From a virus: DNA of 64,000 nt. Every line of letters begins with the position of its first letter. Positions within the stretch are counted from its first letter, which is position 1. The stretch covers positions 1 through 64,000 of the IMG/VR virus record IMGVR_UViG_3300025949_000023; one strand, given 5' to 3'. Under the pieces are notes generated by a model that saw only the letters and a program-made list of their open reading frames with translations, made no database searches and was not told the DNA's origin. The translations under genes were made by a program, and so were the position numbers. This document shows, one piece after another, positions 1 to 64,000 of this stretch.

Positions 1-7
1 CCGCTTT

Positions 8-604
8 CTACTGGTCTGCAGCATAACCGGATATTGTTTTACATTCCAGCAGGCCCTCCGCGCTGGTGTCGGTTTTGTTTATTATCCTGTCCGCACTCAC
101 AAATATCCAAGGGTATTTCTTGTTCTGCGCATAAGCGTTTAACCTGCGGCATTTGCGTACAATAGTGCCAGCAGTGTAGTTGGCAATCATTCCCTCCTGG
201 TTGCCATCCCAGTACTGCCATTTGTCGGCAATCTGCGCTTCATGCTCTCTGCCCCAAAACATAGCCGCGTTGTCAATATTCGGCTTCTCCCATGCACCAA
301 CTTTGGTGTAGTAAAGTTCTGTAGCGCTCAGGTAGTCATTTTGCATCAGCAGGGCAAACATTTCGCTACTGCCTACGCAGGGGAAATCGAAGTTTATCCA
401 GCCATTAGACTGAAAGAATTGTACAAGTATGTCGTATTTATACTTACTCGGTGTTAAGCTTAAATCATCCTGTAAGTCAAATCCAGTTCCATAAAGAGAA
501 TCAGCAATCTTCTTCTTCACATGAAACAGCGGCTTTCTCCATTCCAGCCATTCGTCACGGCTCATTTCCTTGGTGGACGTTAATATTAAGTTTTGCTGGT
601 TCAT
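8..604 (-). CDS. YqaJ-type phage exonuclease, interrupted by an in-frame TAG
   Basis: This looks like a YqaJ/lambda-exonuclease family (PD-(D/E)XK) nuclease, which resects double-stranded ends for phage recombination. Visible core: GSSEMFALL near residue 78, WGREHEAQIA near 118-126, an aspartate in SADRII near 172, and the catalytic E-x-K as LLECKT near 185-190. The frame stops at TAG (8-10) only eight residues after that lysine, where the family normally continues for roughly another hundred residues; a tryptophan is common near that position, so TGG to TAG is one explanation. The remaining seven bases keep the frame open to the window edge. The RecT-like partner lies at 1253..2065. Family call is confident; whether the protein is truncated, read through or mis-sequenced is open. 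Confidence 0.75.
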   Translation of the reverse strand: MNQQNLILTSTKEMSRDEWLEWRKPLFHVKKKIADSLYGTGFDLQDDLSLTPSKYKYDILVQFFQSNGWINFDFPCVGSSEMFALLMQNDYLSATELYYTKVGAWEKPNIDNAAMFWGREHEAQIADKWQYWDGNQEGMIANYTAGTIVRKCRRLNAYAQNKKYPWIFVSADRIINKTDTSAEGLLECKTISGYAADQ

Positions 605-607
605 GCT

Positions 608-988
608 TTAGTAATTTGAAAGAAGCCTTTTTATTTTATCGCTTTCGTTTTCTTGTTGCTGTTTTATTTGCTGCTGCCTTTCCAATTCAGCACATTCAAT
701 ATCCCATTGTAAACCTGCTGCCAATTTTTGAAAATCTTCTATCCACTTACCTTTGTGAAGCCATCCGTATGTTTCTGTCCACCCAGGTTGCCCACCAGTA
801 ATACCATATATTTCAACTGCGTCTTTGTTTGTACAAAGGTTATTTGAGCCGTTTGGTATGGCCTGTTCTCCATCTGGCAACAATTGAATATGAAATGTAT
901 TGCCCCTTGCGTGATGGCCTGATACAATGTAAAATCTTCCATATTGCCCTGTTTTAAATAAGTGGGCGTATTTCTCAGTGCCTTTCAT
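608..988 (-). CDS. Hypothetical protein in the recombination block
   Basis: A 126-residue protein I do not recognise. It starts with a mixed beta/alpha region (GRFYIVSGHHARGNTFHI) and ends in a charged glutamine-rich helix (residues about 97-126, rich in QQQ and KIKRLL). It sits three bases upstream of the exonuclease start and downstream of the RecT-like gene, so it is probably co-transcribed and may be an accessory recombination or single-strand binding factor; that role is inferred from position only. Confidence 0.6.
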   Translation of the reverse strand: MKGTEKYAHLFKTGQYGRFYIVSGHHARGNTFHIQLLPDGEQAIPNGSNNLCTNKDAVEIYGITGGQPGWTETYGWLHKGKWIEDFQKLAAGLQWDIECAELERQQQIKQQQENESDKIKRLLSNY

Positions 989-1024
989 TTTGAATGTGTT
1001 TAAAGTTTAACAGTGAAAGGCTTG

Positions 1025-1133
1025 GCGGGGGCAGGATTTTACCTGCTTGGAAGGGCAAAGGATATACTGGAACGCTACCCTCCATCCCCAGTACTTGTTT
1101 CACCTTGTGGATTTTTCCCCCGCTTCTGCCTCT
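1025..1133 (-). other. Candidate structured RNA / gene-free stretch
   Basis: No gene explains this stretch between the RecT-like and 126-aa genes. It has an outer 7-bp stem GCGGGGG (1025-1031) with CCCCCGC (1127-1133), an inner 6-bp stem TACTGG (1065-1070) with CCAGTA (1088-1093), and a short hairpin CAGG/CCTG (1032-1045). Read on the minus strand the last hairpin plus outer stem resembles a T-arm and acceptor stem, but the T loop is wrong and no anticodon arm can be drawn, so I do not call a tRNA. It could be a leader structure for the downstream minus-strand genes or a processing element. Confidence 0.35.
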
Positions 1134-1252
1134 CTTTATTGTGACGGGTTAGTAAACATTTAAAAAGGCAGCTCGGACACTTTCGGCTCACCTGTGGTTA
1201 AGTTACTCCGTCCGATATTAAAGCACACTGCCAGTTGTGTGTTCAACACAAA

Positions 1253-2065
1253 CTATTTCCTTATCGCAGCGGCTGCAGCATCAGTAGCCTGCTTTGCCTT
1301 ATCAGCCGCCGTAGGTTTCTTTAATTCATTCCTGCGGGCATCAAACACCAGCTTAATCTTTGGGTTAGCCGCTATCTGCTCTTTATTGGCCTCCTCCATG
1401 GCATCCAGTTCTTCCACTGTTTTTTTGTCTGCCAGCAGCTCACGCCACATAGTTATCTCGCTGGGTTCTACACCCTGCAGGTCGCCCACTTCACCGTCTG
1501 CCATTTCTATGCCCGTAATAAGCTCATATAAGCGCTTCCTTGCCTTTCTTTCTGCCTTGCCTATCGCAGCATCAGCGGTACCATAAGAGCCGAATTTCAC
1601 GGCTATATCCCACTCCCTCGTTTGCTGGGCGCCGTCCCCTATACTCCATGTGGCTTTCATCACCACCGCAGCGCTGGTTTTATCCGCACTTATACGCGGC
1701 AGGCCAGGTGTTATTTCCCATGTAAGCCCTGCGTAGTTATCCAGCAGGTATTTAAACCCTTCTTTGGTTATGTACGTATTGCCGGAGATAATGTTGAATT
1801 GATTGCCAGTTGGCTGGACGCCGCTTAAAACAGCTTCAATCAGGCAATTCTTCACCGTTTCTTCGTCATACGGCTTATCCACCTTAAAACCTAAGCGGTT
1901 ATTCTGCAATGCCATAATAGGCGCCATATACTTATGGTCAAGCTTTTCTTTTAAATCGGCAAACGCCTGGGCGACTAAATTAGCGCGTTCAAACCCTTGC
2001 AGCGATTGGGCGCTTACCACCATCTGTATGCTGGCATCCACCTGCTTTGTTATTTCGTTTGACAT
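1253..2065 (-). CDS. recT: RecT-family single-strand annealing protein
   Basis: RecT/Redbeta-type recombinase that anneals complementary single strands produced by the YqaJ-type nuclease nearby. The 270-residue body shows the family pattern: an N-terminal helical region, QPTGNQFNIISGNTYITKEG near residues 105-125, YLLDNYAGLTWEI near 129-141, and the conserved KAERKARKRLYELITG near 180. It stops at TAG (1253-1255), after an alanine-rich tail. The same frame then stays open for 30 codons to TAA (1160-1162) and ends in SELPF, resembling an SSB-type C-terminal tip. Readthrough would give 301 residues. The start at 2065 directly follows the stop of the lipoprotein gene upstream. Confidence 0.8.
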   Translation of the reverse strand: MSNEITKQVDASIQMVVSAQSLQGFERANLVAQAFADLKEKLDHKYMAPIMALQNNRLGFKVDKPYDEETVKNCLIEAVLSGVQPTGNQFNIISGNTYITKEGFKYLLDNYAGLTWEITPGLPRISADKTSAAVVMKATWSIGDGAQQTREWDIAVKFGSYGTADAAIGKAERKARKRLYELITGIEMADGEVGDLQGVEPSEITMWRELLADKKTVEELDAMEEANKEQIAANPKIKLVFDARRNELKKPTAADKAKQATDAAAAAIRK

Positions 2066-2452
2066 TTATTTGTTGTTTTGTTGTTTCTCGTAAAACTTAT
2101 TAGTCAGGTCAACGTAGTGCCACTGCAAATCCCTGTACCGATAAAAACGCTTTTCCCACTTAGCCTGCATTGATTCATCGTCCGTAGACAAATATTCAAT
2201 ATTAGCGTCTTTCATCTTTTGTGCGAAGTAATTGGCGCTGTCTGCGTACAGGTGGTTCATTTGGAAATAGTACAAACTACTATCTAATTTAGCCCACATA
2301 CTATCATGTTGCTTTATTGACAAATCGGCTCGTTTTATTGCCGAGTCGACCTGTTCCATTACAGAATCAGAATGATTTTTAAGAAAAACATTTTGTTTCG
2401 CATTATTACACGATAATAAAGCTACTAAAAGCAAACATGGCACCTTTGACAT
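2066..2452 (-). CDS. Small phage lipoprotein
   Basis: A 128-residue protein with a type II signal peptide: hydrophobic LLLVALL followed by the lipobox LLSC, so Cys15 would be lipidated and the rest exposed in the periplasm or at the outer membrane. The mature part is helical and charged. Placed between the uracil-glycosylase-like gene and the RecT-like gene. Phage lipoproteins of this size act as outer spanins or superinfection exclusion factors; the sequence does not decide between these. The last base of the gene abuts the next start. Confidence 0.6.
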   Translation of the reverse strand: MSKVPCLLLVALLSCNNAKQNVFLKNHSDSVMEQVDSAIKRADLSIKQHDSMWAKLDSSLYYFQMNHLYADSANYFAQKMKDANIEYLSTDDESMQAKWEKRFYRYRDLQWHYVDLTNKFYEKQQNNK

Positions 2453-2474
2453 TTGAAGTTTTTATTGGTTAAAG

Positions 2475-2918
2475 TTACTTGTTTACAAACTCGCTTAAAA
2501 GCCTAATGATTTGCTCCCAATTATTTTTAAGCAGCACATAGTTTCTTCTGCTCGGATGTGGAAGTGAAAGGATGGTTATATCCTCACCAAATCTACTTGG
2601 AGTAATGCTATAGAAATCACCTCTTGCCCACTCTTTAACAGACTTCCTGCCAAAGCAAATAACCTTCTTGTATACAGAGGCCTTATTATACAGAGAAGGG
2701 AAGTGCTCCTCAATGTCTTTGGACTTTGGTATACTATGCCCTCCACTTTTACTCTTACCTAAAAACTTATCACTAAGGGCATCAAAGATGAATACTTCCT
2801 GAGCAGAATTTTTATCAATACCTATTTCAGAAAGCATATCATAGAGCAGCGTGCTATCGTAAGGCAATTTTTGCTCCTTTGCCGGTAAGGCTTGTCCAAT
2901 AATCAATATCTTACTCAT
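2475..2918 (-). CDS. Uracil-DNA glycosylase-like protein
   Basis: A 147-residue protein of the uracil-DNA glycosylase superfamily as found in phages. N-terminal ILIIGQALPAKEQKLPYDST corresponds to the motif I region (GxxPG-like), KKVICFGRKSVKEWA is the central strand-helix, and ILSLPHPSRRN near residue 119-129 matches the motif II HPS(G)RN. It would excise uracil or bind uracil-containing DNA, or protect a modified genome. The gene overlaps the upstream 180-aa gene by 8 bp. The first motif deviates from the classical catalytic sequence, so activity is uncertain. Confidence 0.7.
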   Translation of the reverse strand: MSKILIIGQALPAKEQKLPYDSTLLYDMLSEIGIDKNSAQEVFIFDALSDKFLGKSKSGGHSIPKSKDIEEHFPSLYNKASVYKKVICFGRKSVKEWARGDFYSITPSRFGEDITILSLPHPSRRNYVLLKNNWEQIIRLLSEFVNK

Positions 2919-3453
2919 GATAGGTAGTTTTTGCTGCTTCTCTCAATCCTGCCGGGTGCCCTAATTGCTTTGTCGTATTTGAGTGTGATGTGTCCCAAAG
3001 CTTATTTGCCACATAGTTTGATATGTTTTTGACCTCTGTATTAGCTATATGCAATATTCCGTTTACGCCTACTTTAAAATAGCTTTTTATCGGTAGTTTT
3101 ACACACATCATTAACATAGGTATTGGTGCCTGCCGAGTTTTTACCGGCGCATCTGGCCCGAAGTATTGCACCCACGAAACACCTTCTTTGTTGTTGTATC
3201 TTAGCCCTGTTAGGCCGTCGCCAACCGTTTCTAAATAGAACCCATTTTTAAGCGCCCAATTTTTTACAGTACCAATACTTCCCTGCGGAAATAGAATAGA
3301 CAGCATTAAGCAATCTTCAGGGATAGATAAAGATACAGGGTTAACCTGAAATTGCCACCCAACCGATTCCGGCATTCTTGCAAAGTAAGAAGCAAATGTG
3401 CATCCAATCTTGCCTGATTTAATCCAGTCAAGGTTTTGCTGTATTGAGTTCAT
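2911..3453 (-). CDS. Hypothetical early protein
   Basis: A 180-residue protein with no family I recognise. It has a central beta-rich region and no membrane segment. Start chosen at 3453 because it carries the AAACACATG start context seen at about ten other starts in this window. It lies between the HTH gene and the glycosylase-like gene in a minus-strand early-type operon. If the TAG of the upstream HTH gene were read through, that frame would end in an ATGA overlap with this start. Confidence 0.65.
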   Translation of the reverse strand: MNSIQQNLDWIKSGKIGCTFASYFARMPESVGWQFQVNPVSLSIPEDCLMLSILFPQGSIGTVKNWALKNGFYLETVGDGLTGLRYNNKEGVSWVQYFGPDAPVKTRQAPIPMLMMCVKLPIKSYFKVGVNGILHIANTEVKNISNYVANKLWDTSHSNTTKQLGHPAGLREAAKTTYHE

Positions 3454-3467
3454 GTGTTTAAAATTAA

Positions 3468-3698
3468 CTAAGCCTTTTCTTTCGCTGGGATAAAAAACGT
3501 ATCAGCGCTTATGCCCAGCCATGCACACAGGTTCCCAAAAGTATTAACATCAGGCTCGCTACCACCCTCGCACCGAGAAAAAGTGGCTTTGCTTATATGA
3601 GCCTCATTTGCAGCATCCTGCATGGTTAATCTTAAATCTATGAATCGCTTTTGCTTTATTGCTTTTGAGAAGGAAACTTTATCAAATTCAAGTTTCAT
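3468..3698 (-). CDS. XRE-family helix-turn-helix regulator
   Basis: A 76-residue Cro/CI-type DNA-binding protein. The helix-turn-helix is clear: LTMQDAANEAHISKATFSRCE at about residues 24-44, followed by PDVNTFGNLCAWLGISADTFF, typical of XRE repressors that end after the fifth helix. First gene of the minus-strand operon leading to the glycosylase-like and RecT-like genes, directly behind a strong consensus promoter (3717..3748), which suggests autoregulation. Stop is TAG, with only five more codons before TGA. Start has the AAACACATG context. Confidence 0.85.
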   Translation of the reverse strand: MKLEFDKVSFSKAIKQKRFIDLRLTMQDAANEAHISKATFSRCEGGSEPDVNTFGNLCAWLGISADTFFIPAKEKA

Positions 3699-3716
3699 GT
3701 GTTTGTTTCTGTTTCA

Positions 3717-3748
3717 CAAATGTAAATATGTTTCATTGATACCACAAA
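3717..3748 (-). promoter_or_regulatory. Bacteroidota-type promoter for the HTH/recombination operon
   Basis: Read on the minus strand: TTTG (3748-3745), 20 bp, then TACATTTG (3724-3717), an exact match to TTTG-N20-TAnnTTTG. Transcription would begin about 10 bp before the HTH start codon at 3698. The promoter directly follows a terminator (3771..3804), so the upstream membrane-protein operon and this one are separate units. Confidence 0.7.
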
Positions 3749-3770
3749 ATTTATTTTTATTTTTTTTCAA

Positions 3771-3804
3771 AATAAAAAGCGGAGAAGAATAATCAACTCC
3801 GCTT
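3771..3804 (-). terminator. Intrinsic terminator after the membrane-protein block
   Basis: On the minus strand an 8-bp perfect stem AAGCGGAG/CTCCGCTT with a 12-nt loop is followed by TTTATTTTG. It lies 60 bp past the stop of the gene at 3864..4172. Confidence 0.8.
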
Positions 3805-3863
3805 AAACACATGAATACAGGCTGGAATGAGCCGTATTTATAACAAATTGCTGTAAAAGTATA

Positions 3864-4172
3864 TTAAAAATCTTTAGTCTTTGCGGTTATCACCTTTTTG
3901 AAGGTTGTCCATATCAACAGCAGCACAGCATCACCATAGCGGCCTACAATCACTGCCATGCCGTTTTTAAGCCAATCCTGGGCATCGTAATGGTTGAGGA
4001 TATTCCATACTATCCATGCGCAGGCAAAGGCCGTTAAAGAGTGCGCTATGGCCTCCCATATCGTCAATTCTCTTTCTTTCTTAATCATCGCAAGTTTAGT
4101 TGCAAGACCTATGCCGACACTCGCAGCATATATTAAAAATTTAACAACTATGCTCTGTTGTTCATTTTCCAT
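3864..4172 (-). CDS. Small membrane protein, holin-like
   Basis: A 102-residue protein with about three hydrophobic segments (IVVKFLIYAASVGIGLA, the segment around SLTAFACAWIVWNIL, and AVLLLIWTTF) and a charged C-terminus (KKVITAKTKDF). Size and topology fit phage holins, which puncture the inner membrane to time lysis. Last of four consecutive membrane genes; its start overlaps the upstream gene by 25 bp, suggesting translational coupling. The holin role is inferred from topology and clustering. Confidence 0.6.
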   Translation of the reverse strand: MENEQQSIVVKFLIYAASVGIGLATKLAMIKKERELTIWEAIAHSLTAFACAWIVWNILNHYDAQDWLKNGMAVIVGRYGDAVLLLIWTTFKKVITAKTKDF

Positions 4173-4525
4173 TGTCTTTTTAGCTTTGCTATTGTGTAGA
4201 TAAATGCCAGTGCTGTAAACGCAACCTCATTCCAGCCGAATTTTGTCGGGTCAAAGAATAACAAATCCACCAAATCATTTATTCCAAAGATAATCCACAA
4301 AAACGTTAGCACTTTAGCCCAATATATTTCTTTAAGCAGTTTTTTACCCGCATTTAATAATAAACTCTCCACGCGAACTATTAAAGAATATATCAAAGCT
4401 CCTGCCAGCAAATATTGTATCGTCTCGGCTTTATAAAAGAAGTTGTGCTTAATATACTGCCACAGATTAAACTGGGCTATATTAAGCACAATCATACTTC
4501 CTAATACAATGTTTTGCTTCCTCAC
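4148..4525 (-). CDS. Polytopic membrane protein of the lysis-like block
   Basis: A 125-residue protein with about four hydrophobic stretches (IVLGSMIVLNIAQFNLW, YLLAGALIYSLIV, VLTFLWIIFGINDLVDLLFF, AFTALAFIYTIA). Start codon is GTG at 4525, forming a GTGA overlap with the stop (TGA, 4522-4524) of the reading frame upstream. It may be a second holin or antiholin; no recognised family. Confidence 0.55.
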   Translation of the reverse strand: MRKQNIVLGSMIVLNIAQFNLWQYIKHNFFYKAETIQYLLAGALIYSLIVRVESLLLNAGKKLLKEIYWAKVLTFLWIIFGINDLVDLLFFDPTKFGWNEVAFTALAFIYTIAKLKRQWKMNNRA

Positions 4526-4644
4526 TTACCTGGCCCTCCCGGCCCTTGTGTTGGTGGCTGGCTACCTGGTCCGTCTGCATCTGCAGCATGCGGAAAATCA
4601 GGCGTAGGCTGAGGTTTTGGTGCTGGCTTCTTGTCCTTTGACAT
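4522..4644 (-). CDS. Proline-rich 40-aa protein, or C-terminal tail of the upstream holin-like gene
   Basis: Starts at ATG 4644, three bases after the TAG of the 107-aa membrane protein and in the same frame, and ends at TGA overlapping the GTG start of the next gene. The sequence is low complexity: lysine/proline-rich at the start (MSKDKKPAPKPQPTP), then glycine/proline-rich (GPGSQPPTQGPGGPGK). It is either its own short gene or, if TAG is read through, a 42-residue cytoplasmic tail giving a 149-aa protein. The GTGA overlap supports translation to this stop. Confidence 0.45.
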   Translation of the reverse strand: MSKDKKPAPKPQPTPDFPHAADADGPGSQPPTQGPGGPGK

Positions 4645-4647
4645 ATA

Positions 4648-4971
4648 CTAAGGCTTTGGTTCCGTAGTGATGGTTTGCTTTACGGTTATGTCGGTATTGG
4701 ATTGCGACTGCGGCAATTCCACTATTGTAGGCGCTTTACTCTCGCTTTGGGCAAAATTACCCGCGCTGTTGCTAAATAGGTTTTTAATTATATAACCTAC
4801 AGTAAACACCAAGGCCGATACCAGTATTGGCTTAAAATCAGCCCATGTGGTTGGCAGTTTGCCTGAACTAAGTAAATCATACACGCTATACATTAAAGAG
4901 CCAAAAAAGGCCACCAAAACGCCGTGTATGGCATCTTTCCAGTTAAGGCTCAAAAACTTTGCCTTTTGCAT
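4648..4971 (-). CDS. Two-pass membrane protein, holin-like
   Basis: A 107-residue protein with two hydrophobic segments (DAIHGVLVAFFGSLMYSVY and ILVSALVFTVGYIIKNLF) separated by a short loop, then a polar Thr/Ser/Pro-rich tail. This is the common layout of small class II-like phage holins. Ends at TAG (4648-4650); the frame continues open into the proline-rich ORF. Member of a four-gene membrane cluster with the spanin-like gene upstream. Confidence 0.6.
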   Translation of the reverse strand: MQKAKFLSLNWKDAIHGVLVAFFGSLMYSVYDLLSSGKLPTTWADFKPILVSALVFTVGYIIKNLFSNSAGNFAQSESKAPTIVELPQSQSNTDITVKQTITTEPKP

Positions 4972-5003
4972 AACTTTTGGTTTTGTTTAAATAAAGATAA
5001 AAG

Positions 5004-5276
5004 TTATTTACGAAACCATGCCTCAATCTTCTCCTGCATATCCCTGAGCTCCCTGATAAGGCCAGCCTCCTTGTTTATTTCTTCCTGGTACAGCCCAAAC
5101 ACTTTATCCATTACATCCTTGATTATGGCGTCCTTGGCCTCGCATTGTTTCATCCAAAAGGATTCCCTTTTGCTCAAGTATTTCCCTCCAAACCATACAA
5201 CTGCCACGAGTGCCAGCACCAGTATAATCACAATGGCAGGCAACCCCAAAAACCATGATGTTAGCTTATCCTGCAT
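5004..5276 (-). CDS. Inner-membrane spanin-like protein (Rz-like)
   Basis: A 90-residue protein with one N-terminal transmembrane segment (LPAIVIILVLALVAVVWFGG, about residues 12-31) followed by a long charged coiled-coil helix (KRESFWMKQCEAKDAIIK to the end). This is the architecture of Rz-type inner-membrane spanins, which link to an outer-membrane partner in the last step of lysis of Gram-negative cells. It overlaps the end of the HNH endonuclease gene by 11 bp. A coiled-coil membrane protein of another role cannot be excluded. Confidence 0.5.
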   Translation of the reverse strand: MQDKLTSWFLGLPAIVIILVLALVAVVWFGGKYLSKRESFWMKQCEAKDAIIKDVMDKVFGLYQEEINKEAGLIRELRDMQEKIEAWFRK

Positions 5277-5955
5277 TAGTTTGTATATTTTTTAATGCTG
5301 TTTTAACATACCCTTTTTTGAACAATGACGGGGTAGTAAGCGCTTTTTCAATATCCCACCCATAGCTAAAAATCCTGTGATGAAGGCACCTTCTATTAAT
5401 TCCAAATTGTTCAGCCCAGTGGATTAAAAGCTTAGTTTCCCCATTGTAGGTAATAAAATTACTTCTCCTTGTATTTCTGTTTTGCTCAGTTCTGGTACCC
5501 CAATAACAGTTGTCTTTGTCATAATTACCGCCATTATTACGTCTTTCTATCGTAGCCCCGATAAATGGACGATGCCCCATGTCTGCCAAAAAGGCCTCAA
5601 AAGAGTTTTTCCACCTTTCACATACCGTAATACCTCTGCCTCCATAATCCTTATACTGTTTATTTTTTATGTAATAACACCGTTGCTTCATTGCCGCCCA
5701 GCTATTGTATTCAAGGCTATGAGCTTTGCCATGAGAGGTGTTTCTGGCAATTAACACATTTGTTTTTGTTTTTTTAGCACAGCTTTTACATTGAGTAATA
5801 GCACCAGACCTGACCCAGTTTATTTTATTTTCAAATACAGCACCACAATGACATTTAAATTCTGCCATCCTTGCTGTGCCCTCGTTTGGCAAGTCTTTTA
5901 TAAAAAGGCATTCCCCTATTATGTCCCCGTTAAAATAAACTATTCTTTTGCCCAT
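5266..5955 (-). CDS. HNH homing endonuclease
   Basis: Free-standing HNH endonuclease of the type common in phages. Visible parts from start MGKRIVYFNGD (5955): a zinc ribbon (FKCHCGAVF and QCKSCAKK), the family block YNSWAAMKQRCY and YGGRGITVCERW, the catalytic region ATIERRNNGGNYDKDNCYW, and a C-terminal DNA-recognition part (WAEQFGINRRCLHHRI). A longer in-frame start at 6015 exists but would overlap the upstream gene. It makes site-specific breaks that spread the gene between phages. Its position between the spanin-like gene and a fibre-associated gene marks an insertion point. Confidence 0.9.
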   Translation of the reverse strand: MGKRIVYFNGDIIGECLFIKDLPNEGTARMAEFKCHCGAVFENKINWVRSGAITQCKSCAKKTKTNVLIARNTSHGKAHSLEYNSWAAMKQRCYYIKNKQYKDYGGRGITVCERWKNSFEAFLADMGHRPFIGATIERRNNGGNYDKDNCYWGTRTEQNRNTRRSNFITYNGETKLLIHWAEQFGINRRCLHHRIFSYGWDIEKALTTPSLFKKGYVKTALKNIQTNAG

Positions 5956-5987
5956 GTTTGGTGGTTTACCATAAAGGTACACAAAAA

Positions 5988-6416
5988 CTAATATCCGGTA
6001 ACGGTAACATGGCAATACGTATTTGAAAACGACTGGAGTGACTGCAAACCTACTACTTGAACACCTAAAACAGAAACAAGAGAAGTGTTACTCTGAACAA
6101 AATTAACCGTAACACTTGATGTGCTCCACGACTTTATACTGGCGATAGGCATAGATGCAACTGTACTGGTGTTAAGTGCCGGTTGCACCTGTATGCTTAG
6201 CACCTTTGTAAATCCTGCACTGCTTATATCAATCGCTTGAGAAGCTGATGTAACAGGAACAGTATCACACCAAATCTTCATGGGCTGGTTAATGGCTCCG
6301 TTTTTATTATAGTACCCGTACAGGTTATTTGCACCTGGCTGATACGCGCTCGTCGCAATAAGGTAAACAACGGCGGCAATCAAAATGGTGGCCATCCATA
6401 GATAATCTTTTTTCAT
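5988..6416 (-). CDS. Membrane-anchored or exported tail-fibre-associated protein
   Basis: A 142-residue protein with an N-terminal signal anchor (WMATILIAAVVYLIATSAY) and a Ser/Thr/Val-rich beta domain of the kind seen in phage fibre tips (SSVTVNFVQSNTSLVSVLG). It lies 18 bp downstream of the tail spike gene, so it may be a spike chaperone, cap or receptor-binding accessory. Stop is TAG; the frame beyond overlaps the HNH gene and is not protein-like, so TAG is used as a true stop here. Confidence 0.55.
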   Translation of the reverse strand: MKKDYLWMATILIAAVVYLIATSAYQPGANNLYGYYNKNGAINQPMKIWCDTVPVTSASQAIDISSAGFTKVLSIQVQPALNTSTVASMPIASIKSWSTSSVTVNFVQSNTSLVSVLGVQVVGLQSLQSFSNTYCHVTVTGY

Positions 6417-6434
6417 TGATTTGTTTTTTAAAAG

Positions 6435-9400
6435 TTATTCTACATAAAATAACGACCCTAATAATACAAAGTCTCTTGAATTACCCGCAGCTATAGTAAG
6501 CGTATTTACGGCAGATGTATCATAAATATCATTACCGCCAGCATTTGAGTTTACAGTAAGGTTTCCACTTCCGGCATTTTTGACGGTTATTTTAAACCAC
6601 CTGCCTCTTTTGTTTGTATCTACGGCGGGTAGTGTATATGTACCCGTAGTGCCAGTAAATGCATAATCCCCTGCATAAGAAAGAGATATATTGGTTGAAG
6701 ATGTAGAAGCCACTGGCGGGTCTAATACTTCGTATCTGCCTGTACTAAAATTTATGACAGTTGGATAAAACCCAGTTACAGCACCGCTATATGCAAAGGT
6801 TGTAGCAGTTGTTATGCTGCCGCTTTGTGGGAGCGATAAGTTACCTATGATAGTTGCATTTCCACTATCAAGTATCCCGTTTCCTATTAAGGTATCATGG
6901 GCATATATACTGTGCAAACTTGCTATGTTTACATTGCTGCGCGGTGCGCCTGCATAACCAAAGCTGCCCGTGCCAGTTATAGCTAAACTGGTAGAAAAGG
7001 CCGGGGCGGCTGTACTGGCTGTATTATTCCCAAATACCGTATTAGCCGCTACCGTTGCTGCGCCTGTCCCACCGTTAGCTATGGGTAATATCCCGCTTAC
7101 GTGAGTAGTTAAGCCCACTTTCCCGTATAATGGTGCTACGCCCACACCACCGCTTATTAGCACATTGCCCGTTGCTATGTCTGCCAGTTGGTTAAATGTA
7201 CTTGTGCCATTTGCAACCAATATATCACCTGTGGCATTATTTGCGTTAGTGTATTGTGCTTGTCGCATCCAGTTTGTACCGTTGTAATATTTTATTACAT
7301 TGCTTTCCGCTGTTACCATACCTGTTATCAAATTAGAAGAGGCCACCGTGCCATTGGGGATTACAAACGAAGGTATTGTCGATGTGCCTGCTGTAAACAA
7401 TTGCGCACCTGTTAACCCTACCGCATATATGCCGCCTGTCCCGCTCATAGTTATACCGCTGCCTGCTATTGCAGGGCTAAACCTATTATTTATTAAGTTT
7501 GTTACTGTTAAAGTTTGAGGGCTTACACCTCCTGTGGTAAATGTAACCGAATTTGACATATTTGCCGTTACAGTAGTAATGGTCCCTGTGGCTGTTGTAG
7601 TATCTGTTATTGTCATTGTATTTTGGCGGTATATATTCCCATTTGTTCCTAAAGCGCCTATTACTGTACCGCCTATATTTAATCTTGCCGCAGGTGTGGT
7701 TGCGCCTAACCCAACAAAGTTTTGAACACTATCATAATTAAAGTTTGTTGTACCAGTAATGTCATTTACCCCCCTGAATACTATTGCTTTTGCGGGTATG
7801 GATGTTGTGGCTGCTGGAACTGAACCCTTAATAAAATTTCCACTTGCATCTAAGTATAGTCCATTGGCGGCTGTCCCTGTGCTTAAATTATTTGCATTAA
7901 TACCAGCAACGGCGGTTAAGTTGCCCGCTATTCGCCTTGTGCTTACATCATAAGCTCCTTGAAATGTAGAACCAGTAAAACTAAATGCCCTTTCGTCCGG
8001 GAAAGCGTTTATTGCGCTTGTGTCATAGTTAAAAACAGTTTGTACATTATTAACAGTGTCAAACACCATTGGGTTTGTACCTGTATAAGCATTTGTCCCT
8101 GATTTTGTAATAGTGTTACTCATTACAGATAGCACGTTAGATTTGCGCGCCCATACAAATCTTTGGGCATTATTAAATGTTGCGGCAACCCTATTGTAGT
8201 TTAAGGAACTTGTTACGGAGTTAAATTCAAAATTGTTATTGTGTATGCTGGTAACGTAGTTTGAACTATCTACCGTTATATTATCATCCGAATTGCGCCA
8301 AAAATTATTGCTGTAAACCTCTGTGTTTTGTGCCGTACCTCTTACTATTATACATTTGCCGTTCGTAAGGAAATTATTTACCCCTATTTTGGTAAATGTA
8401 CCTTGCACCTCTACCACGCAGCTATCAGCATACCTTGTTTCAAATTCGTTATATTGAATTATATCGCCGGGGCTGCTGGTACACCTGCTTATTACTGCTT
8501 TTTTTGAAAGGTTGTAAAAGTCATTATTAAGTATATAGTGTTGCCCCGTTCCGCCACTTATAGCTACCGAACTGTTAGTAAAATGGCACTCGTTAAAACT
8601 CCAGCTATCAGTAGTTCCGTATCCCGTAAAGCTGGTATCGCCGCCATTAAAATAAACGTTGTATATCTTCCCTAACCCAACCGTTTTTAACCCTGCTGTG
8701 CTGTTTGTGGTTTGCCTCATAAGCATAAGCCTTACGCCTGTACCGGGTCGCTGGTTGCCTAATATAGCAATGTTTTTTATATTTATCCCCTGTGAACGGT
8801 AATTAGTTACCTCACTTGCACTGGTAACAAATCCATTGGTGTTATTATAAAATATAACCCCCGTCATTATCTTGTAAATAATGCTATCAGTTGCGTTCAC
8901 AAATTGCGTGGGAAATAATGGGTTTTGCCCTTCAATCACTGTTCCGTTACCCAATATAAGACTATCGCCAACACCCCATATACCTGTATTTCGCTTAGTA
9001 AAAATTACTTTTGTATTACGCGCTGGATAAGCGTTTATGGCAAGCTGTATAGCCGCCTTATTATCTGTACCAGTACCCGTAAGCAAATCCCAATCATCTA
9101 CTGCACCAAACCATGCTACATTAAGCCCGTTAGCTTGGCTGTATTGCCTTACCCACCATTTATTAGCACCTAACCCTGTTGCTGCAAACCTTGTACCTCC
9201 ATCTGCTGTAAGAGTGCTTGAATTAACCAGCAAAAAGTTACCACCCCTTAATGTATCTGTTACATAAACACTTGTACTTGCCCCTGTATAGGCTTGCATG
9301 GCTGCGATAGATGCAAAGTTTGTTGCACCGCTAAATGCTGTTGCGGCTACTGCTTTTACTACGCTATCGGTAGTGCCTTTTACTAAAATACTATCGCTGC

Positions 9401-10610
9401 TGCTGCCTTGTGGGGTATTGGCTATTTTTACTTTACCGTAACGGTCTACGTTAACAAACAAGCTATCATTCTGCTTAATAGTAAGCAAGCTACCAGTATT
9501 GGGAGATATTACTGTTGGGTTTATGGTAACTATATTATAAGTAGCACCCGCACCGCCTGTTACACCCATGCTTACTTTTGGTGTAAACGCCCATACGGTT
9601 TGGTTGTCTGTACCTGTACTGTCAAGCAACGTATAATCCACTTCTGATATATTCCCCTCTAATAAAGTACCACCTATGTATTGATGCAATGGCAATAATT
9701 TATTGGTACGGAATATTACATCAGAAGCCCCTAAACTTGTTCCATTATTCTGCCTGCTTATACCCCAATCGAGCGTACTTTGTTTACCATTATTAAAATG
9801 CCCCCAATAAAGCCCTGCCTGTATGGTGTCAGTTCCTTTGGTAGTAATTTCAAAATTTCGGTATTCTATTGGGTCAGCTACCTGTCCTTCATATATAAAC
9901 CTTCTGCCACTTGCATAAGGCATATCAAAGTCTCCGTAGTTTCTTGTTATTGGGGTTATTAATGAAATGCTGTCGGCATTTACATAAATATCGCTGCTGG
10001 ATATATTATTATTTGCGTAAATGTGTGTAGCCCCATTAGGCTCTGCGACAAGCCCGGTGCTTGCAGATGTAGATATTTTTTGAGCTGCTACAAAAGCCCC
10101 ATTACTATTAACGCCAACTCGATTAAGCGTATCTCCCGTTGCTCCATGACTTGTTACAAGACCATTTCCTTCACCATTAGTCAGCAAACCGTATAGGTCT
10201 ACCGTAAATCCTTTAGAGCTGTCAAAATTTATTATATGCCCGTGCTGGTTCACATAATAATCAGCTAACAAGTCGGGGTTTTCAGCCATTGTGCTATTCC
10301 ATGATGGGGGTGTAGTTATTCCGCCTGTTGTAACCGGCACCCAGGCGTTCCCGCCTATACTCCATATATACATGGTGTCCCCATGGAATCGAATGCCATT
10401 AAGGCCATCTACCGGTTTATAGTCGCCGATACGCGGTGTAAACTGTACGCCGAAACTGTCCAGGCGTACTATACCTATTTCGTAATAAGCGCTTGTAGCG
10501 CGCGGGCTGGGCAGCGTAGAAGGCTTTGCTGTCTGCGAGTAAGCTATTATGCTTACAAATAAAAATAAAGCCGTAAATAAGGCTTTAAATGCTTTTGGGA
10601 ATAGTTTCAT
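6435..10610 (-). CDS. Large tail spike/fibre with signal peptide and pectate-lyase-like beta-helix
   Basis: A 1391-residue receptor-binding or depolymerase protein. Around residues 490-530 it has the hallmark entry into a right-handed beta-helix of tail spikes: NVAWFGAVDDWD, then TGTDNKAAIQLAINAYP. The helix region (about 530-900) is full of N/S-rich strands. The C-terminal part is glycine/threonine-rich and repetitive and ends in a small beta domain with KRGRWFKITVKNAGSG. Oddly it begins with a standard Sec signal peptide (LFTALFLFVSIIAYSQT, cleavage after about residue 25), unusual for a virion protein. Own promoter and operator region upstream (10612..10635). Binding to a surface glycan is the likely role. 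Confidence 0.8.
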   Translation of the reverse strand: MKLFPKAFKALFTALFLFVSIIAYSQTAKPSTLPSPRATSAYYEIGIVRLDSFGVQFTPRIGDYKPVDGLNGIRFHGDTMYIWSIGGNAWVPVTTGGITTPPSWNSTMAENPDLLADYYVNQHGHIINFDSSKGFTVDLYGLLTNGEGNGLVTSHGATGDTLNRVGVNSNGAFVAAQKISTSASTGLVAEPNGATHIYANNNISSSDIYVNADSISLITPITRNYGDFDMPYASGRRFIYEGQVADPIEYRNFEITTKGTDTIQAGLYWGHFNNGKQSTLDWGISRQNNGTSLGASDVIFRTNKLLPLHQYIGGTLLEGNISEVDYTLLDSTGTDNQTVWAFTPKVSMGVTGGAGATYNIVTINPTVISPNTGSLLTIKQNDSLFVNVDRYGKVKIANTPQGSSSDSILVKGTTDSVVKAVAATAFSGATNFASIAAMQAYTGASTSVYVTDTLRGGNFLLVNSSTLTADGGTRFAATGLGANKWWVRQYSQANGLNVAWFGAVDDWDLLTGTGTDNKAAIQLAINAYPARNTKVIFTKRNTGIWGVGDSLILGNGTVIEGQNPLFPTQFVNATDSIIYKIMTGVIFYNNTNGFVTSASEVTNYRSQGINIKNIAILGNQRPGTGVRLMLMRQTTNSTAGLKTVGLGKIYNVYFNGGDTSFTGYGTTDSWSFNECHFTNSSVAISGGTGQHYILNNDFYNLSKKAVISRCTSSPGDIIQYNEFETRYADSCVVEVQGTFTKIGVNNFLTNGKCIIVRGTAQNTEVYSNNFWRNSDDNITVDSSNYVTSIHNNNFEFNSVTSSLNYNRVAATFNNAQRFVWARKSNVLSVMSNTITKSGTNAYTGTNPMVFDTVNNVQTVFNYDTSAINAFPDERAFSFTGSTFQGAYDVSTRRIAGNLTAVAGINANNLSTGTAANGLYLDASGNFIKGSVPAATTSIPAKAIVFRGVNDITGTTNFNYDSVQNFVGLGATTPAARLNIGGTVIGALGTNGNIYRQNTMTITDTTTATGTITTVTANMSNSVTFTTGGVSPQTLTVTNLINNRFSPAIAGSGITMSGTGGIYAVGLTGAQLFTAGTSTIPSFVIPNGTVASSNLITGMVTAESNVIKYYNGTNWMRQAQYTNANNATGDILVANGTSTFNQLADIATGNVLISGGVGVAPLYGKVGLTTHVSGILPIANGGTGAATVAANTVFGNNTASTAAPAFSTSLAITGTGSFGYAGAPRSNVNIASLHSIYAHDTLIGNGILDSGNATIIGNLSLPQSGSITTATTFAYSGAVTGFYPTVINFSTGRYEVLDPPVASTSSTNISLSYAGDYAFTGTTGTYTLPAVDTNKRGRWFKITVKNAGSGNLTVNSNAGGNDIYDTSAVNTLTIAAGNSRDFVLLGSLFYVE

Positions 10611-10611
10611 A

Positions 10612-10635
10612 TTGGGAAAGTGTTTCCCAAATGTA
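10612..10635 (-). promoter_or_regulatory. Promoter element and palindromic operator of the tail spike gene
   Basis: A perfect 8-bp inverted repeat TTGGGAAA-gtg-TTTCCCAA (10612-10630) lies just upstream of the spike start and runs into a minus-strand -7 box TACATTTG (10635-10628). No good -33 TTTG was found at the right distance, so an activator may be needed. The same TTGGGAAA word is repeated three times at the scaffold/capsid promoter near 48.1 kb. Confidence 0.6.
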
Positions 10636-10640
10636 GAATA

Positions 10641-10673
10641 TTTGGCTGATTGATAGCCACGGCATTATCTTAG
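10641..10673 (+). promoter_or_regulatory. Divergent promoter of the isolated plus-strand gene
   Basis: TTTG (10641-10644), 21 bp, then TATCTTAG (10666-10673), one base off TAnnTTTG. It would start transcription about 30 bp before the ATG at 10711 and stands back to back with the tail spike promoter. Confidence 0.5.
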
Positions 10674-10710
10674 CATCACTTTCATTTAATAATCATAAAC
10701 TAAAAAACAC

Positions 10711-10974
10711 ATGAAAAAAGCAATCATTGCTACCATCGCACTCATTGGCCTTTTCTCTTTTCAATCGCCAAACACGCAACGTTTTTACCAGTTTGCAGTA
10801 CCGGAAAACTACGCCAGGCAGGCTGTATTGTTAGTGCAGGGCCACTCCGAACAGGTAAGCGCCGCCGATAGCCGGTTAATAGAAGATTATATCGTAAACC
10901 AATACCTGCAGCAATCACGTAACTTTTACGTGCAGGACAGCACTAAGGCTGCACAATCAAAAGGAAAGCATTAA
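10711..10974 (+). CDS. Small exported protein, lone plus-strand gene among virion genes
   Basis: An 87-residue protein with an N-terminal signal peptide (KKAIIATIALIGLFSFQS) and a short hydrophilic mature part. It is the only plus-strand gene in the first 36 kb, has its own promoter and the AAACACATG start context, and its stop overlaps the stop of the converging minus-strand gene. This arrangement is typical of a moron, a gene expressed independently of the lytic programme, for example from a lysogen. Function unknown; an envelope-level exclusion factor is one possibility. Confidence 0.65.
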   Translation: MKKAIIATIALIGLFSFQSPNTQRFYQFAVPENYARQAVLLVQGHSEQVSAADSRLIEDYIVNQYLQQSRNFYVQDSTKAAQSKGKH

Positions 10975-11555
10975 ACCAGCGGGATAAAGTATAGGCCGGT
11001 AACAATATAAGTTTCGCCGTCCGATACGCCTTGATTGAACGTTACAACAGCATTATCATCACTATACGCCACACTTACCGATACCTGTAATGGGTCATTC
11101 TCTGGTAAGTTGGCGTTTGGTGTTTCTACAGATATGCTTTGGTTTAAAATATCCGATACATTTATAGTTAATTCTGTATCTCCGGCATTCATAGGTGAGC
11201 CGGGTTGACCTACAGTAAACTGTATTCTTAAAAACGATATTGAGGTTTTCACGCCTGTAGATGGGTTTACAATTACACCACCGGCATTGTCCAGTATTTG
11301 ATTGGCCTGCGCAATATACTTTCCACACAAAGAATACATATAAGTAGCCACGGCCTGAAAATTAGTGCTACTACTGTCCCACGTAAAAGCCCAGCCAACA
11401 ATATCCGCAAAAAACCCTAAAAGGAAAGGTAGTTTGTTATTCCCCTTAGTTGTGCCCCACTGCATCACCCCCTGCCGTGAATTATCATCCGCAGCAAGAA
11501 ACTGGCTTATTTCAGCCGTATCAATCCATGTCGTTATAGTTGCCGGGTTTATCAT
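10971..11555 (-). CDS. Predicted tail/virion structural protein
   Basis: A 194-residue protein, mixed helix and beta, with a beta-rich C-terminal half (LTINVSDILNQSISVETP; AVVTFNQGVSDGETYIVTG). No named family recognised. It is coupled to the upstream 177-aa gene by an ATGA overlap and precedes the tail spike, so it may link the spike to the tail or form part of the tail tip. Structural role is inferred from position. Confidence 0.6.
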   Translation of the reverse strand: MINPATITTWIDTAEISQFLAADDNSRQGVMQWGTTKGNNKLPFLLGFFADIVGWAFTWDSSSTNFQAVATYMYSLCGKYIAQANQILDNAGGVIVNPSTGVKTSISFLRIQFTVGQPGSPMNAGDTELTINVSDILNQSISVETPNANLPENDPLQVSVSVAYSDDNAVVTFNQGVSDGETYIVTGLYFIPLV

Positions 11556-12085
11556 TGGAAAAATATTGTAGAGTTGTTTGCAATGGCATTAAACCTGTTT
11601 ATCGCGGCTTGGGCGCTTGATTGGTCTTGACGGTAACCAGCTATTGTAGCCATTTTATAGTTGCTGTATACGGCCATGAAATTCTGCCAGTAGTTTGGAA
11701 TATTTAGCACCGAAGGGTCGGCCTGTATCTGCTGGCTAATGCCATACAAAAACTGTAGCATATTTGCCGTCAAGGTATAAATGGCACTTGACGTGTATGT
11801 ATTTGCGGAATCCGGTGAAACAGGTGTCAATATCAAATCAATCCTTAAAGCATAATCAGCCGTCTGGCCATCTATGGTTAGTATATCGCTGGGGTAATTG
11901 GTGTATGAAAAAGGTGTAGGCGTATATGTTTGTAGCGTTCCGTCTGAATAGTAAATATTCAATACCCTGCTTGAAATGGCAGATTTACCCCCTACCAGGT
12001 CGTCATAGTTGCTGGTGTCCTGCACCGAATATGATGCACCTGTGGATGCTTGTACTACCTGTATTGCGGCAACGAAAGCTGGCAT
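11552..12085 (-). CDS. Predicted tail/virion structural protein
   Basis: A 177-residue protein beginning with MPAFVAAIQVVQASTG and including a beta domain and a C-terminal helix pair (NYKMATIAGYRQDQSSAQAAINRFNAI). No family recognised. Translationally coupled to the next gene (ATGA). It lies directly after the giant internal protein gene in the late transcript. Confidence 0.6.
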   Translation of the reverse strand: MPAFVAAIQVVQASTGASYSVQDTSNYDDLVGGKSAISSRVLNIYYSDGTLQTYTPTPFSYTNYPSDILTIDGQTADYALRIDLILTPVSPDSANTYTSSAIYTLTANMLQFLYGISQQIQADPSVLNIPNYWQNFMAVYSNYKMATIAGYRQDQSSAQAAINRFNAIANNSTIFFQ

Positions 12086-12143
12086 AACTTTAAGATTGTG
12101 GTGTAAATATATTATTTTTCGATTGGCTTTTCTTTATTTACCA

Positions 12144-15100
12144 CTAATCAGGATTTTTGGGCTTGTTTACGTGTACGCCTGTTCCAAGCATATTCATAAT
12201 CATCATTGTCCAATCGTTTTCACCCTGCGCCCCTGTAAGTAAATTCTGAATAGGTATAGGTGTCATGCCACGAGCCTGAGAGCCAATGAATGAAGGCATA
12301 GTTGCCCAAAAGTTCCCCTGCTGCCCGCCATAGTTCCACTTAGAGAATTGACCGGTAAGTTTACCGCCTTTTTGTTCCCCAGGTATATGGTATATTCCTT
12401 TTTTATTATGGCCGGCTTTTTTATAAACGCCCTTATCATCCATACCTAACAGTTCATCTAATGTTGTCCAGCTTTTACCTTGCCAGTCTTTCCCCGTTCC
12501 CATTTCAACTGCCGCTTTGGTTAAAAATGCTGTTTTAGCTGATAAAAATTTAACTGGGTCCTCTACTGCTTTTATTGGGTCTGAGTATGCTCCAAATATA
12601 CTGAAATATGCCTTTTTACCTTTGTCTCCACCCGCCCAATGGTATAAAGGAGAAATATCTACCATAAGCCATCTTAAATCTCCATACTCCCACGCTTCCT
12701 TATACCTGCGAGTAAAGGCCTGTTCCCAGTCCTCTCCATCTTGTTCATCCATAAATGATAGTGCTGCATTGGTAAAAGCAGTTATCATAGCACCCCTCAA
12801 AATAACACGCGCCCATGCTTTTCTGTACAATGTACCTTCTTCTCCTAAATCGAAAGCCTTTTTAGCAAATCGAAGGTTAGAAAAAGTCCAGTCAGTAGCC
12901 AAAAAAATCAATGATGAAATATGCCTAACTGTTGGGTCGCGCATAATATTCGGTATGCTTTTATTGGTAAACGGTATTTTGGTTTCCCTTATCCTATCCC
13001 AATTAATACCTCCATACTGGTCATTAATTAATGATGCCACACGCTGCGCAACTTCATTTGGATTTGCTTCTGGGTTTTTTCTTAACTCATGCTTGTATAA
13101 ATTAACAGCCTCAAAGGCCTTTAAACCTGCTCCGTAAGTCTCAAACAGCCTTTTGTGCATAGCTTCGTTCAAAGCCTTCATTTTATCTTTCGATACCTTG
13201 GTAAATGCGGTTTTATCCATCTGCTTGTCCAGCCAACTTTGATGGCTGCTAATGCCTTCTTCAAAATCTGCCCTACGCCCAATAGTAAGCCCACCGCGTA
13301 TTAGTTTTATTAACTCCGGAGATTGTTCTTCAATAAGTTTTATACCTCCGTCGCGGGCAGTCAATGGATTTATATGAGGGCCGCCTTTTTCTCCTTTTCC
13401 AACCAAAAGATGGGCTAAAGAGAAGGCTCTGTTGTGATAAAATGAAAAAGATAAAATGGAGTGCTTTACATCCCTGTTAAATTTTGTCAGATTTTTAAGC
13501 CGTTCTTTAAGTATAGATGGTTGCGTAATTTGGTTTAAACTTCTGGCTATCTTTTTAGGGGCATATACACTTCTCTTTTCCATAACAGTGCCATTTGGGG
13601 AAATCAAAACATTTTTGTCACGTCCCAGCACTTGTATTTCATCGGGAGTATAGTCCTCTAACTTTTTATTATAAACCCATTTTTTAAATCCGTAAGATTT
13701 TATTTCTTCATATTCCGGCAGCTTACTGGTACTAAATAGCGGCTCCATTATTGGTTTCCCATCGAAGTCAGTTTCTCCGGTTTCATATTTAATACTTAGC
13801 CCATGGTTTAATAACTTTCTGGCCTCAATAACATTTCCTATTTCCTGCATTAAAATACCCAAGTTATTGGTAGCGCCCTGAATAGCCAGTTTATAACCTT
13901 TAGAGTACCCCTCAATTATTGTATCAAGAGTACGTTCAATAGTGTGCCTGGTATTTGTTTTAAACCGGCTCCATTGCTCCGTGGCCGGTTTGTCACCAAA
14001 GTCCCATGCGCGTGCCACGTAATTATCAATAACATCCCTTATTATCTCGCTGTTTTTAGCCAGCAAGCCTATCTGCTGGTATTGCGCTTTAATATCCTCA
14101 GCAATCTGTTTTTGCTCCGGTGTAAGGTTTTGGGACAAATCCACCAACTTCTGCTGGTCAGGCGTAAGCTTATCATAGTACCGCTGAAGGTGTTCTGGGT
14201 TTCTCTGTAAATCAAGATACAAGTGTATCGCCCGGTCTACGTTATTGGCTTTTTCCGTTCTGCCTTTCCCTTCGGGAACAGTAGCCCTTATTTGATTTTG
14301 CAAGTTTCTTACTGTTTGCTGGGAACGAAACCTCAGCACTTCCTTATTCCCCAAATATTCATCTTCTGTCTTGTAATATTCTTTCTCGGCTTTTTCAAGA
14401 CTATCAAATCTTTGTTTTTTAGTAAATGGATTGGCCTGCGCATCTCCAAGTATAGCCCTCGCTACACCCTCACTCATGTTTTGTGCCTTTAGGTAAGACA
14501 TGGCTTGTGCATCTGTTGCCCCATCCATAACGTATTGTGCAGCTTTTTCCCTGGCCTTATCATTAAGTCCAGTATTTTCACGCACTACCATTTCAGCCAA
14601 GTCCTGTTCATCTTGGTCTAATCCCTGTTTTTTAAGGTCAGCTACTGCCATCCTAATGGCATTAGTAATGTCAACTCCGGCCATTACAGAAGCGTGTATT
14701 ACATCAATAAACCCGTTCCATATTTGTGGGGGGAAGGGAAGGGAGTAAAGGCTATCTTCTTTTATTTTTAATTTAAGGATGGCATCAGAAATTCTTTGAC
14801 GTGTATTAGCATGCGTTTTCTCGTCTATTTGTGTTTGAGCAAACTCTTTATCTGTTTCGTTTATATCAGGAAACATTTCAACATTTGCCTGCTGGAGTTC
14901 CATTGAGGCGCCTTGTTCTGGCAGGCTGTCCCTGTACTCCCCCATAGCTTTCTTAACAAGTTCCTCTGTACGCCCCGCAGAAGCGATTTTAAGGTCTTTT
15001 TCCGGCACTTCACTCAGCATTGAGTAATCAGTACCCAAACGTTTGTTGACGCTGTTTAAAGCCTCATTAGGGTGCGAATAGCCCATATTCATAGCCCTGT

Positions 15101-15227
15101 CGAAATCAATCTTTGTCTGCTCAGGTGTTATGCGTACATCATTTTTTAGTGCATGGTCTAAAAAAGAAGAAACACCCTTTAGGGGGGTGCCATCAATAGT
15201 AAACGTACAATCTTTAAACTGTATCAT
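12144..15227 (-). CDS. Giant internal virion (ejection-type) protein, 1027 aa
   Basis: A long, mostly helical protein with charged segments, a hydrophobic stretch near residues 800-825 (WARVILRGAMITAFTNAALS), and N-terminal and central coiled-coil-like parts (DQQKLVDLSQNLTPEQKQIA). No enzymatic motif is evident. Size, composition and its place between neck and spike genes match internal core or ejection proteins of short-tailed phages, or large polyvalent proteins delivered with the genome. Stop is TAG followed two codons later by TAA. Its start lies immediately after the stop of the ATP-grasp gene, at zero spacing. Confidence 0.6.
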   Translation of the reverse strand: MIQFKDCTFTIDGTPLKGVSSFLDHALKNDVRITPEQTKIDFDRAMNMGYSHPNEALNSVNKRLGTDYSMLSEVPEKDLKIASAGRTEELVKKAMGEYRDSLPEQGASMELQQANVEMFPDINETDKEFAQTQIDEKTHANTRQRISDAILKLKIKEDSLYSLPFPPQIWNGFIDVIHASVMAGVDITNAIRMAVADLKKQGLDQDEQDLAEMVVRENTGLNDKAREKAAQYVMDGATDAQAMSYLKAQNMSEGVARAILGDAQANPFTKKQRFDSLEKAEKEYYKTEDEYLGNKEVLRFRSQQTVRNLQNQIRATVPEGKGRTEKANNVDRAIHLYLDLQRNPEHLQRYYDKLTPDQQKLVDLSQNLTPEQKQIAEDIKAQYQQIGLLAKNSEIIRDVIDNYVARAWDFGDKPATEQWSRFKTNTRHTIERTLDTIIEGYSKGYKLAIQGATNNLGILMQEIGNVIEARKLLNHGLSIKYETGETDFDGKPIMEPLFSTSKLPEYEEIKSYGFKKWVYNKKLEDYTPDEIQVLGRDKNVLISPNGTVMEKRSVYAPKKIARSLNQITQPSILKERLKNLTKFNRDVKHSILSFSFYHNRAFSLAHLLVGKGEKGGPHINPLTARDGGIKLIEEQSPELIKLIRGGLTIGRRADFEEGISSHQSWLDKQMDKTAFTKVSKDKMKALNEAMHKRLFETYGAGLKAFEAVNLYKHELRKNPEANPNEVAQRVASLINDQYGGINWDRIRETKIPFTNKSIPNIMRDPTVRHISSLIFLATDWTFSNLRFAKKAFDLGEEGTLYRKAWARVILRGAMITAFTNAALSFMDEQDGEDWEQAFTRRYKEAWEYGDLRWLMVDISPLYHWAGGDKGKKAYFSIFGAYSDPIKAVEDPVKFLSAKTAFLTKAAVEMGTGKDWQGKSWTTLDELLGMDDKGVYKKAGHNKKGIYHIPGEQKGGKLTGQFSKWNYGGQQGNFWATMPSFIGSQARGMTPIPIQNLLTGAQGENDWTMMIMNMLGTGVHVNKPKNPD

Positions 15228-16493
15228 TTAGAAAGTGTTTATGCCAAGCTCTTTAAGGCGCTTAACTTTTTTGAAAATATTGTCTAAAGTACCACAATTA
15301 CAAACAACGCAGTCTCCCTTGATGGTTTCTGCTATTTTGTTGGCATCGTCCATGGCATCCTGCATTGTGTCGCCTAAACCTATACATGAGCCAATTTCTG
15401 CCATCTCAATGCCGCATGGTATAAAGTGCGGCACCCCGTCCTTGTACATCAAGTTTTTAATCTTTACCCTGTCTTTGTACTTAGTGGGGAAGTATATGGC
15501 CTGGCTTTCAGTGAGTGCCCACTCCGATTTTATTATTACCTGGGCGCCAAACTTAGCAGTGGGCTTTAAATCAGGCACCATGCCGTTTGCCATTTCCCAT
15601 ACCGCCTGTGGAAAGTTGCTGTATATTTCAAGTTGCAGGTCACCCGGTGGTTGCGGCATACGTGTGGTGGGGTCAATAAAATACCCTTTCTTCCCGTTCC
15701 ACCTTACTTCATTTGAGAAAAAGCACTTGTAACCTGCGCCGGCAAAAATGCCTGAAAGTTTTTTGTTTATATCTTTTAATACCTCGGGCAGCTCGTCATA
15801 CCGTACAATCTTTCCCAAATAACCGGCATCCTTATCTTCAATACCGGTCATTGCAATATCCGGGTAAAGGCCGTTAATGGAAAATCCATCGTAGCCAATT
15901 TCCTCAGCTGGGTCAACAGGGTCAACGGCAACAAACGTGGCCTGTTCGTCAAAAGCACCCAGCGTATGCTTCATTTCTGTTAGCCGGGATGCAGACAAAA
16001 GTTTATCATGATAGAGAAACGTTTCGCCGTTCCCGCGTATAACACTGGTTTTTATCCATTTTTCCTTCTCATTTTTGAGAAACTCGTTTAGTTTGCTAAA
16101 ACCATTCAATACTTTATAACCAGGTACAGGCAATCTTAAATCATCCAGCATTTCCATAAACTCGTCCCTATTTATCTCCATGGTTTCGCCCATGCGTGGG
16201 GCGAATACTGCTTTACCAAACTTGGTAACAAATAAGTCTGCCAGTGGCCCTTGGTAAATATCTACTATACAAACAAGGTCAACCTCCTCAATTACCTGCG
16301 CCCAATGGTCTACCCGCTCAATATCTGGCACATCCATCCCTATGGCAAAACTATTCCAACGCGGAAACGCGGCTTGCCAAAGCGTATTGTAATAAACTTT
16401 TTTGCAGTCGCGTGCCATACGCTGTGCAAAGGATACTTCATTTCCGTACCCAATTACAATACAGGTTACTTCTTTTATAGGTTTGAGTGCCAT
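15228..16493 (-). CDS. ATP-grasp enzyme (PurD/carboxylate-amine ligase-like)
   Basis: A 421-residue protein resembling ATP-grasp ligases such as phosphoribosylamine-glycine ligase. Visible: an N-terminal Rossmann-like start (VTCIVIGYGNEVSFAQRMA), the PurK/PurD-type linker FAPRMGETMEINRDEFMEML and LRLPVPGYKV, the ATP-binding lysine in WIKTSVIRGNGETF, and a C-terminal acidic part with GYFIDPTTRMPQPPGDLQLE, where substrate and metal residues would sit. Predicted to join a carboxylate and an amine using ATP. It lies in the middle of virion genes, unlike ordinary nucleotide-metabolism genes, which raises the possibility of modifying a virion component. Exact substrate unknown. Confidence 0.6.
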   Translation of the reverse strand: MALKPIKEVTCIVIGYGNEVSFAQRMARDCKKVYYNTLWQAAFPRWNSFAIGMDVPDIERVDHWAQVIEEVDLVCIVDIYQGPLADLFVTKFGKAVFAPRMGETMEINRDEFMEMLDDLRLPVPGYKVLNGFSKLNEFLKNEKEKWIKTSVIRGNGETFLYHDKLLSASRLTEMKHTLGAFDEQATFVAVDPVDPAEEIGYDGFSINGLYPDIAMTGIEDKDAGYLGKIVRYDELPEVLKDINKKLSGIFAGAGYKCFFSNEVRWNGKKGYFIDPTTRMPQPPGDLQLEIYSNFPQAVWEMANGMVPDLKPTAKFGAQVIIKSEWALTESQAIYFPTKYKDRVKIKNLMYKDGVPHFIPCGIEMAEIGSCIGLGDTMQDAMDDANKIAETIKGDCVVCNCGTLDNIFKKVKRLKELGINTF

Positions 16494-16503
16494 TATAAGT
16501 TAT

Positions 16504-16890
16504 TTAGAGTTCCATTACAGTTCTATCGTACTCCGGCCAGGATATACCAGCGTAAGCGCACATCATCATTTCGATGGAAGTTGCGAAAGTATGCTCGGCT
16601 TTATAGGGGGCACCTTCACTAAACCCCGGCTCACTGTCTGCTGGTACAAGTCCCTGCTGCCTGCGCTTTTCGTAGTATAAGTCATAGTCAAGTATTTGCT
16701 GTTCAGTTATTCCCTTCCATTTGGTAAGGCGCTCCTCAATCAGTTCGTGGATGGCCACAAGTGTTTCGTACTTTTCATCACCCATTTCGCTTACGCGTAT
16801 CTGCAGCACCCCCAAATCATCATAAAAATAATCGCCGCATGTTTCATAACGTTGACTATTGTGAGGTATGGTTTTAATGTGTATTTCCAT
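16504..16890 (-). CDS. Hypothetical protein with a HELIEE motif
   Basis: A 128-residue protein. Residues about 45-55 read LVAIHELIEERL, an H-E-x-x-E helix reminiscent of the metal-binding helix of small metalloproteases, with further histidines at H8 and H99. I do not recognise the family, and the third ligand is not obvious. It sits in the late operon between the ATP-grasp gene and a 158-aa gene. Protease activity is speculative. Confidence 0.55.
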   Translation of the reverse strand: MEIHIKTIPHNSQRYETCGDYFYDDLGVLQIRVSEMGDEKYETLVAIHELIEERLTKWKGITEQQILDYDLYYEKRRQQGLVPADSEPGFSEGAPYKAEHTFATSIEMMMCAYAGISWPEYDRTVMEL

Positions 16891-16891
16891 T

Positions 16892-17368
16892 TTACTTCAT
16901 TGCAGATACGTAATTACCGGCCGCATCCGGTTTGTCAATGTTTGTACCGGCCTTTATAGATTGTACACGCTGGCTCACACTACCACCCTGTTTGGTAAAA
17001 TAATCCTGCACAACATTAGGTGAAGCGTTTTTATAGATATAATTCACGATTTCACCCTTATCATTCTTTATTACCACATCCATTTGGTTGTTTGACTTCC
17101 CCACCACCGCTATGTGGCCTCTCGCATTTTGACCTGGTATTATCACATTATTAAACAGTGCGTAGTTTGACCGGTAAGTAATTTCCCCTTTATAATCCGT
17201 TTCGTGGTACCAGCCTTCTTTCCTTGCTGTTTCGGCCTGGTCCCCCCATGGTGTAAAGTCCTGCTCTTTTGGCGCCGGTGGTTTATTCATCATTTTGGAT
17301 GCCTGTAAAAGAGCAACCATTTTTCCCGTTTTGGGACTATTATTGTTGTTGGCACTACCTGCGGGCAT
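16892..17368 (-). CDS. Hypothetical virion-region protein
   Basis: A 158-residue soluble protein with a disordered Asn/Lys-rich start and a C-terminal helical part (KNASPNVVQDYFTKQGGSVS). No family recognised. One base separates it from its downstream neighbour and one from the upstream giant gene, so it is part of the late operon. Confidence 0.55.
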   Translation of the reverse strand: MPAGSANNNNSPKTGKMVALLQASKMMNKPPAPKEQDFTPWGDQAETARKEGWYHETDYKGEITYRSNYALFNNVIIPGQNARGHIAVVGKSNNQMDVVIKNDKGEIVNYIYKNASPNVVQDYFTKQGGSVSQRVQSIKAGTNIDKPDAAGNYVSAMK

Positions 17369-17369
17369 A

Positions 17370-20300
17370 TTAATTACGTTTGAAAAGGTTACGTAAAGAA
17401 AACCTTTTTTTCGCAGTTGGGGGACAATCTACTTTAAGCCTGTCCTCTTTTTTAAGGTCGTCAATCAATTCGTCCACGTCCTTGCCATACCTCTCCACCA
17501 GTTGCTTGCGCTGCTCGTGGTATGGTTTTTCCTCCTCCGGTGCGGAGGCAATGTCCTTTTCTATCTGGCTGAGCTTGGCTTCTTTTTCGGCGGCTCGTGC
17601 ATCTTGCTCAGTTTTAGTATTATCCTCTTTTTGTCCAAATCCGTTAGTCTCTGCGTGCTGTTTCCAGTACTCGTCGGTGAGTTGTTGTTCTGTTTCATAA
17701 TCTTGTTCAGCAATAGATTGCTGCTCCGGTGTTAGTTGTGAAAATTCTTTATCAAGTTCTTCGGGCGTATGTTCGCCAAACCAATCTTTAAAAGGTACAT
17801 CATAGGACTGCGCTTGGTTACCGCGCCCACGGTTTACACTTACATGCTCGTTTTCCCACATACGGTCTATGTGCGCTTGTAAACGCTGCGCACGTTTGGT
17901 GTTTGTTTTACCGGCCCTTATGTCGGCAACAGCGCCTTCCCGCTCTTTCTGGCTCATGTCGTCCAGTGTGAGCCGGTAGTCAAAACTACTATCCTTGGAA
18001 TCCTCCGCAAAGTGCAGGAATTGTTCGGTAAAATCTTTTTTGGAAATTTTGGATGTGCGCTCTTTAGAGGTGTCGCGTTTTGCTACCCCCCCCTCGATTT
18101 CGTGGGGTTGTTCTGGCTTAATTTCTTCAATAGGCCGTAATACCGTCTCTTCCAAATGCTGCTGAATTGGTGTAGTTTCCTTCTCAACCATTTTCGCAGC
18201 TTTCTCAGGGCTGGCCACCACTTCTTTTAATTGCTTGTGCAGTTCTTCAATTTTCGCTTGTATAGGCTCGTGGAATACTTTATCCGTTTCGTGCTTAATT
18301 TTCTCCTGCTGTGCAATTTCATCCCATATACTTAATGCAGCGGTCTTTTGCTCGGGTGTGATGCCCTTTGGTAGTTTGCTCTCCTTTGCCCATGAATTAG
18401 CGATAAACTCATGCGCTTTGTTCAAAGCATCTAATGTTTTGTAATCACCTCCAGCCAGCGCGTTTTTTCTGGCCTCCTCCAGTATGCTGGCATACAGTGC
18501 AGGGTTTTCATTAAAGTTGCGCAGTATTTCCATCCTCGCCCCTTTGGCCTCCGGCATTAACTTAGCCGCGGCGCTAATCATTCCACCCACCACCGTATTC
18601 ATCATTACATCATGGGCAATGTTATTCGGGTCAAGTTGGTTGGTAGCCAGATGCGTGCCGAATAGTTTATTGCTACCGGCGTTAATTACAAAGCTGCTTG
18701 CTTCTTGGGCCAGGTTTTGAGCATTTAACAGTGCCACGCCTTTCACCCCCTGCTCGGTGGGCATCAGTTTCATAAAGTAATCAGTCAGTGATTTTTTCGT
18801 AAACCCGGTGGCCAGTAAATCTTCGGTAGTTATTCGGCCTACGGTTGCCTTGGCTAAATCCGAAGGCATCTGCATGGTGTGCATAAACAGCCCTATTAAG
18901 CCGCCTTTTATCCCGCCAATGGTTTGTGCCTGCAATTCACTCGCACCGGCTAATTTCGCATGCTGGTAGCCTTGGTTGTACGTTCCCAGCATAAAGTAGC
19001 CCAGCTCCGGCGCTTTGGCAAATTGCCCCATCAAAATTGCTGGTGCCATGTTACCCAGCATTTCACCGGCCTGCGCGTAGAAAGGTTTATATCCGGCTTC
19101 ATTGAGTGCCGTTTGTGCAAAAGGTGTATCTGCAAAGCTGCCGCCATTGGAGAGGAATTTAGCGGTATAGTAGCGAGAATGTGAGCCAAACATACCGCCC
19201 ACGCCCAATGCAACATCATCTACGCCACCTACCATACCCGTGTAAATACTTTTACCGAAGTCTTTTACTCCCCTGCCCAGTTCCTTGGCCTGCCCAACAG
19301 CACCCTCTACACCACCTTTCTTTGCCTGCTGCTCATTGGCATACTTGCTTTCCTGTTCTGAAATCTGCGCTTGCTTGGCTTTCATCACATCAGGGAATAG
19401 CCCCGGCACCGCACCCAACAACTGCTCTCCTTTTTTCTGTGCCAGGTACAAATTCAATCCGTCCTGCCCTTCGCGGGTACCCAGCGGTTTTAAATCGTCA
19501 CTTACCTGCTTTGAGGCAGAAATAAACGATTGCTGGTTAAACTGGTAGGCATTCCATAAATCGGGTAGTTCTTTGCTACCCGACTGTGTAACTGCGTTGG
19601 TAACATCCATTTTTATCTTGGCATACCGGCGAATGTCATCCTCCGTCATGCTGGCAGGGTCGTTCAACTTCTTTACCTCCAAAGAAAGCATTTCATCCAT
19701 TTCGGGTATTACCCCTTTCATGGCATTCTCGCCTACCATTTTCATCTTGGCGCTTATCGCCTGCTGTTCACTCTGGTATTTTGTTTTGAAAGCATTATAG
19801 TAGTTATACGATTGAACGGCCTGTAAAACATCCGTGGGTACAGTTTTTTCATTACCATAAGTATCAGCTATCGCTTGTTGAAGTATTTGTGATTTTCCAG
19901 TTTGAGAAGCAAGCATATTGCTTGGCATCTGTTCTGCAGATTTTTTTACAGCCTCCATTATATCGGGGTGCTGCATTAAAAACTTTGCCAGCGGCAGGTT
20001 ATCTTTTAACAGCGCCTGTGTTTGCCATGGGTCGTTTTCTGTCTGCTTTACAAATTCATTTGCCTGCTCGTCTGTAATACTACTTGGCTGCTTTGATAAA
20101 GCACTTACCGTTACATCCGGCAGGTTGCCCACGTTAGCACCTTGGGCTGTTTTAAACGTCATGGAAGGGTTATACGCCTTGGGAACCATGTGTCCTTTAT
20201 CATTCATGTCGAGGTAAACATATTCACCTGTCCACGTAGGATTGTCCATTTGCAGCCTTTTTTTCCATGCAAGGCTTTCAGTATTGAAAAGCTTATCTGT

Positions 20301-20846
20301 TTTTACAATAGTGCCAATGTACTGCTTGGTGTTCACTATATCGCTCCATGACTTTACACCTTGTATTTCCTTGTTGCGGGCTTCAATGTCTTTTACCTGG
20401 GCCTCGGATGGGTTTACCTTAATATTGTCCCCTGCAGGTAAGAGCGCCTCTATACCACCCTCTTTGGTGGGAATATCTACTTCTTCTTTTGGTAAATCAA
20501 TTTTAGCCGGCAGGTCTGCCTTCATAATATCCGGTGGTGGTATATTCTCCGGTATCAGTGGCTTACGGGCTTGTGTAGTATGCATCGCCGTGGGTGCACT
20601 TATATTAAATGCTTCGCTTGCGGCATGCTGTTCTACTGGTAATGATACAGAATTAACAAAGGCATCCGTTACACTTTTAGCTGCTTCAATGGTAAACTTA
20701 CCGGCAGGAGTAGCGCTCTTTGGGTCTAAAAACTCCTTTTGAAAATCAGCCTTTGGACTTTTGAAAGTGCTGGCTTCCTGAATAGCTTTATAGTCAGCAT
20801 ATTGTTCGGGAATGACAGTGGTAGTATCAGGTGTATTGTCTGGCAT
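17370..20846 (-). CDS. Giant internal virion protein, 1158 aa
   Basis: A very long protein with a disordered Pro/Glu-rich N-terminus, a helical middle, a glycine-rich membrane-active-looking segment at about residues 525-680 (GVGGMFGSHSRYY, GEMLGNMAPAILMGQFA, GGIKGGLIGLFMHTM), and a highly charged coiled-coil C-terminus. This pattern is typical of phage internal core proteins that are injected and cross the cell envelope. No catalytic domain identified. It is flanked by other candidate internal proteins (517 aa and 225 aa). Confidence 0.6.
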   Translation of the reverse strand: MPDNTPDTTTVIPEQYADYKAIQEASTFKSPKADFQKEFLDPKSATPAGKFTIEAAKSVTDAFVNSVSLPVEQHAASEAFNISAPTAMHTTQARKPLIPENIPPPDIMKADLPAKIDLPKEEVDIPTKEGGIEALLPAGDNIKVNPSEAQVKDIEARNKEIQGVKSWSDIVNTKQYIGTIVKTDKLFNTESLAWKKRLQMDNPTWTGEYVYLDMNDKGHMVPKAYNPSMTFKTAQGANVGNLPDVTVSALSKQPSSITDEQANEFVKQTENDPWQTQALLKDNLPLAKFLMQHPDIMEAVKKSAEQMPSNMLASQTGKSQILQQAIADTYGNEKTVPTDVLQAVQSYNYYNAFKTKYQSEQQAISAKMKMVGENAMKGVIPEMDEMLSLEVKKLNDPASMTEDDIRRYAKIKMDVTNAVTQSGSKELPDLWNAYQFNQQSFISASKQVSDDLKPLGTREGQDGLNLYLAQKKGEQLLGAVPGLFPDVMKAKQAQISEQESKYANEQQAKKGGVEGAVGQAKELGRGVKDFGKSIYTGMVGGVDDVALGVGGMFGSHSRYYTAKFLSNGGSFADTPFAQTALNEAGYKPFYAQAGEMLGNMAPAILMGQFAKAPELGYFMLGTYNQGYQHAKLAGASELQAQTIGGIKGGLIGLFMHTMQMPSDLAKATVGRITTEDLLATGFTKKSLTDYFMKLMPTEQGVKGVALLNAQNLAQEASSFVINAGSNKLFGTHLATNQLDPNNIAHDVMMNTVVGGMISAAAKLMPEAKGARMEILRNFNENPALYASILEEARKNALAGGDYKTLDALNKAHEFIANSWAKESKLPKGITPEQKTAALSIWDEIAQQEKIKHETDKVFHEPIQAKIEELHKQLKEVVASPEKAAKMVEKETTPIQQHLEETVLRPIEEIKPEQPHEIEGGVAKRDTSKERTSKISKKDFTEQFLHFAEDSKDSSFDYRLTLDDMSQKEREGAVADIRAGKTNTKRAQRLQAHIDRMWENEHVSVNRGRGNQAQSYDVPFKDWFGEHTPEELDKEFSQLTPEQQSIAEQDYETEQQLTDEYWKQHAETNGFGQKEDNTKTEQDARAAEKEAKLSQIEKDIASAPEEEKPYHEQRKQLVERYGKDVDELIDDLKKEDRLKVDCPPTAKKRFSLRNLFKRN

Positions 20847-20854
20847 GATGCAAT

Positions 20855-22408
20855 TTAAGCACTCTGCGGGCTATTTACAAGCATTGCTAAGCCAGCAAGC
20901 GCGTTTCTCGGTGCAACCACATCATTAAATGATATTTCTCCATCATCTGAAAGGTCTGCTTCGTAATCTTCATTTGCGGCCTTGCCGGTTAAAAATCCCT
21001 TGCTTAAATCTATTTTAAACAACTCCTGTTTAACGGGCTTGGTTTTATCCATGTCAACAGCAGCCTTACCAGTATTAGGGTCTTTTGCGACCTCCATCTT
21101 CTTGGTCTTACTATTAAATTCGTATTTATAGAAAACTGGCAATATGTCTCCATTTTGCTTTACACGAACTTCATCTGGATAAACTTTTTTATTTGTGGTA
21201 GGGTCAACAATTGCCATGGCGTTTCTAACCCTATTATCAATTTTCATGTTGTACTGAATTTCCGTTACGCCATCATGTGTATAAGGCCTTGGGTCGTTCA
21301 TCGCATCAAGTTTTAAAACCTCAAAAAGTTTATTGCCCATTTCAAAGGCAACTGTTTTTTTCTTATCAGCCTTAGCATCATTAACTTTTATCTGTAATGA
21401 AGCGCCATAATCCTTTAGCCTCATGCCATATTCAAACCCAAGCTTTTTAAGTGCTTTTTCATTTTCAAATCGTTGCCCTTGTAAATATTCAGGGTTTGGC
21501 TTAAACTCTTTCTGCCCTAAGTTATAAGGTTTACTACCCTCAATTATCATTTTGGCTGTATAAAGGCCGGTATAATCCATTGGTAGTTTCTGCCCATGGT
21601 TATTGGGGTCACTATCAATTATCTTTTGCGCTTCCTGAATGGTGCTTAATTTATCCTCGTCTTTTGTCTGCATCCACTCGTTCTGCGCGTTTTTGTTGTA
21701 ATTACGGTTGCCCAAAGATTGGGCAGCTTTCATCGCTATTTCACTTGTCGGGCGCATGTAAACAGCATTTTGGTTTACATCCCACCCCACTAATTGCTTC
21801 TTGTCATTATATACGGGTTTTTCACTTGGCACCACTTGCCTGTCACCCAGCACATCCTTTATTGCATCGCCCGTTCCTTTATATGTTTCAGGTGCATGCA
21901 GGTATGGCGCCAGCGTATTGAATCCTGTTGTACGTATCTGGTCAATTGTCAGCCCATCCTCTATTTTTGATGCCTGTGCCAGCTCAGGGAAGTCTTTAAA
22001 AGCGCCGGGATTGGTTGCGGCCATGTTCCACATCTTCGCTTTTTCTTCACTTTGCTTTGTGCTGGAATTTGCCAGGTTAAGGTTGCTATAATACGCATCA
22101 TCCAATTTGCCTTGCCAGAAGGCCCTTTGTACGGGGTCTTTTAAAACTTTTGGGCTTTGCAGCATCAATCCAGCCATCCTGAAACTCTTTACCCCTTCCA
22201 TGAATTTAGGAATATCCGCAGCACGCATTGTTTTCTGGGAATCCCCCAGCTGTAACTGCATTTTATTAAACTGGTCTTGAATATACTGCTTGTTGGTTAA
22301 GTCCCTGTGCTGTATTTGGGCAAGCGTGGTGTTAAATTGTTCCCAATGTAGTACGCCGGCCTCGCCCGTACCTGTCCCGCTTGATATGTTTGCGCCTGTT
22401 TGTGCCAT
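20855..22408 (-). CDS. Internal virion protein candidate, 517 aa
   Basis: A 517-residue helical protein beginning MAQTGANISSGTGTGEAG. It contains lysine/glutamate-rich helices and ends in a loop with acidic DYEADLSDDGEISFND. No known family. Its ATG overlaps the TAA of the upstream gene (TAATG), so the two are translated together. Position among the giant internal proteins suggests a cargo or core role. Confidence 0.55.
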   Translation of the reverse strand: MAQTGANISSGTGTGEAGVLHWEQFNTTLAQIQHRDLTNKQYIQDQFNKMQLQLGDSQKTMRAADIPKFMEGVKSFRMAGLMLQSPKVLKDPVQRAFWQGKLDDAYYSNLNLANSSTKQSEEKAKMWNMAATNPGAFKDFPELAQASKIEDGLTIDQIRTTGFNTLAPYLHAPETYKGTGDAIKDVLGDRQVVPSEKPVYNDKKQLVGWDVNQNAVYMRPTSEIAMKAAQSLGNRNYNKNAQNEWMQTKDEDKLSTIQEAQKIIDSDPNNHGQKLPMDYTGLYTAKMIIEGSKPYNLGQKEFKPNPEYLQGQRFENEKALKKLGFEYGMRLKDYGASLQIKVNDAKADKKKTVAFEMGNKLFEVLKLDAMNDPRPYTHDGVTEIQYNMKIDNRVRNAMAIVDPTTNKKVYPDEVRVKQNGDILPVFYKYEFNSKTKKMEVAKDPNTGKAAVDMDKTKPVKQELFKIDLSKGFLTGKAANEDYEADLSDDGEISFNDVVAPRNALAGLAMLVNSPQSA

Positions 22409-23085
22409 TACTGTATTGGTTGGAAGCCTGAAAAACGACGTAACCGTTGTGTATTTTGAAGATATGTAGCGTAGCTATCAGGAATTGTGTTCCCGTAAAG
22501 GTCAGGGTTTTCAACTGTAGGGTCATTTTTAGGAGTAAAGAACCCTTCACTTGCCCCTTTAGCACCTGCGGAAGCAATCATATTAAGCCCTGTATTAAAG
22601 TTCTCGGTAGACGCACCTTTTAAAGCCTGTATAGCTGCGGCGTTTTCTTCGTACTTGGCTTTGCTGTTCCAATCCCACACCCTGTTTTGCCAGTCTCCTA
22701 AATTATTTTTCTGGTTGATTAGCTGGCCTTCTTTGGTAACCATCAGCTGCGCATCCTGCGCGGTTAAATTTCCGGTTGCGTCCTGCTGCTGCTGTTGTAT
22801 AGCGCCTATTGTTTCCATGCCCGCCCTGCGCTCCGTAGCGCTGCCCAAAGCTACTGCACCGGCACGCTGTATCTCTTTTTGTGCCTCTAACTTTACGGCA
22901 GCGGGTAAGCCGTATGTAGCCTGCTGCTCTGCAAGTGCTGTGGCATCTTTAATACCCTGCGGCACGCTTTCAATAGGCCGCTGGTTTGATTTTTCCAATG
23001 CCTTTGCCTTCTTCTTATCGGAAGCGCTTTTTATCAAGCTTATGGCACCTAAAACTCCTGCGGTTACGAGGCCCCCGGCTGGCAT
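22408..23085 (-). CDS. Small internal virion protein with glycine/alanine-rich start
   Basis: A 225-residue protein. The N-terminus (AGGLVTAGVLGAISLIKSA) is a hydrophobic, glycine-rich helix followed by a Lys-rich stretch; the remainder is a Gln/Ala-rich helical bundle with a QQQQQ run. Short-tailed phages carry similar small core proteins. The frame upstream is open through a TCT codon to the TAG of the acetyltransferase-like gene, so readthrough would fuse the two; separate proteins are more likely. Confidence 0.55.
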   Translation of the reverse strand: MPAGGLVTAGVLGAISLIKSASDKKKAKALEKSNQRPIESVPQGIKDATALAEQQATYGLPAAVKLEAQKEIQRAGAVALGSATERRAGMETIGAIQQQQQDATGNLTAQDAQLMVTKEGQLINQKNNLGDWQNRVWDWNSKAKYEENAAAIQALKGASTENFNTGLNMIASAGAKGASEGFFTPKNDPTVENPDLYGNTIPDSYATYLQNTQRLRRFSGFQPIQ

Positions 23086-23088
23086 AGA

Positions 23089-23520
23089 CTAAGATTTAGT
23101 TGTTAAAACTGTTATATTTTCAATCGTGGTAACCATCCCACACTTCTTCAACCAATTAATCGCCCTGGTATTGTAACTGTATAAAAGGCAGTCAAATTTA
23201 TCTCCCAGCGATTGTTTGATTGACTTCCAAAATTCATCTAAATATAGCGAATTTCTAAAATTTTTATTTAAACCGAAACTTATCAGCAATTCGGGCATAT
23301 AAACATAGTAGCCTACCGGGTTGTAATTATCGTAAAAACCAATGCACTTTGCGTCAGGGTAATTGTGTTTTATCTTGGCCATTACATTGTCGCATGCCTG
23401 CTGTGTACTGGTAACGTTCTCTCCTTTATCGTAGTAATTAAGCAGGTCGGTATCAAGTAAAAATGCAGCCTCTACGAAGGGCTGCATTTCTGAAATATCG
23501 TGTGTGCATGTAGTTATCAT
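23089..23520 (-). CDS. GNAT-like acetyltransferase
   Basis: A 143-residue protein with the general GNAT layout: an N-terminal helix pair, a central strand pair (KCIGFYDNYNPVGYYVYM), and a C-terminal helix SYNTRAINWLKKCGM, which matches the N-x-x-A-x-x-x-x-x-K-x-G pattern near the acetyl-CoA site. Several phages encode a GNAT-like protein among tail genes. The classic R/Q-x-x-G-x-G/A phosphate loop is not clear, so it could be a non-catalytic relative. Coupled by ATGA to the giant tail gene upstream. Confidence 0.5.
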   Translation of the reverse strand: MITTCTHDISEMQPFVEAAFLLDTDLLNYYDKGENVTSTQQACDNVMAKIKHNYPDAKCIGFYDNYNPVGYYVYMPELLISFGLNKNFRNSLYLDEFWKSIKQSLGDKFDCLLYSYNTRAINWLKKCGMVTTIENITVLTTKS

Positions 23521-26500
23521 CCGTTGCGTGGGCTAAATGCGTAATTTAAATACAACCCGAAGATATAAATTAATTCGGGGTCTGCACGCTGCAAAATCAA
23601 CTCCATCCATGTCCCTTTCAGGAAGTCTCCGTTAATAAGGCCTCCTTCGCTGTTTACATCCCGCCAGAAAGCGGCACTGTAAATACCTTCCCTGAAATCA
23701 AGATCTTCGTCCAGCAATGTACTTTGGTTGCCCAGCTCAGTTTGTATCTGCGTAGGCATTGGCGCTGTCCATATTTTCCCATATTGGGAATTGTAGTTTA
23801 TTGCCCGGTATTCTTTTTTGGCGTTTGCCTGCGGGTTAAATACTATATCTAATGAGGCTGGATAAAGTACACCATACGGTGTTATCTGGCCGTATTGTTC
23901 AATTACACCATACTGCGCTATCTCACCAGGTACGTAAATTTGACCGTAGTTTGAAAAGAAGGTGTTATACTGGTTTTGATTCGTAAAGCTGTACAATACG
24001 CCTTTCTGCCACGCATACAGCACGTTTTCACCGCACTCAATCATATCTGGTTGCCAATCCCTCCAGTTAGTAAATGCGTTCTCTGCTTCGTCCCATACAA
24101 TAGTGTCTCCCTGTATATCATCGCCGCTTTGGAAAACAAATATGCACTCCTTCTTTTTGTCCCTTTGGAAATAACAGCATCCCAGTATTTTGGCATAGCC
24201 GCCGTAATATCCTTGATGGTTATTTAAATACTGTGTAGCCAGTGGCCCTACAAATGTTTGTACTTTCCCTTCTTCGCTTATTGGTGTGTAACCATCCTGA
24301 GAAAGTCGTAACAAATACCCTTTTACCGGGTCTGGGTGATAATCAACATACCCATCTGAAAACAGCCCGTCAGCCTGGTTGCCTATGCCAAAACTTCCGT
24401 CATAGTACTGGATGTTGTTTTGTGTAATTATCGTGTCGGAAACTATCAGGTTTTTAGTCCCGTCATTGTTTACAATGAATTTTGCATACACCCCTATAAC
24501 ACCTGTACCGCGCTCATGGAAGATTCTGGCGTTTCGCTGCCGGGCAACCATCCGCATAACCTTACCCTTGCTGCGGTCAAATTCATCGTAGTCAAAAGGA
24601 TAAAATATGCTTATACCGTTTACATTCGTTCCTTGCTGGTCAGGATGGCTAAACCTAAACCTTGTGGGATATTCCTGTTGTTTTACATCCGGCGCCACAA
24701 CTGCAGGTTTCCCGTTGCTGCTGGTAACAATAGCGTACACATCGCTGAATGACGGCTCAATTACCGGTATCTGTATGTTTTCTATTATCTCCATTTTAAG
24801 CACATGCTGCCCGTATTGCACTGTAGTTGTGCCATCTATACCTGCGTCAACTTCAATATAAAACACTATACATCCCGCGGGCACTACTGCATCAACAATC
24901 AACTCGGTAAAATCCGCCTGGTCGCCGGAAGAAGCAAGAAACCTGTTTTTAGCCAGATAGTAGCTTGTATAGTTATTACTTGGGTTAATAACAACCACAA
25001 ATATGCTCAGGTTTACGGCTTTGTCGGTTGTTGCGCCAGCCGTGTCAACTGTAAACCGCAAAGAAATGTCGCTCGCTGTTTTATTCTTAAATATGTAATC
25101 GGTGCTGCTGTAATCAACAAGGCCTGTTAATCCGGGGTCGGTGTTGTAATTCTGTGTTCCTACTTCGTACCGTGTATTGCTTACATTCCCACCCTGCGGC
25201 GTTGCGCTGGGGGTGGCGTATGTTTCGGCAATCTTATAATTACCAATATCGTAGTAATAAATAAACCCTACCGGCACCGTTCTCCACCGGAAGAAGTTAT
25301 CGCCATCGCTTATTGTGACGATAGCCGCCTGCGAAAGATTAGCTGTTTGTGTTTGGGTATTGCCCATGTGGTAGGCTTGTGCTGTACCTGAATTACCAAT
25401 CCCAAACCATTTACCAAATTCAAAATAAGTATTGTTGTTTGTTTCGCCTTCTACAATATTTGACTGGTGGGCTTTTAAATTGTAAAGCAACACTTGGTAG
25501 TGCTGGTAATCTATAGTCCCGTCAAAAACAAAGACTCCAGGTGTAATATCGGCTGTAGGGTAGTTTATTTTTACGAAGTTGCCAGTCATTTGCTGTGTAT
25601 TGATAACAGGGTTTACCTCCAAAGAAAGCACCTCGTAATCAAGATTAAGCGTAGAAATGTCGTGTCCTACGCCGCTGGCATCCCATCTGGCATTAAACCT
25701 CACCCTGTCGCCGGGGGAGAAGTTGTACTGTACGACGCCCTCACTGGCCTGTATAGTTTTATTATATTCTACAATATTGCTTACATCTATGTACGCATAC
25801 TGTTTTTCAAGGTACACCTGGCTATACGCCTGCCGGGAAACCCAGTTAAGTATTTTATTGTATGAAAGCTGAGGCGTCCTTAAAACCTGGTAGCCGGTAG
25901 CCCATATTGGTGGCCGGTGTGAAATTAAGAGTGCAAGCTGGGCCACCCCCGCTGCATACGCGCCAAAGAACTGGGATGGCGTTTTGATAAAACACTGCGC
26001 TGTGGTTACTACTGTATTAGTGCGTCCTTTATCATCCCGGTAATTAATGGCTATCCCATAGTTGCAGTTTGGTAAATAAGCAAAGAAAGATGTGTTTAAA
26101 ATGCTATAATCTGCCGGTACGTAAGGCGCTGCATCCAAAGTGGTGTTTGCCCGGTACAAAACCAAACTGTTTGTGCCAAGACTTATGAATGTCCACCCCT
26201 GCGCAATACTGGCTACCTGCAGTTGTGTAAGCGCCGTAACCACGGAAGCGTCACTGGCCGTAATACTAAACCCTACCTCCGCCTGGGCTGCGTTCTGTGC
26301 TTTTACGGTAAGTACGCTACCTGCCAGCACATCTAATAAGGATGGATTATCGTTGCCGTCATTTGTACCGGTACCGGTTAAATATATCGTAACATACCCG
26401 GTGTACGGGTTTTGATACGCAAAAAACAGCAACCCATTTACTGTTGCATACTGGTTGTCTACCGGCGTAACCGTTGTAGTCATTAAAGGCATTGCCACCT

Positions 26501-27533
26501 GGTCATAGCCTTCCACGGTGTCTGCCACGGCCACCACATTCCCGTTTAAAACAGTGCTGCAATTATTCTGCTGGGGAATATATGTCTGGTCAATTACTGT
26601 CAGTGTAGGGTCAGCGGAAGGATATGTACTGTCATTGTAAAAAACATACCGCCAAAAGCTGTTATCGGGGATACTCAGCTCAGATTTTACCAATGTGTCA
26701 ACAAGCAGCCAATCGGAAGTTATGCCGTCTTTTGTTTGCTGCATCCATATCTCCAGCTTTTTTACATCCACATCCCCTGTTGGGATGTATAACGCTATCC
26801 TGCCGTTTTTATTCGGGTTTTGGTTTATCACCATATCGCCGGGATTGTACGGCAGCGGGCACTCGCTTATTGTTGAATACACGCATTTATCCAAAACATC
26901 AAAAACCTGCCGCGTCCTGAACTGAAACAGGGCATTACGCAGGTTGTTTGTGGCCAGGCCGGTAGCGTTCTCATACACGCATTTTATTGGTATAGGCGGT
27001 GGTTGTTTCGCAAGGTCTATGTAATTGCGCCTTATAGGGTTATACGTGTTGGCTAAATACAGGTTTATGGGTATACGGGTAATTCTTTTTAAACTGTCGG
27101 TGTAAACAAGAATATCGCCGTCAACAGGGTCGCCGTAGATTATATCAATGGAATTTATGGTAACAGTAAAAAGAAAGCCCAGCACATCACCGTCTGTGTT
27201 GATACCGTTCTGAATCAGGGTATCAATAGTTCCCAGCTTAGTGTTTAGAATATATATACCATCATTGCCGTTGGAGTTTTTATTCATCCAGAACATCCTG
27301 TATTTAACGGCATCATAGTGCCTGCCGATACAAAGATTGTCTCCTGCCGGAAGGCTAAAACCATACGCTGTAAATAAATTGATTGTTCCGGTGAGGTTCT
27401 GCGGGCGTTTGTTTCCAGCTGGCCCAAACCAGCTTAAATTCCTTGTACTTCGGCGTAGCATACCATTGCCTACGTTCTCCGGCGTATCGTCCAGGTTAAC
27501 CATACCGGTAAATGGTACTTGTTCTATTGGCAT
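23517..27533 (-). CDS. Very large tail (muzzle/nozzle-like) protein, about 1338 aa
   Basis: The largest tail protein in the neck cluster, beta-rich throughout with many aromatic/Asn/Gly strands (for example YGQIYVPGEIAQYGVIEQYG near the C-terminus). I chose the start MPIEQVPFTGMVNL at 27533 because it lies just after the stop of the 71-aa gene; an in-frame ATG at 27581 would overlap that gene. Its size and position right after three ring/neck-like proteins resemble the muzzle protein of crAss-like phages or the nozzle of other short-tailed phages. No sequence motif proves this. Confidence 0.6.
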   Translation of the reverse strand: MPIEQVPFTGMVNLDDTPENVGNGMLRRSTRNLSWFGPAGNKRPQNLTGTINLFTAYGFSLPAGDNLCIGRHYDAVKYRMFWMNKNSNGNDGIYILNTKLGTIDTLIQNGINTDGDVLGFLFTVTINSIDIIYGDPVDGDILVYTDSLKRITRIPINLYLANTYNPIRRNYIDLAKQPPPIPIKCVYENATGLATNNLRNALFQFRTRQVFDVLDKCVYSTISECPLPYNPGDMVINQNPNKNGRIALYIPTGDVDVKKLEIWMQQTKDGITSDWLLVDTLVKSELSIPDNSFWRYVFYNDSTYPSADPTLTVIDQTYIPQQNNCSTVLNGNVVAVADTVEGYDQVAMPLMTTTVTPVDNQYATVNGLLFFAYQNPYTGYVTIYLTGTGTNDGNDNPSLLDVLAGSVLTVKAQNAAQAEVGFSITASDASVVTALTQLQVASIAQGWTFISLGTNSLVLYRANTTLDAAPYVPADYSILNTSFFAYLPNCNYGIAINYRDDKGRTNTVVTTAQCFIKTPSQFFGAYAAGVAQLALLISHRPPIWATGYQVLRTPQLSYNKILNWVSRQAYSQVYLEKQYAYIDVSNIVEYNKTIQASEGVVQYNFSPGDRVRFNARWDASGVGHDISTLNLDYEVLSLEVNPVINTQQMTGNFVKINYPTADITPGVFVFDGTIDYQHYQVLLYNLKAHQSNIVEGETNNNTYFEFGKWFGIGNSGTAQAYHMGNTQTQTANLSQAAIVTISDGDNFFRWRTVPVGFIYYYDIGNYKIAETYATPSATPQGGNVSNTRYEVGTQNYNTDPGLTGLVDYSSTDYIFKNKTASDISLRFTVDTAGATTDKAVNLSIFVVVINPSNNYTSYYLAKNRFLASSGDQADFTELIVDAVVPAGCIVFYIEVDAGIDGTTTVQYGQHVLKMEIIENIQIPVIEPSFSDVYAIVTSSNGKPAVVAPDVKQQEYPTRFRFSHPDQQGTNVNGISIFYPFDYDEFDRSKGKVMRMVARQRNARIFHERGTGVIGVYAKFIVNNDGTKNLIVSDTIITQNNIQYYDGSFGIGNQADGLFSDGYVDYHPDPVKGYLLRLSQDGYTPISEEGKVQTFVGPLATQYLNNHQGYYGGYAKILGCCYFQRDKKKECIFVFQSGDDIQGDTIVWDEAENAFTNWRDWQPDMIECGENVLYAWQKGVLYSFTNQNQYNTFFSNYGQIYVPGEIAQYGVIEQYGQITPYGVLYPASLDIVFNPQANAKKEYRAINYNSQYGKIWTAPMPTQIQTELGNQSTLLDEDLDFREGIYSAAFWRDVNSEGGLINGDFLKGTWMELILQRADPELIYIFGLYLNYAFSPRNG

Positions 27534-27535
27534 GT

Positions 27536-27751
27536 TTAGTTGATTTGACTGAGCTCTGTTACTACCAGTTGCCCAAGCCAAATGTACCCCTTTCCTGTGT
27601 AATTACCCCCTGTGTTGTCGGTAGCGGTCAAATTGTACATCACCCTGCTTTGACCGTTTTCTGTAAAAGAAGTGCCTAAATAATAATGCAGGCCTTTGCT
27701 CCCATTGGCAAGTACCTGCACATTTGAAGTATATAACTGGCCTTCTGGCAT
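27536..27751 (-). CDS. Small virion-region protein, 71 aa
   Basis: A short beta-rich protein (QLYTSNVQVLANGSKGLHYY, GKGYIWLGQLVVTELS), possibly a structural decoration or a fibre-like clip. It is encoded between a neck-like gene and the giant tail protein gene with a two-base gap to the latter. Function unknown. Confidence 0.6.
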   Translation of the reverse strand: MPEGQLYTSNVQVLANGSKGLHYYLGTSFTENGQSRVMYNLTATDNTGGNYTGKGYIWLGQLVVTELSQIN

Positions 27752-27754
27752 GGC

Positions 27755-28549
27755 TTATGGTTTTAATCCTAAACTTTGCGCTTCTACCGCTTGCTGGTAA
27801 GCATCCTGCAGCCTGAATGGCTTATACATCCTTTTTGCAAGGCTTAATTGTGATTTAAACATATTCGCACGCATCTGAATGTTTGCGTTACCTACGTGGC
27901 CGGTAGCTGGCATATACGCTATATCCTGGTACCCCAGCCATGCTATCATCGCCTCCTGAAACTGTAAGGGTATCGCGTAATCATCATTCTGCTCGGGGCT
28001 GCTTAAATACTCAATAATGATGTTCGGGTATTGAAAGTTGGGGTTAAGGACAATAACCCTATTGGCCATATCCACCCTGCACTCGCCCGGCTGCACCAGG
28101 TGTGAGCCTGCACCAAACCGCTGCGCATAACCCGAAAGGCCGCTCCATCCAAAACCTTGTACGCCGGTAAACTGGTTTATATCAAACCAGCAATCACTGG
28201 TAAGTATCTGCTGCACTTCCGGCGTAATATCCGTAAGCCTGTTGGCTGAATTATCTTTATACGTTGTCAGGTCATTGTTCACACGCAAAGTAGCAAGCTC
28301 GCCACCATAGTTAAAATACCCTATTTTAATCCACTGTATGAGGTCTACGGGCAGCAAAGCGGTTTTATTGGCGCCTACCACCAATTGCGTTGTAATAGGC
28401 TCCCAAAACGCATTCAAGCCCATTTGGATAAAAGCCCTGAAAGCTATACGCCAAAAGCGCAAAAACTCACCTTCGTTCTGCTTTGAAGCTTCCGAATACA
28501 TGAAGATTATATCTTTCAGTTTTATCTTATCGTTTATTGGTGCTGGCAT
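27755..28549 (-). CDS. Neck/ring protein (head-tail connector-like)
   Basis: A 264-residue protein. The helical N-terminus (KLKDIIFMYSEASKQNEGEF) and C-terminal helices (FQEAMIAWLGYQDIAYMPA, RANMFKSQLSLAKRMYKP) frame a beta-rich middle, a pattern found in the tail adaptor and ring proteins of short-tailed phages. It is third in a run of similarly sized genes between the chaperonin and the giant tail gene. Identification is by size, architecture and order. Confidence 0.5.
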   Translation of the reverse strand: MPAPINDKIKLKDIIFMYSEASKQNEGEFLRFWRIAFRAFIQMGLNAFWEPITTQLVVGANKTALLPVDLIQWIKIGYFNYGGELATLRVNNDLTTYKDNSANRLTDITPEVQQILTSDCWFDINQFTGVQGFGWSGLSGYAQRFGAGSHLVQPGECRVDMANRVIVLNPNFQYPNIIIEYLSSPEQNDDYAIPLQFQEAMIAWLGYQDIAYMPATGHVGNANIQMRANMFKSQLSLAKRMYKPFRLQDAYQQAVEAQSLGLKP

Positions 28550-28552
28550 ACG

Positions 28553-29227
28553 TTATGGTTGTTCTGTAATATGAGGTGAGCCGTCGTTTACATTATCCCT
28601 TGGCTTGCTTTCTTTAGCCGTTAATTTCTGTACCACCATGTCGAATATCATACTTAGCGCATCATCAGGTACATTCATTATATCATCGGCGCTGCCGGTA
28701 GCCGTCCTTGTTGAAAGCATCGGCACCCGTATAGAAAGGTCGGCGCCAATCAAGTCAAAAGCCTGCGTATTTAAAAATAGTGTGCTTCCTTCCACCCATC
28801 CGTACACACCAAAGTTTGGTGTGGCTATTCTATCATAAAATCCTTTTTGGTACGGGTTTACCCAAATTACAGGGAAACTTACCTGGCCCTGCTTAGCAAA
28901 TGTTATTGACTGCAGGCTTATACCCAGCGGCAAACCAACCGGTGGCGAAGGCAGTGTTAATGAATAATAACCAGTGTCTTTATCCTGAGACATATCCGCA
29001 CCGGTAAACTTATAAGTTGTAATAAAACCCTCCGGCACCGAGCGTATTCCCACTTCTTGGAAAGCCCTCTCAGACATTTGAGCAATGACGGCACCTATAC
29101 ATTCGTATGTATACATCCCAATATCATTATCTGTAAGGTCGAATTTTACATCGCTCCAGTTGTTTTGCAGGAATTTCTTAACCCTGTCAAAAAACTGCCC
29201 AAATGTGGATGTGCCTATTATTGCCAT
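28553..29227 (-). CDS. Neck/ring protein (head-tail connector-like)
   Basis: A 224-residue protein with an N-terminal helical part (TFGQFFDRVKKFLQNNWSDV) and a beta domain (GYYSLTLPSPPVGLPLGISL), ending in a helix (DALSMIFDMVVQKLTAKES) and a disordered tail. Similar in scale and order to the ring proteins of crAss-like virions. It is three bases from each neighbour. Structural role inferred from context. Confidence 0.5.
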   Translation of the reverse strand: MAIIGTSTFGQFFDRVKKFLQNNWSDVKFDLTDNDIGMYTYECIGAVIAQMSERAFQEVGIRSVPEGFITTYKFTGADMSQDKDTGYYSLTLPSPPVGLPLGISLQSITFAKQGQVSFPVIWVNPYQKGFYDRIATPNFGVYGWVEGSTLFLNTQAFDLIGADLSIRVPMLSTRTATGSADDIMNVPDDALSMIFDMVVQKLTAKESKPRDNVNDGSPHITEQP

Positions 29228-29230
29228 GGT

Positions 29231-29905
29231 TTATTCTCCCTGTTTAATGGTGTGCTCCCCGTATTGTACCAGTTGCTCCTCAGTAAAGCTTATACCTACC
29301 AGCCTGCACGTCCTGGCCATTATCTCGTCATTGCTCATATCATCCCATAATGGCTGTACGCTGCCTGCGGGGTCGTACACCGGCCTGCCGTTTACTGTTG
29401 TGTAATTCCACACTACATCTGGTGGGTAAACATAATAACTGGCTTTTATCGTAGATATATATCCTTCGGGGTAAACATGCCAGCCAGTATCTTCTTCCAC
29501 ATAAAATGGTTTACTGGTAGGCGTCATAGGGTCAATGCGTGAATTAATACGCCCCGGCAATTTTGTGTCGTCAATTCTTTCTATTCCCCTGCCGGTAGAA
29601 TCAGTCATTAAAGCAAGGAATTTAAAACCTGTTGGGTAAGGGGCGATATTAGCTGTTACGGCAATTACTTCATTACTTACCTTGAAAGGCGTTAGGTCGG
29701 CGGCAATCTTACTGTCCATGCCCAGCGCAACACGCGGTACAGGTTTTCCATATTGAAACTGCTGCACCTTTCCCAATAAAAAGTCGTAATAATACCGCTG
29801 CGAAGTGTTGTAGGCAAGCATATACTCCTGTGGCGTTACCTGCCCAATCTGGTTCTTTCGAGCCATGAATTGTAAAAAAAGGTAGTTACTATTAACGTTC
29901 GCCAT
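29231..29905 (-). CDS. Neck/ring protein (head-tail connector-like)
   Basis: A 224-residue protein beginning MANVNSNYLFLQFMARKNQI, with a helical start, a central beta domain (DTGWHVYPEGYISTIKASYY) and a C-terminal helix (SNDEIMARTCRLVGISFTEE). First gene of the neck group, located just past the terminator that follows groEL, so either terminator leakage or an unseen promoter must express it. Structural role inferred. Confidence 0.5.
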   Translation of the reverse strand: MANVNSNYLFLQFMARKNQIGQVTPQEYMLAYNTSQRYYYDFLLGKVQQFQYGKPVPRVALGMDSKIAADLTPFKVSNEVIAVTANIAPYPTGFKFLALMTDSTGRGIERIDDTKLPGRINSRIDPMTPTSKPFYVEEDTGWHVYPEGYISTIKASYYVYPPDVVWNYTTVNGRPVYDPAGSVQPLWDDMSNDEIMARTCRLVGISFTEEQLVQYGEHTIKQGE

Positions 29906-29931
29906 AAAAAAAGGGAGCTGTTATGCTCCCT
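29906..29931 (-). terminator. Intrinsic terminator after groEL
   Basis: Minus strand: 7-bp perfect stem AGGGAGC/GCTCCCT with a 6-nt loop, followed by seven T. It ends right at the ATG of the next gene (29905), so it separates the chaperonin transcript from the neck genes. Confidence 0.85.
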
Positions 29932-29963
29932 GTAAAAATATGAATAAATTATAAACTTAAAAT

Positions 29964-31577
<1,614 letters not shown>

Positions 31578-31586
31578 TTATTGAAG

Positions 31587-32510
31587 CTATTTATCCGTAA
31601 CCAGCAAAATCTCCCTTTCAAACAGCACAAGGTATTCTTCGCCGTCCACCACTACTTTAGCGCCTGCATTTTTACCGAAATGCGCGGTATCGCCGACTTT
31701 TGCCTCCATTGGTATTAATTCGCCTGTGCCGGTAGCGCGTTCGCCTGGACCTACCGCAATCACCTTGCCCTGCAGTACTTTAATATCCGCATTGCCTGGC
31801 ACTACAAATCCGCCTGCTGATTGCGCAGGTGCTGTATCTGGTTTTACTAAAACCTTGTCTCTAAGTACTTTTTTCTTTGAACTCATATACATGCGTGTTA
31901 ATCCGAATAACGGATGGTTTGTTAATCTTCTGCCTGCTTTTATATATGTACCAACCACGTCCTCGTTTGTAACAACCACCTGCCTGCGCACTTCATTATT
32001 CCACTGGTAAACAACTTCGTAGTCTGCATATTTGTAAACTATAATCGTGTCGTTCCGGCAAATATCTTCAAAATCGCTGGCCACCACCTTCATTAAGTTG
32101 TCCTCGGTTTTCCGGCTGGCATCCGTTACGCCTTCAACCATTGGCACTTCTATTCGTTCGCAAATAAGATTTTTATTCAGCGGGCGCAGGTCGCCATCTT
32201 CGTCAACGAAAGAAAGAATCCACCTATCATAAGGCAAAACACTGGTACGTATGCCGTTTTCTGTTTTTACCAAAAACTCCTGGTCGAAGATAAGGTTGTG
32301 GTGTACTACTACGTATTTGCCTATTAAATGCTCAGGAACGCCAGTGCCTACCTGTTTAACCAATCCTACTACTGGCTGCGTCTCCCTGTTATTTGTGTCA
32401 TACAAGTGCCTGTTGGGCACAATATGAAACGTTACGCCATTTTCAAACGTATAAGATTGTTTTTGCTCAAGTGAGCTTTCAATAAGTATCGTGCCGCGTA
32501 GTGGTGTCAT
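31587..32510 (-). CDS. Three-domain GroES-like co-chaperonin
   Basis: A 307-residue protein, three times the length of GroES. The C-terminal domain (about 212-307) is a clear GroES: VLRDKVLVKP, the mobile-loop region AQSAGGFVVPGN, GKVIAVGPGER, VGDTAHFGKNAG and EREILLVTDK. Two upstream domains follow the same beta-barrel plan with weaker similarity: about 1-103 (TPLRGTILIE, VGLVKQVGTG, GKYVVVHHN) and about 110-205 (LNKNLICERIEVP, NDTIIVYKYADYEVV). Only the third has a canonical mobile loop for GroEL binding. Encoded 27 bp upstream of groEL in the same transcript, so it is the likely lid. Ends at TAG; in-frame TAA two codons later. Confidence 0.85.
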   Translation of the reverse strand: MTPLRGTILIESSLEQKQSYTFENGVTFHIVPNRHLYDTNNRETQPVVGLVKQVGTGVPEHLIGKYVVVHHNLIFDQEFLVKTENGIRTSVLPYDRWILSFVDEDGDLRPLNKNLICERIEVPMVEGVTDASRKTEDNLMKVVASDFEDICRNDTIIVYKYADYEVVYQWNNEVRRQVVVTNEDVVGTYIKAGRRLTNHPLFGLTRMYMSSKKKVLRDKVLVKPDTAPAQSAGGFVVPGNADIKVLQGKVIAVGPGERATGTGELIPMEAKVGDTAHFGKNAGAKVVVDGEEYLVLFEREILLVTDK

Positions 32511-32681
32511 TTATTTCTTTTTTGCTTTCTTCTCTGCTGCCCTCCTTTCCTTCCTGTTGGGGAATGAGCCGGTTACTGTTGTTGTGCCTGGCAAAAACTC
32601 TTTTGTGCTGCCAAAAAATGGAACATTCTTTTGAGGCAGTTCTTCGTTTTGTACAAGTTCTGCCGTATGTTTCTTTTCCAT
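32511..32681 (-). CDS. Small basic protein, 56 aa
   Basis: An ORF of 56 codons plus TAA, exactly filling the space between the glycosyltransferase-like gene and the GroES-like gene with no gap to the latter. It starts MEKKHTAELVQNEEL, has a Gly/Pro/Thr middle (PFFGSTKEFLPGTTTVTGSF) and ends with a strongly basic helix (RKERRAAEKKAKKK). Tight packing and protein-like composition support it. Function unknown; the tail could bind nucleic acid. Confidence 0.65.
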   Translation of the reverse strand: MEKKHTAELVQNEELPQKNVPFFGSTKEFLPGTTTVTGSFPNRKERRAAEKKAKKK

Positions 32682-32683
32682 GG

Positions 32684-33460
32684 TTAAAATTTATCAAACT
32701 CAGGATTTCGCTCGTCTACCCATTTCTGCATCACGGCTGGATGTTTGAAATCAATCGGCACCACATCTGCTGGTGTAAAACCGGCATTCCATGGGTCAAA
32801 CTTTTCAACCCCATCAACTCTTGTGTCATGTGGTATTTGGAATATTTCGTCTTGAATGTGTTTAATCTTAACGATATGCTTTGCCCTCGAACGAACAAAG
32901 CCATAATGCACGATTTTTATTTCATCCACAAAATGGTCTCTCGCGTCAGAAAGTTGGCTTTCACCATCCCCTATACTGGGATAAAAAGTGCGTGAAAGAC
33001 GAATGATATGGGTACCCACCGGGCTTCTGTTTTCAGGCACATTAAGACGGTGGTAACAGTCCCCCCACAGGTTCACCCGGGTAACATAAAACCCCTCCTC
33101 ATTTGTCTTTATAGCGCGTTTAATGGCATCGTAGCTGCTGGGCAAGCATATTTCATCAGATTGAAGGAGAAAGTACCAGTCATACCCATCTGCATTTGCC
33201 TTCCGTTGAAGTTGATTTTGAAAATATGATAACTTTTCACGGCCCTGCTGGGAATCCCATTCATCTTTTGTTATAAGATATAACTTAACCCTGTCATTAC
33301 TTTTAAATTCAAGGTGCAATATATCTGCCGTTCCATCTTCACCACCAGCGCCTACATAAACCATATCGCAAAATTCAAGAAGGCTGTTTACAGTCTCTAT
33401 GAAATTGTAGTCCTGCGAAATGCCACGATAGCAAAAAGTAACGCCTGCTAACTTTTTCAT
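32684..33460 (-). CDS. Glycosyltransferase, GT-A/family 2-like
   Basis: A 258-residue protein with a GT-A nucleotide-sugar binding start (KLAGVTFCYRGISQDYNF), a strand of the type CDMVYVGAGGEDGTADIL and the acidic metal site LLQSDE near residue 100. Likely transfers a sugar from a nucleotide donor. Start at 33460 forms an ATGA overlap with the methyltransferase gene; the longer frame from 33487 would overlap it further. Part of a modification operon just upstream of the chaperonins. Substrate (DNA, capsid or host glycan) cannot be told. Confidence 0.65.
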   Translation of the reverse strand: MKKLAGVTFCYRGISQDYNFIETVNSLLEFCDMVYVGAGGEDGTADILHLEFKSNDRVKLYLITKDEWDSQQGREKLSYFQNQLQRKANADGYDWYFLLQSDEICLPSSYDAIKRAIKTNEEGFYVTRVNLWGDCYHRLNVPENRSPVGTHIIRLSRTFYPSIGDGESQLSDARDHFVDEIKIVHYGFVRSRAKHIVKIKHIQDEIFQIPHDTRVDGVEKFDPWNAGFTPADVVPIDFKHPAVMQKWVDERNPEFDKF

Positions 33461-34050
33461 TCTATTACCTCCATTTCTTTTGCCCAAGGTTTTGTTTCAA
33501 GTTCTGCCTGCACGCGGTCAAATTCTTCCTGCAGGTTATAGCAGCGCATGCCAAACCAGGCCCCGATACCTAAAGTCGGGTGGTAAACAGGAAATACAAT
33601 ATGCATCCATTCGTCAGAAAGGTCTCGTGGTGTCCAAAGGCTATGATGCGCCTCCGGGTCAATATTATCTTCCGGCGCTTTCATCCACCAATCAAGTGGC
33701 GTAAAAATAATCTGCTTGTTGCTTCTTTTTTTCATCAGGTTAAGCAACCTGAAACCATCCATCTTTTTAAGATGTTCTATTCCGTCCAGGCAAAAAGAAA
33801 CGTCGTAATACTTACCTGTTTTTTGAAGATATTCCAGTACATCGGCCTGCACAAAATGCTCTTGCTCCTCTCCAATATCCCGTTTTAATATATCAACATA
33901 CCAACGGTGTTTAAATCCAAGCTTACGGGTATGGGGACAAAGATTGCTACACAAATCCACCATGTCAAATCTTTCTTTGCCAACCATTGCATTAAGGCAA
34001 TCTGTATAAACCTCGTCGTTGCCGTTTACTGTTGGGAATGTTATTGTCAT
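33457..34050 (-). CDS. SAM-dependent methyltransferase-like protein
   Basis: A 197-residue protein with features of class I methyltransferases: FDMVDLCSNLCPHTRKLG near residue 28 in the motif I position (DLCSNLCP rather than DxGxGxG), YDVSFCLDGIEHLKKMDGF near 83-100 as motif IV/post region, and KQIIFTPLDWW as strand 5. It overlaps both neighbours by ATGA and sits between two glycosyltransferase-type genes, suggesting sugar or small-molecule methylation. Motif I is degenerate, so activity is uncertain. Confidence 0.6.
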   Translation of the reverse strand: MTITFPTVNGNDEVYTDCLNAMVGKERFDMVDLCSNLCPHTRKLGFKHRWYVDILKRDIGEEQEHFVQADVLEYLQKTGKYYDVSFCLDGIEHLKKMDGFRLLNLMKKRSNKQIIFTPLDWWMKAPEDNIDPEAHHSLWTPRDLSDEWMHIVFPVYHPTLGIGAWFGMRCYNLQEEFDRVQAELETKPWAKEMEVIE

Positions 34051-34577
34051 AGTTCGCTAAATTCTTGTTTTGTAATTGTTTTCATACAACCAGGACCTCG
34101 GCCAACATCTTCGGTTGACTTTATGGGGTATATCTGCACACCTTGTGTGGTTTCAACATAAAAAACATCAATCCCTTTATATGTTTTATAACCTTGCTGG
34201 GTCGTTTGACTAACCTGTCTTTCAAATTCAATAGTTATGCTTTCTTTTTTCAAAGGACACCAATCAGGGGTAATTGGGTTGTAGTTTTTATCGCCTTCAA
34301 TTTTTGGCTCAAATACATAAACATTGCCAATAGTGCAGCCGTCCACTACCTGTACCCTGTCGTCAAACACACTCCCGCTGCCATTAAAATAACCGGCTCT
34401 ATATTTATTATATTCCTCCTGCGTCAATTCCGGTTTGATAAAATTATCTCTCCCCACAATCCCTACATATTGCTTTATATCAACCGGTCTGTCAGGGTGA
34501 TGGCAGTAAAGTTCATATTCATCACCCGTGCCATCATATAAAGGGCAATTAACGCAACCCGTTATTGTTTTTGTCAT
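34047..34577 (-). CDS. Cysteine-containing protein of the modification operon
   Basis: A 176-residue protein with possible metal ligands: GCVNCPLYDG and LYCHHPD near the N-terminus and TPDWCPLKKE near residue 110, a spread cysteine set seen in small phage zinc proteins. C-terminal half is beta-rich. It is locked between glycosyltransferase and methyltransferase genes by ATGA overlaps on both sides. No function assigned. Confidence 0.55.
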   Translation of the reverse strand: MTKTITGCVNCPLYDGTGDEYELYCHHPDRPVDIKQYVGIVGRDNFIKPELTQEEYNKYRAGYFNGSGSVFDDRVQVVDGCTIGNVYVFEPKIEGDKNYNPITPDWCPLKKESITIEFERQVSQTTQQGYKTYKGIDVFYVETTQGVQIYPIKSTEDVGRGPGCMKTITKQEFSEL

Positions 34578-35980
34578 AAAATACTTTTAATTACTTCTAC
34601 TATATCATAAGCCGTATGTTGAGTACAACGCGGTATTTCGTCGCCCATAAGGCACTGTACGCCGCGGGTTCCCACTTCGGAATGGTAGCAGCCCTGTTTT
34701 ACACAAAAGCCTTGTATGACGCTTAAATTATCAAAATCGCTGTACCTCAGTTCGGGTGTTACGCTCCCAAAAAAACCTATACACTTAACGCCTAAAGCTA
34801 TGGCCACCTGCAAAGGGAAACTGTCTGTACCTATAAAAATATCAGCCCCGCCAATCATGTAATTCAGCATTTCGTAGTTATGGGTGTTGATATGCGTTCC
34901 GAATTGTTTTCCTGCACCTTTTCCCACCTGCAACACCATATATCCCTTTCCGGTCAAAAACGCAAACACCTGCAGCCAGTCCCGTTGGCTCACTGCAATG
35001 TTTCGCCAGGGCATGTCCGTATCGTCAATATGTACCACCGCGTACTTGCCAAATAGTTTTGCATGCGGCGGGCAGTAGCTTGTTAGCTGGCTGTTTTTCA
35101 TTTCGCCATCTTCGATACCCGCTGCCTCGTAATAGGATTTTAAAACGGGTTGCTGCGGCTTGCTTTCGTAGGCCATATCCAAGCCTATAAACTTAACACC
35201 AGGTGCCGTAAGCAGCTCTATGCGCGTCTGCGTAATATGTTTCACGGGAAACCTATGGTGTTTAAATGGCTCCCAAAACTGTATAGGTGTATCAAGCACC
35301 GGCTGGTACCCGTCATTCCAAAGTCTTTCAAGCAGCGGCTCTGTCATTATCACATCACCGGCAGCAGCCTGCCGTGTTACTATTGCATGCGGCCTGTAAG
35401 GTTGGTGGTAGTATTGGTGAAATCCAAAAGTAGGATGCAGTGGCTCAATAAGCTCGTAAGAAAACTTCTGTGCGACTTCTACCGGAGCGAACTTATACCC
35501 CACTGTTTCAAGGTATTTACCATACAGCCGGCAAGTAATTTCATCTTCTGGATGCGTTATAGCGATATGCTGGTCAATCCTTAACCAATACATTAGCTCT
35601 TTGCTCCGCAGGCTGAAACCACCATTGCCTACTGAATTATTATCGTTGTATGGCCACGGGGCGCCAATATAATCATACTGTAAAAATTCATCACTCCATT
35701 GCTTTCCGTCAAGCACGTAGCCGTCATGCTGAATAATAAGCACATGCTCGGTAAACACCCACTTACAAAGTTCTTTTACAACAAAGCGTGAATAATCCTC
35801 TTTGCTTTTTAACGCATCAATCTTCCCTATATATACACCAGGAATTGGCAATTCAATATCTGTAAAAAAAATAGTCTTGGCAGGCTGTATTTGCTCCAAA
35901 GAGCGCCTTATTGCCTTCATAGCACCTGCATGGTGTTTAGTGTCTATACACACCATTGTTACTGTTGGGAGATTAATCAT
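34574..35980 (-). CDS. Two-domain glycosyltransferase (DUF5672 plus GT9-like)
   Basis: A 468-residue fusion. The N-terminal part (about 1-200) matches DUF5672-type glycosyltransferases: VLIIQHDGYVLDGKQW, YDYIGAPWPYND, GNGGFSLRSKELM. The C-terminal part (about 220-468) is like heptosyltransferases of family GT9, with IFIGTDSFPLQVAIALGVKC, FFGSVTPELR and a cysteine-rich end (GVQCLMGDEIPRCTQ). Start at 35980 (MINLPTVTMVCID) chosen over 36094, which would overlap the previous gene fully. Two transferase domains in one chain suggest sequential additions to one glycan. Target unknown. Confidence 0.7.
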   Translation of the reverse strand: MINLPTVTMVCIDTKHHAGAMKAIRRSLEQIQPAKTIFFTDIELPIPGVYIGKIDALKSKEDYSRFVVKELCKWVFTEHVLIIQHDGYVLDGKQWSDEFLQYDYIGAPWPYNDNNSVGNGGFSLRSKELMYWLRIDQHIAITHPEDEITCRLYGKYLETVGYKFAPVEVAQKFSYELIEPLHPTFGFHQYYHQPYRPHAIVTRQAAAGDVIMTEPLLERLWNDGYQPVLDTPIQFWEPFKHHRFPVKHITQTRIELLTAPGVKFIGLDMAYESKPQQPVLKSYYEAAGIEDGEMKNSQLTSYCPPHAKLFGKYAVVHIDDTDMPWRNIAVSQRDWLQVFAFLTGKGYMVLQVGKGAGKQFGTHINTHNYEMLNYMIGGADIFIGTDSFPLQVAIALGVKCIGFFGSVTPELRYSDFDNLSVIQGFCVKQGCYHSEVGTRGVQCLMGDEIPRCTQHTAYDIVEVIKSIL

Positions 35981-36188
35981 TGGATTCCTCCAGTATTGTT
36001 GAAGGTTCTTTATCCATGCTTTTAGCGATAGCCTCAACCGCTTTCCAGGTAGTAAGAGAAACAGATGAACGCATGATGGCAGACTTAACGCCACCTTCTC
36101 CTACGCCCATAAATGGTGCTATCTGTTTCTGCAAATCAGGATTTTTATGCAGATAGTTTAAAGCCTCAATTGTTAAATGTGTTGCCAT
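35973..36188 (-). CDS. Small helical protein
   Basis: A 71-residue all-helical protein (LTIEALNYLHKNPDLQKQIA, SLTTWKAVEAIAKSMDKEPS). No family recognised; the second half looks vaguely like an HTH but lacks a clear turn. First gene of the modification/chaperonin operon and overlaps the glycosyltransferase start by 8 bp. Confidence 0.5.
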   Translation of the reverse strand: MATHLTIEALNYLHKNPDLQKQIAPFMGVGEGGVKSAIMRSSVSLTTWKAVEAIAKSMDKEPSTILEESND

Positions 36189-36193
36189 GTACT

Positions 36194-36223
36194 TTAATTA
36201 AAGCCAGCACTTACGCGGCTGGC
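36194..36223 (-). terminator. Hairpin downstream of the tRNA unit
   Basis: On the minus strand a 6-bp stem GCCAGC/GCTGGC with a 9-nt loop begins right after the TAA of the small ORF at 36224..36367 and is followed by TTTAATT. The T run is weak, so termination may be partial, letting some transcription pass into the modification operon. Confidence 0.5.
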
Positions 36224-36367
36224 TTACGGTGTAGTATATTCTTCTCTGTCATTCATTGGCTCATACAACACTTCTATTGCCTTTGACGGAGCATGCGGTC
36301 TGCATAGTCTTGCATGCGTTGGTTTTTCGGCTCTTTGCAGCCTAACCGGCCCTGATTTGTCCGGCAC
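36224..36367 (-). CDS. Possible 47-aa protein downstream of the tRNA
   Basis: An open frame from GTG 36367 to TAA, 47 residues, charged and proline-rich (VPDKSGPVRLQRAEKPTHAR; EVLYEPMNDREEYTTP). It is followed directly by a hairpin terminator and preceded by the tRNA 3' end. No ATG start is available and the frame is open further up into the tRNA, so it could also be a remnant of a longer gene cut by the tRNA. Low confidence. Confidence 0.35.
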   Translation of the reverse strand: MPDKSGPVRLQRAEKPTHARLCRPHAPSKAIEVLYEPMNDREEYTTP

Positions 36368-36381
36368 CCTGTATAAGATTG

Positions 36382-36456
36382 CAGAACGTACGGGTGTCGA
36401 ACCCGTTTGAATGCTCCCGTGACAGGGGAGTGGCCTAACCGTTAGCCCAACGTTCC
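36382..36456 (-). tRNA. tRNA-Asp (anticodon GTC)
   Basis: Minus-strand cloverleaf: acceptor stem GGAACGT/ACGTTCT (G-U at pair 1), D arm with GGC/GCC, anticodon arm CTCCC-CTGTCAC-GGGAG with anticodon GTC, T arm ACGGG-TTCGACA-CCCGT, discriminator G73. CCA is not encoded. The stretch between the anticodon and T arms is seven nucleotides instead of the usual four or five. G73 and GTC agree on aspartate. Confidence 0.9.
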
Positions 36457-36494
36457 AAAAAAGAGCGACGGAAAAAATTTAAAAACCGCCGCCC
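36457..36494 (-). terminator. Terminator-like hairpin directly upstream of the tRNA
   Basis: Minus strand: 9-bp stem (GGGCGGCGG with CCGTCGCTC, two G-U pairs), a 14-nt A/T loop, then TTTTTT running into the first base of tRNA-Asp. It lies between a -7 promoter box (36531-36524) and the tRNA, so it may limit tRNA expression or serve as a 5' processing signal. Confidence 0.6.
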
Positions 36495-36523
36495 TTCATT
36501 TATACCTAAACTGCTTGCGGAAA

Positions 36524-36531
36524 CAAACGTA
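36524..36531 (-). promoter_or_regulatory. Promoter -7 box for the tRNA unit
   Basis: TACGTTTG on the minus strand matches TAnnTTTG. No TTTG was found at -33. Transcription would start about 10 bp downstream, run through the hairpin at 36457..36494 and into the tRNA. Confidence 0.4.
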
Positions 36532-36557
36532 AAATGAAATTCACTAATAAAAAAATT

Positions 36558-36565
36558 TATCTTTG
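36558..36565 (+). promoter_or_regulatory. Promoter -7 box for the plus-strand operon
   Basis: TATCTTTG matches TAnnTTTG. Transcription would start near 36572, about 20 bp before ATG 36593; this rules out the longer frame starting at 36563. No clear -33 box. Confidence 0.5.
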
Positions 36566-36592
36566 CATTTTATTGCAATATCTTTATCGGGT

Positions 36593-37036
36593 ATGAAGAA
36601 AAAAGACAAACCACCAGTTGAGAATACAGAAGTTCAAGATGCTGTATTTGAGCAACCGACCGACCCTAAGACGTATGACGAATGCACTACAGATGCACAG
36701 CGACTAAGTTTCTTAAATGCTGTTGTGGGCGCTCAAATGGCTGAGATTTCAGAGCTAAAGCAGATTAAGCAGGACTACGAGAATGATGCCATCTACAGCA
36801 TGTACTTCGCCACCAACCGAAAAGCAAACCACTGGGCCAGGATGATTAACGGACTGGATATTTCTATACCCGCGCAGGCAAAACAGTATATGGATATGCT
36901 TAAAAACCAGGATGTGATTGCCGCCTCACTGAATAAAATGCGTAGGGAGTACTTGAAGCTGGATGAATCTGAATTGGCAAAGGCCGAGGAGAAAGGTGTT
37001 CCGCTTATTGAGCAACAGGGTAAGAAACAAAAATGA
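36593..37036 (+). CDS. Hypothetical helical protein
   Basis: A 147-residue soluble protein, mostly helical and charged, with Lys/Glu-rich ends (MKKKDKPPVENTEVQ; LIEQQGKKQK). Start at 36593 is chosen because the promoter -7 box lies 28 bp upstream. It overlaps the GIY-YIG gene by ATGA. Function unknown. Confidence 0.65.
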   Translation: MKKKDKPPVENTEVQDAVFEQPTDPKTYDECTTDAQRLSFLNAVVGAQMAEISELKQIKQDYENDAIYSMYFATNRKANHWARMINGLDISIPAQAKQYMDMLKNQDVIAASLNKMRREYLKLDESELAKAEEKGVPLIEQQGKKQK

Positions 37037-37866
37037 TAAAGATGGCATACGTTTATAGACATATTCGATTAGATACAGGGAAACCGTTTTATATTGGCGT
37101 TGGTAAGGATGAAAATGGTAAATACTCTCGTGCGCATAGCCATCAAAACAGAAACAATCACTGGTATGGTGTTGTAAAAAAACACGGCTACGAAGTTGAA
37201 GTTTTAATTGATGGGCTAACTTATGAGCAAGCTATTGAGAAAGAATTTGAATTTATTGCTTTGTACAAAAGGGTGTTGGATGGGGGTACTTTAGTAAACC
37301 TGTCTCTTGGAGGCGGTGGCACTCTTGGGGTATATCCTTCTGACGAGACAAGACTTAAGCAAAGTTTAGCTAAAAAAGGAAGGCCATCGCCATTGAAAGG
37401 TATTCCTGCTACTCCTGAAAAAGTTCAGCATTTAAAACAGTTCTGTTTTAAGAAAGGTCAAGAAAGTTGGGTAAAAGGTAAAAAAATGCCACCAGGAATG
37501 GCTGAAAAGTGCAGTAAAATAAAAAAAGCTTTTTACGCAGATAAACCGGGCCCGCGTACAGGCAAAAAAAATTCAGAAGAATCCTTAAGAAAGATGAGGG
37601 AGACTAAAGCTAAAAACCCCCAAAAGGCTTGGAATAAAGGTAAACGACCTTCTAATGAAACCATAGCTAAAATAATGGCTACAAGGAATTTTAAAGTTGT
37701 TTACCAGCTTGATTTAAATAGGAAGCTTATTAAAGAGTGGCCTTCAGTATCAGAAGCAGCAAGAGATATGCACATTCGAAAAGGGCATATCTCTAACTGT
37801 TGCCTTGGTAGATTAAATACCTACAAAGGATTTATTTGGAGCTATTCTAAGCCTGAAACAGGTTAG
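37033..37866 (+). CDS. GIY-YIG homing endonuclease with NUMOD repeats
   Basis: A 277-residue homing endonuclease. The N-terminus holds a GIY-YIG nuclease in variant form: AYVYRHI for the GIY half and KPFYIGVGK for YIG, with EKEFEFIALYK carrying the catalytic glutamate. The middle has NUMOD3-type DNA-binding repeats (SDETRLKQSLAKKG, NSEESLRKMRETK, GKRPSNETIAKIM), and the C-terminus a NUMOD1/HTH module (KLIKEWPSVSEAARDMHIRK). It cuts DNA at a specific site to spread itself. Starts in an ATGA overlap with the upstream gene. Its stop (TAG) overlaps the stop of the convergent gene. Confidence 0.9.
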   Translation: MIKMAYVYRHIRLDTGKPFYIGVGKDENGKYSRAHSHQNRNNHWYGVVKKHGYEVEVLIDGLTYEQAIEKEFEFIALYKRVLDGGTLVNLSLGGGGTLGVYPSDETRLKQSLAKKGRPSPLKGIPATPEKVQHLKQFCFKKGQESWVKGKKMPPGMAEKCSKIKKAFYADKPGPRTGKKNSEESLRKMRETKAKNPQKAWNKGKRPSNETIAKIMATRNFKVVYQLDLNRKLIKEWPSVSEAARDMHIRKGHISNCCLGRLNTYKGFIWSYSKPETG

Positions 37867-38087
37867 GCATTAGCCAGTGTTCGTATTGCGCTCACTGTCT
37901 CAGAACAACCATAAATAAACCCGTTTGCCAGTGTTATTTGGCTATACAGGTGGTAAATATTATTGCCGAGGTAAGGGCCAACATTATTAATTTCAGCAGG
38001 TGAAATAAGCAGATATTTAGGCGTTTGTGGTACGTTGCCGGGGTTGCCATTTATTTCATATACTGACACCTGGAATAACTGAGCCAT
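37863..38087 (-). CDS. Small hypothetical protein, 74 aa
   Basis: A short beta-rich protein (LFQVSVYEINGNPGNVPQTP, YHLYSQITLANGFIYG) on the opposite strand between the endonuclease and a glycosyltransferase gene. It has its own -7 box (38114-38107). No family recognised. Confidence 0.55.
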   Translation of the reverse strand: MAQLFQVSVYEINGNPGNVPQTPKYLLISPAEINNVGPYLGNNIYHLYSQITLANGFIYGCSETVSAIRTLANA

Positions 38088-38106
38088 AGTTTTAAATTTT
38101 AATTCT

Positions 38107-38114
38107 CAAATATA
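38107..38114 (-). promoter_or_regulatory. Promoter -7 box for the 74-aa gene
   Basis: TATATTTG on the minus strand, 20 bp before the ATG at 38087. It lies in the 34-bp gap between two divergent genes. No -33 box at standard spacing. Confidence 0.4.
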
Positions 38115-38121
38115 AAATAAA

Positions 38122-38961
38122 ATGGAACAAACGGACGAAAAAATAATTACAGCGCATCATAGTATGGCATGCGGAGATTTAATTGCGTGTATGGCCGGTA
38201 TGAAAGCAGTCTACGAAAGGACGGGGCAAAAATGGTTAATCTACCAAACGATTGGGTTGCCTGCCATGTATTATGAAGGCTGCATTTACGGCACACATAG
38301 TGAAACCGGTGTACCGGTAACCATGAATGAAACCCTGTTTAGGATGCTTCGCCCGCTGATTACAGCGCAGGAATACATCCACGATTTCAGAATCTACCAG
38401 CTTGAAAAGGTGGATGTGGATTTTGACAAGATGTTTACCCTGGGCAAGTGTAATAAACCTTTTGGTATAATACAGCGCTGGCCGTTCTATGCGTTTCACG
38501 AATTGGCTATTGACTGCGATTTAAGCAAGCCATGGATAAGCGTGCCTGAATTAGAAGACGGTATTCTTAAAAGTAATTTAAATGAGTGTATTCTTTTAAA
38601 CAAAACAGAACGCTATTCTCATGGACTTAGATACACTTTTTTAGGTGACTCTCCGTACAGAGGAAGTGTAATTTTCTTGGGAACTAAAACCGAATTGCAA
38701 AGGGTTATTAGCGAACATGCCATTACTCCCGGATACTTAGAATTAGAGAATTTCCTACAGGCTGCTCAATATCTTTCCTGCTGTAAGGTATTTGTTGGCT
38801 CACAAAGCTTTCTTTACAATCTCAGTGAGGCTATGAAGATACCGCGCGTGGTAGAAGTGTTTCCCCCGGCGCCTAATTGTATACCCATTGGAAAAGATGG
38901 GTATGACGCTATGTGGCAGGAAGGGCTGGAATGTTATGTAAAACATTTGTTTGAGAAATAA
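38122..38961 (+). CDS. GT9-like glycosyltransferase
   Basis: A 279-residue protein resembling the heptosyltransferase (GT9) fold: N-terminal ITAHHSMACGDLIACMAGMK (glycine-rich first strand) and, at about residues 225-250, KVFVGSQSFLYNLSEAMKIP, the typical donor-binding helix of GT9, followed by RVVEVFPPAPNC. It is related in style to the C-terminal half of the fusion at 34574..35980. Not in an operon with other sugar genes. Substrate unknown. Confidence 0.6.
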   Translation: MEQTDEKIITAHHSMACGDLIACMAGMKAVYERTGQKWLIYQTIGLPAMYYEGCIYGTHSETGVPVTMNETLFRMLRPLITAQEYIHDFRIYQLEKVDVDFDKMFTLGKCNKPFGIIQRWPFYAFHELAIDCDLSKPWISVPELEDGILKSNLNECILLNKTERYSHGLRYTFLGDSPYRGSVIFLGTKTELQRVISEHAITPGYLELENFLQAAQYLSCCKVFVGSQSFLYNLSEAMKIPRVVEVFPPAPNCIPIGKDGYDAMWQEGLECYVKHLFEK

Positions 38962-38963
38962 TA

Positions 38964-38971
38964 TATATTTG
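38964..38971 (+). promoter_or_regulatory. Promoter -7 box for the replication operon leader
   Basis: TATATTTG (TAnnTTTG) just after the glycosyltransferase stop. Transcription would begin near 38978 and give a leader of about 110 nt that folds into the attenuator described at 38997..39081. Confidence 0.45.
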
Positions 38972-38996
38972 CCTCAACAAAAGGTGAAAGTTGATA

Positions 38997-39081
38997 TTGG
39001 AGCTATTAACTTGCACTCCGGGTTAAAATAAAAAAATGGTTTGCAAGTACGCGGCTCCAACGCGGAAAGCAAGCCTTTTTT
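38997..39081 (+). promoter_or_regulatory. Attenuator-like leader: antiterminator versus intrinsic terminator
   Basis: A terminator sits just before the ATG at 39087: GGTTTGC (39038-39044) with GCAAGCC (39069-39075), an inner CGCG/CGCG pair, then six T (39076-39081). The 5' half can instead pair with the leader: TTGGAGC-N5-ACTTGCA (38997-39015) is complementary to TGCAAGT-N5-GCTCCAA (39042-39060), two 7-bp helices around a 5-nt internal loop. The two folds exclude each other because TGC (39042-39044) is shared, as in transcription attenuators. Confidence 0.6.
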
Positions 39082-39086
39082 GTTAT

Positions 39087-39758
39087 ATGGCAAAACCAAA
39101 ACAGCACCACTTTGATATTAATACAGCTATTGATATTGGATTGCATGAGGCCATAATACTTAATAATTTTGAGTACTGGATTGACTTAAACAGGTCAAAC
39201 AAGAAGCATTTTTATGACGGCAGGTACTGGACTTTTAATAGCGTCCGGGCTCTTTCTGAACTTTTCCCTTACTTGTCTTACAAGCAAATTAGGACGGCCA
39301 TAGACAAACTTTTATCACTGGGTATTTTGGTAAAAGGAAACTTTAATAAAGTCGGGTACGATAGAACAACATGGTATTCAATAACCGACGTTCCCATTTG
39401 CCCCACAGGGCAAATGGATTTGTCCTATAAGGCAAATGGATTTGCCCAAGAGGGCGAACCTATACCAGATAATAACTCAGATAATTTTACAGATAATGAA
39501 AAAGAAAATAGTTATCTTATTAAAAATAATTCATATTTAATATTTAAAGAATGGATTAGAGTAAATACACCAAGAGTATTATCATTAGAAGAACAGGTAA
39601 CAGAAAAAGAGTATAAAACCTTGATTAAAAATTATTCTTCTAATGATATTAAAGTCGCACTTGCTTATATGCACAATCAGAAGGATTTAAATAAAAAATA
39701 CAACTCTGTATATACAAGCCTTAACTTTTTACTTAAAAACAAAAAACAAACAACATGA
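39087..39758 (+). CDS. Replication protein with winged helix (DnaD/O-like)
   Basis: A 223-residue protein like phage replisome organisers. The N-terminal winged-helix part reads EAIILNNFEYWI, GRYWTFNSVRALSELFP, SYKQIRTAIDKLLSLGILVK, then RTTWYSIT. A Ser/Asn-rich linker and a C-terminal helical part (NSVYTSLNFLLKNKK) follow, as in DnaD/O-like proteins that load the helicase. Start MAKPKQHHF at 39087 is preferred because the longer frame from 39036 would begin inside the terminator. First gene of a four-gene replication block; ATGA overlap with RNase H. Confidence 0.65.
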   Translation: MAKPKQHHFDINTAIDIGLHEAIILNNFEYWIDLNRSNKKHFYDGRYWTFNSVRALSELFPYLSYKQIRTAIDKLLSLGILVKGNFNKVGYDRTTWYSITDVPICPTGQMDLSYKANGFAQEGEPIPDNNSDNFTDNEKENSYLIKNNSYLIFKEWIRVNTPRVLSLEEQVTEKEYKTLIKNYSSNDIKVALAYMHNQKDLNKKYNSVYTSLNFLLKNKKQTT

Positions 39759-40363
39759 AGAAAACGCCGACTTTGGAGTGCTTTTTTGACGGTGCCTGTT
39801 ACCCGAAAAATCCCTACGGAACGATGGGGATGGGTGCGTGCATCAATGAAATGGGGATTGAGTTATGGAAATGCAGCCATACAATCCCGGCAGGTAAGGC
39901 CAACAGTAACAATGTAGCTGAGTACCTGGCGCTGGAATACATCCTTGATGAACTGATGAAGCAGGCTGTAAAAATGGAAACTATCGTTATTAAAGGCGAC
40001 AGTAAACTTGTAATTGAGCAAATGAGTGGCAAATACAAGATTAAAAGTGGTATGTATGTCCCCGTAGCGATTAGGTGTAAAAAGAAAGTTATGCACTTAA
40101 GTTCACTTAATGATATAAAATTTCAATGGATTCCGCGTGAGCAAAATAGCTATTGCGATAGCCTAAGTGGCGGTGATAATTTTAATAAACCAAACAACAA
40201 GGTATTAAGGGGTAGTTTTGAGGTCGTAGATGGAAAACTATCGTTTAATTGCACAACTACAAACATACCATTTAATGAAGTTCTTTTTGGATTGACCAAA
40301 CTTAGAGACGAACTTAACAGGCAGATTGACAATCAACAAAATTGTCCTTACCATGGAAAGTAA
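39755..40363 (+). CDS. Ribonuclease H-like protein
   Basis: A 202-residue protein with the RNase HI catalytic set: D in LECFFDGACYPKNPYG, E in NNVAEYLALEYIL, D in IVIKGDSKLVIEQMSG, and the last D in PREQNSYCDSLSG, all in the right order and spacing. It would remove RNA primers or RNA-DNA hybrids in phage replication. The C-terminal 50 residues extend past the RNase H domain. It overlaps the preceding replication gene by ATGA and the following gene by 11 bp. Confidence 0.85.
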   Translation: MKKTPTLECFFDGACYPKNPYGTMGMGACINEMGIELWKCSHTIPAGKANSNNVAEYLALEYILDELMKQAVKMETIVIKGDSKLVIEQMSGKYKIKSGMYVPVAIRCKKKVMHLSSLNDIKFQWIPREQNSYCDSLSGGDNFNKPNNKVLRGSFEVVDGKLSFNCTTTNIPFNEVLFGLTKLRDELNRQIDNQQNCPYHGK

Positions 40364-40874
40364 AGCCCTGCAAAAAGCCAAAGAAGCAATCGCCCGGCGC
40401 AATGCTCTAAAGGCAAAGCCTGTTAAAAAGGAGAGAAGCTATAAAAGAAGCGTTTTAAAGCCCTCAGAAACGGTTTTGTATGCTCGTAAAGAAGATAAGA
40501 TTAAAAGCCTTACAAGCCAGCTTACAAAGGCAAATAACACCATCCAGCATATATCATCGCTGTTTGATGATAGAAAAAATGTAGTACCGGTGTTTATGGC
40601 CCTGCGCACGGTGGATGATTTTCTTTGCGCTAAATACAATATAAAAGTTTCGGATATTTACGTCCTCAGCCAGGCTGATTTGGAAGATATACCTTTTACA
40701 ACGGACGATTATGATGTATATGCTCTTAACAGGCTGATTAAAGCAGGGTTTGTAAAATCACGGATAACCAAAGGAAACAAAACTTATTTCACTATGCCGG
40801 CAGCAAAACTGTTCTTAAATGAACTTACCAAAGAGGTAAAGAAGGTGATGATGCCGCTGCTTAAAATACAGTAA
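40353..40874 (+). CDS. Protein with C-terminal winged-helix domain
   Basis: A 173-residue protein. The N-terminal part is very basic (AKEAIARRNALKAKPVKKER), followed by a helix with DKIKSLTSQLTKANNTI. The C-terminal 90 residues look like a MarR-type winged helix (FTTDDYDVYALNRLIKAGFV, ITKGNKTYFTM). Start MESKALQ at 40353. It is co-transcribed with RNase H and a PP-loop enzyme, suggesting a DNA-binding role in replication or in regulating this block. Confidence 0.55.
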   Translation: MESKALQKAKEAIARRNALKAKPVKKERSYKRSVLKPSETVLYARKEDKIKSLTSQLTKANNTIQHISSLFDDRKNVVPVFMALRTVDDFLCAKYNIKVSDIYVLSQADLEDIPFTTDDYDVYALNRLIKAGFVKSRITKGNKTYFTMPAAKLFLNELTKEVKKVMMPLLKIQ

Positions 40875-41723
40875 ATGAACTTACCAAAATTAATTATATC
40901 ATTTAGTGGCGGTGAAACATCCGCATTTATGACCCAGTGGCTTTTAAAAAACAAATCAAATGAGTATGATTTTACAGTTGTCTTTGCTAACACTGGTTGC
41001 GAAAATGAGGAAACTTTAGAGTTTGTAAATGAATGTGATAAATATTTCGGGTTGAATGTTGTTTGGGTTGAAGCTATTACTACCCCTATAAAAGGCATAG
41101 GTGTAGTTTCAAAAATTGTTTCTTTTGAAACAGCAAGTAGGGATGGAGAACCATTTGAGTTAATGATACAAAAATTAGGAATACCAAATCGGACTGCTCC
41201 GCGTTGTAGTGAAGAATTAAAAAAATTCCCTATTAGGCATTATGCTCGAACGGTTGGATTGAAAAAATACTACACTGCTATTGGTATAAGAATAGACGAG
41301 GTTGACAGAGTAAGCGAAAACTATAAATCTGAAAAAATTATATACCCGTTGATTAGCATGGTTCCAATAAATAAAGATGGTATTAATTCTTTTTGGAGCA
41401 GTATGCCTTTTAGGCTTAGATTAAAACCATATCAAGGAAATTGTAAATGGTGTTGGAAAAAATCTTTTAAAAAACTAATAACCATAGCTAAAGAAACTCC
41501 ATCTGCCTTTGACTTCCCTGTTAGAATGGAAGAAACTTATGGGAATATCATTCCAACGCAGCGAAAAGATAGTAAAAACATTAAGTTGCCTCTTACTTTT
41601 TTTAGAGGCAACCTTAGTGCGAAAGATATTCTTTCAATGGCAAATAGACCGGAACTACAGGGAGTTCTTGATTTTAACCAAGAAACCCCAAATGGGTGTT
41701 CGGAAAGCTGTGAGGCTTTTTAA
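40875..41723 (+). CDS. PP-loop ATPase of the PAPS reductase/DndC-like family
   Basis: A 282-residue protein with the PP-loop at the start (IISFSGGETSAFMTQWLL), followed by VVFANTGCENEETLEFV, the family pattern after the first strand. A C-x-x-C pair (GNCKWCWKKS) and NGCSESCEAF at the C-terminus suggest a metal site. Such enzymes adenylate a substrate for sulfur or nucleotide-base chemistry; in phages they occur with DNA or RNA modification. Its start follows the previous stop directly. Substrate unknown. Confidence 0.75.
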   Translation: MNLPKLIISFSGGETSAFMTQWLLKNKSNEYDFTVVFANTGCENEETLEFVNECDKYFGLNVVWVEAITTPIKGIGVVSKIVSFETASRDGEPFELMIQKLGIPNRTAPRCSEELKKFPIRHYARTVGLKKYYTAIGIRIDEVDRVSENYKSEKIIYPLISMVPINKDGINSFWSSMPFRLRLKPYQGNCKWCWKKSFKKLITIAKETPSAFDFPVRMEETYGNIIPTQRKDSKNIKLPLTFFRGNLSAKDILSMANRPELQGVLDFNQETPNGCSESCEAF

Positions 41724-41729
41724 TTTATT

Positions 41730-43943
41730 TTATGCCTGCCGCTGTATGTAATCATAATCTTCCACCCGCCGTGCCCTGCCGGTAGCCTTGTTAATCGTGT
41801 ATTCCTCCACCACCTGCATGCGCTTTACTTCTTTCTTTTTGTGTTTGAACTCGCCCATATAGTTTAACAGCCACATCATAAATCCTATACTCACGTCACT
41901 TTTTGTACGGTCGGCGGGGTCAAACGTCTCTAAATCTTCCAGTATCTGTAAGAACTTAATCTTCCACCAGTGCTTCTGGATGTAGATAGCCGCCAATTCA
42001 ATCTGCCTGGCAAATACAAACGGGTCGGACGAGCTGGCGCCATACTCCACGGCCTTGTCGCTTTCCCGCAGTTTACGCATAGCATCAATCGCCGCATCCG
42101 GCTTTTTACCCAACATTGGTAAACAGTTCACATCCATGAAATTGGGCATGGTATTATTGAAGTACTTGATATACTCCTGCGTAGCATCCCTTTCCACGGT
42201 TACCGTGCAGCCATACCACATACTGGCCATTAAAATCTCTTTCCAAAACAATTCCGTTAACCTAGGCCTTCCTATGTACAACGCCACTGGGTCGCCGCCT
42301 TCTTCATGCGCCTCCATGCTGGGGTCAAGTTTGCTGCCTATTACAATTACACCTTTTGAGCCTAATTCCTTCGTTTTATCAAACCTAAAGGTATCAGCAC
42401 CCCCTGCATAGATAGCCGTTCCCATTGGCCACGGCCTGCCTCTTTCATCTATCCGGTAGTTATTCGGTGTTTTGGGAAAGTCTTTTATCAGCCAGTTACC
42501 GTTTATATCGTCGCAGAACTCAATTACAACCTGTTTCTTGCCTTCATTATTGAAGTGTGATACCATAAGCCTCCCACGCCTTAAATACAGCTCTTTATCC
42601 CGCAGCATGCGTTTTACAACTTCAATCTGAGACTTTATATTTTCAAGGTTAAAGGGGCTCATGCTGTCGCCAAAGTCAAACATATCCTGTTCCCTTACAG
42701 GGTACTTGCGCCTTTCCTCTGCCTTATCATCTTCGTCTGTTAGCAGGGCCAATTTATGTTCAAGGTATTTTTTAGCTCCCAGCCTAAGGTATTCGTCCGG
42801 TACCCGTTCTTCATGGTTGGTTACTTCCTGGTTTTTCTGTATCAGGTAGGCCAGTGTTTCTTCGTCCGGTGGGTCAATTACACTCTCACCGTACTTGCCT
42901 ATAAAACCAAACAGCCCGTCATACGCCGGCTTGAAAAACTTAACCGCCTGTTGAGGTAGCCTGTTTAGCGGGTATTCGTATTGATTGGCGGCATCCCATA
43001 TCCTTTTAAATGCGTTACCACCCTTAGTGGGTGGGTTTACCGTTGACGGTATATAAGCAAACCCTTTCCTTACCGCACCTACTACCAGGGTGTCTTTTAC
43101 GATACGCCAGTACTTTGCAAACGATACTTTTAACCATTTACCTGCTTCATCTATGAGTATAAAGCTCCATCTGCCGGAGTCAAATGCGTTTAGCGTGGTG
43201 TCCCTTTTTACTATAATAGAGTTAAGGCCTTCACGGGCGGTGTTCACCTGGCCCTGTGATTGTTTTTTCTTTCCTTCTTTACGCAGGCTGATTTCATTCT
43301 TAGGGTCGGTACCACCTGCAGTACGTGGCCGCAGGTAGATAGGCAGTGATTTAAACGCATACACCAGCATGTTCTCAAACATATCGTCCACGTCGTCACC
43401 GGTCTTTGATATGTTACCGCAGCGTTTATTACCGCCCCAGCCAGCGGCATTGGTGGCTATCCACATCTCTATACACGTACCATGGCTGGTAGCTCCTTCA
43501 CGTCGCGCCTTGCCCCTGATGATAGCCGCTATATACGGGTTACTATAACACGAAATAAAGAAGATAAAGAAAAGCCTGTCACATTCCCTATACTCAGGTT
43601 TGCTGCCATCCTCCAGCGTCCAGTAGGTTAACCAGTAGTAGTAAACTCCGGGGATATACGTTGGAACGCCTTTAATCATCACCCAAACCCCATGCTGGCA
43701 CTTATGCAGCTCCTCCAGTACAAATTTCTTTTGCTCAGGCGTGTATACAGGGTCACCGTCAAAGTCAAACCTAATGTTGTCCATGAAGTCGGGTATCTCC
43801 TGCCTGCGGTAGTATTGTTCTTTTACTGGCCGCTTATTGCCTTCAATCTTTGTTATCGCTGGTTGGTCGGGAATGGAGCAGGGGATGCCCTGTATTATTT
43901 GTTCGGTAGGCATGTTCAATATTTTTATTTGTTCATGTAACAT
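41730..43943 (-). CDS. terL: Terminase large subunit (TerL)
   Basis: A 737-residue packaging motor and nuclease. N-terminal ATPase: Walker A-like RGKARREGATSHG near residues 143-155 and Walker B FILIDEAGKW near 261-270. Nuclease-domain signatures: AIYAGGADTFRFDKTKE (first acidic site), VTVERDATQEYIKYF and the C-terminal TKSDVSIGFMMWLL. It drives DNA into the prohead and cuts it. Size and sequence style resemble crAss-like TerL proteins, which are unusually long. An alternative start at 43913 (MPTEQIIQG) is possible. Confidence 0.9.
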   Translation of the reverse strand: MLHEQIKILNMPTEQIIQGIPCSIPDQPAITKIEGNKRPVKEQYYRRQEIPDFMDNIRFDFDGDPVYTPEQKKFVLEELHKCQHGVWVMIKGVPTYIPGVYYYWLTYWTLEDGSKPEYRECDRLFFIFFISCYSNPYIAAIIRGKARREGATSHGTCIEMWIATNAAGWGGNKRCGNISKTGDDVDDMFENMLVYAFKSLPIYLRPRTAGGTDPKNEISLRKEGKKKQSQGQVNTAREGLNSIIVKRDTTLNAFDSGRWSFILIDEAGKWLKVSFAKYWRIVKDTLVVGAVRKGFAYIPSTVNPPTKGGNAFKRIWDAANQYEYPLNRLPQQAVKFFKPAYDGLFGFIGKYGESVIDPPDEETLAYLIQKNQEVTNHEERVPDEYLRLGAKKYLEHKLALLTDEDDKAEERRKYPVREQDMFDFGDSMSPFNLENIKSQIEVVKRMLRDKELYLRRGRLMVSHFNNEGKKQVVIEFCDDINGNWLIKDFPKTPNNYRIDERGRPWPMGTAIYAGGADTFRFDKTKELGSKGVIVIGSKLDPSMEAHEEGGDPVALYIGRPRLTELFWKEILMASMWYGCTVTVERDATQEYIKYFNNTMPNFMDVNCLPMLGKKPDAAIDAMRKLRESDKAVEYGASSSDPFVFARQIELAAIYIQKHWWKIKFLQILEDLETFDPADRTKSDVSIGFMMWLLNYMGEFKHKKKEVKRMQVVEEYTINKATGRARRVEDYDYIQRQA

Positions 43944-43947
43944 GAAC
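43931..43947. promoter_or_regulatory. Palindrome over the terminase start codon
   Basis: GTTCATG-taa-CATGAAC, a perfect 7-bp inverted repeat, overlaps the terL ATG (43943-43941). It could be an operator or a translation-blocking hairpin, or favour the downstream start at 43913. Confidence 0.35.
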
Positions 43948-43952
43948 CATAG

Positions 43953-43980
43953 AAAAAAGCCCCACCATTTGGCAGGGCTT
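43953..43980 (-). terminator. Intrinsic terminator between the 389-aa head gene and terL
   Basis: Minus strand: 9-bp stem AGCCCTGCC/GGTGGGGCT (two G-T pairs), a 4-nt loop and TTTTTT, 18 bp after the stop at 43999. Confidence 0.85.
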
Positions 43981-43998
43981 AATCCTTAAACAATATAG

Positions 43999-45168
43999 TT
44001 AGAAACTTACGAGGTTAAGCGCCTTTAACTGGCTGGCGAACTCTGCGCCTTCTGCCGTTAAAGTAAACTCAGCCAAATACTCAATCGGGTTTTTATCACC
44101 AGGTAGCATGGTAATAAACCTTGCTGTACGCATCCAGTGCGCCTGTCCCGGCTTAATCAACCCCAACCCTAATTCACTCCTTTCAATGGCCGTGGTAATC
44201 ATGTGCATGATTTTAACCTTCGGGTCATTAAACGAGCTTTCAAACAGCTCAGGTTGTTGATAAGCGTAGTCTTTGTAGTCCTCCCTTATTGCGTCAATAT
44301 CCCTGCGCTGGCTGGTTTCTGGCACTACAAAAGAAATATTAAGGTATTTAGCATGCGGTATCATTTCTGCATCGCGGCAATCACTTGCCAGGCGGTAGCA
44401 TTTTTCACGCAGCTTGCCACGGGTTACCTTGCTATCTTCTATCTGGCCAAAGTCAAGCAACTGGAATAAAGGCTTTGTGTCGCCATGCCTGCGCACTTTA
44501 GGGTGCTGGTTTTTGCACTGGTTAGTACACCATAAAAAATCACGCAGGGTCGTCATAGTTCCTTTTACCTGCAGTTCAAACTTTACAAACAGCAGAGCAT
44601 CCCTGTTGCGGTCATTGTCAATAATCGGGTTACGGCCGTTTACCATCAAATACCTTTCAGGGTTTGTTCTTTCCTGCTCGTCTACAAAGATTGACTTTTC
44701 GGTGAAAATAAACCGTATATCACGCGGTTGCCAGATAATAGTTCCTTCTTCTTCGCCAGCTTTTAAATCCGTTCTTTCGTCGCGAATATCCACCGGAACA
44801 TAGCTATAAACGCCATCCTTGTCAACTACATGGAAGGGCCAATTTATTGTATCGTTTTGTTTCAGGTAAGTACGGCCGGCTTTGTTGCCCCAAAGTTTTT
44901 TATCTGGTGGCTTTACAAAACGGAAAATGTATTTATCCGGCGCATCCTGTAGCCTTTTCCTTTTTACGGGAGCTGGTGCTGTTTGTGTGGCTGCAAATGC
45001 TGCTTGTGGAATAGCGGGCTGTGGCGGTACCTGTGAAGTTGGTTGCTGTTGTTGTACTTGCTGCTTGCGAAGGTTGCCAATGTTCGGATTGCCTCTTTGT
45101 TTTTTTGGCGCTGCAGGGTTTGCAGGCGCACCCAATAAGCCTGTTTCGGCTGGTGTAGTTTCTGACAT
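43999..45168 (-). CDS. Predicted head-associated structural protein, 389 aa
   Basis: A 389-residue protein with a disordered Pro/Gln/Ala-rich N-terminus (about residues 1-75) followed by a folded domain (KYIFRFVKPPDKKLWG to the end). It lies between the capsid protein and TerL in its own terminated unit, so it is probably an abundant head or head-completion protein. No named family recognised. Confidence 0.55.
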   Translation of the reverse strand: MSETTPAETGLLGAPANPAAPKKQRGNPNIGNLRKQQVQQQQPTSQVPPQPAIPQAAFAATQTAPAPVKRKRLQDAPDKYIFRFVKPPDKKLWGNKAGRTYLKQNDTINWPFHVVDKDGVYSYVPVDIRDERTDLKAGEEEGTIIWQPRDIRFIFTEKSIFVDEQERTNPERYLMVNGRNPIIDNDRNRDALLFVKFELQVKGTMTTLRDFLWCTNQCKNQHPKVRRHGDTKPLFQLLDFGQIEDSKVTRGKLREKCYRLASDCRDAEMIPHAKYLNISFVVPETSQRRDIDAIREDYKDYAYQQPELFESSFNDPKVKIMHMITTAIERSELGLGLIKPGQAHWMRTARFITMLPGDKNPIEYLAEFTLTAEGAEFASQLKALNLVSF

Positions 45169-45246
45169 TGTATTTGTTTTGTGGAGGGCTTACGCTGCTC
45201 CGGTTATTTCAACAGGGCCTGTCATAGTACTGTTGAAGAATATTTA

Positions 45247-45271
45247 AAAGAAGGGCGGCTAACTGCCGCCC
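45247..45271 (-). terminator. Intrinsic terminator after the capsid gene
   Basis: Minus strand: 7-bp GC stem GGGCGGC/GCCGCCC, 5-nt loop, then TTCTTTT, 16 bp past the capsid stop. Confidence 0.85.
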
Positions 45272-45286
45272 CTATAAAAACTAAAA

Positions 45287-46705
45287 TTACTGCCCGATAA
45301 AGAGAGCGTACTGATTAGCGGCGATAACACGCACACCAAAGTAAGAACTCATAGATACGGTAGCATTCAATGTCCCGGTTTTATTCTGGCTTGCTGCACC
45401 ACCGTACTCCCAAGTGTATATCCTCTGGCCGCTCATTGTAGGGTCTGTCTGCCATACAATCTGGAATGAAGGATAAGTTACACTCTGCATTTTAGGGTCT
45501 TGGTTTATACGCTGAGGTATAAGCAGGCTGTAGTTGCGGTAGCTGTCGCCAGTGCTTGCCTGCGGGCTACGTTTGTACACCATTTCAACGTTATACAGCG
45601 GGTTTTCCTTAAAGTGGTAGGTAATGTTATCCATCCTGTAAGAATCAAAGCCATAAGCAGCAGAGGCTTCTTTACCGCCACCATCAAAACTTTCGTAAGT
45701 ACAAGCTAAGAAAGTGTTTTTGTAAGTGGTAAACAGCAGGTCTGAAATGCTTTGTTTGCTGTAAATATCCATCAGGTGGTGGTACTCACCAGGTGCCCCG
45801 TAGAAGTTCAACGCACGGCCGAGGGTGTGGAAGTCGTTGATTGTTGGGTTACCGGCCTGAAACTGTACAATAGAGCCACCTGCCTGTACACGCGGTTGTA
45901 CGCCGATAGTACCAAACGTGCCGTTTGCTGAACGGTTGCTTGCACCGTTAGCTTCCAGCACTTTAAAGAACATATCGTTCATGTACCTGCGGTTCATGTC
46001 GTCCATGCCAAGGTATTTATAATACTGACGGCCGTCTGCCAGAACAACTTCCTGCTTTTCAATTAAAGCAAAGTCGGTCATTGTAAAGTCGTCGCGGTGC
46101 TCCGTAGTGGTATTGTAAATCTTGTCATAAACAGGTGCAAGGCCTTGGCTTGTGGTTGAAGCCTCACCAATATCCATTATACCGCGGAATAGGATAGCGT
46201 CACCGGCAAGTATCTGGCCAGCGCCAGATGCACCTGCAGAAGTTATTATGTCGGTTGTGTTTTCCGGTGTAATAGTTACTGTCCACGCATTAGCCGTGGT
46301 GGATGGTACCGCTGAAATGTAAAGAGGCACATCCTGGTTAGATGCCAGTACGCATGTTTCGTTCACGCGGGCAGCGCATGCACCATTCACATAGTAGCTG
46401 TCTGCAGCCACAGTGAAAGTATAAGAGGCGCCTGGTGTGCCGGTGCTAACTGTATTGGCCACTGTAAGGCTGGAGTGCAGCTCCCTTTTTTCGTAGTGAT
46501 AAAACTGCTTGTTATCAGTCATTTCATAGGTAGCTGTTTTACCCATTAGTAACTGCCATAAGCCGTAGTTTTCAGCCCCATATTTGCGTATCAGTTCTTT
46601 AAGGAATGAACGGTCATTAGAGTTAAGGTCGTTCAGTAATATGGGGTAACTGAACTGACTGGTTGCAAAACCGGACGGAGTGAACGCAGGAGATTGATTT
46701 GCCAT
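45287..46705 (-). CDS. Major capsid protein
   Basis: A 472-residue protein, assigned by genomic order (portal, scaffold-like, this gene, then TerL) and by length typical of HK97-fold capsid proteins. N-terminal helix (NSNDRSFLKELIRKYGAENY) and long beta-rich body (TPGASYTFTVAADSYYVN; WQTDPTMSGQRIYTWEYGGA) fit. It is followed by a strong terminator, as expected for a highly expressed gene. No cleavage prohead region is visible. The fold is inferred, not demonstrated. Confidence 0.75.
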   Translation of the reverse strand: MANQSPAFTPSGFATSQFSYPILLNDLNSNDRSFLKELIRKYGAENYGLWQLLMGKTATYEMTDNKQFYHYEKRELHSSLTVANTVSTGTPGASYTFTVAADSYYVNGACAARVNETCVLASNQDVPLYISAVPSTTANAWTVTITPENTTDIITSAGASGAGQILAGDAILFRGIMDIGEASTTSQGLAPVYDKIYNTTTEHRDDFTMTDFALIEKQEVVLADGRQYYKYLGMDDMNRRYMNDMFFKVLEANGASNRSANGTFGTIGVQPRVQAGGSIVQFQAGNPTINDFHTLGRALNFYGAPGEYHHLMDIYSKQSISDLLFTTYKNTFLACTYESFDGGGKEASAAYGFDSYRMDNITYHFKENPLYNVEMVYKRSPQASTGDSYRNYSLLIPQRINQDPKMQSVTYPSFQIVWQTDPTMSGQRIYTWEYGGAASQNKTGTLNATVSMSSYFGVRVIAANQYALFIGQ

Positions 46706-46856
46706 AAAATTATTGTTTTGCCCTCGTTTGAGGCGCGGTTGGTAATGTTGTTAAAATTCCGGTGGAACATCGAAGCACACTACCAAAACGGATTTGTCGC
46801 TATTATTTCCCTGTAAAAGCATTGGCTTGCTGAAACAGTTTATTTCAAACTGCACC

Positions 46857-48071
46857 CTACTTTTTGGATGGTACGCCAGCGAAAGCTAACAGCTTGTCCC
46901 TGTCCTCGTCGGTAGCCGTAGGCATTATGTCCCTCGCACTGCCGCGATTGCTTGGTGGCTGGTAGTTTCTGTCCCTCATAAGCTTTGCTTCTAAAGTTTG
47001 TACCGAGGACGCCTGTGCAGTTGTGTTGGCGATAAAACCAGGATTGTCTAACACCCAGACATCCCTTGCTATGGCATTTACATCGTATTCTCCATTGGCT
47101 TGGAGCCAGCGATTAAAAAAGCCTGAAAGGAACGCCTCTGGATTAGGCTGGATTTTACTTGCTATCGCCCCTACCTGCTCAGCAGGCAGTGCGATTTCGC
47201 CCTGCACTTTGGTTGTCTTGTCTTGGCTTTCGTACCCGAACGGTATTTTACTAACCTTATCAGCGGTAAACTGTGAGCCAAAAGAAACTATTTGCTTAGA
47301 TTCTTCGGTTAGCACAGGCGCTGCCGGTTGAGCTGCAGGTTGCGCGGCCTGCGGCTTAGGTAAGTCCAATACGGGCTTGATATTTAAAAACTCTGCTTTT
47401 GCTTTGTTGGCATCCCTTGTAAGGCGGTCTTTGGCCTTCTTTTGTTCTCGGGCATAATCAGCCTGGTTAAGCTGCAGCTCGTCGGGAACATACACGCGGT
47501 TGTATTCTTCCTGTACATCCGCTTCGTCAAAGGATGGGTATTCTTTACGGATAGAAGCCTTTACTATTTGCTCATGGCTCATAGTATCAAGCTGTGCACG
47601 GAAAACATGCTGCTCGATAAACGGCGCCAGCACATCATACTTGCCTTCGTATATCGCGTTATAAACTTGTTCTGATTCTGGTGTAGGAAATTTAAAAGGT
47701 TCTACCACTTTCTCCACCACCTTTTCAACCACCGGTGGCTTGGCAAGGTCGGCCTGTATTTTCTCCCAGCTATCGTATTTACCGTCGCTTACCTGTTTAA
47801 GCCAATCTTCCGGCTTAACCGGTTGCTCGGTGGAGGGGGCGGGTGCTGCTGCGGCAGGTGCTGGTGCAGGTTGTCCTTCGTTTCCGCTGCCAGGCGCTCC
47901 GTCATTTGGCGGTGTGCCCATGTGGCTACTATTGCCCTGTGGCGGGCTGTCTTGGAGTGCTGCCGGGTTTGATACCGGGGCTGGTGGTTGAGTTGCGGGG
48001 ACGCCGGATGCTGCCTGTTTTAAGGCTGCTTCCATGTTGCTGTCTGCCGTAACTTCTTTTAATTCATCCAT
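46857..48071 (-). CDS. Scaffold-like protein
   Basis: A 404-residue protein with a long disordered Pro/Ala/Gln-rich N-terminus (about 1-90) and acidic, helical remaining parts (KAKDRLTRDANKAKAEFLN), the composition typical of phage scaffolding proteins. Directly upstream of the capsid gene and behind its own promoter with three TTGGGAAAA repeats. It would guide capsid assembly and be removed or released later. Function by context. Confidence 0.65.
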   Translation of the reverse strand: MDELKEVTADSNMEAALKQAASGVPATQPPAPVSNPAALQDSPPQGNSSHMGTPPNDGAPGSGNEGQPAPAPAAAAPAPSTEQPVKPEDWLKQVSDGKYDSWEKIQADLAKPPVVEKVVEKVVEPFKFPTPESEQVYNAIYEGKYDVLAPFIEQHVFRAQLDTMSHEQIVKASIRKEYPSFDEADVQEEYNRVYVPDELQLNQADYAREQKKAKDRLTRDANKAKAEFLNIKPVLDLPKPQAAQPAAQPAAPVLTEESKQIVSFGSQFTADKVSKIPFGYESQDKTTKVQGEIALPAEQVGAIASKIQPNPEAFLSGFFNRWLQANGEYDVNAIARDVWVLDNPGFIANTTAQASSVQTLEAKLMRDRNYQPPSNRGSARDIMPTATDEDRDKLLAFAGVPSKK

Positions 48072-48105
48072 AATTGGTAGGTCAATTAATTTAAAACTGA
48101 CATAC

Positions 48106-48135
48106 CAAATGTAGTATCAAATTGGGAAAAACAAA
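48106..48135 (-). promoter_or_regulatory. Promoter of the scaffold/capsid transcript
   Basis: Minus strand: TTTG (48135-48132), 18 bp, TACATTTG (48113-48106), an exact -7 match. The first TTGGGAAAA repeat lies in the spacer. Confidence 0.65.
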
Positions 48136-48166
48136 ACTTTTTGGGAAAAGTGCAATTTTGGGAAAA
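48122..48166 (+). repeat. Three TTGGGAAAA direct repeats at the late promoter
   Basis: TTGGGAAAA occurs at 48122-48130, 48141-48149 and 48158-48166, starts 19 and 17 bp apart. One copy falls between -33 and -7 and two upstream. The same word forms the palindrome at the tail spike promoter (10612-10630), suggesting one regulator controls both late units. Confidence 0.6.
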
Positions 48167-48167
48167 T

Positions 48168-48193
48168 AAAAAAGGCCACCAAAAATGGTAGCC
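48168..48193 (-). terminator. Intrinsic terminator after the 188-aa gene
   Basis: Minus strand: stem GGCTACC/GGTGGCC (one G-T pair), 6-nt loop, then six T. It lies past the TAG stop of 48235..48801, showing that TAG ends that gene. Confidence 0.75.
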
Positions 48194-48234
48194 CGATATA
48201 AAACTAACCCCAGCCCACGCGGGTAACACATGGA

Positions 48235-48801
48235 CTATTTTTTTCCGGTTTTACCGGTATTTTTGGCGCTCTTTTCCTGTACATCTTCTACTGCGGCTTC
48301 TTGGCTTGGCGCTGTAATAGTTTTGCCGTCGCCGGTTATGCCTTCAACAACTGGCCCGTTGTCTTTCTTTTGTGCTTCTGCCTGGTCAACTGGTTTTGTT
48401 CCTTCTGTAAACATTGGGAAATCAGCCTTATTGTCCTGCGTTTGCACCTCAGTTGGCTTATCTACCCCTTCGCCGCTGTGAGGAAGTATAGTGTCTTTTG
48501 GCGCATCCCATGCCATATTCTGTGGCACTGTTTGCTTTTCTGCAGGTGTATCGGCGCTGCCATCAACAGCCTTGGTTGCGGCCAATACAGGCTGCTCAGG
48601 TGCAATGATATACGGTTTACCGGCATTACCGGGTATAAACACATGCTCAGGTACAGGTTGACCCACCATTTCCTGTCCGGGGTCGGCATCCTTTAAGCCC
48701 CAGCCATAAAGAATGGCATCGTAAATAATTTTTTGCTCCCTTAGTTCGCCACGGCTTTTCTGCTTAGCGTATGCTGTGGCTAAATCGTGAATGTTTTGCA
48801 T
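48235..48801 (-). CDS. Disordered acidic/basic protein of the portal operon
   Basis: A 188-residue protein, mostly low-complexity: Pro/Glu/Lys/Thr-rich from residue 60 on (SADTPAEKQTVPQNM; EAAVEDVQEKSAKNTGKTGK). The N-terminal 50 residues form helices (DLATAYAKQKSRGELREQKI). Located downstream of the portal gene and ended by a terminator. It may be a scaffold helper or decoration protein; no family recognised. Confidence 0.5.
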   Translation of the reverse strand: MQNIHDLATAYAKQKSRGELREQKIIYDAILYGWGLKDADPGQEMVGQPVPEHVFIPGNAGKPYIIAPEQPVLAATKAVDGSADTPAEKQTVPQNMAWDAPKDTILPHSGEGVDKPTEVQTQDNKADFPMFTEGTKPVDQAEAQKKDNGPVVEGITGDGKTITAPSQEAAVEDVQEKSAKNTGKTGKK

Positions 48802-48812
48802 TGTTGTTGTTT

Positions 48813-49016
48813 TTATATTAAAAGTTTGTTCAAAGTTTCCCTATGTGAATTTTTTATCCTTTCAAGCTGCATTTTATTATTATGCAACTCTTTCTTCATT
48901 CTGTTATATTCGGACAACAATTCGTGGTGCTTCTGGTAAAACTCAAACAGCTCCTTCTCCCGTATAGAGATAATGTTTTCAACTGCTATTTGAGCTTTAC
49001 TCTTTTCCATTGTCAT
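48813..49016 (-). CDS. Small coiled-coil protein
   Basis: A 67-residue single long helix with coiled-coil heptads (SIREKELFEFYQKHHELLSE, NNKMQLERIKNSHRETLNK). It overlaps the portal stop by ATGA and precedes the disordered 188-aa gene. Possible assembly chaperone or small scaffold. Confidence 0.6.
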   Translation of the reverse strand: MTMEKSKAQIAVENIISIREKELFEFYQKHHELLSEYNRMKKELHNNKMQLERIKNSHRETLNKLLI

Positions 49017-51559
49017 TCCTGTTGTTGTGGCTGCGCCCCCTGTTGCTCCTGCTGCCCAGCCTGTGCCATCTGCTGCTTCTCCTGCACTACCGTTCCAAAT
49101 ATCATATCCCTCATTGCCTTTAACTCCGGTGTAAGCGGCGTGCCGGTTTCTTCCGACTTTTTGGTAATCTCCTTAATCATTGATACAAGTTCCTTATACT
49201 CGTTACTATTTCCTTTAGCCATTTCAATCGCCACCTTCGCCATGGCCTGGGCCTGTATTTCCCTTATTTTACCTTCGGTACTTATCTCTACGCTGGCCTG
49301 CTGAATCTTCTGATTCATTACCATTTGATTTTTCTGCATGGCCTTCGCCTCTTTCTTCGCCCTCTTTTCCATTTTTTCCAAATACAGTATCGCTGTTTTT
49401 GGATTAGGTATGTATTCCAGCCGGGCAGCGGTGGCCATGCTAATCAACTTACTTTCCAGTGCATTTTCAATGAGCATCATTAAGCGCTCTTTCATTTCGC
49501 GCTTATTCACCATATCAATATTCACATCAAAAGAACTATCAATTATTGAGCCATCGCCGGCAGCGGGGTCTCCGTACTCACCGGTCATTTTCTTATACTC
49601 CTCAGCACTCAATACCATATCGTCCCAAAGAGAATAACAACACTTGGTTGCGTTTTGCTCCATGAGCATTATAAAGAAATCATATATATACTCAAAAGAT
49701 AATCCACCGGCAACCACCGCCTGGTTGGTTGCTGTAGCGCTTTTCTTTGCCGCGGTAGGCTGCGCCATTATCTCCGGCGTAACTCCCCACTCTTGGTTAG
49801 CTATTGCGATAAAAAAGTTGTAGCAGCTTATCAACACATTTATCTGCGCAGCATTGCCTCCGTACGTATCGTTTTTATACGGGTCCTGTTTTGGGGCGCC
49901 GCTTATGCCGCTGTCGTCCTCGCTGCTCCAATATCGCACGCCTGTTTGCCTTTTAAGGCGCACTAAATCCATTGGGAGCAATACACCACCAGTACCTATA
50001 TCAAGGCCGTGCTGCAGCCCTGAAATGTCAAATGAGGTATTGTCCGGCTCCATCAGCGCAATCATCTGCTGTATTTTCAACAGGCAACCTATTGCCTGCC
50101 TGGTAGGTGGTATAGCCCTTTCCAAAAGGGAAGGCACGTACCATCCGTTGGCATTAGGGTAAACGATAGAATAGTTTGAAAACACATCCACGCCGTTCTG
50201 AAAGGCGCGGAGCTGGTTGGGCTCTACACCCCACTGCAGCAACACATCGGTACCCACTACCCAAACACCTGAGTAAATATTGTATCGGCCCACGCTTATT
50301 ACTTCTTTATCCTCGCCTACGTTTTTAGGCACTCCTTTCTTTGCATCTATGCTTGCTGGGCCTTTGACGTACCATTCCTGGTCGTAAACCTTCACCTCGC
50401 AGTCAAATACCATAAATGAATAGTCGTCATACGGCCTGTTGAAATCGTACATATACGTGTCAATCCAGTCAAGTGGCTTGGCTTGCACTAATCCTTTCTG
50501 AGTTACCTGACTTATTTGCCACCACTGTTTTTCTGTAACATTAGAAAACGCCCGGCGCCCTTCCGATACTTTCATCGGGTAAGCTTCGCCTATAATAGTT
50601 ACATCCGACCCATCCGCGTTCCTGAAAATATTGTAAACGGTATTCTCAGGAATACATCGGCGCACCCGAGTACGGTTGGCCAGCGTAGAACTCTCGCCGC
50701 CAAAGACTGTACCCGGTGCTTTTTCCTTTTTAGTCACCATACAGTTCTTTACAATGCAATCAAACAGCAACTGGCGCTTTAAATTGTCATACCCGCTATT
50801 CTGAAAGATTTTCCATATTTCATCCTCCATAAAGCTTTCCTCCGGTATGCGGTACTCAATTTTGTAGTACACATCCAGCTCGTCCTCGTCCTCCGGCGTA
50901 AACCCTGGCTCTAAATTCTGCAGGCCGGAAGCCGCCTGCATAGCCATAATCTTTTTGTTGTTCTCCATCCGGTAGCGGGCAATAATCTTCTCCCTTTCTT
51001 TAAACCTTACACTACCAATGTCCGTGGCCTTAACATCGGGTTTTTCCTCCCTGTCGCATAGTATCTGTAGTATTTTATTAACGTAGGTAGGTATAATCTG
51101 CGCAATGCGGTAGTCTAAATTTAACCAGGTCTTGTTTCCCTGTACGCCCATAAGGTTGTAGAAATCCTCACCCCCTTTGTTTCCCAGCGCCCATTGTTCG
51201 TTCTCCCACCATCGGTCGGTACGCACTCCGTAGAAGCCGCTGTTGCCTACATTTATGTAGCTCCACATTTCCTTCATCACCTGTAACCCGTAGGCGGGTT
51301 GCCGCTTTTTTGAAACCTGGTCGAACTGCAGGCGCAGCACCGCGTCAAGGTTTGAAGTTTTAATCTCACTGGTAAGTGCCGTTTCCTGGATGGAAAAATC
51401 CCCCACTAAATCAGTAGTGCCGGCACCAGTGCCTGCTACTTGCGGCAGGTTGGTAGAAACATCCTCTTTTTTTATGCCGATACCTTTTTCAATCATCTGC
51501 AAAGCAGTTTCCATTTCTTTTGGGGGGGGAGTGTTTTGGCCCATACCTTGTTGATACAT
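49013..51559 (-). CDS. Portal protein
   Basis: An 848-residue portal, long like those of crAss-like and other large short-tailed phages. Visible features: wing/stem regions around LKRQTGVRYWSSEDDSG, helical crown-like charged C-terminus with EKMEKRAKKEAKAMQKNQMV and a Gln-rich end, and an N-terminal clip region (NSGFYGVRTDRWWENEQWAL). It forms the dodecameric ring through which DNA is packaged and ejected. First gene of the head operon. Confidence 0.85.
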   Translation of the reverse strand: MYQQGMGQNTPPPKEMETALQMIEKGIGIKKEDVSTNLPQVAGTGAGTTDLVGDFSIQETALTSEIKTSNLDAVLRLQFDQVSKKRQPAYGLQVMKEMWSYINVGNSGFYGVRTDRWWENEQWALGNKGGEDFYNLMGVQGNKTWLNLDYRIAQIIPTYVNKILQILCDREEKPDVKATDIGSVRFKEREKIIARYRMENNKKIMAMQAASGLQNLEPGFTPEDEDELDVYYKIEYRIPEESFMEDEIWKIFQNSGYDNLKRQLLFDCIVKNCMVTKKEKAPGTVFGGESSTLANRTRVRRCIPENTVYNIFRNADGSDVTIIGEAYPMKVSEGRRAFSNVTEKQWWQISQVTQKGLVQAKPLDWIDTYMYDFNRPYDDYSFMVFDCEVKVYDQEWYVKGPASIDAKKGVPKNVGEDKEVISVGRYNIYSGVWVVGTDVLLQWGVEPNQLRAFQNGVDVFSNYSIVYPNANGWYVPSLLERAIPPTRQAIGCLLKIQQMIALMEPDNTSFDISGLQHGLDIGTGGVLLPMDLVRLKRQTGVRYWSSEDDSGISGAPKQDPYKNDTYGGNAAQINVLISCYNFFIAIANQEWGVTPEIMAQPTAAKKSATATNQAVVAGGLSFEYIYDFFIMLMEQNATKCCYSLWDDMVLSAEEYKKMTGEYGDPAAGDGSIIDSSFDVNIDMVNKREMKERLMMLIENALESKLISMATAARLEYIPNPKTAILYLEKMEKRAKKEAKAMQKNQMVMNQKIQQASVEISTEGKIREIQAQAMAKVAIEMAKGNSNEYKELVSMIKEITKKSEETGTPLTPELKAMRDMIFGTVVQEKQQMAQAGQQEQQGAQPQQQE

Positions 51560-51614
51560 ATTGGTAGATTATGGAATAAAGATAAAATTTGTTTGTAATA
51601 CACTCCCTCTAAAT

Positions 51615-51648
51615 AAAAAAGCCCCGCAGTACACACTTCGCAGGGCTT
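51615..51648 (-). terminator. Intrinsic terminator upstream of the portal operon
   Basis: Minus strand: 8-bp stem AGCCCTGC/GCGGGGCT (one T-G pair), 12-nt loop, six T. It ends the operon of the regulator and small genes (51687-53658). Confidence 0.8.
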
Positions 51649-51686
51649 GCCGTTATTCATCAGTTAAAAAACCAAAAACCGTTTTA

Positions 51687-52262
51687 TTACAGGGTGGTTA
51701 GGTACTTTTCGTAAAGCTGCACGGTAGAAAGATTTTCTTTCGGATTGACTGTAACCCACAACCCATTATTCAGGCTTGGGCACCAGCCATTAATATTTAG
51801 CCATTCCGCAAACCCTATTGCTATCTCCCTTACTTTATTGGGGGATGAAAATTGAGCGGCGTACTCTTCCATACACTTTTTTAGATACTTGGTTACCATT
51901 TCATTATCAAAAATCATAAACGCCTTAGAAAAATAATCATTCATGCCAGCTAACACCTCTTTGGGTATATACTTCAATATAACTTCTTCTGCGCTTTTCA
52001 CCTCTGCATTGCCCTTTGGCTCTGCATTGATTGTAGGTGTTACATTTAGCATTACTTTCTCTACAACAAACGTTTGCATGGTTTTATCACCAAGAACATT
52101 AAGCAGGTATCCAGTATGCTTTTTGTCGCTTTTAACAAATACCTCTGCATTAGCAGGGGCGGGTATAGGTGCATCCTTTATGATATTTACGCATTGTTCT
52201 ATTCTGCTAAGGCATATTCCCGAAACGGAATGCCCGCAGGTACATTTTGTAGCTATACTCAT
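51687..52262 (-). CDS. Hypothetical protein with N-terminal cysteine cluster
   Basis: A 191-residue protein with cysteines at the start (TKCTCGHSVSGICLSRIEQC) that could bind zinc, a linker, and a helical C-terminal part (MNDYFSKAFMIFDNEMVTKY). No family recognised. Overlaps the preceding gene by ATGA. Confidence 0.55.
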   Translation of the reverse strand: MSIATKCTCGHSVSGICLSRIEQCVNIIKDAPIPAPANAEVFVKSDKKHTGYLLNVLGDKTMQTFVVEKVMLNVTPTINAEPKGNAEVKSAEEVILKYIPKEVLAGMNDYFSKAFMIFDNEMVTKYLKKCMEEYAAQFSSPNKVREIAIGFAEWLNINGWCPSLNNGLWVTVNPKENLSTVQLYEKYLTTL

Positions 52263-52534
52263 TTTACTAATGTTATTTTATTGGTTAAAACTTCTTTCTT
52301 TACAATTTTTGTTTCAGATTGAACGGTCTGGGTTGTCTTTTGAATTGGCAAAAACAAATCAGTCGGGGCGCAATGGAGAGGGTTCCACCCATAAACATGA
52401 TATGTAAGCAGTTGTTTTGCAGCATCTATTAATTGTCGTTCACTATTTTGTTGAACATCATGCATAATATGTCTGCCATGTTTTTCTATTTGTTCTGTGC
52501 GCTCCTGCGCAATTAATTCAATACCTGTTTTCAT
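52259..52534 (-). CDS. Small helical phage protein, 91 aa
   Basis: The start TGIELIAQERTEQIEKHGRH followed by HD and an AA-x-x-L-L helix is a pattern of a common small phage protein family of unknown function, in which E/R, H-D and acidic positions recur. The C-terminus is divergent and Val/Thr/Lys-rich. Overlaps the downstream gene by ATGA. Confidence 0.55.
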   Translation of the reverse strand: MKTGIELIAQERTEQIEKHGRHIMHDVQQNSERQLIDAAKQLLTYHVYGWNPLHCAPTDLFLPIQKTTQTVQSETKIVKKEVLTNKITLVK

Positions 52535-52578
52535 AAAACTTTATTTTTTTTGATTAAATATTATTTTGTTAGCGCCCC

Positions 52579-52815
52579 CTATTGGGCATCTGTGGTTGTG
52601 CGATTTTGTTTAATTTCAATAACTGCCACGCCAAATAAAATAAAATACGCCAAGCAAACTGACAGTACTATATAGGCTTGCTTGTCTTTATGGTTTTGAA
52701 AAACGTATACTATTGTTTCGTACGTAACGTATAATGTATAAATAGTAACAGCGGCTATTGCAGAAAAAATTATGAGAACAAAAAGGGCATAAAAAAGAAA
52801 ATTTAAATACTTCAT
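52579..52815 (-). CDS. Two-pass membrane protein, 78 aa
   Basis: Two clear transmembrane segments (FYALFVLIIFSAIAAVTIY and YIVLSVCLAYFILFGVAVIE) with a polar 20-residue loop. No family recognised. Part of the regulator operon; stop is TAG. Confidence 0.55.
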   Translation of the reverse strand: MKYLNFLFYALFVLIIFSAIAAVTIYTLYVTYETIVYVFQNHKDKQAYIVLSVCLAYFILFGVAVIEIKQNRTTTDAQ

Positions 52816-52853
52816 TGATTTTTATTTAGTGGGTGTAGTGTGTATGTTGCCCA

Positions 52854-52934
52854 TTACTCATTGCCCGGCTCCCTGAATATCATAACCAACACGGCTACTA
52901 ATATCAACCAGGCAATGAGCGTAGTCGTGGCCAT
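52854..52934 (-). CDS. Tiny single-pass membrane protein, 26 aa
   Basis: Starts with ATG overlapping the TAA of the upstream gene (TAATG) and encodes TTTLIAWLILVAVLVMIF, a transmembrane helix, followed by REPGNE and TAA. Translational coupling and the clear hydrophobic helix support it despite the length. Confidence 0.55.
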   Translation of the reverse strand: MATTTLIAWLILVAVLVMIFREPGNE

Positions 52935-53245
52935 TACTTTTTCTCCTCCTTCTTAGCCAGCAGCAAGCCCGAATGACTCAGGTTATACGCCGTCTTTGTG
53001 TTACCATACTCACCGGCTAAGAAATACTTACACCGGGCCACTATCGCATCAACCTGCCTGTAAGTCATTACAACGCTGTTTTTAGCCTTCTCAATCAGTG
53101 CTGGCACCTTCGGGTAACCCTTATCCCCGCCAAGGCTTACAAGCGCCTCAAACTCCCCCAGCATAGCGCTAAACTCCTTATTACACAACTCACCTTGCCA
53201 CCTGGGCACCTTCGCAGTCTCTCCCGCTGTCTTTTGCTTTTCCAT
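52934..53245 (-). CDS. Hypothetical protein, 103 aa
   Basis: A small helical protein (EFSAMLGEFEALVSLGGDKG; MTYRQVDAIVARCKYFLAGE) with lysine-rich ends. No family recognised. Follows the ribbon-helix-helix gene by 11 bp and is coupled to the tiny membrane gene. Confidence 0.55.
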   Translation of the reverse strand: MEKQKTAGETAKVPRWQGELCNKEFSAMLGEFEALVSLGGDKGYPKVPALIEKAKNSVVMTYRQVDAIVARCKYFLAGEYGNTKTAYNLSHSGLLLAKKEEKK

Positions 53246-53256
53246 GTGTATTTTTT

Positions 53257-53658
53257 TTAATTAGTTTTCTTCCCCTTTAAAGTCTTAAGCAACAATGTTC
53301 GCTGCCACGACTCTAAGTTATCAGCATTGGCTATCTCAATATGCAACTGCTCCTTCTCATAATCAAACTTAACCTTATCAATAGCATCCATAAACTCATT
53401 GTGGCTTTTCGCTGGTACCTTTTGAACTATTGACGAATAGCCATCATTACCGTCATTGTCCACTGAAGCTAAAAACTCCTGTGGTACCGGTATAGTCCTA
53501 TTAACCATAAACTCACTGCCAGCCACCCCAGGTTTATTATTCTTATAAAAAGCGGCAAGAAAATTCAAAGCCTTCTGCGCAGTGTCCGCCCCCAACTCCT
53601 TCAACTCCTCTAACAACTCCAACTCAAATCTTACCCCTATCGGATTCGTCTTTGCCAT
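53257..53658 (-). CDS. Ribbon-helix-helix type transcription regulator
   Basis: A 133-residue protein. The N-terminus NPIGVRFELELLEELKELG followed by TAQKALNFLAAFYK has the strand-helix-helix pattern of MetJ/Arc-type DNA-binding domains. The rest is an effector or oligomerisation part. The gene is first in its operon, and its promoter carries four exact GTAGCTAC palindromes plus one variant at about 20-bp spacing, as expected for autoregulation by a cooperative RHH dimer. The RHH assignment is by eye. Confidence 0.55.
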   Translation of the reverse strand: MAKTNPIGVRFELELLEELKELGADTAQKALNFLAAFYKNNKPGVAGSEFMVNRTIPVPQEFLASVDNDGNDGYSSIVQKVPAKSHNEFMDAIDKVKFDYEKEQLHIEIANADNLESWQRTLLLKTLKGKKTN

Positions 53659-53671
53659 ATATTTTTATTTA

Positions 53672-53787
53672 GTAGCTACAAATATATAGCGTAGCTACAT
53701 TGTGTCCAAATAATTGTCGCTACATTTTTAGACAAGTAGCTACTTTTTTTATTTACAATACAAACTTTATAGTATTCATGTAGCTAC
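53672..53787. promoter_or_regulatory. Operator array of GTAGCTAC palindromes
   Basis: GTAGCTAC at 53672-53679, 53691-53698, 53736-53743 and 53780-53787, and a variant GTCGCTAC at 53716-53723. Start-to-start distances are 19, 25, 20 and 44 bp, close to multiples of two helical turns. The first two cover the -7 box and spacer of the promoter for the ribbon-helix-helix gene; the others extend upstream. Confidence 0.7.
53679..53710 (-). promoter_or_regulatory. Promoter of the ribbon-helix-helix operon
   Basis: Minus strand: TTTG (53710-53707), 20 bp, TATATTTG (53686-53679), an exact consensus. Transcription would begin about 10 bp before the ATG at 53658, and the operators overlap it. Confidence 0.75.
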
Positions 53788-54383
53788 GGTTATCGAAACA
53801 GCAAGTAGGGTATATGAGGGTACTCTCCAACAGTAAGCACCTGTTTAGGCCGGCGCCTGGGTGGGGGTCAAAGTCGAAAGCTGGGCTACCGGGTGGGTCG
53901 CGATTTTTTATTCGCTTATAACCCTGCGCGTGTGTGCGTTCTCTTTGCTGCCGTTGCGGATGACTGTCTTGCTGCTGCCTTTGGATTGATTGTGGAGGCC
54001 ATCTTATAATATTTATTATGTTAACTGGCAACTTTGTCATGCTGTTTTTCAATGAGTTATGCAGCCTGTTTGCTTGCTTGTTATTTCGTTCAGCCTATCC
54101 CCTACCCTCTTGGTTTTACGCCTGATGTGCTGTTTTGAGCCGGTGTTGTGTTGTGCTAATCATCCTGCATGCAATCGCCTGGCCTATACCCTTGCAAAAA
54201 TATTTTAACGCAGTGTCAACGCCCTTGTTTGCCAAAATATGCCTGAAAACCAGTAAATTAGCACGGTGTATGAAATAAATAACAGGTGCTTAACCGTGTC
54301 AAACCCTTGTAAAAAGCCTAAAAAATGTTAGTTTGTTTGTTAATATCTAAATTTGTTGTCATAGCTTTTAAAACGGTTAAGAT
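53788..54383. other. Gene-free divergent intergenic region
   Basis: About 600 bp with no convincing gene; the one open frame on the minus strand (53753-54052) has unnatural composition. It contains two copies of TAAGCACCTG (53834-53843 plus; 54283-54292 as CAGGTGCTTA) and a plus-strand -7 box TAAATTTG (54348-54355) ahead of the gene at 54384. The motif recurs at 57818-57827 before the RepL-like gene. It may hold control sites or an origin. Confidence 0.5.
54348..54355 (+). promoter_or_regulatory. Promoter -7 box for the gene at 54384
   Basis: TAAATTTG matches TAnnTTTG and lies 29 bp before the ATG. No -33 TTTG at standard spacing. Confidence 0.4.
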
Positions 54384-54758
54384 ATGCGATTGATAAATGA
54401 CACAAACCGTCTAAGGTTGTTGGTTTTTAGGTTTTTAGAGCAGCAAGGAGAGGATTATTGCAGGCTTTACAGGTTTTCGCCTGAACGTATTACGGGCGAT
54501 TTGCGGGACTACTTCACCCATGTGGGTGTTTACACTCTTTATTCAAATGAGGTGCTTTACAGCTATATTGAGGCGCGTTTGAGGTATGTTTTTGATTTAG
54601 CCGCAGAATACAAGCAAACAAAGCGACGTTTGGGCCTTACAGAAGAAGATTTATCTAAGTTTTTTGGTTACGCGGACCGACCTTCGTTTGCCATCAGTAA
54701 CAAGAAAAACCAGCACATAACAGCTTTTTTAAGTATTGCGCGGGCTATTATGCCATAG
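54384..54758 (+). CDS. Hypothetical early protein, 124 aa
   Basis: A helical protein. The C-terminal part (LTEEDLSKFFGYADRPSFAI, then NKKNQHITAFLSIAR) resembles the recognition half of an HTH of the type found in small phage regulators. N-terminus is basic and unrelated to anything I know. Start supported by the -7 box. Possibly the early regulator of the plus-strand genes. Confidence 0.55.
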   Translation: MRLINDTNRLRLLVFRFLEQQGEDYCRLYRFSPERITGDLRDYFTHVGVYTLYSNEVLYSYIEARLRYVFDLAAEYKQTKRRLGLTEEDLSKFFGYADRPSFAISNKKNQHITAFLSIARAIMP

Positions 54759-54907
54759 CTGCAATGTTGCAGTAACACACATGGATGTGTGATAATTGTA
54801 CGCTTTTAGCCAGTATTTTACCGATTATCCTTGATTTTGACCGCTTGTGTATCTTATTTGGTGGCGATAAGCTCATTAATGTATGTTTGTGTCCTAAATC
54901 AAAACAC

Positions 54908-55000
54908 ATGCACTACATAATCTTTTTAGCCGTTATCGCCATACCAATGTTTTTATTTGTTAACGCTCTTTATAATGAGGGTAAAAAAAATAATATATAG
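54908..55000 (+). CDS. Tiny single-pass membrane protein, 30 aa
   Basis: AAACACATG start context at 54908, then one hydrophobic helix (YIIFLAVIAIPMFLFVNALY) and a basic end (NEGKKNNI), stop TAG. The longer in-frame ORF from 54785 lacks this context. Small phage membrane peptides of this kind often modulate host membranes. Confidence 0.5.
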   Translation: MHYIIFLAVIAIPMFLFVNALYNEGKKNNI

Positions 55001-55002
55001 TT

Positions 55003-55074
55003 ATGGTACCAGCAATAGCCACCATTATTACAATGGTTTTATTTTACCTGCAAACAAAACCCGCTAAAAGATAG
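55003..55074 (+). CDS. Possible 23-aa membrane peptide
   Basis: ATG two bases after the previous stop, encoding ATIITMVLFYL, a short hydrophobic helix, then QTKPAKR and TAG inside the terminator stem. Coupling by position supports it, length and lack of start context argue against it. Confidence 0.3.
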   Translation: MVPAIATIITMVLFYLQTKPAKR

Positions 55075-55086
55075 CGGGTTTTTTGA
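55056..55086 (+). terminator. Intrinsic terminator of the small membrane-peptide unit
   Basis: 10-bp stem AAAACCCGCT/AGCGGGTTTT with 7-nt loop followed by more T. It also separates this unit from the convergent gene at 55091. Confidence 0.8.
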
Positions 55087-55090
55087 TGTT

Positions 55091-55411
55091 CTAAATTTTG
55101 TGGGTGTGCTGTAATATGCCATCATAAAACACGTTAATGGCTGTTAGTTGCCCGTTTTCCGTCCTCACTTCAAAGGAAACAAATTCACCCGGCAGCTTCT
55201 TTTTTTCAGGAAAATACACGTCATAAAGCAGCATTTCCGCTTTATCATGTTCATGTGCATGTACGTATATCCTTATGTCCGTCCCTTCCGGTTCGTCCAG
55301 CCGGATGCCGTGTGTAAATGCCTGTATACCATTTTCTTCCAGCGTTGTGATAACCTTGTTAATTGTTTGGCGGTCGCCATTTTCTTTGTAAACCTGCATT
55401 AATGTTGTCAT
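55091..55411 (-). CDS. Hypothetical protein, 106 aa
   Basis: Start MTTLMQVYKENG at 55411 is favoured over 55429. It contains an alternating alpha/beta plan (INKVITTLEENGIQAF, GTDIRIYVHAHEHDKAEMLL) like small ferredoxin-fold domains. No family recognised. It faces the convergent plus-strand genes and ends at TAG close to the terminator. Confidence 0.5.
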   Translation of the reverse strand: MTTLMQVYKENGDRQTINKVITTLEENGIQAFTHGIRLDEPEGTDIRIYVHAHEHDKAEMLLYDVYFPEKKKLPGEFVSFEVRTENGQLTAINVFYDGILQHTHKI

Positions 55412-55522
55412 ATGTTTGATTTTAGGCAAAGTAAATGATGTGGTTTGTCATTTCCTTACGGTTTCCCGTAAGCCAGGTAAATTACCGTCCATACCCGTTT
55501 TTTTACCGCTTGTACCATAAAG

Positions 55523-55554
55523 TTGGTAGTTGCTTTTGTGTGCATGTACATTTG
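55523..55554 (+). promoter_or_regulatory. Promoter of the small-gene plus-strand operon
   Basis: TTG (55523-55525), 21 bp, TACATTTG (55547-55554), an exact -7 box. It would start about 14 bp before the ATG at 55575. A perfect CTTACGG-tttc-CCGTAAG inverted repeat (55455-55472) upstream may be an operator. Confidence 0.6.
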
Positions 55555-55574
55555 ACCTATCAAACACACATGAT

Positions 55575-55820
55575 ATGAAAAAGATAACAGTTATGGAGCA
55601 GGTTACCGCTATTGTTAAGCATTGCCAACGTAACGGTGTTAAAATACAATGCTTTAGCGAATTTAACGGCATTGTGTCCGCTGTACCGGTTGGCGAGCCA
55701 AATAGCCGCTATACTTTGTTTTCTATTATGAGCATCACAGAGCACGGCGATTGCCACGCCGATTATCTGCGCAATGCTTGGGGACGCAGTTCTTCGTACT
55801 CTCACTCTTATTCTAATTAA
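55575..55820 (+). CDS. Hypothetical early protein, 81 aa
   Basis: Start MKKITVMEQ at 55575 follows the promoter by one helical turn; earlier ATGs in the frame are before the start site of transcription. The protein is mixed alpha/beta (QVTAIVKHCQRNGVKIQCF; SRYTLFSIMSITEHGDC) with a Ser/Tyr-rich end. First gene of a run of small plus-strand genes. Confidence 0.6.
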   Translation: MKKITVMEQVTAIVKHCQRNGVKIQCFSEFNGIVSAVPVGEPNSRYTLFSIMSITEHGDCHADYLRNAWGRSSSYSHSYSN

Positions 55821-55841
55821 CCACCACAAACACACAAACAC

Positions 55842-56036
55842 ATGCAAACAACCTATATCTTAACCAACGCAGCCGGCAATCTTTATTTAGCTGATGAATT
55901 AAATATGCTTTGGTGGCATGAAACAGACTATGCCTGTAAGCATTTCGATAATGAGGCGCAGATTGATACATTCCTTATGCGTGAGGATGTTAAAGCCTTT
56001 TTAGACGGCGAATTTGTACGCATGAAGCAATTTTAA
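55842..56036 (+). CDS. Hypothetical early protein, 64 aa
   Basis: A small acidic protein (TNAAGNLYLADELNMLWWHE; EAQIDTFLMREDVKAFLDG). AAACACATG start context. Composition suggests a host-interacting inhibitor or decoy, but nothing specific is recognised. Confidence 0.6.
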   Translation: MQTTYILTNAAGNLYLADELNMLWWHETDYACKHFDNEAQIDTFLMREDVKAFLDGEFVRMKQF

Positions 56037-56068
56037 ACCACATTCCTAACTATTTAATAATTAAACAC

Positions 56069-56275
56069 ATGGCTTACACAAATCCTGTTACCGGTCAACG
56101 CGCTTCAACTGGTACGCTAAACGCATGGTTACGCACTGAAAAAGAATTTTTGGCTGATTATATAGCCATCGAAATGCACAAACAAGGCCTATTGAGCGAA
56201 GAAGCAAGCAACCGCCTTTCTTCGCTTGCCGGGCCCATTGCACAAATTATTAACGACTGGACACACGAAGGTTAA
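56069..56275 (+). CDS. Hypothetical early protein, 68 aa
   Basis: A small helical protein (TEKEFLADYIAIEMHKQGLL, EASNRLSSLAGPIAQIIND) with AAACACATG start context. No family recognised. Confidence 0.6.
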   Translation: MAYTNPVTGQRASTGTLNAWLRTEKEFLADYIAIEMHKQGLLSEEASNRLSSLAGPIAQIINDWTHEG

Positions 56276-56337
56276 CTGACGAGCTTTAAATAAGCGAAAC
56301 GGGCGCCTTGCCCGTCTTAACCAACAAACTATAACAC

Positions 56338-56574
56338 ATGAACTGGAAAGAATTAAAAGAGAAGTTTGACAACTTACGCCGCAATACGGGCCTTTTTCAT
56401 GGTTTAGACCTGCATGCCGGTGATGCACGCCTTGGGCGTGTTGCCTCAACCGTTATGTATGGGGAGCGCGGCACAATGGCTGTAATTAGCGGATATTATT
56501 CTTACAAAGAGCTATCCGCATACTTTGACGGATACCAAGCGGCCATGCAGTCAATTTTAACCGAAAAAGTATAA
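56338..56574 (+). CDS. Hypothetical early protein, 78 aa
   Basis: A small protein (WKELKEKFDNLRRNTGLFHG; RGTMAVISGYYSYKELSAYF) with a near-consensus start context (AACACATG). Helical at the start, beta-like in the middle. No family recognised. Confidence 0.6.
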   Translation: MNWKELKEKFDNLRRNTGLFHGLDLHAGDARLGRVASTVMYGERGTMAVISGYYSYKELSAYFDGYQAAMQSILTEKV

Positions 56575-56584
56575 TACTAAAGCC

Positions 56585-56908
56585 ATGGTACAACCTTATT
56601 CAGTCGAAGTACAAGCCACTAACACAATAAACACGCTAAAAGCGCTGTTTACAGGCGATAGGCTCGCCTTAGATTTATTGGCAGGCCAGTATATAGCAGG
56701 CGACGATAAACGCGCATTAAGGCAGGAAATATGCCGCCAGATAACTGGCGAACGCCGCCCACAGGGTAAATGCACGGTACTGGCTGTTTCAGACGTTTTA
56801 CACGCCTCTTTCCACCAGTACAGCCTATTTGCACAACCGGCACCTGTTGAGCGCGTTACGCAGCCTGTAATTAACTCCCGCGCATGGTTTGAGTTTTTGG
56901 CGAAATAG
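56585..56908 (+). CDS. Hypothetical early protein, 107 aa
   Basis: A soluble helical protein (TNTINTLKALFTGDRLALDL, DDKRALRQEICRQITGERRP) lacking the AAACACATG context. Stop is TAG. Unknown role in the plus-strand early block. Confidence 0.55.
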   Translation: MVQPYSVEVQATNTINTLKALFTGDRLALDLLAGQYIAGDDKRALRQEICRQITGERRPQGKCTVLAVSDVLHASFHQYSLFAQPAPVERVTQPVINSRAWFEFLAK

Positions 56909-57013
56909 TTTCGCTATGCGTTGCGGTATAACCGTTGCATTTGATTGCACCAACGCACTATATACCCCTAATGTTTGGGGGAATTATTAAACAACCACAT
57001 AAAAACTATAAAA

Positions 57014-57658
57014 ATGAACACTTACGCAAAGTACTGCCCAAATGTATTTGTTGCCAAATGTGCAGAAAAGCACGAAAAAGGCGAAATAATAACCCTTACT
57101 ACTCAATACGGCAAAGAACACGATTGCATTGTATTTAATTTGGTAGCCACTGGCAAAGACGGTTTTTATTATTATTCAATCGTTCGCGCTGATGGCTACA
57201 ATTTACAGGAACGCGCTAAAGCTAAGGCAGAACGTTACAACCAATGGGCTGCAAGTGCAGAAAACAAAAGCAACCAGTATTATGAAGCAAGCAAAGAAGG
57301 CGCTGATTTTTTAGCTTTAGGCGAACCCATTAAAGTAGGCCACCACAGCGAAGGCAGGCACAGGGCTTTAATACAAAGGAATTGGGACAGGATGGGCAAG
57401 AGTGTTGAAATGGCAGACAAAGCAGAACAACACGAAAGCAAAGCCGAATATTGGCAGCGCAGGGCAAACGATATTAATTTATCTATGCCTGAAAGTTTAG
57501 AGTATTACGAATATAAACTACAATTAGCACAGGAAAGACATACGGGGCTTAAAAATGGCACAATACACCGTGAACATAGTTTCTCCCTTACCTATGCTAA
57601 CAAAGAAGTAAAAGAGCTTACAGATAAGCTAAATACAGCTAAAAAACTTTGGGCTTAA
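57014..57658 (+). CDS. DUF3560-domain protein
   Basis: A 214-residue protein. Residues about 65-155 match DUF3560: the charged helix AKAKAERYNQWAASAENKS, then the hallmark GEPIKVGHHSEGRHRALIQ, then KAEQHESKAEYWQRRAND. The family is common on plasmids and phages and has no known function. Start MNTYAKYCPN at 57014 avoids a long spurious extension. Last gene before the possible origin region. Confidence 0.8.
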   Translation: MNTYAKYCPNVFVAKCAEKHEKGEIITLTTQYGKEHDCIVFNLVATGKDGFYYYSIVRADGYNLQERAKAKAERYNQWAASAENKSNQYYEASKEGADFLALGEPIKVGHHSEGRHRALIQRNWDRMGKSVEMADKAEQHESKAEYWQRRANDINLSMPESLEYYEYKLQLAQERHTGLKNGTIHREHSFSLTYANKEVKELTDKLNTAKKLWA

Positions 57659-58024
57659 CTCCCCCTTACCCTGCAACGGTTTAGCCGTGGCCGTTCAATC
57701 GGGCGGCAGGGTGCTAAAACATCATGGGCCAGGGGCAAGAATAAGCATTGGGCTTTGGTTGCGACGCTCCCGTGTACGCCTGGTAACAGTATGCAGCAGT
57801 TGCTTTTGAATAACAATTAAGCACCTGGTTAAATACTTTACAATAACATAAATACGGAATAAGTGCTTTTTGCAGTCTTTTCAATGGTTTCAGGCTTTTT
57901 TAGTACACCACCAATGTACTAACGGGGCAATATACAGCACCTGAAGGGCAAATAATTGGTACATTATAACCGTGTTATTAAAATGATTTACACTTTTATT
58001 GTATAACTTTAAAGCCTAAATTAT
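57659..58024. other. Gene-free region before the RepL-like gene, possible origin
   Basis: 366 bp without a gene. It contains a two-tier hairpin (ACCCTGC/GCAGGGT 57668-57712 with inner AACGG/CCGTT), TTAAGCACCTGGTTAA (57817-57832), sharing TAAGCACCTG with two sites in the 53.8-54.3 kb region, an inverted repeat TAGTACA-n7-TGTACTA (57901-57921), and an A/T-rich end with TAACTTTA (58004-58011), one base off the -7 consensus. Placement before a RepL-like gene fits a replication origin; that is inference. Confidence 0.45.
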
Positions 58025-58501
58025 ATGGAAATGCCTAAAAGAGTTTACTTTGAAACAACCGAAACCATAACAAAACACAGCAAGGGGTATATTGAAATTG
58101 ACACGGATTTTACCCAGGTGTATGATTGCTTTAGCAAGGTTTCGCTGCGTTTTAAGTCTGTTACCAGCATGAAATTAATGTTTTGGCTGTTATCGCATGA
58201 GGCCAACCAGGCTAACGGGATTAACAGCGGGGCCGCTGTACATGAGCGCTTTTGTAAGTTTCTTAAAGAAGAAGGTTATGAAGAGGTGCCAATGAGAACA
58301 TTTAAAGCCGCTTTTGAAGAGCTGTATAAAACAGAAGTGTTAACCAGGGTAGGCCGTGGGCAATACTATTTCAATCCGCATGTGTTTTGGCGCAACGATA
58401 AAAACGAGCGCATAAACTTTATTATTGACGAGGCAAAGGAAAAGAAATTCCTTTCACACAATCCGCTTAATGAAACTAAATCTTTAAACAATAAACCATA
58501 A
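58025..58501 (+). CDS. RepL-like replication initiator (winged helix)
   Basis: A 158-residue protein with the plasmid RepL / phage replication initiator pattern: a helical first part (SKVSLRFKSVTSMKLMFWLL), then a winged helix KAAFEELYKTEVLTRVGRGQ with the wing YYFNPHVFWRND, the recurring Y-x-x-N-P motif of this group. It would bind DNA at the origin. The preceding gene-free region with repeats is a candidate binding site. Start at 58025 or 58031 cannot be separated. Confidence 0.65.
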   Translation: MEMPKRVYFETTETITKHSKGYIEIDTDFTQVYDCFSKVSLRFKSVTSMKLMFWLLSHEANQANGINSGAAVHERFCKFLKEEGYEEVPMRTFKAAFEELYKTEVLTRVGRGQYYFNPHVFWRNDKNERINFIIDEAKEKKFLSHNPLNETKSLNNKP

Positions 58502-58506
58502 AACAC

Positions 58507-59115
58507 ATGAAATTCATTATTTCAGAACACACGCTATATGATAGCGAACAGGAAATGTATTTTACTAAAATCGGCGAAGATTGCAAAGCCGGTGCGCTGC
58601 GTTTTACTGTTTGGGGGAAAACTGCAGAACAATCCCGCATATTTGCGGAAAACCTTGTTACTAAGTTTGAGGCGTATAATGCACTGGCAGCGGTGCCGGA
58701 AGTGTCTAACTTTGTGACGACCGCAAACGTAGCTACCCGCTCCGGCCAGGTTTACATCGAATTGCCAGACGTTGAAGCTGTTCCACCCTTTGTAATGGTA
58801 AACAATACCGTGTATGTGCCTAAACAGGACACAGTAGCCACAAATTTGGCAGATAATGCAGAAGTAAGCCAAACCACTGCAAGTAACAATGAGTCAAAAA
58901 ACAATGCATTACAGGCGCTGTTAGACAAGGCTATGTTTTTGCAGCAAAAGAATGACTTTCTTCAAAGAATGTGTGAACAACTGGCCGAAGGGCTTGAAAC
59001 TCTTGTTTCAGAAGCTGACAGGCCACCCAGCGAACAAAACAAAAGGCTTGATGCCCTTTTTGCAGCTTTCAGTAAAGCACATTCATTAGTTAAGGCTTAC
59101 AAACTATCAAAATAA
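58507..59115 (+). CDS. Hypothetical protein, 202 aa
   Basis: N-terminal beta-rich domain (MKFIISEHTLYDSEQEMYFT; GQVYIELPDVEAVPPFVMV) and C-terminal coiled coil (KNDFLQRMCEQLAEGLETLV). AAACACATG start context. Co-transcribed with the RepL-like gene. No family recognised. Confidence 0.55.
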   Translation: MKFIISEHTLYDSEQEMYFTKIGEDCKAGALRFTVWGKTAEQSRIFAENLVTKFEAYNALAAVPEVSNFVTTANVATRSGQVYIELPDVEAVPPFVMVNNTVYVPKQDTVATNLADNAEVSQTTASNNESKNNALQALLDKAMFLQQKNDFLQRMCEQLAEGLETLVSEADRPPSEQNKRLDALFAAFSKAHSLVKAYKLSK

Positions 59116-59132
59116 TCATTCAAACCAATACA

Positions 59133-59591
59133 ATGAAAAACAAACTACAAGTTTTAAAAAACTGCGTTGTAGACTTAATAGAAGATTGTTTAATAAATCT
59201 TGACACAGACAAATATACGCAGGATGAAAAAATTCTTATCCTTGCACATGGGGAGTTGTATCAACACGAGCTTGCAAAGCTTGCACACAAATACATCTCT
59301 GAATATTGCCCAGCCCCAAAGCCAGAGGCTTTAATGAAATTCCGCCTGTTGCAACATTTAACAAACAGGTTTTATACCCACCCTTATAAACGGCAAACAT
59401 TCACCGAGGCAAAGAAGTTTATTGAGGCCCACGGCAAACGTAAAGTAAACGGCAATGTGGTTGAAAGCAAATACACCATGTGGGTTAAAAAAGAAAGCTG
59501 CGTACACTTTCACATGAAAGATAGCACGGTTGCAGCTGTTACGGATAACAAACACTTTGCCGGGGTGTTAGCAAATTTCGTAAACTCTTAA
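59133..59591 (+). CDS. Hypothetical protein, 152 aa
   Basis: A basic helical protein (KNCVVDLIEDCLINLDTD; KRQTFTEAKKFIEAHGKR). No family recognised. Part of the plus-strand block. Confidence 0.55.
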   Translation: MKNKLQVLKNCVVDLIEDCLINLDTDKYTQDEKILILAHGELYQHELAKLAHKYISEYCPAPKPEALMKFRLLQHLTNRFYTHPYKRQTFTEAKKFIEAHGKRKVNGNVVESKYTMWVKKESCVHFHMKDSTVAAVTDNKHFAGVLANFVNS

Positions 59592-59594
59592 TTT

Positions 59595-59897
59595 ATGGAG
59601 TACATAGAAATAGAAGCGAACCTTTTAATATTAGCCAGTACGGAGAATGTTTTTCACAACCGAAAGAGCCGGGTGGAGAGCATTACGGGTTTCCATACCA
59701 ACTATATGGATAGTTGGGAATTGGTAGGCGATTGTGGAGACGTATACAGGCTTATCGCAATGGCTAATTTTGAAAGTATTGCAGAATTAAAGCAAGTCAT
59801 TAAAAAGGCTGAAAAATATAACTGGATATTTTGGAACGACAGCTATTTGTTACAAGATGGCACAGAGATTTACAGTGAAGGAAAATGGCTTATTTAG
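59595..59897 (+). CDS. Hypothetical protein, 100 aa
   Basis: A small protein with alternating strands and a helix (EYIEIEANLLILASTENVF; FESIAELKQVIKKAEKYNW). Stop TAG. No family recognised. Confidence 0.5.
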   Translation: MEYIEIEANLLILASTENVFHNRKSRVESITGFHTNYMDSWELVGDCGDVYRLIAMANFESIAELKQVIKKAEKYNWIFWNDSYLLQDGTEIYSEGKWLI

Positions 59898-59947
59898 CAA
59901 CATTTGTACAGTAAACGTATTTTTATCAATCTTTAAATAAAAAACAC

Positions 59948-60210
59948 ATGACAGAACTACTTTTTATGATTGGCAACATCATGCCGGAGGATGAAATTGT
60001 TAATAGCATAACATCCGCTGCTTTGGAATATCAAACAGGCAGCAAGGAAGAAGCAAGGAAGAAGCAAGGAAGAAGTTGTCAATGTACTGCATGCTTTTTC
60101 TAACCAAAGAAGCTAACAAAGGCAAATCACCAGAGGAATTATTCAAAGAGGCCACAAAACTTAACCGCGCACAAGATATTCTTAAGCGCATGGAAGGTGA
60201 AAAACAGTAA
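59948..60210 (+). pseudogene. Small gene frameshifted by an 11-bp tandem repeat
   Basis: AAACACATG start at 59948, then MTELLFMIGNIMPEDEIV. With three repeat copies (60041-60073) the frame ends at TAA (60101-60103) after 51 codons. Removing one copy joins it to the downstream frame, giving an 83-residue protein ending KEATKLNRAQDILKRMEGEK at TAA (60208-60210). The downstream half has natural composition, so the intact gene is the two-copy form. The repeat may be an on/off switch or simply a polymorphism in the sequenced phage. Confidence 0.65.
60041..60073 (+). repeat. Three tandem copies of an 11-bp unit
   Basis: AGCAAGGAAGA occurs three times end to end (60041, 60052, 60063), followed by a partial AG. 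The unit length is not a multiple of three, so each gain or loss changes the reading frame of the gene at 59948. Confidence 0.9.
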
Positions 60211-60232
60211 AAAACGCTTTAACCGAAACTTT

Positions 60233-60260
60233 AAGCCCGTCCTATGTGATGGGCTTTTTT
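60233..60260 (+). terminator. Intrinsic terminator of the plus-strand block
   Basis: Stem AAGCCCGTC/GATGGGCTT (one G-T pair), 6-nt loop, T run to 60260. Confidence 0.85.
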
Positions 60261-60308
60261 ATGCCTGCATCCTATGGCCGGGTGCCTCCGGCGCAATCGG
60301 TTTTTGAA

Positions 60309-60360
60309 ATCCCGCTACGCCAAGCGGGAATAGAAAAACCCCACATGAATATGCGGGGTT
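60309..60360 (-). terminator. Double terminator of the right-end minus-strand operon
   Basis: Minus strand: first stem AACCCCGCA/TGTGGGGTT (60360-60337) followed by five T, then a second stem TCCCGCT/AGCGGGA (60328-60309) followed by TTTC. It lies past the stop of 60396..60653 and faces the plus-strand terminator. Confidence 0.8.
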
Positions 60361-60395
60361 TACTCCAAATGAAGAACTGCTATATGAGACAAAGT

Positions 60396-60653
60396 TTATT
60401 TTCCTCCAAACAAATCCGGTTGTTTTGTTTCTGCTGCAGGTGCTGGTGTTTCTTCCTGCCACCATTCAAATGTTATGGTGCGCGTTACGCCGCCCGTAGT
60501 TACTTCGTCCTCCCAAAACATTAGGGTGGCCCGGCGCCCATCTATAAGCGTTACCCCAAGGCTTTCATTGGGTGTATAAATAAACCCGAATAAAGTGTAA
60601 AGCCAAGGTTCTTTCCGGCAGGTGAAAACTGTTTTAATTATTGGCTGTGTCAT
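60396..60653 (-). CDS. Hypothetical protein with C-terminal clamp-binding-like motif
   Basis: An 85-residue beta-rich protein (WLYTLFGFIYTPNESLGVTL; ITFEWWQEETPAPAAE). It ends TKQPDLFGGK, where QPDLF fits the beta sliding-clamp binding pentapeptide Q-x-x-L-F. Translationally coupled by TAATG to the upstream gene. May tether to the replisome; untested. Confidence 0.55.
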   Translation of the reverse strand: MTQPIIKTVFTCRKEPWLYTLFGFIYTPNESLGVTLIDGRRATLMFWEDEVTTGGVTRTITFEWWQEETPAPAAETKQPDLFGGK

Positions 60654-60895
60654 TATTCTTTAATTGGTGTTACGGCTGTTTCAATATTGTGTATAGTCAT
60701 TGCATTGGCCACAATTGCATAAAAAGCTTCTATTTTGTACTCTGCAAATGTATTAAAGTCAAGTACCATGGTGTCCGATGGCTCCCAAGCCTCGCCAGTT
60801 GCCTTAAACATAGTCTTTTTAACATCCATGAAAAATGCCTTTAACTCGTCCTGTGGTACATTTTTAATAGTTATGCTTATAGTTGCTGTTTCCAT
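60653..60895 (-). CDS. Hypothetical protein, 80 aa
   Basis: A small alpha/beta protein (TATISITIKNVPQDELKAFF; VLDFNTFAEYKIEAFYAI). Coupled to both neighbours by TAATG overlaps, so all three are made together. No family recognised. Confidence 0.6.
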   Translation of the reverse strand: METATISITIKNVPQDELKAFFMDVKKTMFKATGEAWEPSDTMVLDFNTFAEYKIEAFYAIVANAMTIHNIETAVTPIKE

Positions 60896-61098
60896 TACTC
60901 ACCCCCTCCCAATGGCAGTTCTGTTTGTTGCTTTCTGTTATACCTGCGTTTACCCTGGGCGTCCTGCAATGCCTCTGTTTTGGCTTCTATATACCCATTT
61001 AGGGTATATAGCAAGGCCGTTTGCTCATTAGTCGAGAGGTCGTCGCTGTCTTTTAAAAGGGCTTTAAACTCAGCCCGAATTGTCTCCGCTGATTTCAT
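60895..61098 (-). CDS. Hypothetical protein with second clamp-binding-like motif
   Basis: A 67-residue helical protein (ETIRAEFKALLKDSDDLSTN) with a basic tail and C-terminus KQQTELPLGGGE. QTELPL fits the hexapeptide form Q-x-x-L-x-L of clamp-binding motifs. AAACACATG start context. Confidence 0.55.
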   Translation of the reverse strand: MKSAETIRAEFKALLKDSDDLSTNEQTALLYTLNGYIEAKTEALQDAQGKRRYNRKQQTELPLGGGE

Positions 61099-61104
61099 GT
61101 GTTT

Positions 61105-61548
61105 TTATTTTAAGTTGATTGGTAATTCCTTACCCGTTAAACCAAAGTATAGGTTTTGTAATTCATGCAAATACTTTGGATGATATGCAAAATGCAAGAA
61201 TTTATAAACTCCATCATCAACAGGCGTTTTTAACTGAATGAGGCTGCACTTATCGTATTGGCCATCACAAAATGCCAAACTTGTATTCCCTGTGCCCAAT
61301 TCTCTAAAATAATATACCCGGCTGTCCGTATATCCTTTAGTATAATAACCTGCATCATGCGTTTCTGTAAAAACTTTCTTTTCAAACCCGCACTTCTCTA
61401 ATATTTCGGGCGTTAATGGTATTGGCTCAGGTACATACCCCTCAAACCTCATTAATACAGCATGGAACATTTTTAAGTCCATGTGGATGTATTGGTTATT
61501 TATTAGCACCCAGTTACCTATCCTTAGCTCGTTATTTGGTATTTGCAT
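61105..61548 (-). CDS. Bacteroidota phage protein of the LRIGNW family
   Basis: A 147-residue protein of a family I know from Bacteroidota prophages: NELRIGNWVLINNQYIH at the start, PIPLTPEILEKCGFEK in the middle, and LHELQNLYFGLTGKELPI at the end. Function unknown. It helps assign the host group. AAACACATG start context. Confidence 0.75.
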   Translation of the reverse strand: MQIPNNELRIGNWVLINNQYIHMDLKMFHAVLMRFEGYVPEPIPLTPEILEKCGFEKKVFTETHDAGYYTKGYTDSRVYYFRELGTGNTSLAFCDGQYDKCSLIQLKTPVDDGVYKFLHFAYHPKYLHELQNLYFGLTGKELPINLK

Positions 61549-61571
61549 GTGTTTGAAAGTTTTATGATTGA

Positions 61572-62072
61572 TTAAAATGGTTCGTTCTGCAATATCCCTA
61601 CGCCCTGTTTGCCGTACCTAAACACTTCCGGTTGCTCAAAGGCCTCCATCAGCTCAAAGTGCAGTGCCATTAACTGGTATTTGTGAGTAACCCCTTTTTT
61701 ATCCTTCCGCTGTATCGGCGGTTTATAGTTAACAAAGCACTTAGCCTCCATTTCTTTTGTCATGGGCTCAATTTTAACCAGGTTAAACAGTCCCAGCGTA
61801 TACCCGTTAAGGTTTTTGGTTTTATCGTCCTTCAATACTTTTGGGATATTCATAAGGCACTCACCGCCTGAAATAGAAACTAATTCAAACCCGTCATAAG
61901 GTTTTTTAGTGCTGTATAGAACGTATTTACCCAGAGGGAACGAAGGTTTTTTGCCTACGCGGCACCAGCGGGTTTCTATCTTGCCATGCAGCATAAGGCT
62001 TGCAAATGGCTGGTATAAACCCAGTGTGCGTATTATTTCTTTTGTTGGCGCCAAATCGAACAATGTGCTCAT
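61572..62072 (-). CDS. ASCH/PUA-like domain protein
   Basis: A 166-residue protein. LGLYQPFASLMLHGKIETRW followed by a basic loop and LGKYVLYSTKKPYDGF matches the ASCH fold (QPxAxLxxxGxKxxExR), a likely RNA- or nucleotide-binding domain. C-terminal extension of unknown role. ASCH proteins in phages may bind modified nucleosides or RNA. Confidence 0.7.
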   Translation of the reverse strand: MSTLFDLAPTKEIIRTLGLYQPFASLMLHGKIETRWCRVGKKPSFPLGKYVLYSTKKPYDGFELVSISGGECLMNIPKVLKDDKTKNLNGYTLGLFNLVKIEPMTKEMEAKCFVNYKPPIQRKDKKGVTHKYQLMALHFELMEAFEQPEVFRYGKQGVGILQNEPF

Positions 62073-62076
62073 ATAG

Positions 62077-62244
62077 TTAATTTAAACAATGAAAGGTTGC
62101 CATTCTGGTATGCACCAGGTATTGCTCCAGCCCCTTTACTACAAACATGCGGTGTATCTTCTCCATGCCTTCGCTTACTATCTGAGCGTGGGCATACAAC
62201 TTCTCTCCGTCGACGATTGCCATATAGTAGTTGGGGATTATCAT
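62077..62244 (-). CDS. Small protein, 55 aa
   Basis: ATG at 62244 next to the stop of the gene upstream (zero gap), TAA at 62077-62079. Sequence IIPNYYMAIVDGEKLYAHAQ then HRMFVVKGLEQYLVHT is protein-like, alpha/beta. Fills a gap otherwise unexplained. No family recognised. Confidence 0.6.
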   Translation of the reverse strand: MIIPNYYMAIVDGEKLYAHAQIVSEGMEKIHRMFVVKGLEQYLVHTRMATFHCLN

Positions 62245-62469
62245 TTAATCAAATTCGTATAATTCAATAATCTTGTCAAACATATCGTCTATGTAGTCAT
62301 ATATTCCCGCGCCCCGGCTTTTAAAATCTTCAACCGTCTTAAATATGCCTTGTGTTTGAAATATACCATGGCTACCGCTTTTTATTACAATGCAGCAATT
62401 TTCCATATTCACCTTATTGGAAGAGATTTCCTCGTTTAGATGTTCCATAAATTCATCAATAGCGTGCAT
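62245..62469 (-). CDS. Small acidic protein, 74 aa
   Basis: An acidic alpha/beta protein (MEHLNEEISSNKVNMENCCI; KTVEDFKSRGAGIYDYIDDM). Start ATG 62469 follows an AAACACATG whose own frame stops at once. No family recognised. Confidence 0.55.
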   Translation of the reverse strand: MHAIDEFMEHLNEEISSNKVNMENCCIVIKSGSHGIFQTQGIFKTVEDFKSRGAGIYDYIDDMFDKIIELYEFD

Positions 62470-62472
62470 ATA

Positions 62473-62688
62473 TCATGTGTTTTGTTGACTGTTTAAATAC
62501 TCGGTTATTACCGGGTTAACCATGTGCTTTGTGCCGCCCCGGCCAAACCTTGGGACGTACATAGGCACGCCTAACTCAACGGCAGCATCAATTATTCTTT
62601 TTTGGTGCTCAGTTAAGGTAACGGCTTTTTGTGCGCCACCCACTCCCTGTACACGCCAATGCTTTTCTATAAACTCACTTGGTTTCAT
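62473..62688 (-). CDS. Small basic protein, 71 aa
   Basis: Helical start (KPSEFIEKHWRVQGVGGAQK), then VTLTEHQKRIIDAAVELGVP and RFGRGGTKHMVN. Composition suggests nucleic-acid binding. Coupled by overlap to the preceding gene. No family recognised. Confidence 0.55.
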   Translation of the reverse strand: MKPSEFIEKHWRVQGVGGAQKAVTLTEHQKRIIDAAVELGVPMYVPRFGRGGTKHMVNPVITEYLNSQQNT

Positions 62689-62954
62689 AACCGCTCTCTC
62701 ATTTTTGTTGTATCACTCGTGGCGCCTGGCTCACCGTTCATTTCTGGTGGTATTCCCATTGCATCCCATGCCTCCGGTGTGCCAAACGGTACATGCCTTA
62801 CATGTATCTTCCCGTCCTGCCTGCGCTCTGTCTTTACGATACTGGTGCCGTAAAAAGCCAAATCCTCAACCATAGCCCGCTTTGTTGGGTTTATACGGCT
62901 AACGGCCTTCCAAAACCGCTGTTCCATGTGATACTTTCTTTCACGCTTTGTCAT
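62685..62954 (-). CDS. Hypothetical protein, 89 aa
   Basis: A charged small protein (KRERKYHMEQRFWKAVSRIN; IPPEMNGEPGATSDTTKMRE). Overlaps both neighbours. No family recognised. Confidence 0.5.
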   Translation of the reverse strand: MTKRERKYHMEQRFWKAVSRINPTKRAMVEDLAFYGTSIVKTERRQDGKIHVRHVPFGTPEAWDAMGIPPEMNGEPGATSDTTKMRERL

Positions 62955-63255
62955 TATTGCCTGTTTTTAGTTCATCAAGTGTTAATCTGGCCTCAAAATA
63001 GTTTATTACTTGATGATGTGTTTTTTGAGGCATGCCATAGCCGTCTGACACCCGAACATCATCTACTCTTTCGCCCATGCTGTTGTAGAGCGTTGCCCGC
63101 ATAATATCACGGTCATTATTATCTGGCCGGTATTCAAAATAATACCCTTCTGTAGATAAACTGTAACGCTTACCCCACGCCTGCATTTCGTCACCAAATA
63201 ATGATGTCGCCCACGCCTCAAACGATTTTAAATCTTTTATCATTATCTTACTCAT
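62941..63255 (-). CDS. Hypothetical protein, 104 aa
   Basis: Start MSKIMIKDLKSFEAW at 63255 overlaps the previous stop by 8 bp; the longer frame from 63276 would intrude further. Alpha/beta protein with SLTTEG-like strand region and a C-terminal helix (YFEARLTLDELKTGNNDK). No family recognised. Confidence 0.5.
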   Translation of the reverse strand: MSKIMIKDLKSFEAWATSLFGDEMQAWGKRYSLSTEGYYFEYRPDNNDRDIMRATLYNSMGERVDDVRVSDGYGMPQKTHHQVINYFEARLTLDELKTGNNDKA

Positions 63256-63646
63256 TGTCCTCAATTTTAGGTGCATCCATCTTTAACTTGTTAAAATGTG
63301 CTTCAACGTCCTTTCCTTGCTCTGCAATGAGCGCGGGTAGTTCTTTTATTGGTGTTTCTACTATCTCAAATTCGGCGTCCTCGGTAACGTTGTGATTAAA
63401 CCCTGTTTCATCCGTAACAAGACTACCGTAAAACTTTGCAGCCTCGGCAACTTCTTTATAAAAATCTTCTTTTGACTTTTGCGGCCTGTTACTATACTCG
63501 GCCACAACCTCCCCCAGCGTAACAGTGGTTGAGCCGTCATTCTTCCTATACACCTGCACAACGTTATGTGTGCCACCTGGACCTTTAACCCTTCCTAAGT
63601 CTCCTTGAATGTAAGCGTCGTGTCCCAATAAATATTTTTCTGCCAT
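63248..63646 (-). CDS. Hypothetical protein, 132 aa
   Basis: N-terminal beta-rich part (GRVKGPGGTHNVVQVYRKND, STTVTLGEVVAEYSN) and an acidic helical C-terminus (KSKEDFYKEVAEAAKFYGSL). No family recognised. Confidence 0.5.
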   Translation of the reverse strand: MAEKYLLGHDAYIQGDLGRVKGPGGTHNVVQVYRKNDGSTTVTLGEVVAEYSNRPQKSKEDFYKEVAEAAKFYGSLVTDETGFNHNVTEDAEFEIVETPIKELPALIAEQGKDVEAHFNKLKMDAPKIEDNE

Positions 63647-63656
63647 AAAAGTGTGT

Positions 63657-64000
63657 TTATTGTTCAGTTAATGAGTCAAGTACAGTAAAAACAATGTCCT
63701 GCAGGTTTTCTAAATCTTTATGCATTAGCCTTATTAATGGCATGCCGTTCTTTGCCGCGTATTCATCTTTAATCCTGTCATGCTCTTTTACCACTTCAAA
63801 ATCCTTGCTGTAACTGGTAACACCAAAATGGTGGGCACCATCATATTCAATCAGTACGTTTTCTTTAACCAGGTAAAAATCATACCTCAGCATATTCCCC
63901 TTGCTATTTACGCAGCCACCAAATATTTTTTCAGTCTTATACTCAATTTTATGCAAGTTTAAGAAAGTCGTTATCATAGTTTCACCATAACTTTCTATCT
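63657..64000 (-). CDS. PD-(D/E)XK phage endonuclease, N-terminus outside the window
   Basis: A small Vsr-like/phage endonuclease: GNMLRYDFYLVKENVLIEYDGAHH carries the conserved D and E-x-D, then HDRIKDEYAAKNGMPLIRLM matches the family's D-x-I-K...L-I-R-I end. The frame is open upstream of the first ATG (63977) to the edge of the window, giving IESYGETM, which matches the family's S-x-G-E start. The gene is therefore cut by the window edge. Confidence 0.75.
   Translation of the reverse strand, partial: IESYGETMITTFLNLHKIEYKTEKIFGGCVNSKGNMLRYDFYLVKENVLIEYDGAHHFGVTSYSKDFEVVKEHDRIKDEYAAKNGMPLIRLMHKDLENLQDIVFTVLDSLTEQ

Follow-up and report, generated by a model that had tools for sequence, protein, structure and literature searches.

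Known co-chaperonins have one barrel, as in GroES and the phage T4 protein gp31, or two, as in Cpn20 of chloroplasts and apicoplasts, a plastid protein in which GroES barrels follow one another head to tail in one chain and each carry a mobile loop; and we found no report of a tandem or triple phage GroES in the open-access literature. We describe here a viral gene whose 307-residue product (P0001) compares with these systems as follows: i) like Cpn20, it has GroES-like barrels arranged head to tail in a single chain, but three instead of two, the first two being predicted, and the second has no recognizable loop; ii) like GroES/Cpn10 (PF00166), it has a complete domain with mobile loop (domain 3) and is encoded beside GroEL, but it carries two additional N-terminal barrels; and iii) like T4 gp31, it is a phage co-chaperonin with the GroES fold, but gp31 is single-domain and uses the GroEL of its host, whereas this phage encodes its own GroEL. 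The source virus record is 72,043 bp long and contains the gene once; its first 64,000 nucleotides are what we call the window.

The open reading frame reported in the initial annotation is real and intact and encodes 307 residues; the strand, which had not been given, is minus. Its start lies in an A-rich context like those of the other genes of the window (A at positions -11 and -12, and G absent or depleted at -6, for window positions 31560-64000) and falls at the 83rd percentile of real starts. A-rich leaders of this kind are also seen in Bacteroidota, and are compatible with a Bacteroidota host. Neither of the neighboring frames at 32684-33487 and 33457-34050 is matched in Pfam or PHROG; shortly upstream of the co-chaperonin, a gene on the minus strand (34574-36094) encodes 506 residues that include a DUF5672 domain (E=2.6e-18). 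Features of the locus are collected in Table 1.

Table 1. Features of the co-chaperonin locus and of the terminase gene, in window coordinates.
Feature	Position	Strand	Basis or remark
Co-chaperonin ORF (P0001), 307 aa, three GroES-like barrels	31587..32510	(-)	Intact from ATG at 32510 down to 31587; stop codon included
Domain 1, residues 1-104, GroES-like barrel (predicted)	32199..32510	(-)	Register homology to barrel 1 of the two-barrel family; Cpn20 fold match
Domain 1 candidate mobile loop, residues 21-31 (TFENGVTFHIV)	32418..32450	(-)	Family counterpart TKEIGGIEFIV
VVVHHN motif, residues 67-72	32295..32312	(-)	Common with the two-barrel family (GDTLLVHHN)
Domain 2, residues 105-192, GroES-like barrel (predicted), no recognizable GroEL-binding loop	31935..32198	(-)	Predicted model
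Linker, residues 193-211	31878..31934	(-)	Low model confidence
Domain 3, residues 212-307, canonical GroES/Cpn10	31590..31877	(-)	Pfam, hhalign, identity
Domain 3 mobile loop, residues 226-238 (TAPAQSAGGFVVP)	31797..31835	(-)	Alignment with bacterial-type GroES
GroEL, 531 aa, presumed partner	29964..31559	(-)	Pfam Cpn60 E=7e-53; phrog_5725 E=3e-130
Large terminase	41730..43943	(-)	phrog_6681 E=3.5e-64; upstream neighbor not a two-barrel co-chaperonin

Domain 3 is the clear GroES, complete with mobile loop, that it had been taken for. It matches Pfam Cpn10 (PF00166) over residues 214-304 with E=1.3e-20 (73.7 bits, the curated cut-off being 21.1), bacterial Cpn10 in hhalign at 99.8% (E=1e-28), and solved GroES/Cpn10 chains in the PDB with E-values down to 8e-16, and is 36-40% identical to five bacterial-type GroES proteins. 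The mobile loop contains QSAGGFVVP, in which FVV occupies the position of the GroEL-contact tripeptide; the hydrophobic contact motif that follows the glycine is present (SAGGFVV).

Residues 1-209, on the other hand, contain no Pfam family, the Cpn10 cut-off is reached in neither domain 1 nor domain 2, and a tblastn search of phages with this segment returned nothing credible. We folded residues 1-209 alone, because a mixed alignment of the full chain had put barrel 2 of the two-barrel phage family described below onto domain 3; 36 members of that family were included in the alignment, and the resulting AlphaFold2 model has a pLDDT of 68 and a pTM of 0.60, with domain 2 mostly at pLDDT 64-88. 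The best solved match of the model is the tandem Cpn20 chain 7ekq_R (E=2.2e-4; TM 0.54/0.58), which covers both barrels (Z 10.4 over 161 residues, span 1-190); single GroES chains follow, on domain 2 (Z ~7, ~80 residues), and in a viral structure library two-barrel phage proteins rank first, among them the 200-residue 'Chaperonin cpn10' of phi18:3. In the model, domains 1 and 2 take the Cpn10 fold, as expected from the initial annotation, which had given them the same barrel plan with weaker similarity; for domain 2 the fold is only partly independent as evidence, because the alignment presupposes family homology. The proposed domain borders at 103/104 and 211/212 agree with the model, in which domain 2 aligns to GroES over residues 107-190, and the comparison with Cpn10 folds that had been suggested as a check finds domains 1 and 2 jointly closest to Cpn20 and domain 3 a canonical GroES. 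We thus confirm the observation of a three-barrel GroES-like chain, and its three-domain interpretation is supported. The top viral structural match of domains 1 and 2 is BFVD entry A0A516L046, a viral protein of 304 residues and possibly another three-barrel co-chaperonin.

Our first lead to the two-barrel family was phrog_13932 (PHROG 13932), a 200-residue 'co-chaperonin GroES' family with a weak match to domain 3. Members are ~180-200 residues long, with ~187 residues in related podoviruses such as phi38:1, elemo, and Panino; in these phages, in phi18:3, and in others the gene immediately precedes terminase and is distinct from any GroES gene beside GroEL; named examples are phi38:1 gp089, phi18:3 gp096, and elemo gp30, and the groups represented are Pervagoviridae, Pachyviridae, Elemovirus, and Panino-like phages. 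In IMG/VR, a scan with four members gave at least 574 relatives within the first 600 stretches that matched, and more diverse genomes were added through a portal scan. Terminase lies directly downstream of 135 of the 137 two-barrel genes in the fetched loci, and the remaining two are cut by a contig edge; roughly half of the loci came in via the adjoining portal gene and are not independent of synteny, the others having been found by the protein alone. No family member was found in 395 Bacteroidota genomes at E<=1e-7. The proteins are already deposited as 'co-chaperonin GroES', without remark on their architecture. Tandem forms are not limited to Cpn20, the one named in the initial annotation: many related phages encode a two-barrel GroES-like protein at terminase.

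Both family barrels can be related to Cpn10. Barrel 2 matches bacterial Cpn10 at 96.5% (E=9e-10), or 97.3% with a wider profile (E=2.6e-11), and lies above the Pfam Cpn10 cut-off in the proteins of phi38:1 and phi18:3-type phages; barrel 1 aligns to Cpn10 in hhalign at 40-42% (E=3e-4), the register being kept from strand 1, across the mobile loop, as far as the GD turn. The loop of family barrel 1 has the sequence TKEIGGIEFIVST, near the GroES loop pattern TKTAGGILLPGSA. With this family P0001 shares the two-barrel plan, the VHHN motif, and the position of the barrel 1 loop, and the window shares with it the kind of phage, as judged by terminase, portal, and tail/ring proteins; unlike the family, P0001 has an extra C-terminal GroES, adjoins GroEL and not terminase, and is only ~15-26% identical. 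In hhalign, residues 1-209 align collinearly to the family over 17-167 or 17-169 (6.4%, E=0.006). Of 300 shuffles, 3 equal this result; for domain 1 taken alone a single one does, and for domain 2 taken alone, which is not distinctive, 43 do. Against barrel 1 of the family HMM the score of the full segment is reached by 4 of 4224 shuffles and that of domain 1 alone by 1 of 4224, and for domain 2 alone the score against family barrel 2 is reached by 93 of 3825 shuffles, that against Cpn10 by 30 of 3575. Residues 16-74 of domain 1 align collinearly to residues 16-70 of the family, NGVTF stands at the position of the family GGIEF, and residues 21-31 are a plausible candidate for a GroEL-binding mobile loop; no such loop could be recognized in domain 2 in the family alignment. 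The sequence homology of barrels 1 and 2 to the family is weak; of the three barrels, barrel 2 has the least sequence support and is assigned mainly from its predicted fold.

Two longer terminase-linked relatives resemble P0001 in joining a two-barrel part to a further C-terminal domain in one chain: P0002 of the virus G001 (266 aa, L016:1048-1845, minus strand) and a protein of L109 (260 aa, 348-1127, plus strand). Unlike domain 3 of P0001, however, their C-terminal domain of ~80 residues has no Cpn10 match and is modelled with low confidence, and the 70.8-kb record of G001, whose ring protein is 29% identical to that of the window, contains neither a GroEL nor a Cpn10 match. The L109 protein has better two-barrel family support than P0001. 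In its model, T4 gp31 (Z 7.5) and M. tuberculosis Cpn10 (Z 7.4) are structural matches of barrel 1 and GroES (Z 7.7) is one of barrel 2; taken barrel by barrel, this agrees with the result for P0001.

The presumed partner GroEL starts 27 nt downstream of the co-chaperonin stop, on the same strand. ATPase residues D52, D87, and D398 are kept, G88Q and T91S are changed, and the apical positions are mostly hydrophobic (L234F, L237V, V263A, V264A); because the ATPase residues and mostly hydrophobic apical positions are retained, a GroES-type interaction is plausible. A GroEL tree puts the window on a long branch (90/89) and does not place it firmly. We also observed that this GroEL lacks the inter-ring contacts of the E. 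coli type (R452N, E461K, S463D, V464Y) and the GGM tail, the G88Q change lying in the GDGTTT motif; from these residues it is possibly a single-ring chaperonin, such positions varying in other chaperonins too. An eight-residue insertion, DPTPGKKT (~residues 233-240; 30840-30863, minus strand), lies right before the GroES-contacting apical helix, and is absent from the aligned Salmonella, phi38:1, and MW202828 sequences.

In every one of the 12 full-length relatives with a complete GroEL (phi38:1, Calle_1, elemo, Panino, MW202828, and seven IMG/VR genomes) there is also a separate single-domain GroES, and the two-barrel gene is elsewhere, at terminase. GroES and the two-barrel protein occur together without GroEL in four Baltivirus/Bacelvirus phages. 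In the Pachyviridae NC_021794, NC_021803, NC_021789, and KC821622, where this is the gene content, host GroEL is presumably the partner of both co-chaperonins. In the window phage neither the two-barrel protein nor GroES exists as a separate gene: the 307-residue frame is the sole match when the record is searched with phrog_13932, and a further search, which had no positive control in that record, likewise found no second, separate two-barrel gene; and the P0001 gene is not directly upstream of the large terminase, as against 135/137 two-barrel genes. The phage is nevertheless of the same kind, in that its terminase, portal, and tail/ring proteins match virion PHROGs 6681, 6547, 13977, 14543, and 14478, and the nearest named relatives of its portal are Flavobacterium (elemo), Maribacter (Panino), and Cellulophaga phages and one spring metagenome podovirus, at ~22-23% identity. 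Since the relatives keep two genes apart and the window has a single gene, fusion at the GroEL locus is the simplest account; what had been described as three GroES-like domains per chain stands, with an origin better read as gene fusion than as simple triplication.

The putative fusion is known from a single metagenomic record. Single-sequence searches of viral contigs with P0001, GroEL, capsid, and terminase found no relatives, nor did a viral scan with an alignment containing P0001. Two small ORFs beside GroEL in phi38:1, gp006 and gp008, were considered as counterparts of domains 1 and 2, and are unlike GroES. Upstream of the terminase region of the window lies a gene for a protein with a PAPS-reductase domain (Pfam E=4e-7; 40875-41723, plus strand). 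Some GroES/GroEL records in phage collections (AFYI01000007.1, AGRM01000005.1, and similar) are 500-kb Salmonella contigs or probably bacterial fragments, and inflate counts of phage chaperonins.

We think it probable that P0001 is a co-chaperonin for the encoded GroEL which was made by fusing a two-barrel protein with a single-domain GroES; the comparisons above show the intact frame, the three-barrel architecture (from sequence for domain 3, from fold and weak sequence for domains 1 and 2), the operon with GroEL, the loss of separate copies, and their separate genes in relatives, and from these we infer the fusion route, the function as a lid, the binding loops, the stoichiometry, and the identity of the clients. 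A two-barrel gene of the sort usually found upstream of terminase would have been joined, at the GroEL locus, to a GroES of the sort usually found beside GroEL, and the fused product would cap the phage's own GroEL. Barrel 3 would dock on the GroEL apical domains via its canonical mobile loop; barrel 1, with its GroES-type loop, would most likely dock too; and barrel 2, with no recognizable loop, would take the part of a spacer or of a piece of the wall. With two chains there would be six barrels and four candidate loops; six barrels leave the seven-fold ring unfilled, but by analogy with concatamers such a lid would still work, whether or not host GroES contributed a seventh. The initial annotation had reasoned that three domains per chain cannot tile a seven-fold ring evenly and that the lid may be six- or nine-fold; such symmetry is not forced, because in vitro seven-fold GroEL functions with GroES/Cpn20 concatamers that have six to eight domains, leaving a subunit free or a domain unused (PMC5780408), and because 7ekq combines one- and two-domain subunits (2x2 + 1x2 + 1x1) to a total of seven. 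Clients are likely to be head or packaging proteins, because the two-barrel genes are syntenic with terminase and portal. A bolder reading, which we consider somewhat less likely than not, is an asymmetric lid of two three-barrel chains, with six barrels in all or a seventh supplied by host GroES, in which only some barrels are docked and the terminase-linked barrels are tuned for head and packaging clients.

We wish to stress that other readings of the same chain can be envisaged. Conservation is much the strongest in domain 3, which alone has a full GroES sequence, and domain 2 lacks a GroEL-binding loop; it may be, although we consider it rather unlikely, that domain 3 alone engages GroEL, so that seven chains would form an ordinary heptamer and the N-terminal barrels would be arms on the outside which recruit or protect a particular client, for example a protein of the head or of packaging. 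Such arms would suit the genomic position of the two-barrel protein in relatives, with terminase and portal and not with GroEL, as well as the three-barrel-length protein encoded at terminase in G001, in whose record no GroEL or GroES gene was found. An arm would have no need, however, of the GroES-like loop which barrel 1 of the family retains (TKxIGGIEFIV), and the presence of the two-barrel protein together with GroES in Baltivirus phages and others is equally compatible with a shared lid.

The lack of a Pfam hit in residues 1-209, and the weak sequence link to the two-barrel family, could also mean that domains 1 and 2 are some other beta-rich module, for example the GroES-like fold of the alcohol dehydrogenase type or a virion protein, and N-terminal domains of alcohol dehydrogenases and quinone reductases, which have a GroES-like fold, do appear lower in the structure list, with Z up to 5. 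This seems improbable to us: the top structure matches are co-chaperonins and score well above the dehydrogenase types (Z 10.4 and ~7), the tandem arrangement matches as well, barrel 2 of the family passes Pfam Cpn10 in several phages, and the two-barrel gene of phi18:3 is annotated by sequence similarity, the MS/MS notes being on the adjacent virion proteins. We give still less credence to a scheme with two products, in which internal initiation at M207 or M209, 3-5 residues ahead of domain 3, would yield a free GroES of normal length (99-101 residues), and 3+3+1 barrels would close at seven. The upstream contexts of these two methionines, which score as internal ATGs do (60th and 74th percentile of internal ATGs, and only the 6th and 10th of real starts), do not support an internal start for free domain 3, and a full-length product of 307 residues is expected because they are unlike starts.

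If P0001 does act as a lid for its own GroEL, the three-barrel form would be a natural version of the engineered concatamers that have been used to probe seven-fold GroEL with lids of other than seven domains. The apparent fusion with GroES in the window, by the usual gene-fusion argument, suggests that the little-studied two-barrel protein encoded upstream of terminase in hundreds of aquatic phages works with GroES/GroEL, and a role in head assembly or packaging becomes a hypothesis that can be tested for the whole two-barrel family.

Follow-up and report, generated by a model that had tools for sequence, protein, structure and literature searches.

A candidate transcription attenuator in the leader of a replication-initiator-like gene of a Bacteroidota-type phage

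Introduction

In plasmids, the control of rep genes by RNA is a textbook subject, tied to copy number and incompatibility. In the pseudoknots of IncI-type plasmids, the pairing activates translation unless an antisense RNA prevents it from forming. Attenuation ahead of rep genes is classical in the plasmids pT181 and pIP501, which, according to PMC5703833, combine the same parts as those described below with an antisense RNA. Kissing loops of plasmid control RNAs are reported to follow a YUNR U-turn rule (PMC4485353). Among phages, the replication genes of the satellite P4 undergo premature termination (PMC4825925), and literature searches in open-licence papers yielded no report of phage rep attenuation in the arrangement considered here. 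The initial annotation of the present locus called such attenuation unexpected for a phage; this still holds in so far as we found no report from phages, but it loses force in view of the plasmid rep systems and of P4.

Results

Genomic setting of the leader

The window, by which we mean the whole stretch of DNA analyzed, comprises 64,000 bases out of a 72,043-base IMG/VR virus record. Because its terminase resembles those of the Cellulophaga phages phi13:2, phi19:3, phi46:3, and phi18:3 (27% identity), we regard the virus as a tailed phage of Bacteroidota type. The minus strand carries most genes at 1-36 kb and 42-54 kb, and a mainly plus-strand cassette occupies 36.5-41.7 kb, with a tRNA-Asp(gtc) at its edge (36381-36456, minus strand). 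This cassette contains, in order, a small gene, a homing endonuclease, the gene at 38122-38961, the Rep-like gene, an RNase H-like gene, an unknown gene, and a PAPS reductase. Elsewhere in the window, adjoining GroEL-like (PHROG 5725, E 3e-130) and GroES-like (PHROG 3188) proteins are encoded at 29964-32510. The features of the leader and its flanks are the following:

38122-38961, plus strand: upstream gene, family not found, stopping 3 nt short of the -7 box
38964-38971, plus strand: -7 promoter box TATATTTG of the TAHHTTTG type, with predicted transcription start at 38976
38983-39017, plus strand: hairpin 1 (segments 1:2), 13 pairs with one A/G internal mismatch and a 7-nt loop UUGGAGC (38997-39003)
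38984-39031, plus strand: candidate leader ORF read from the sequence, GTG start, 15 codons, its stop 4 nt ahead of an in-frame ATG at 39036
38997-39015, plus strand: putative antiterminator 5' arm (pre-emptor-like), TTGGAGC-N5-ACTTGCA
39038-39081, plus strand: predicted intrinsic terminator, made of hairpin 2 (39038-39075; 7 outer and 4 inner pairs, 7-nt loop GCUCCAA at 39054-39060) and T6
39042-39060, plus strand: putative antiterminator 3' arm, within the terminator hairpin, TGCAAGT-N5-GCTCCAA
39087-39758, plus strand: Rep-initiator/DnaD-like gene, 223 aa (PHROG 11233, E 2.1e-38; PHROG 6493, E 8.4e-20)
39755-40363, plus strand: RNase H-like gene 3' of rep (RVT_3, E 1.7e-10)

PHROG 11233 is a 'replication initiation protein' family, and the Rep-like protein also matches a DnaD-like loader family; it has no Pfam match, and none to a family of the pT181 or pIP501 type in Pfam or PHROGs. 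The upstream gene (38122-38961) matches no Pfam or PHROG family. The leader had been described as standing in front of the replication genes, which is right for the Rep-initiator/DnaD-like gene and the RNase H-like gene behind it, but not for what we take, from reading the sequence, to be the DnaB-type helicase (L138:11228-12754, record 66227-67753, minus strand), nor for the DnaD-like 141-aa protein that adjoins it (L138:13079-13504, minus strand, record about 68.1-68.5 kb). Since both of these genes are encoded on the minus strand, at about 66-68 kb, the rep locus is a separate plus-strand cassette. Two proteins of this phage thus share one domain, as the 141-aa protein aligns with the C-terminal part of the Rep-like protein and with no other part of it (tblastn E 1e-9). 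All eight aligned homologues of the Rep-like protein start near 39087 and not 17 aa earlier, where an alternative in-frame ATG (39036) stands directly behind six A residues; if that ATG were used, the terminator would fall within a coding extension.

Elements of the leader

The layout claimed in the initial annotation, a -7 box, two leader arms, and a terminator just before the start codon, was found in place at every position. The box TATATTTG fits TAHHTTTG, which PMC6847099 gives as the -7 box of Flavobacterium johnsoniae. With the box placed at -12 to -5 (PMC9723704), the predicted +1 falls at 38976. A good -33 element was not found, there being no TTG 17-23 nt ahead of the box, which counts against the attenuator reading. 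The start codon lies 123 nt from the box, compared with 25-53 nt at the other likely promoters of the phage that we picked out. An imperfect palindrome, TTTGTTTGAG...CTCAACAAA (38946-38981), is centered on the box (3 of 200 shuffles fold equally well) and could be an operator. An exact 11-nt direct repeat, TTGATATTGGA, occurs at 38991-39001 in the leader and at 39130-39140 in the rep gene, with a third occurrence of TTGATATT at 39112; these repeats are possibly Rep binding sites. We set aside the idea that the leader is a duplicated rep start: the exact 11-mer is matched in 9 of 2000 shuffles, but the gapped alignment in 195 of 2000. The candidate leader ORF looks weak, resembles the rep N-terminus only weakly, and may have arisen by chance. 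Rfam gave no gathering-level match in the window, with only a chance snoRNA match (E 2.5) on the other strand.

Mutually exclusive predicted folds

The complementarity first noted between the two arms (TTGGAGC with GCTCCAA, ACTTGCA with TGCAAGT) is exact, with 7 + 7 pairs and zero mismatch. What had been missed is hairpin 1, which completes the attenuator layout and carries a loop matching that of the terminator: UUGGAGC is the 7/7 complement of GCUCCAA. Hairpin 1 and its loop match hence give a predicted 1:2 / 2:3 / 3:4 layout, which is that of classical attenuators, together with a possible loop-loop kiss. The folding energy of hairpin 1 is -10.5 kcal/mol (z -2.76; equaled by 3 of 200 shuffles) and that of the terminator hairpin (39038-39075), which is followed by TTTTTT, is -15.5 kcal/mol. 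An A tract and a T tract flank the latter on either side, and its minus-strand fold is not better than that of shuffled sequences (41 of 200 equally good).

The minimum-energy fold of 38976-39086 consists of the two hairpins (-31.9 kcal/mol, z -3.05; 0 of 200 shuffles as good), whereas the alternative fold, in which 38997-39015 pairs with 39042-39060, reaches -30.5 kcal/mol, so that the two end states are nearly balanced, with probabilities of about 0.4 and 0.6. In a growing transcript, represented by equilibrium folds of its prefixes and not by kinetics, hairpin 1 stands alone up to 39044, the antiterminator appears from 39059, and competition with the terminator begins at 39075. Energies, stepwise folding, and shuffles all support the proposal of mutually exclusive folds.

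Rarity of the pairings

A duplex with the terminator as strong as that of the real leader (-25.3 kcal/mol) arose 15 times in 5000 dinucleotide shuffles of the leader and 4 times in 5000 plain ones. Among real 64-mers of the window, 7 of 3498 GC-matched and 140 of 7968 unmatched ones pair that strongly, and among the 49 terminator-like sites of a window scan the present one has the strongest upstream duplex (-25.5), the next being -20.3. Complements of at least 7 bases between the loops of neighboring hairpins were found in 1 of 474 pairs (both strands of the window), against 5 in 154 shuffled windows, that is, 0.03 expected by chance per window.

Terminators abut start codons elsewhere in this phage, on the minus strand at 29912 (ATG 29905; region 29905-29931) and 43957 (ATG 43943; region 43943-43980), ending 6 and 13 nt before the start; one of them precedes the terminase gene. 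It is therefore not the position of the terminator that is special but the leader. No -7 box lies between terminator and ATG at either site, and the true starts behind these terminators may be further in.

Leaders of the Rep family

A profile of nine Rep proteins retrieved 397 viral relatives. Among the best 80 of the 397, rep overlaps the upstream ORF or lies at most 20 nt from it in 38, and a strict scan placed a terminator ahead of the start in 2. Most Rep relatives thus have no such leader, which counts against the attenuator reading. Of 115 located Rep loci, 90 distinct leaders remained once 25 duplicates (by their last 60 nt) were dropped; a looser scan over these loci found 21 that have, within 75 nt, a hairpin with T residues behind it, many of them weak long-range folds. 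By eye, clear hairpins beside the start are present in the window and in L193, L202, L197, and L223, with L150, L233, L234, and L244 as further candidates. In the leader of L223 (about 1371-1490), two long inverted repeats interlock in the order of a pseudoknot, and a T-rich tract directly precedes rep.

Of the 90 Rep leaders, 7 (the window, L149, L150, L161, L193, L197, and L202) contain a pair of hairpins whose loops are complementary over 7 or more bases, the upstream hairpin pair being weak in L149. Such pairs were also found upstream of 10 of 520 other ORFs (Fisher P 0.007; without the window, 0.02), in 31 of 5929 leaders after shuffling, and in 15 of 1867 other windows from the same loci. 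With homologous leaders counted once, the figures are 5/88 versus 10/520 (P 0.05). Stricter stem cut-offs, which we set after seeing the data, give 6/90 versus 2/520 and 2/5929 or, by lineage, 4/88 (P 0.005) and, without the window, 3/87 versus 2/520 (P 0.02). In these six strict cases the distance to the start is 36-54 nt for the second loop and 93-130 nt for the first. The loop pair was present in none of 29 further genome loci.

Compensatory changes in other Rep leaders

The leaders of L161 and L197 are homologous to each other: in each, hairpin 1 has the form GCGAGG-loop-CCUUGC, and a second hairpin, of 16 pairs, precedes the start. Their loop-loop helix is fully paired in both (7/7), and at 3 of the 7 pairs both partners differ between the two leaders. 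Over the whole structure, a compensatory count this high is reached by 8 of 500 shuffles, and every slid version gives 0. In L193 and L202 the loop-loop helix is likewise fully paired in both, with compensatory changes at 2 of 7 pairs, but the whole structure is not exceptional (equaled by 56 of 500 shuffles). Each of these alignments has two rows only. At about 2310-2490, L193 and L202 have a near-identical promoter region and rep start and a diverged leader; a near-identical promoter region with a diverged leader is a pattern of plasmid incompatibility loci. As neither pair of leaders can be aligned in sequence with that of the window, we treat them as analogues. The second hairpin of L161 has no T tract and may hence act on translation there. 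Matching loops in these few other viruses suggest that plasmid-style control may also be used by phages.

Run against 72 chosen sources, a covariance model of the L161 and L197 leaders retrieved nothing on the plus strand at E below 0.02 except these two leaders. Across 391 genomes, matches with E no higher than 1 turned up in 32; by eye, the top three were plain terminators or unrelated and were discarded, and none of the 30 loci examined for such matches encoded a Rep relative. A search for known RNA families over eight leader loci returned only a chance match, in L161 and far from the leader.

Search for relatives of the window leader

No DNA relative of the window leader was found with IMG/VR patterns, protein scans, or DNA searches of named phages. 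The IMG/VR pattern CGCGGCTCCAACGCG returned 51 stretches, none with TTGGAGC upstream, and a two-arm pattern had a single match, inside a coding gene, which we took as chance. Protein scans with the terminase and the 38122-38961 gene gave zero matches, the reductase gene led to 71 loci, none with this Rep, and the named-phage DNA searches produced matches that were unrelated or to the reductase only. This absence of leader relatives counts against the attenuator reading.

Discussion

Comparison with described systems

The elements of this leader, their predicted folds, and their rarity are matters of sequence and computation, and they resemble several described systems, each in part. As in the countertranscript-driven repC attenuator of the staphylococcal plasmid pT181 (PMC5703833), an untranslated rep leader would carry a terminator that directly abuts the start codon of rep (39038-39081 versus 39087) and a pre-emptor complementary to the 5' arm of that terminator (here 38997-39015 with 39042-39060, -25.3 kcal/mol). 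Unlike in pT181, no antisense promoter is seen (no TANNTTTG on the minus strand in 38986-39500, judged by promoter sequence), the Rep protein is unrelated and not Rep_trans (no Pfam match; replication-initiation/DnaD-like in PHROGs), the expression signals are of Bacteroidota type in a phage, and it is two loops of one transcript that match. Since that minus-strand stretch has no -7 box, we do not file the locus as a member of the pT181/pIP501 group. With repR of pIP501/Inc18 it shares a terminator-like structure of the kind that attenuates the rep transcript (PMC5703833) and loops of the kind whose contacts start RNA pairing (PMC4485353); the staphylococcal relatives, according to the former source, have a leader some 320 nt long with an antisense promoter halfway along it and are equipped with a Cop repressor, none of which was found here.

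The pseudoknots of IncI-alpha, IncB, and IncL-M plasmids offer another likeness: there, a loop of an upstream hairpin pairs near the rep start and the recognition loop has 5'-UUGG (see the works cited in PMC10724649). Here too, an upstream-hairpin loop is complementary to a site near the rep start (UUGGAGC, 38997-39003, with GCUCCAA, 39054-39060), but the second loop sits in a terminator; the L161 leader, which has no T tract, looks closer by analogy to the IncI type. The CI RNA immunity of P4 also keeps replication genes off via premature termination, with pairing within leader-derived RNA; where P4 differs is in its processed CI RNA, which has seqA and seqC as targets (PMC4825925).

Alternative explanations

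In our interpretation, the locus is a transcription attenuator that acts in cis on the rep-like gene of this phage and would work like plasmid rep-leader attenuators; we put the probability of this reading at roughly 0.5. Its main rival is an ordinary terminator between genes, which would close the upstream unit, perhaps bidirectionally, with rep expressed by leak-through and with hairpin 1 and the complementarity arising by coincidence. The recurrence of start-abutting terminators without attenuator features at 29912 and 43957, the A and T tracts on both sides of the hairpin, the lack of conservation in relatives, and the 140 of 7968 real 64-mers that pair as strongly all speak for it. Yet the latter figure falls to 7 of 3498 under GC matching, the loop-loop match is as rare as the shuffled windows indicate, a -7 box lies directly upstream, and leaders of related architecture with compensatory changes precede other rep genes; moreover, the minus-strand fold is no better than shuffles. 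On balance we hold an ordinary terminator to be unlikely, though a serious contender.

Ribosome-coupled control, in which the GTG ORF (38984-39031) or the ATG at 39036 is translated and ribosomes lying over segment 2, or reading through the terminator, set read-through, strikes us as improbable. The ORF stop only 4 nt before ATG 39036 would suit it, as would the A at -3 and -6 of that ATG, positions where A is favored in Flavobacterium (PMC6847099) and where the 39087 start has T, and the leader-peptide attenuation suspected in flavobacterial amino-acid operons (PMC9723704). But T instead of A stands at -12 and -13 of that ATG, the 15 codons contain no run of a single amino acid, the eight aligned homologues begin near 39087, and short ORFs are common by chance. 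Least credible is a true pT181/pIP501-type system, with a minus-strand antisense RNA that kisses hairpin 1 and tips the fold toward termination: the pre-emptor, the start-adjacent terminator, and a U-turn-like loop recall such systems (PMC5703833 and PMC4485353), but beyond 38986-39500, where the minus strand has no TANNTTTG box, the next ones lie at 40267 and 40304, and the Rep protein stands outside the corresponding Pfam and PHROG families.

Proposed mechanism

For the attenuator reading that we prefer, we infer promoter activity, termination, and switching as follows. RNA polymerase would start near 38976, and hairpin 1, acting as anti-antiterminator, would fold first. The 2:3 pairing (antiterminator) would be favored once 39059 is transcribed, and the terminator would compete for the same strand from 39075 on. 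Because the end folds are nearly equal in energy, holding hairpin 1 or covering segment 2 would tip the balance toward termination; an RNA acting in trans, a protein, or a ribosome on the short ORF are candidates for either role. Termination would fall just before the rep start codon, and freeing segment 2 would lead to read-through. The loop-loop match might serve as a handle for an RNA in cis or in trans; by our own reading, the UUGG that begins the loop UUGGAGC fits the YUNR rule.

More speculatively, and with decidedly low odds, the leader may kiss itself: terminated RNA (about 38976-39081), which has both of the matching loops, would, once released, pair in trans with hairpin 1 of transcripts made later and favor their termination, such that the sense transcript would be its own sensor of rep dose without any antisense promoter. 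Several unrelated phages with this Rep family (L150, L161/L197, and L193/L202) might use the same device, their loops diverging by compensatory changes that set specificity.

If the attenuator reading is true, short leader RNAs ending before rep should be present in RNA from infections, and the occurrence of the same layout before phage replication-initiator genes, with covarying loop-loop pairs in related leaders, would mean that RNA sets the dose of replication genes in phages as well.
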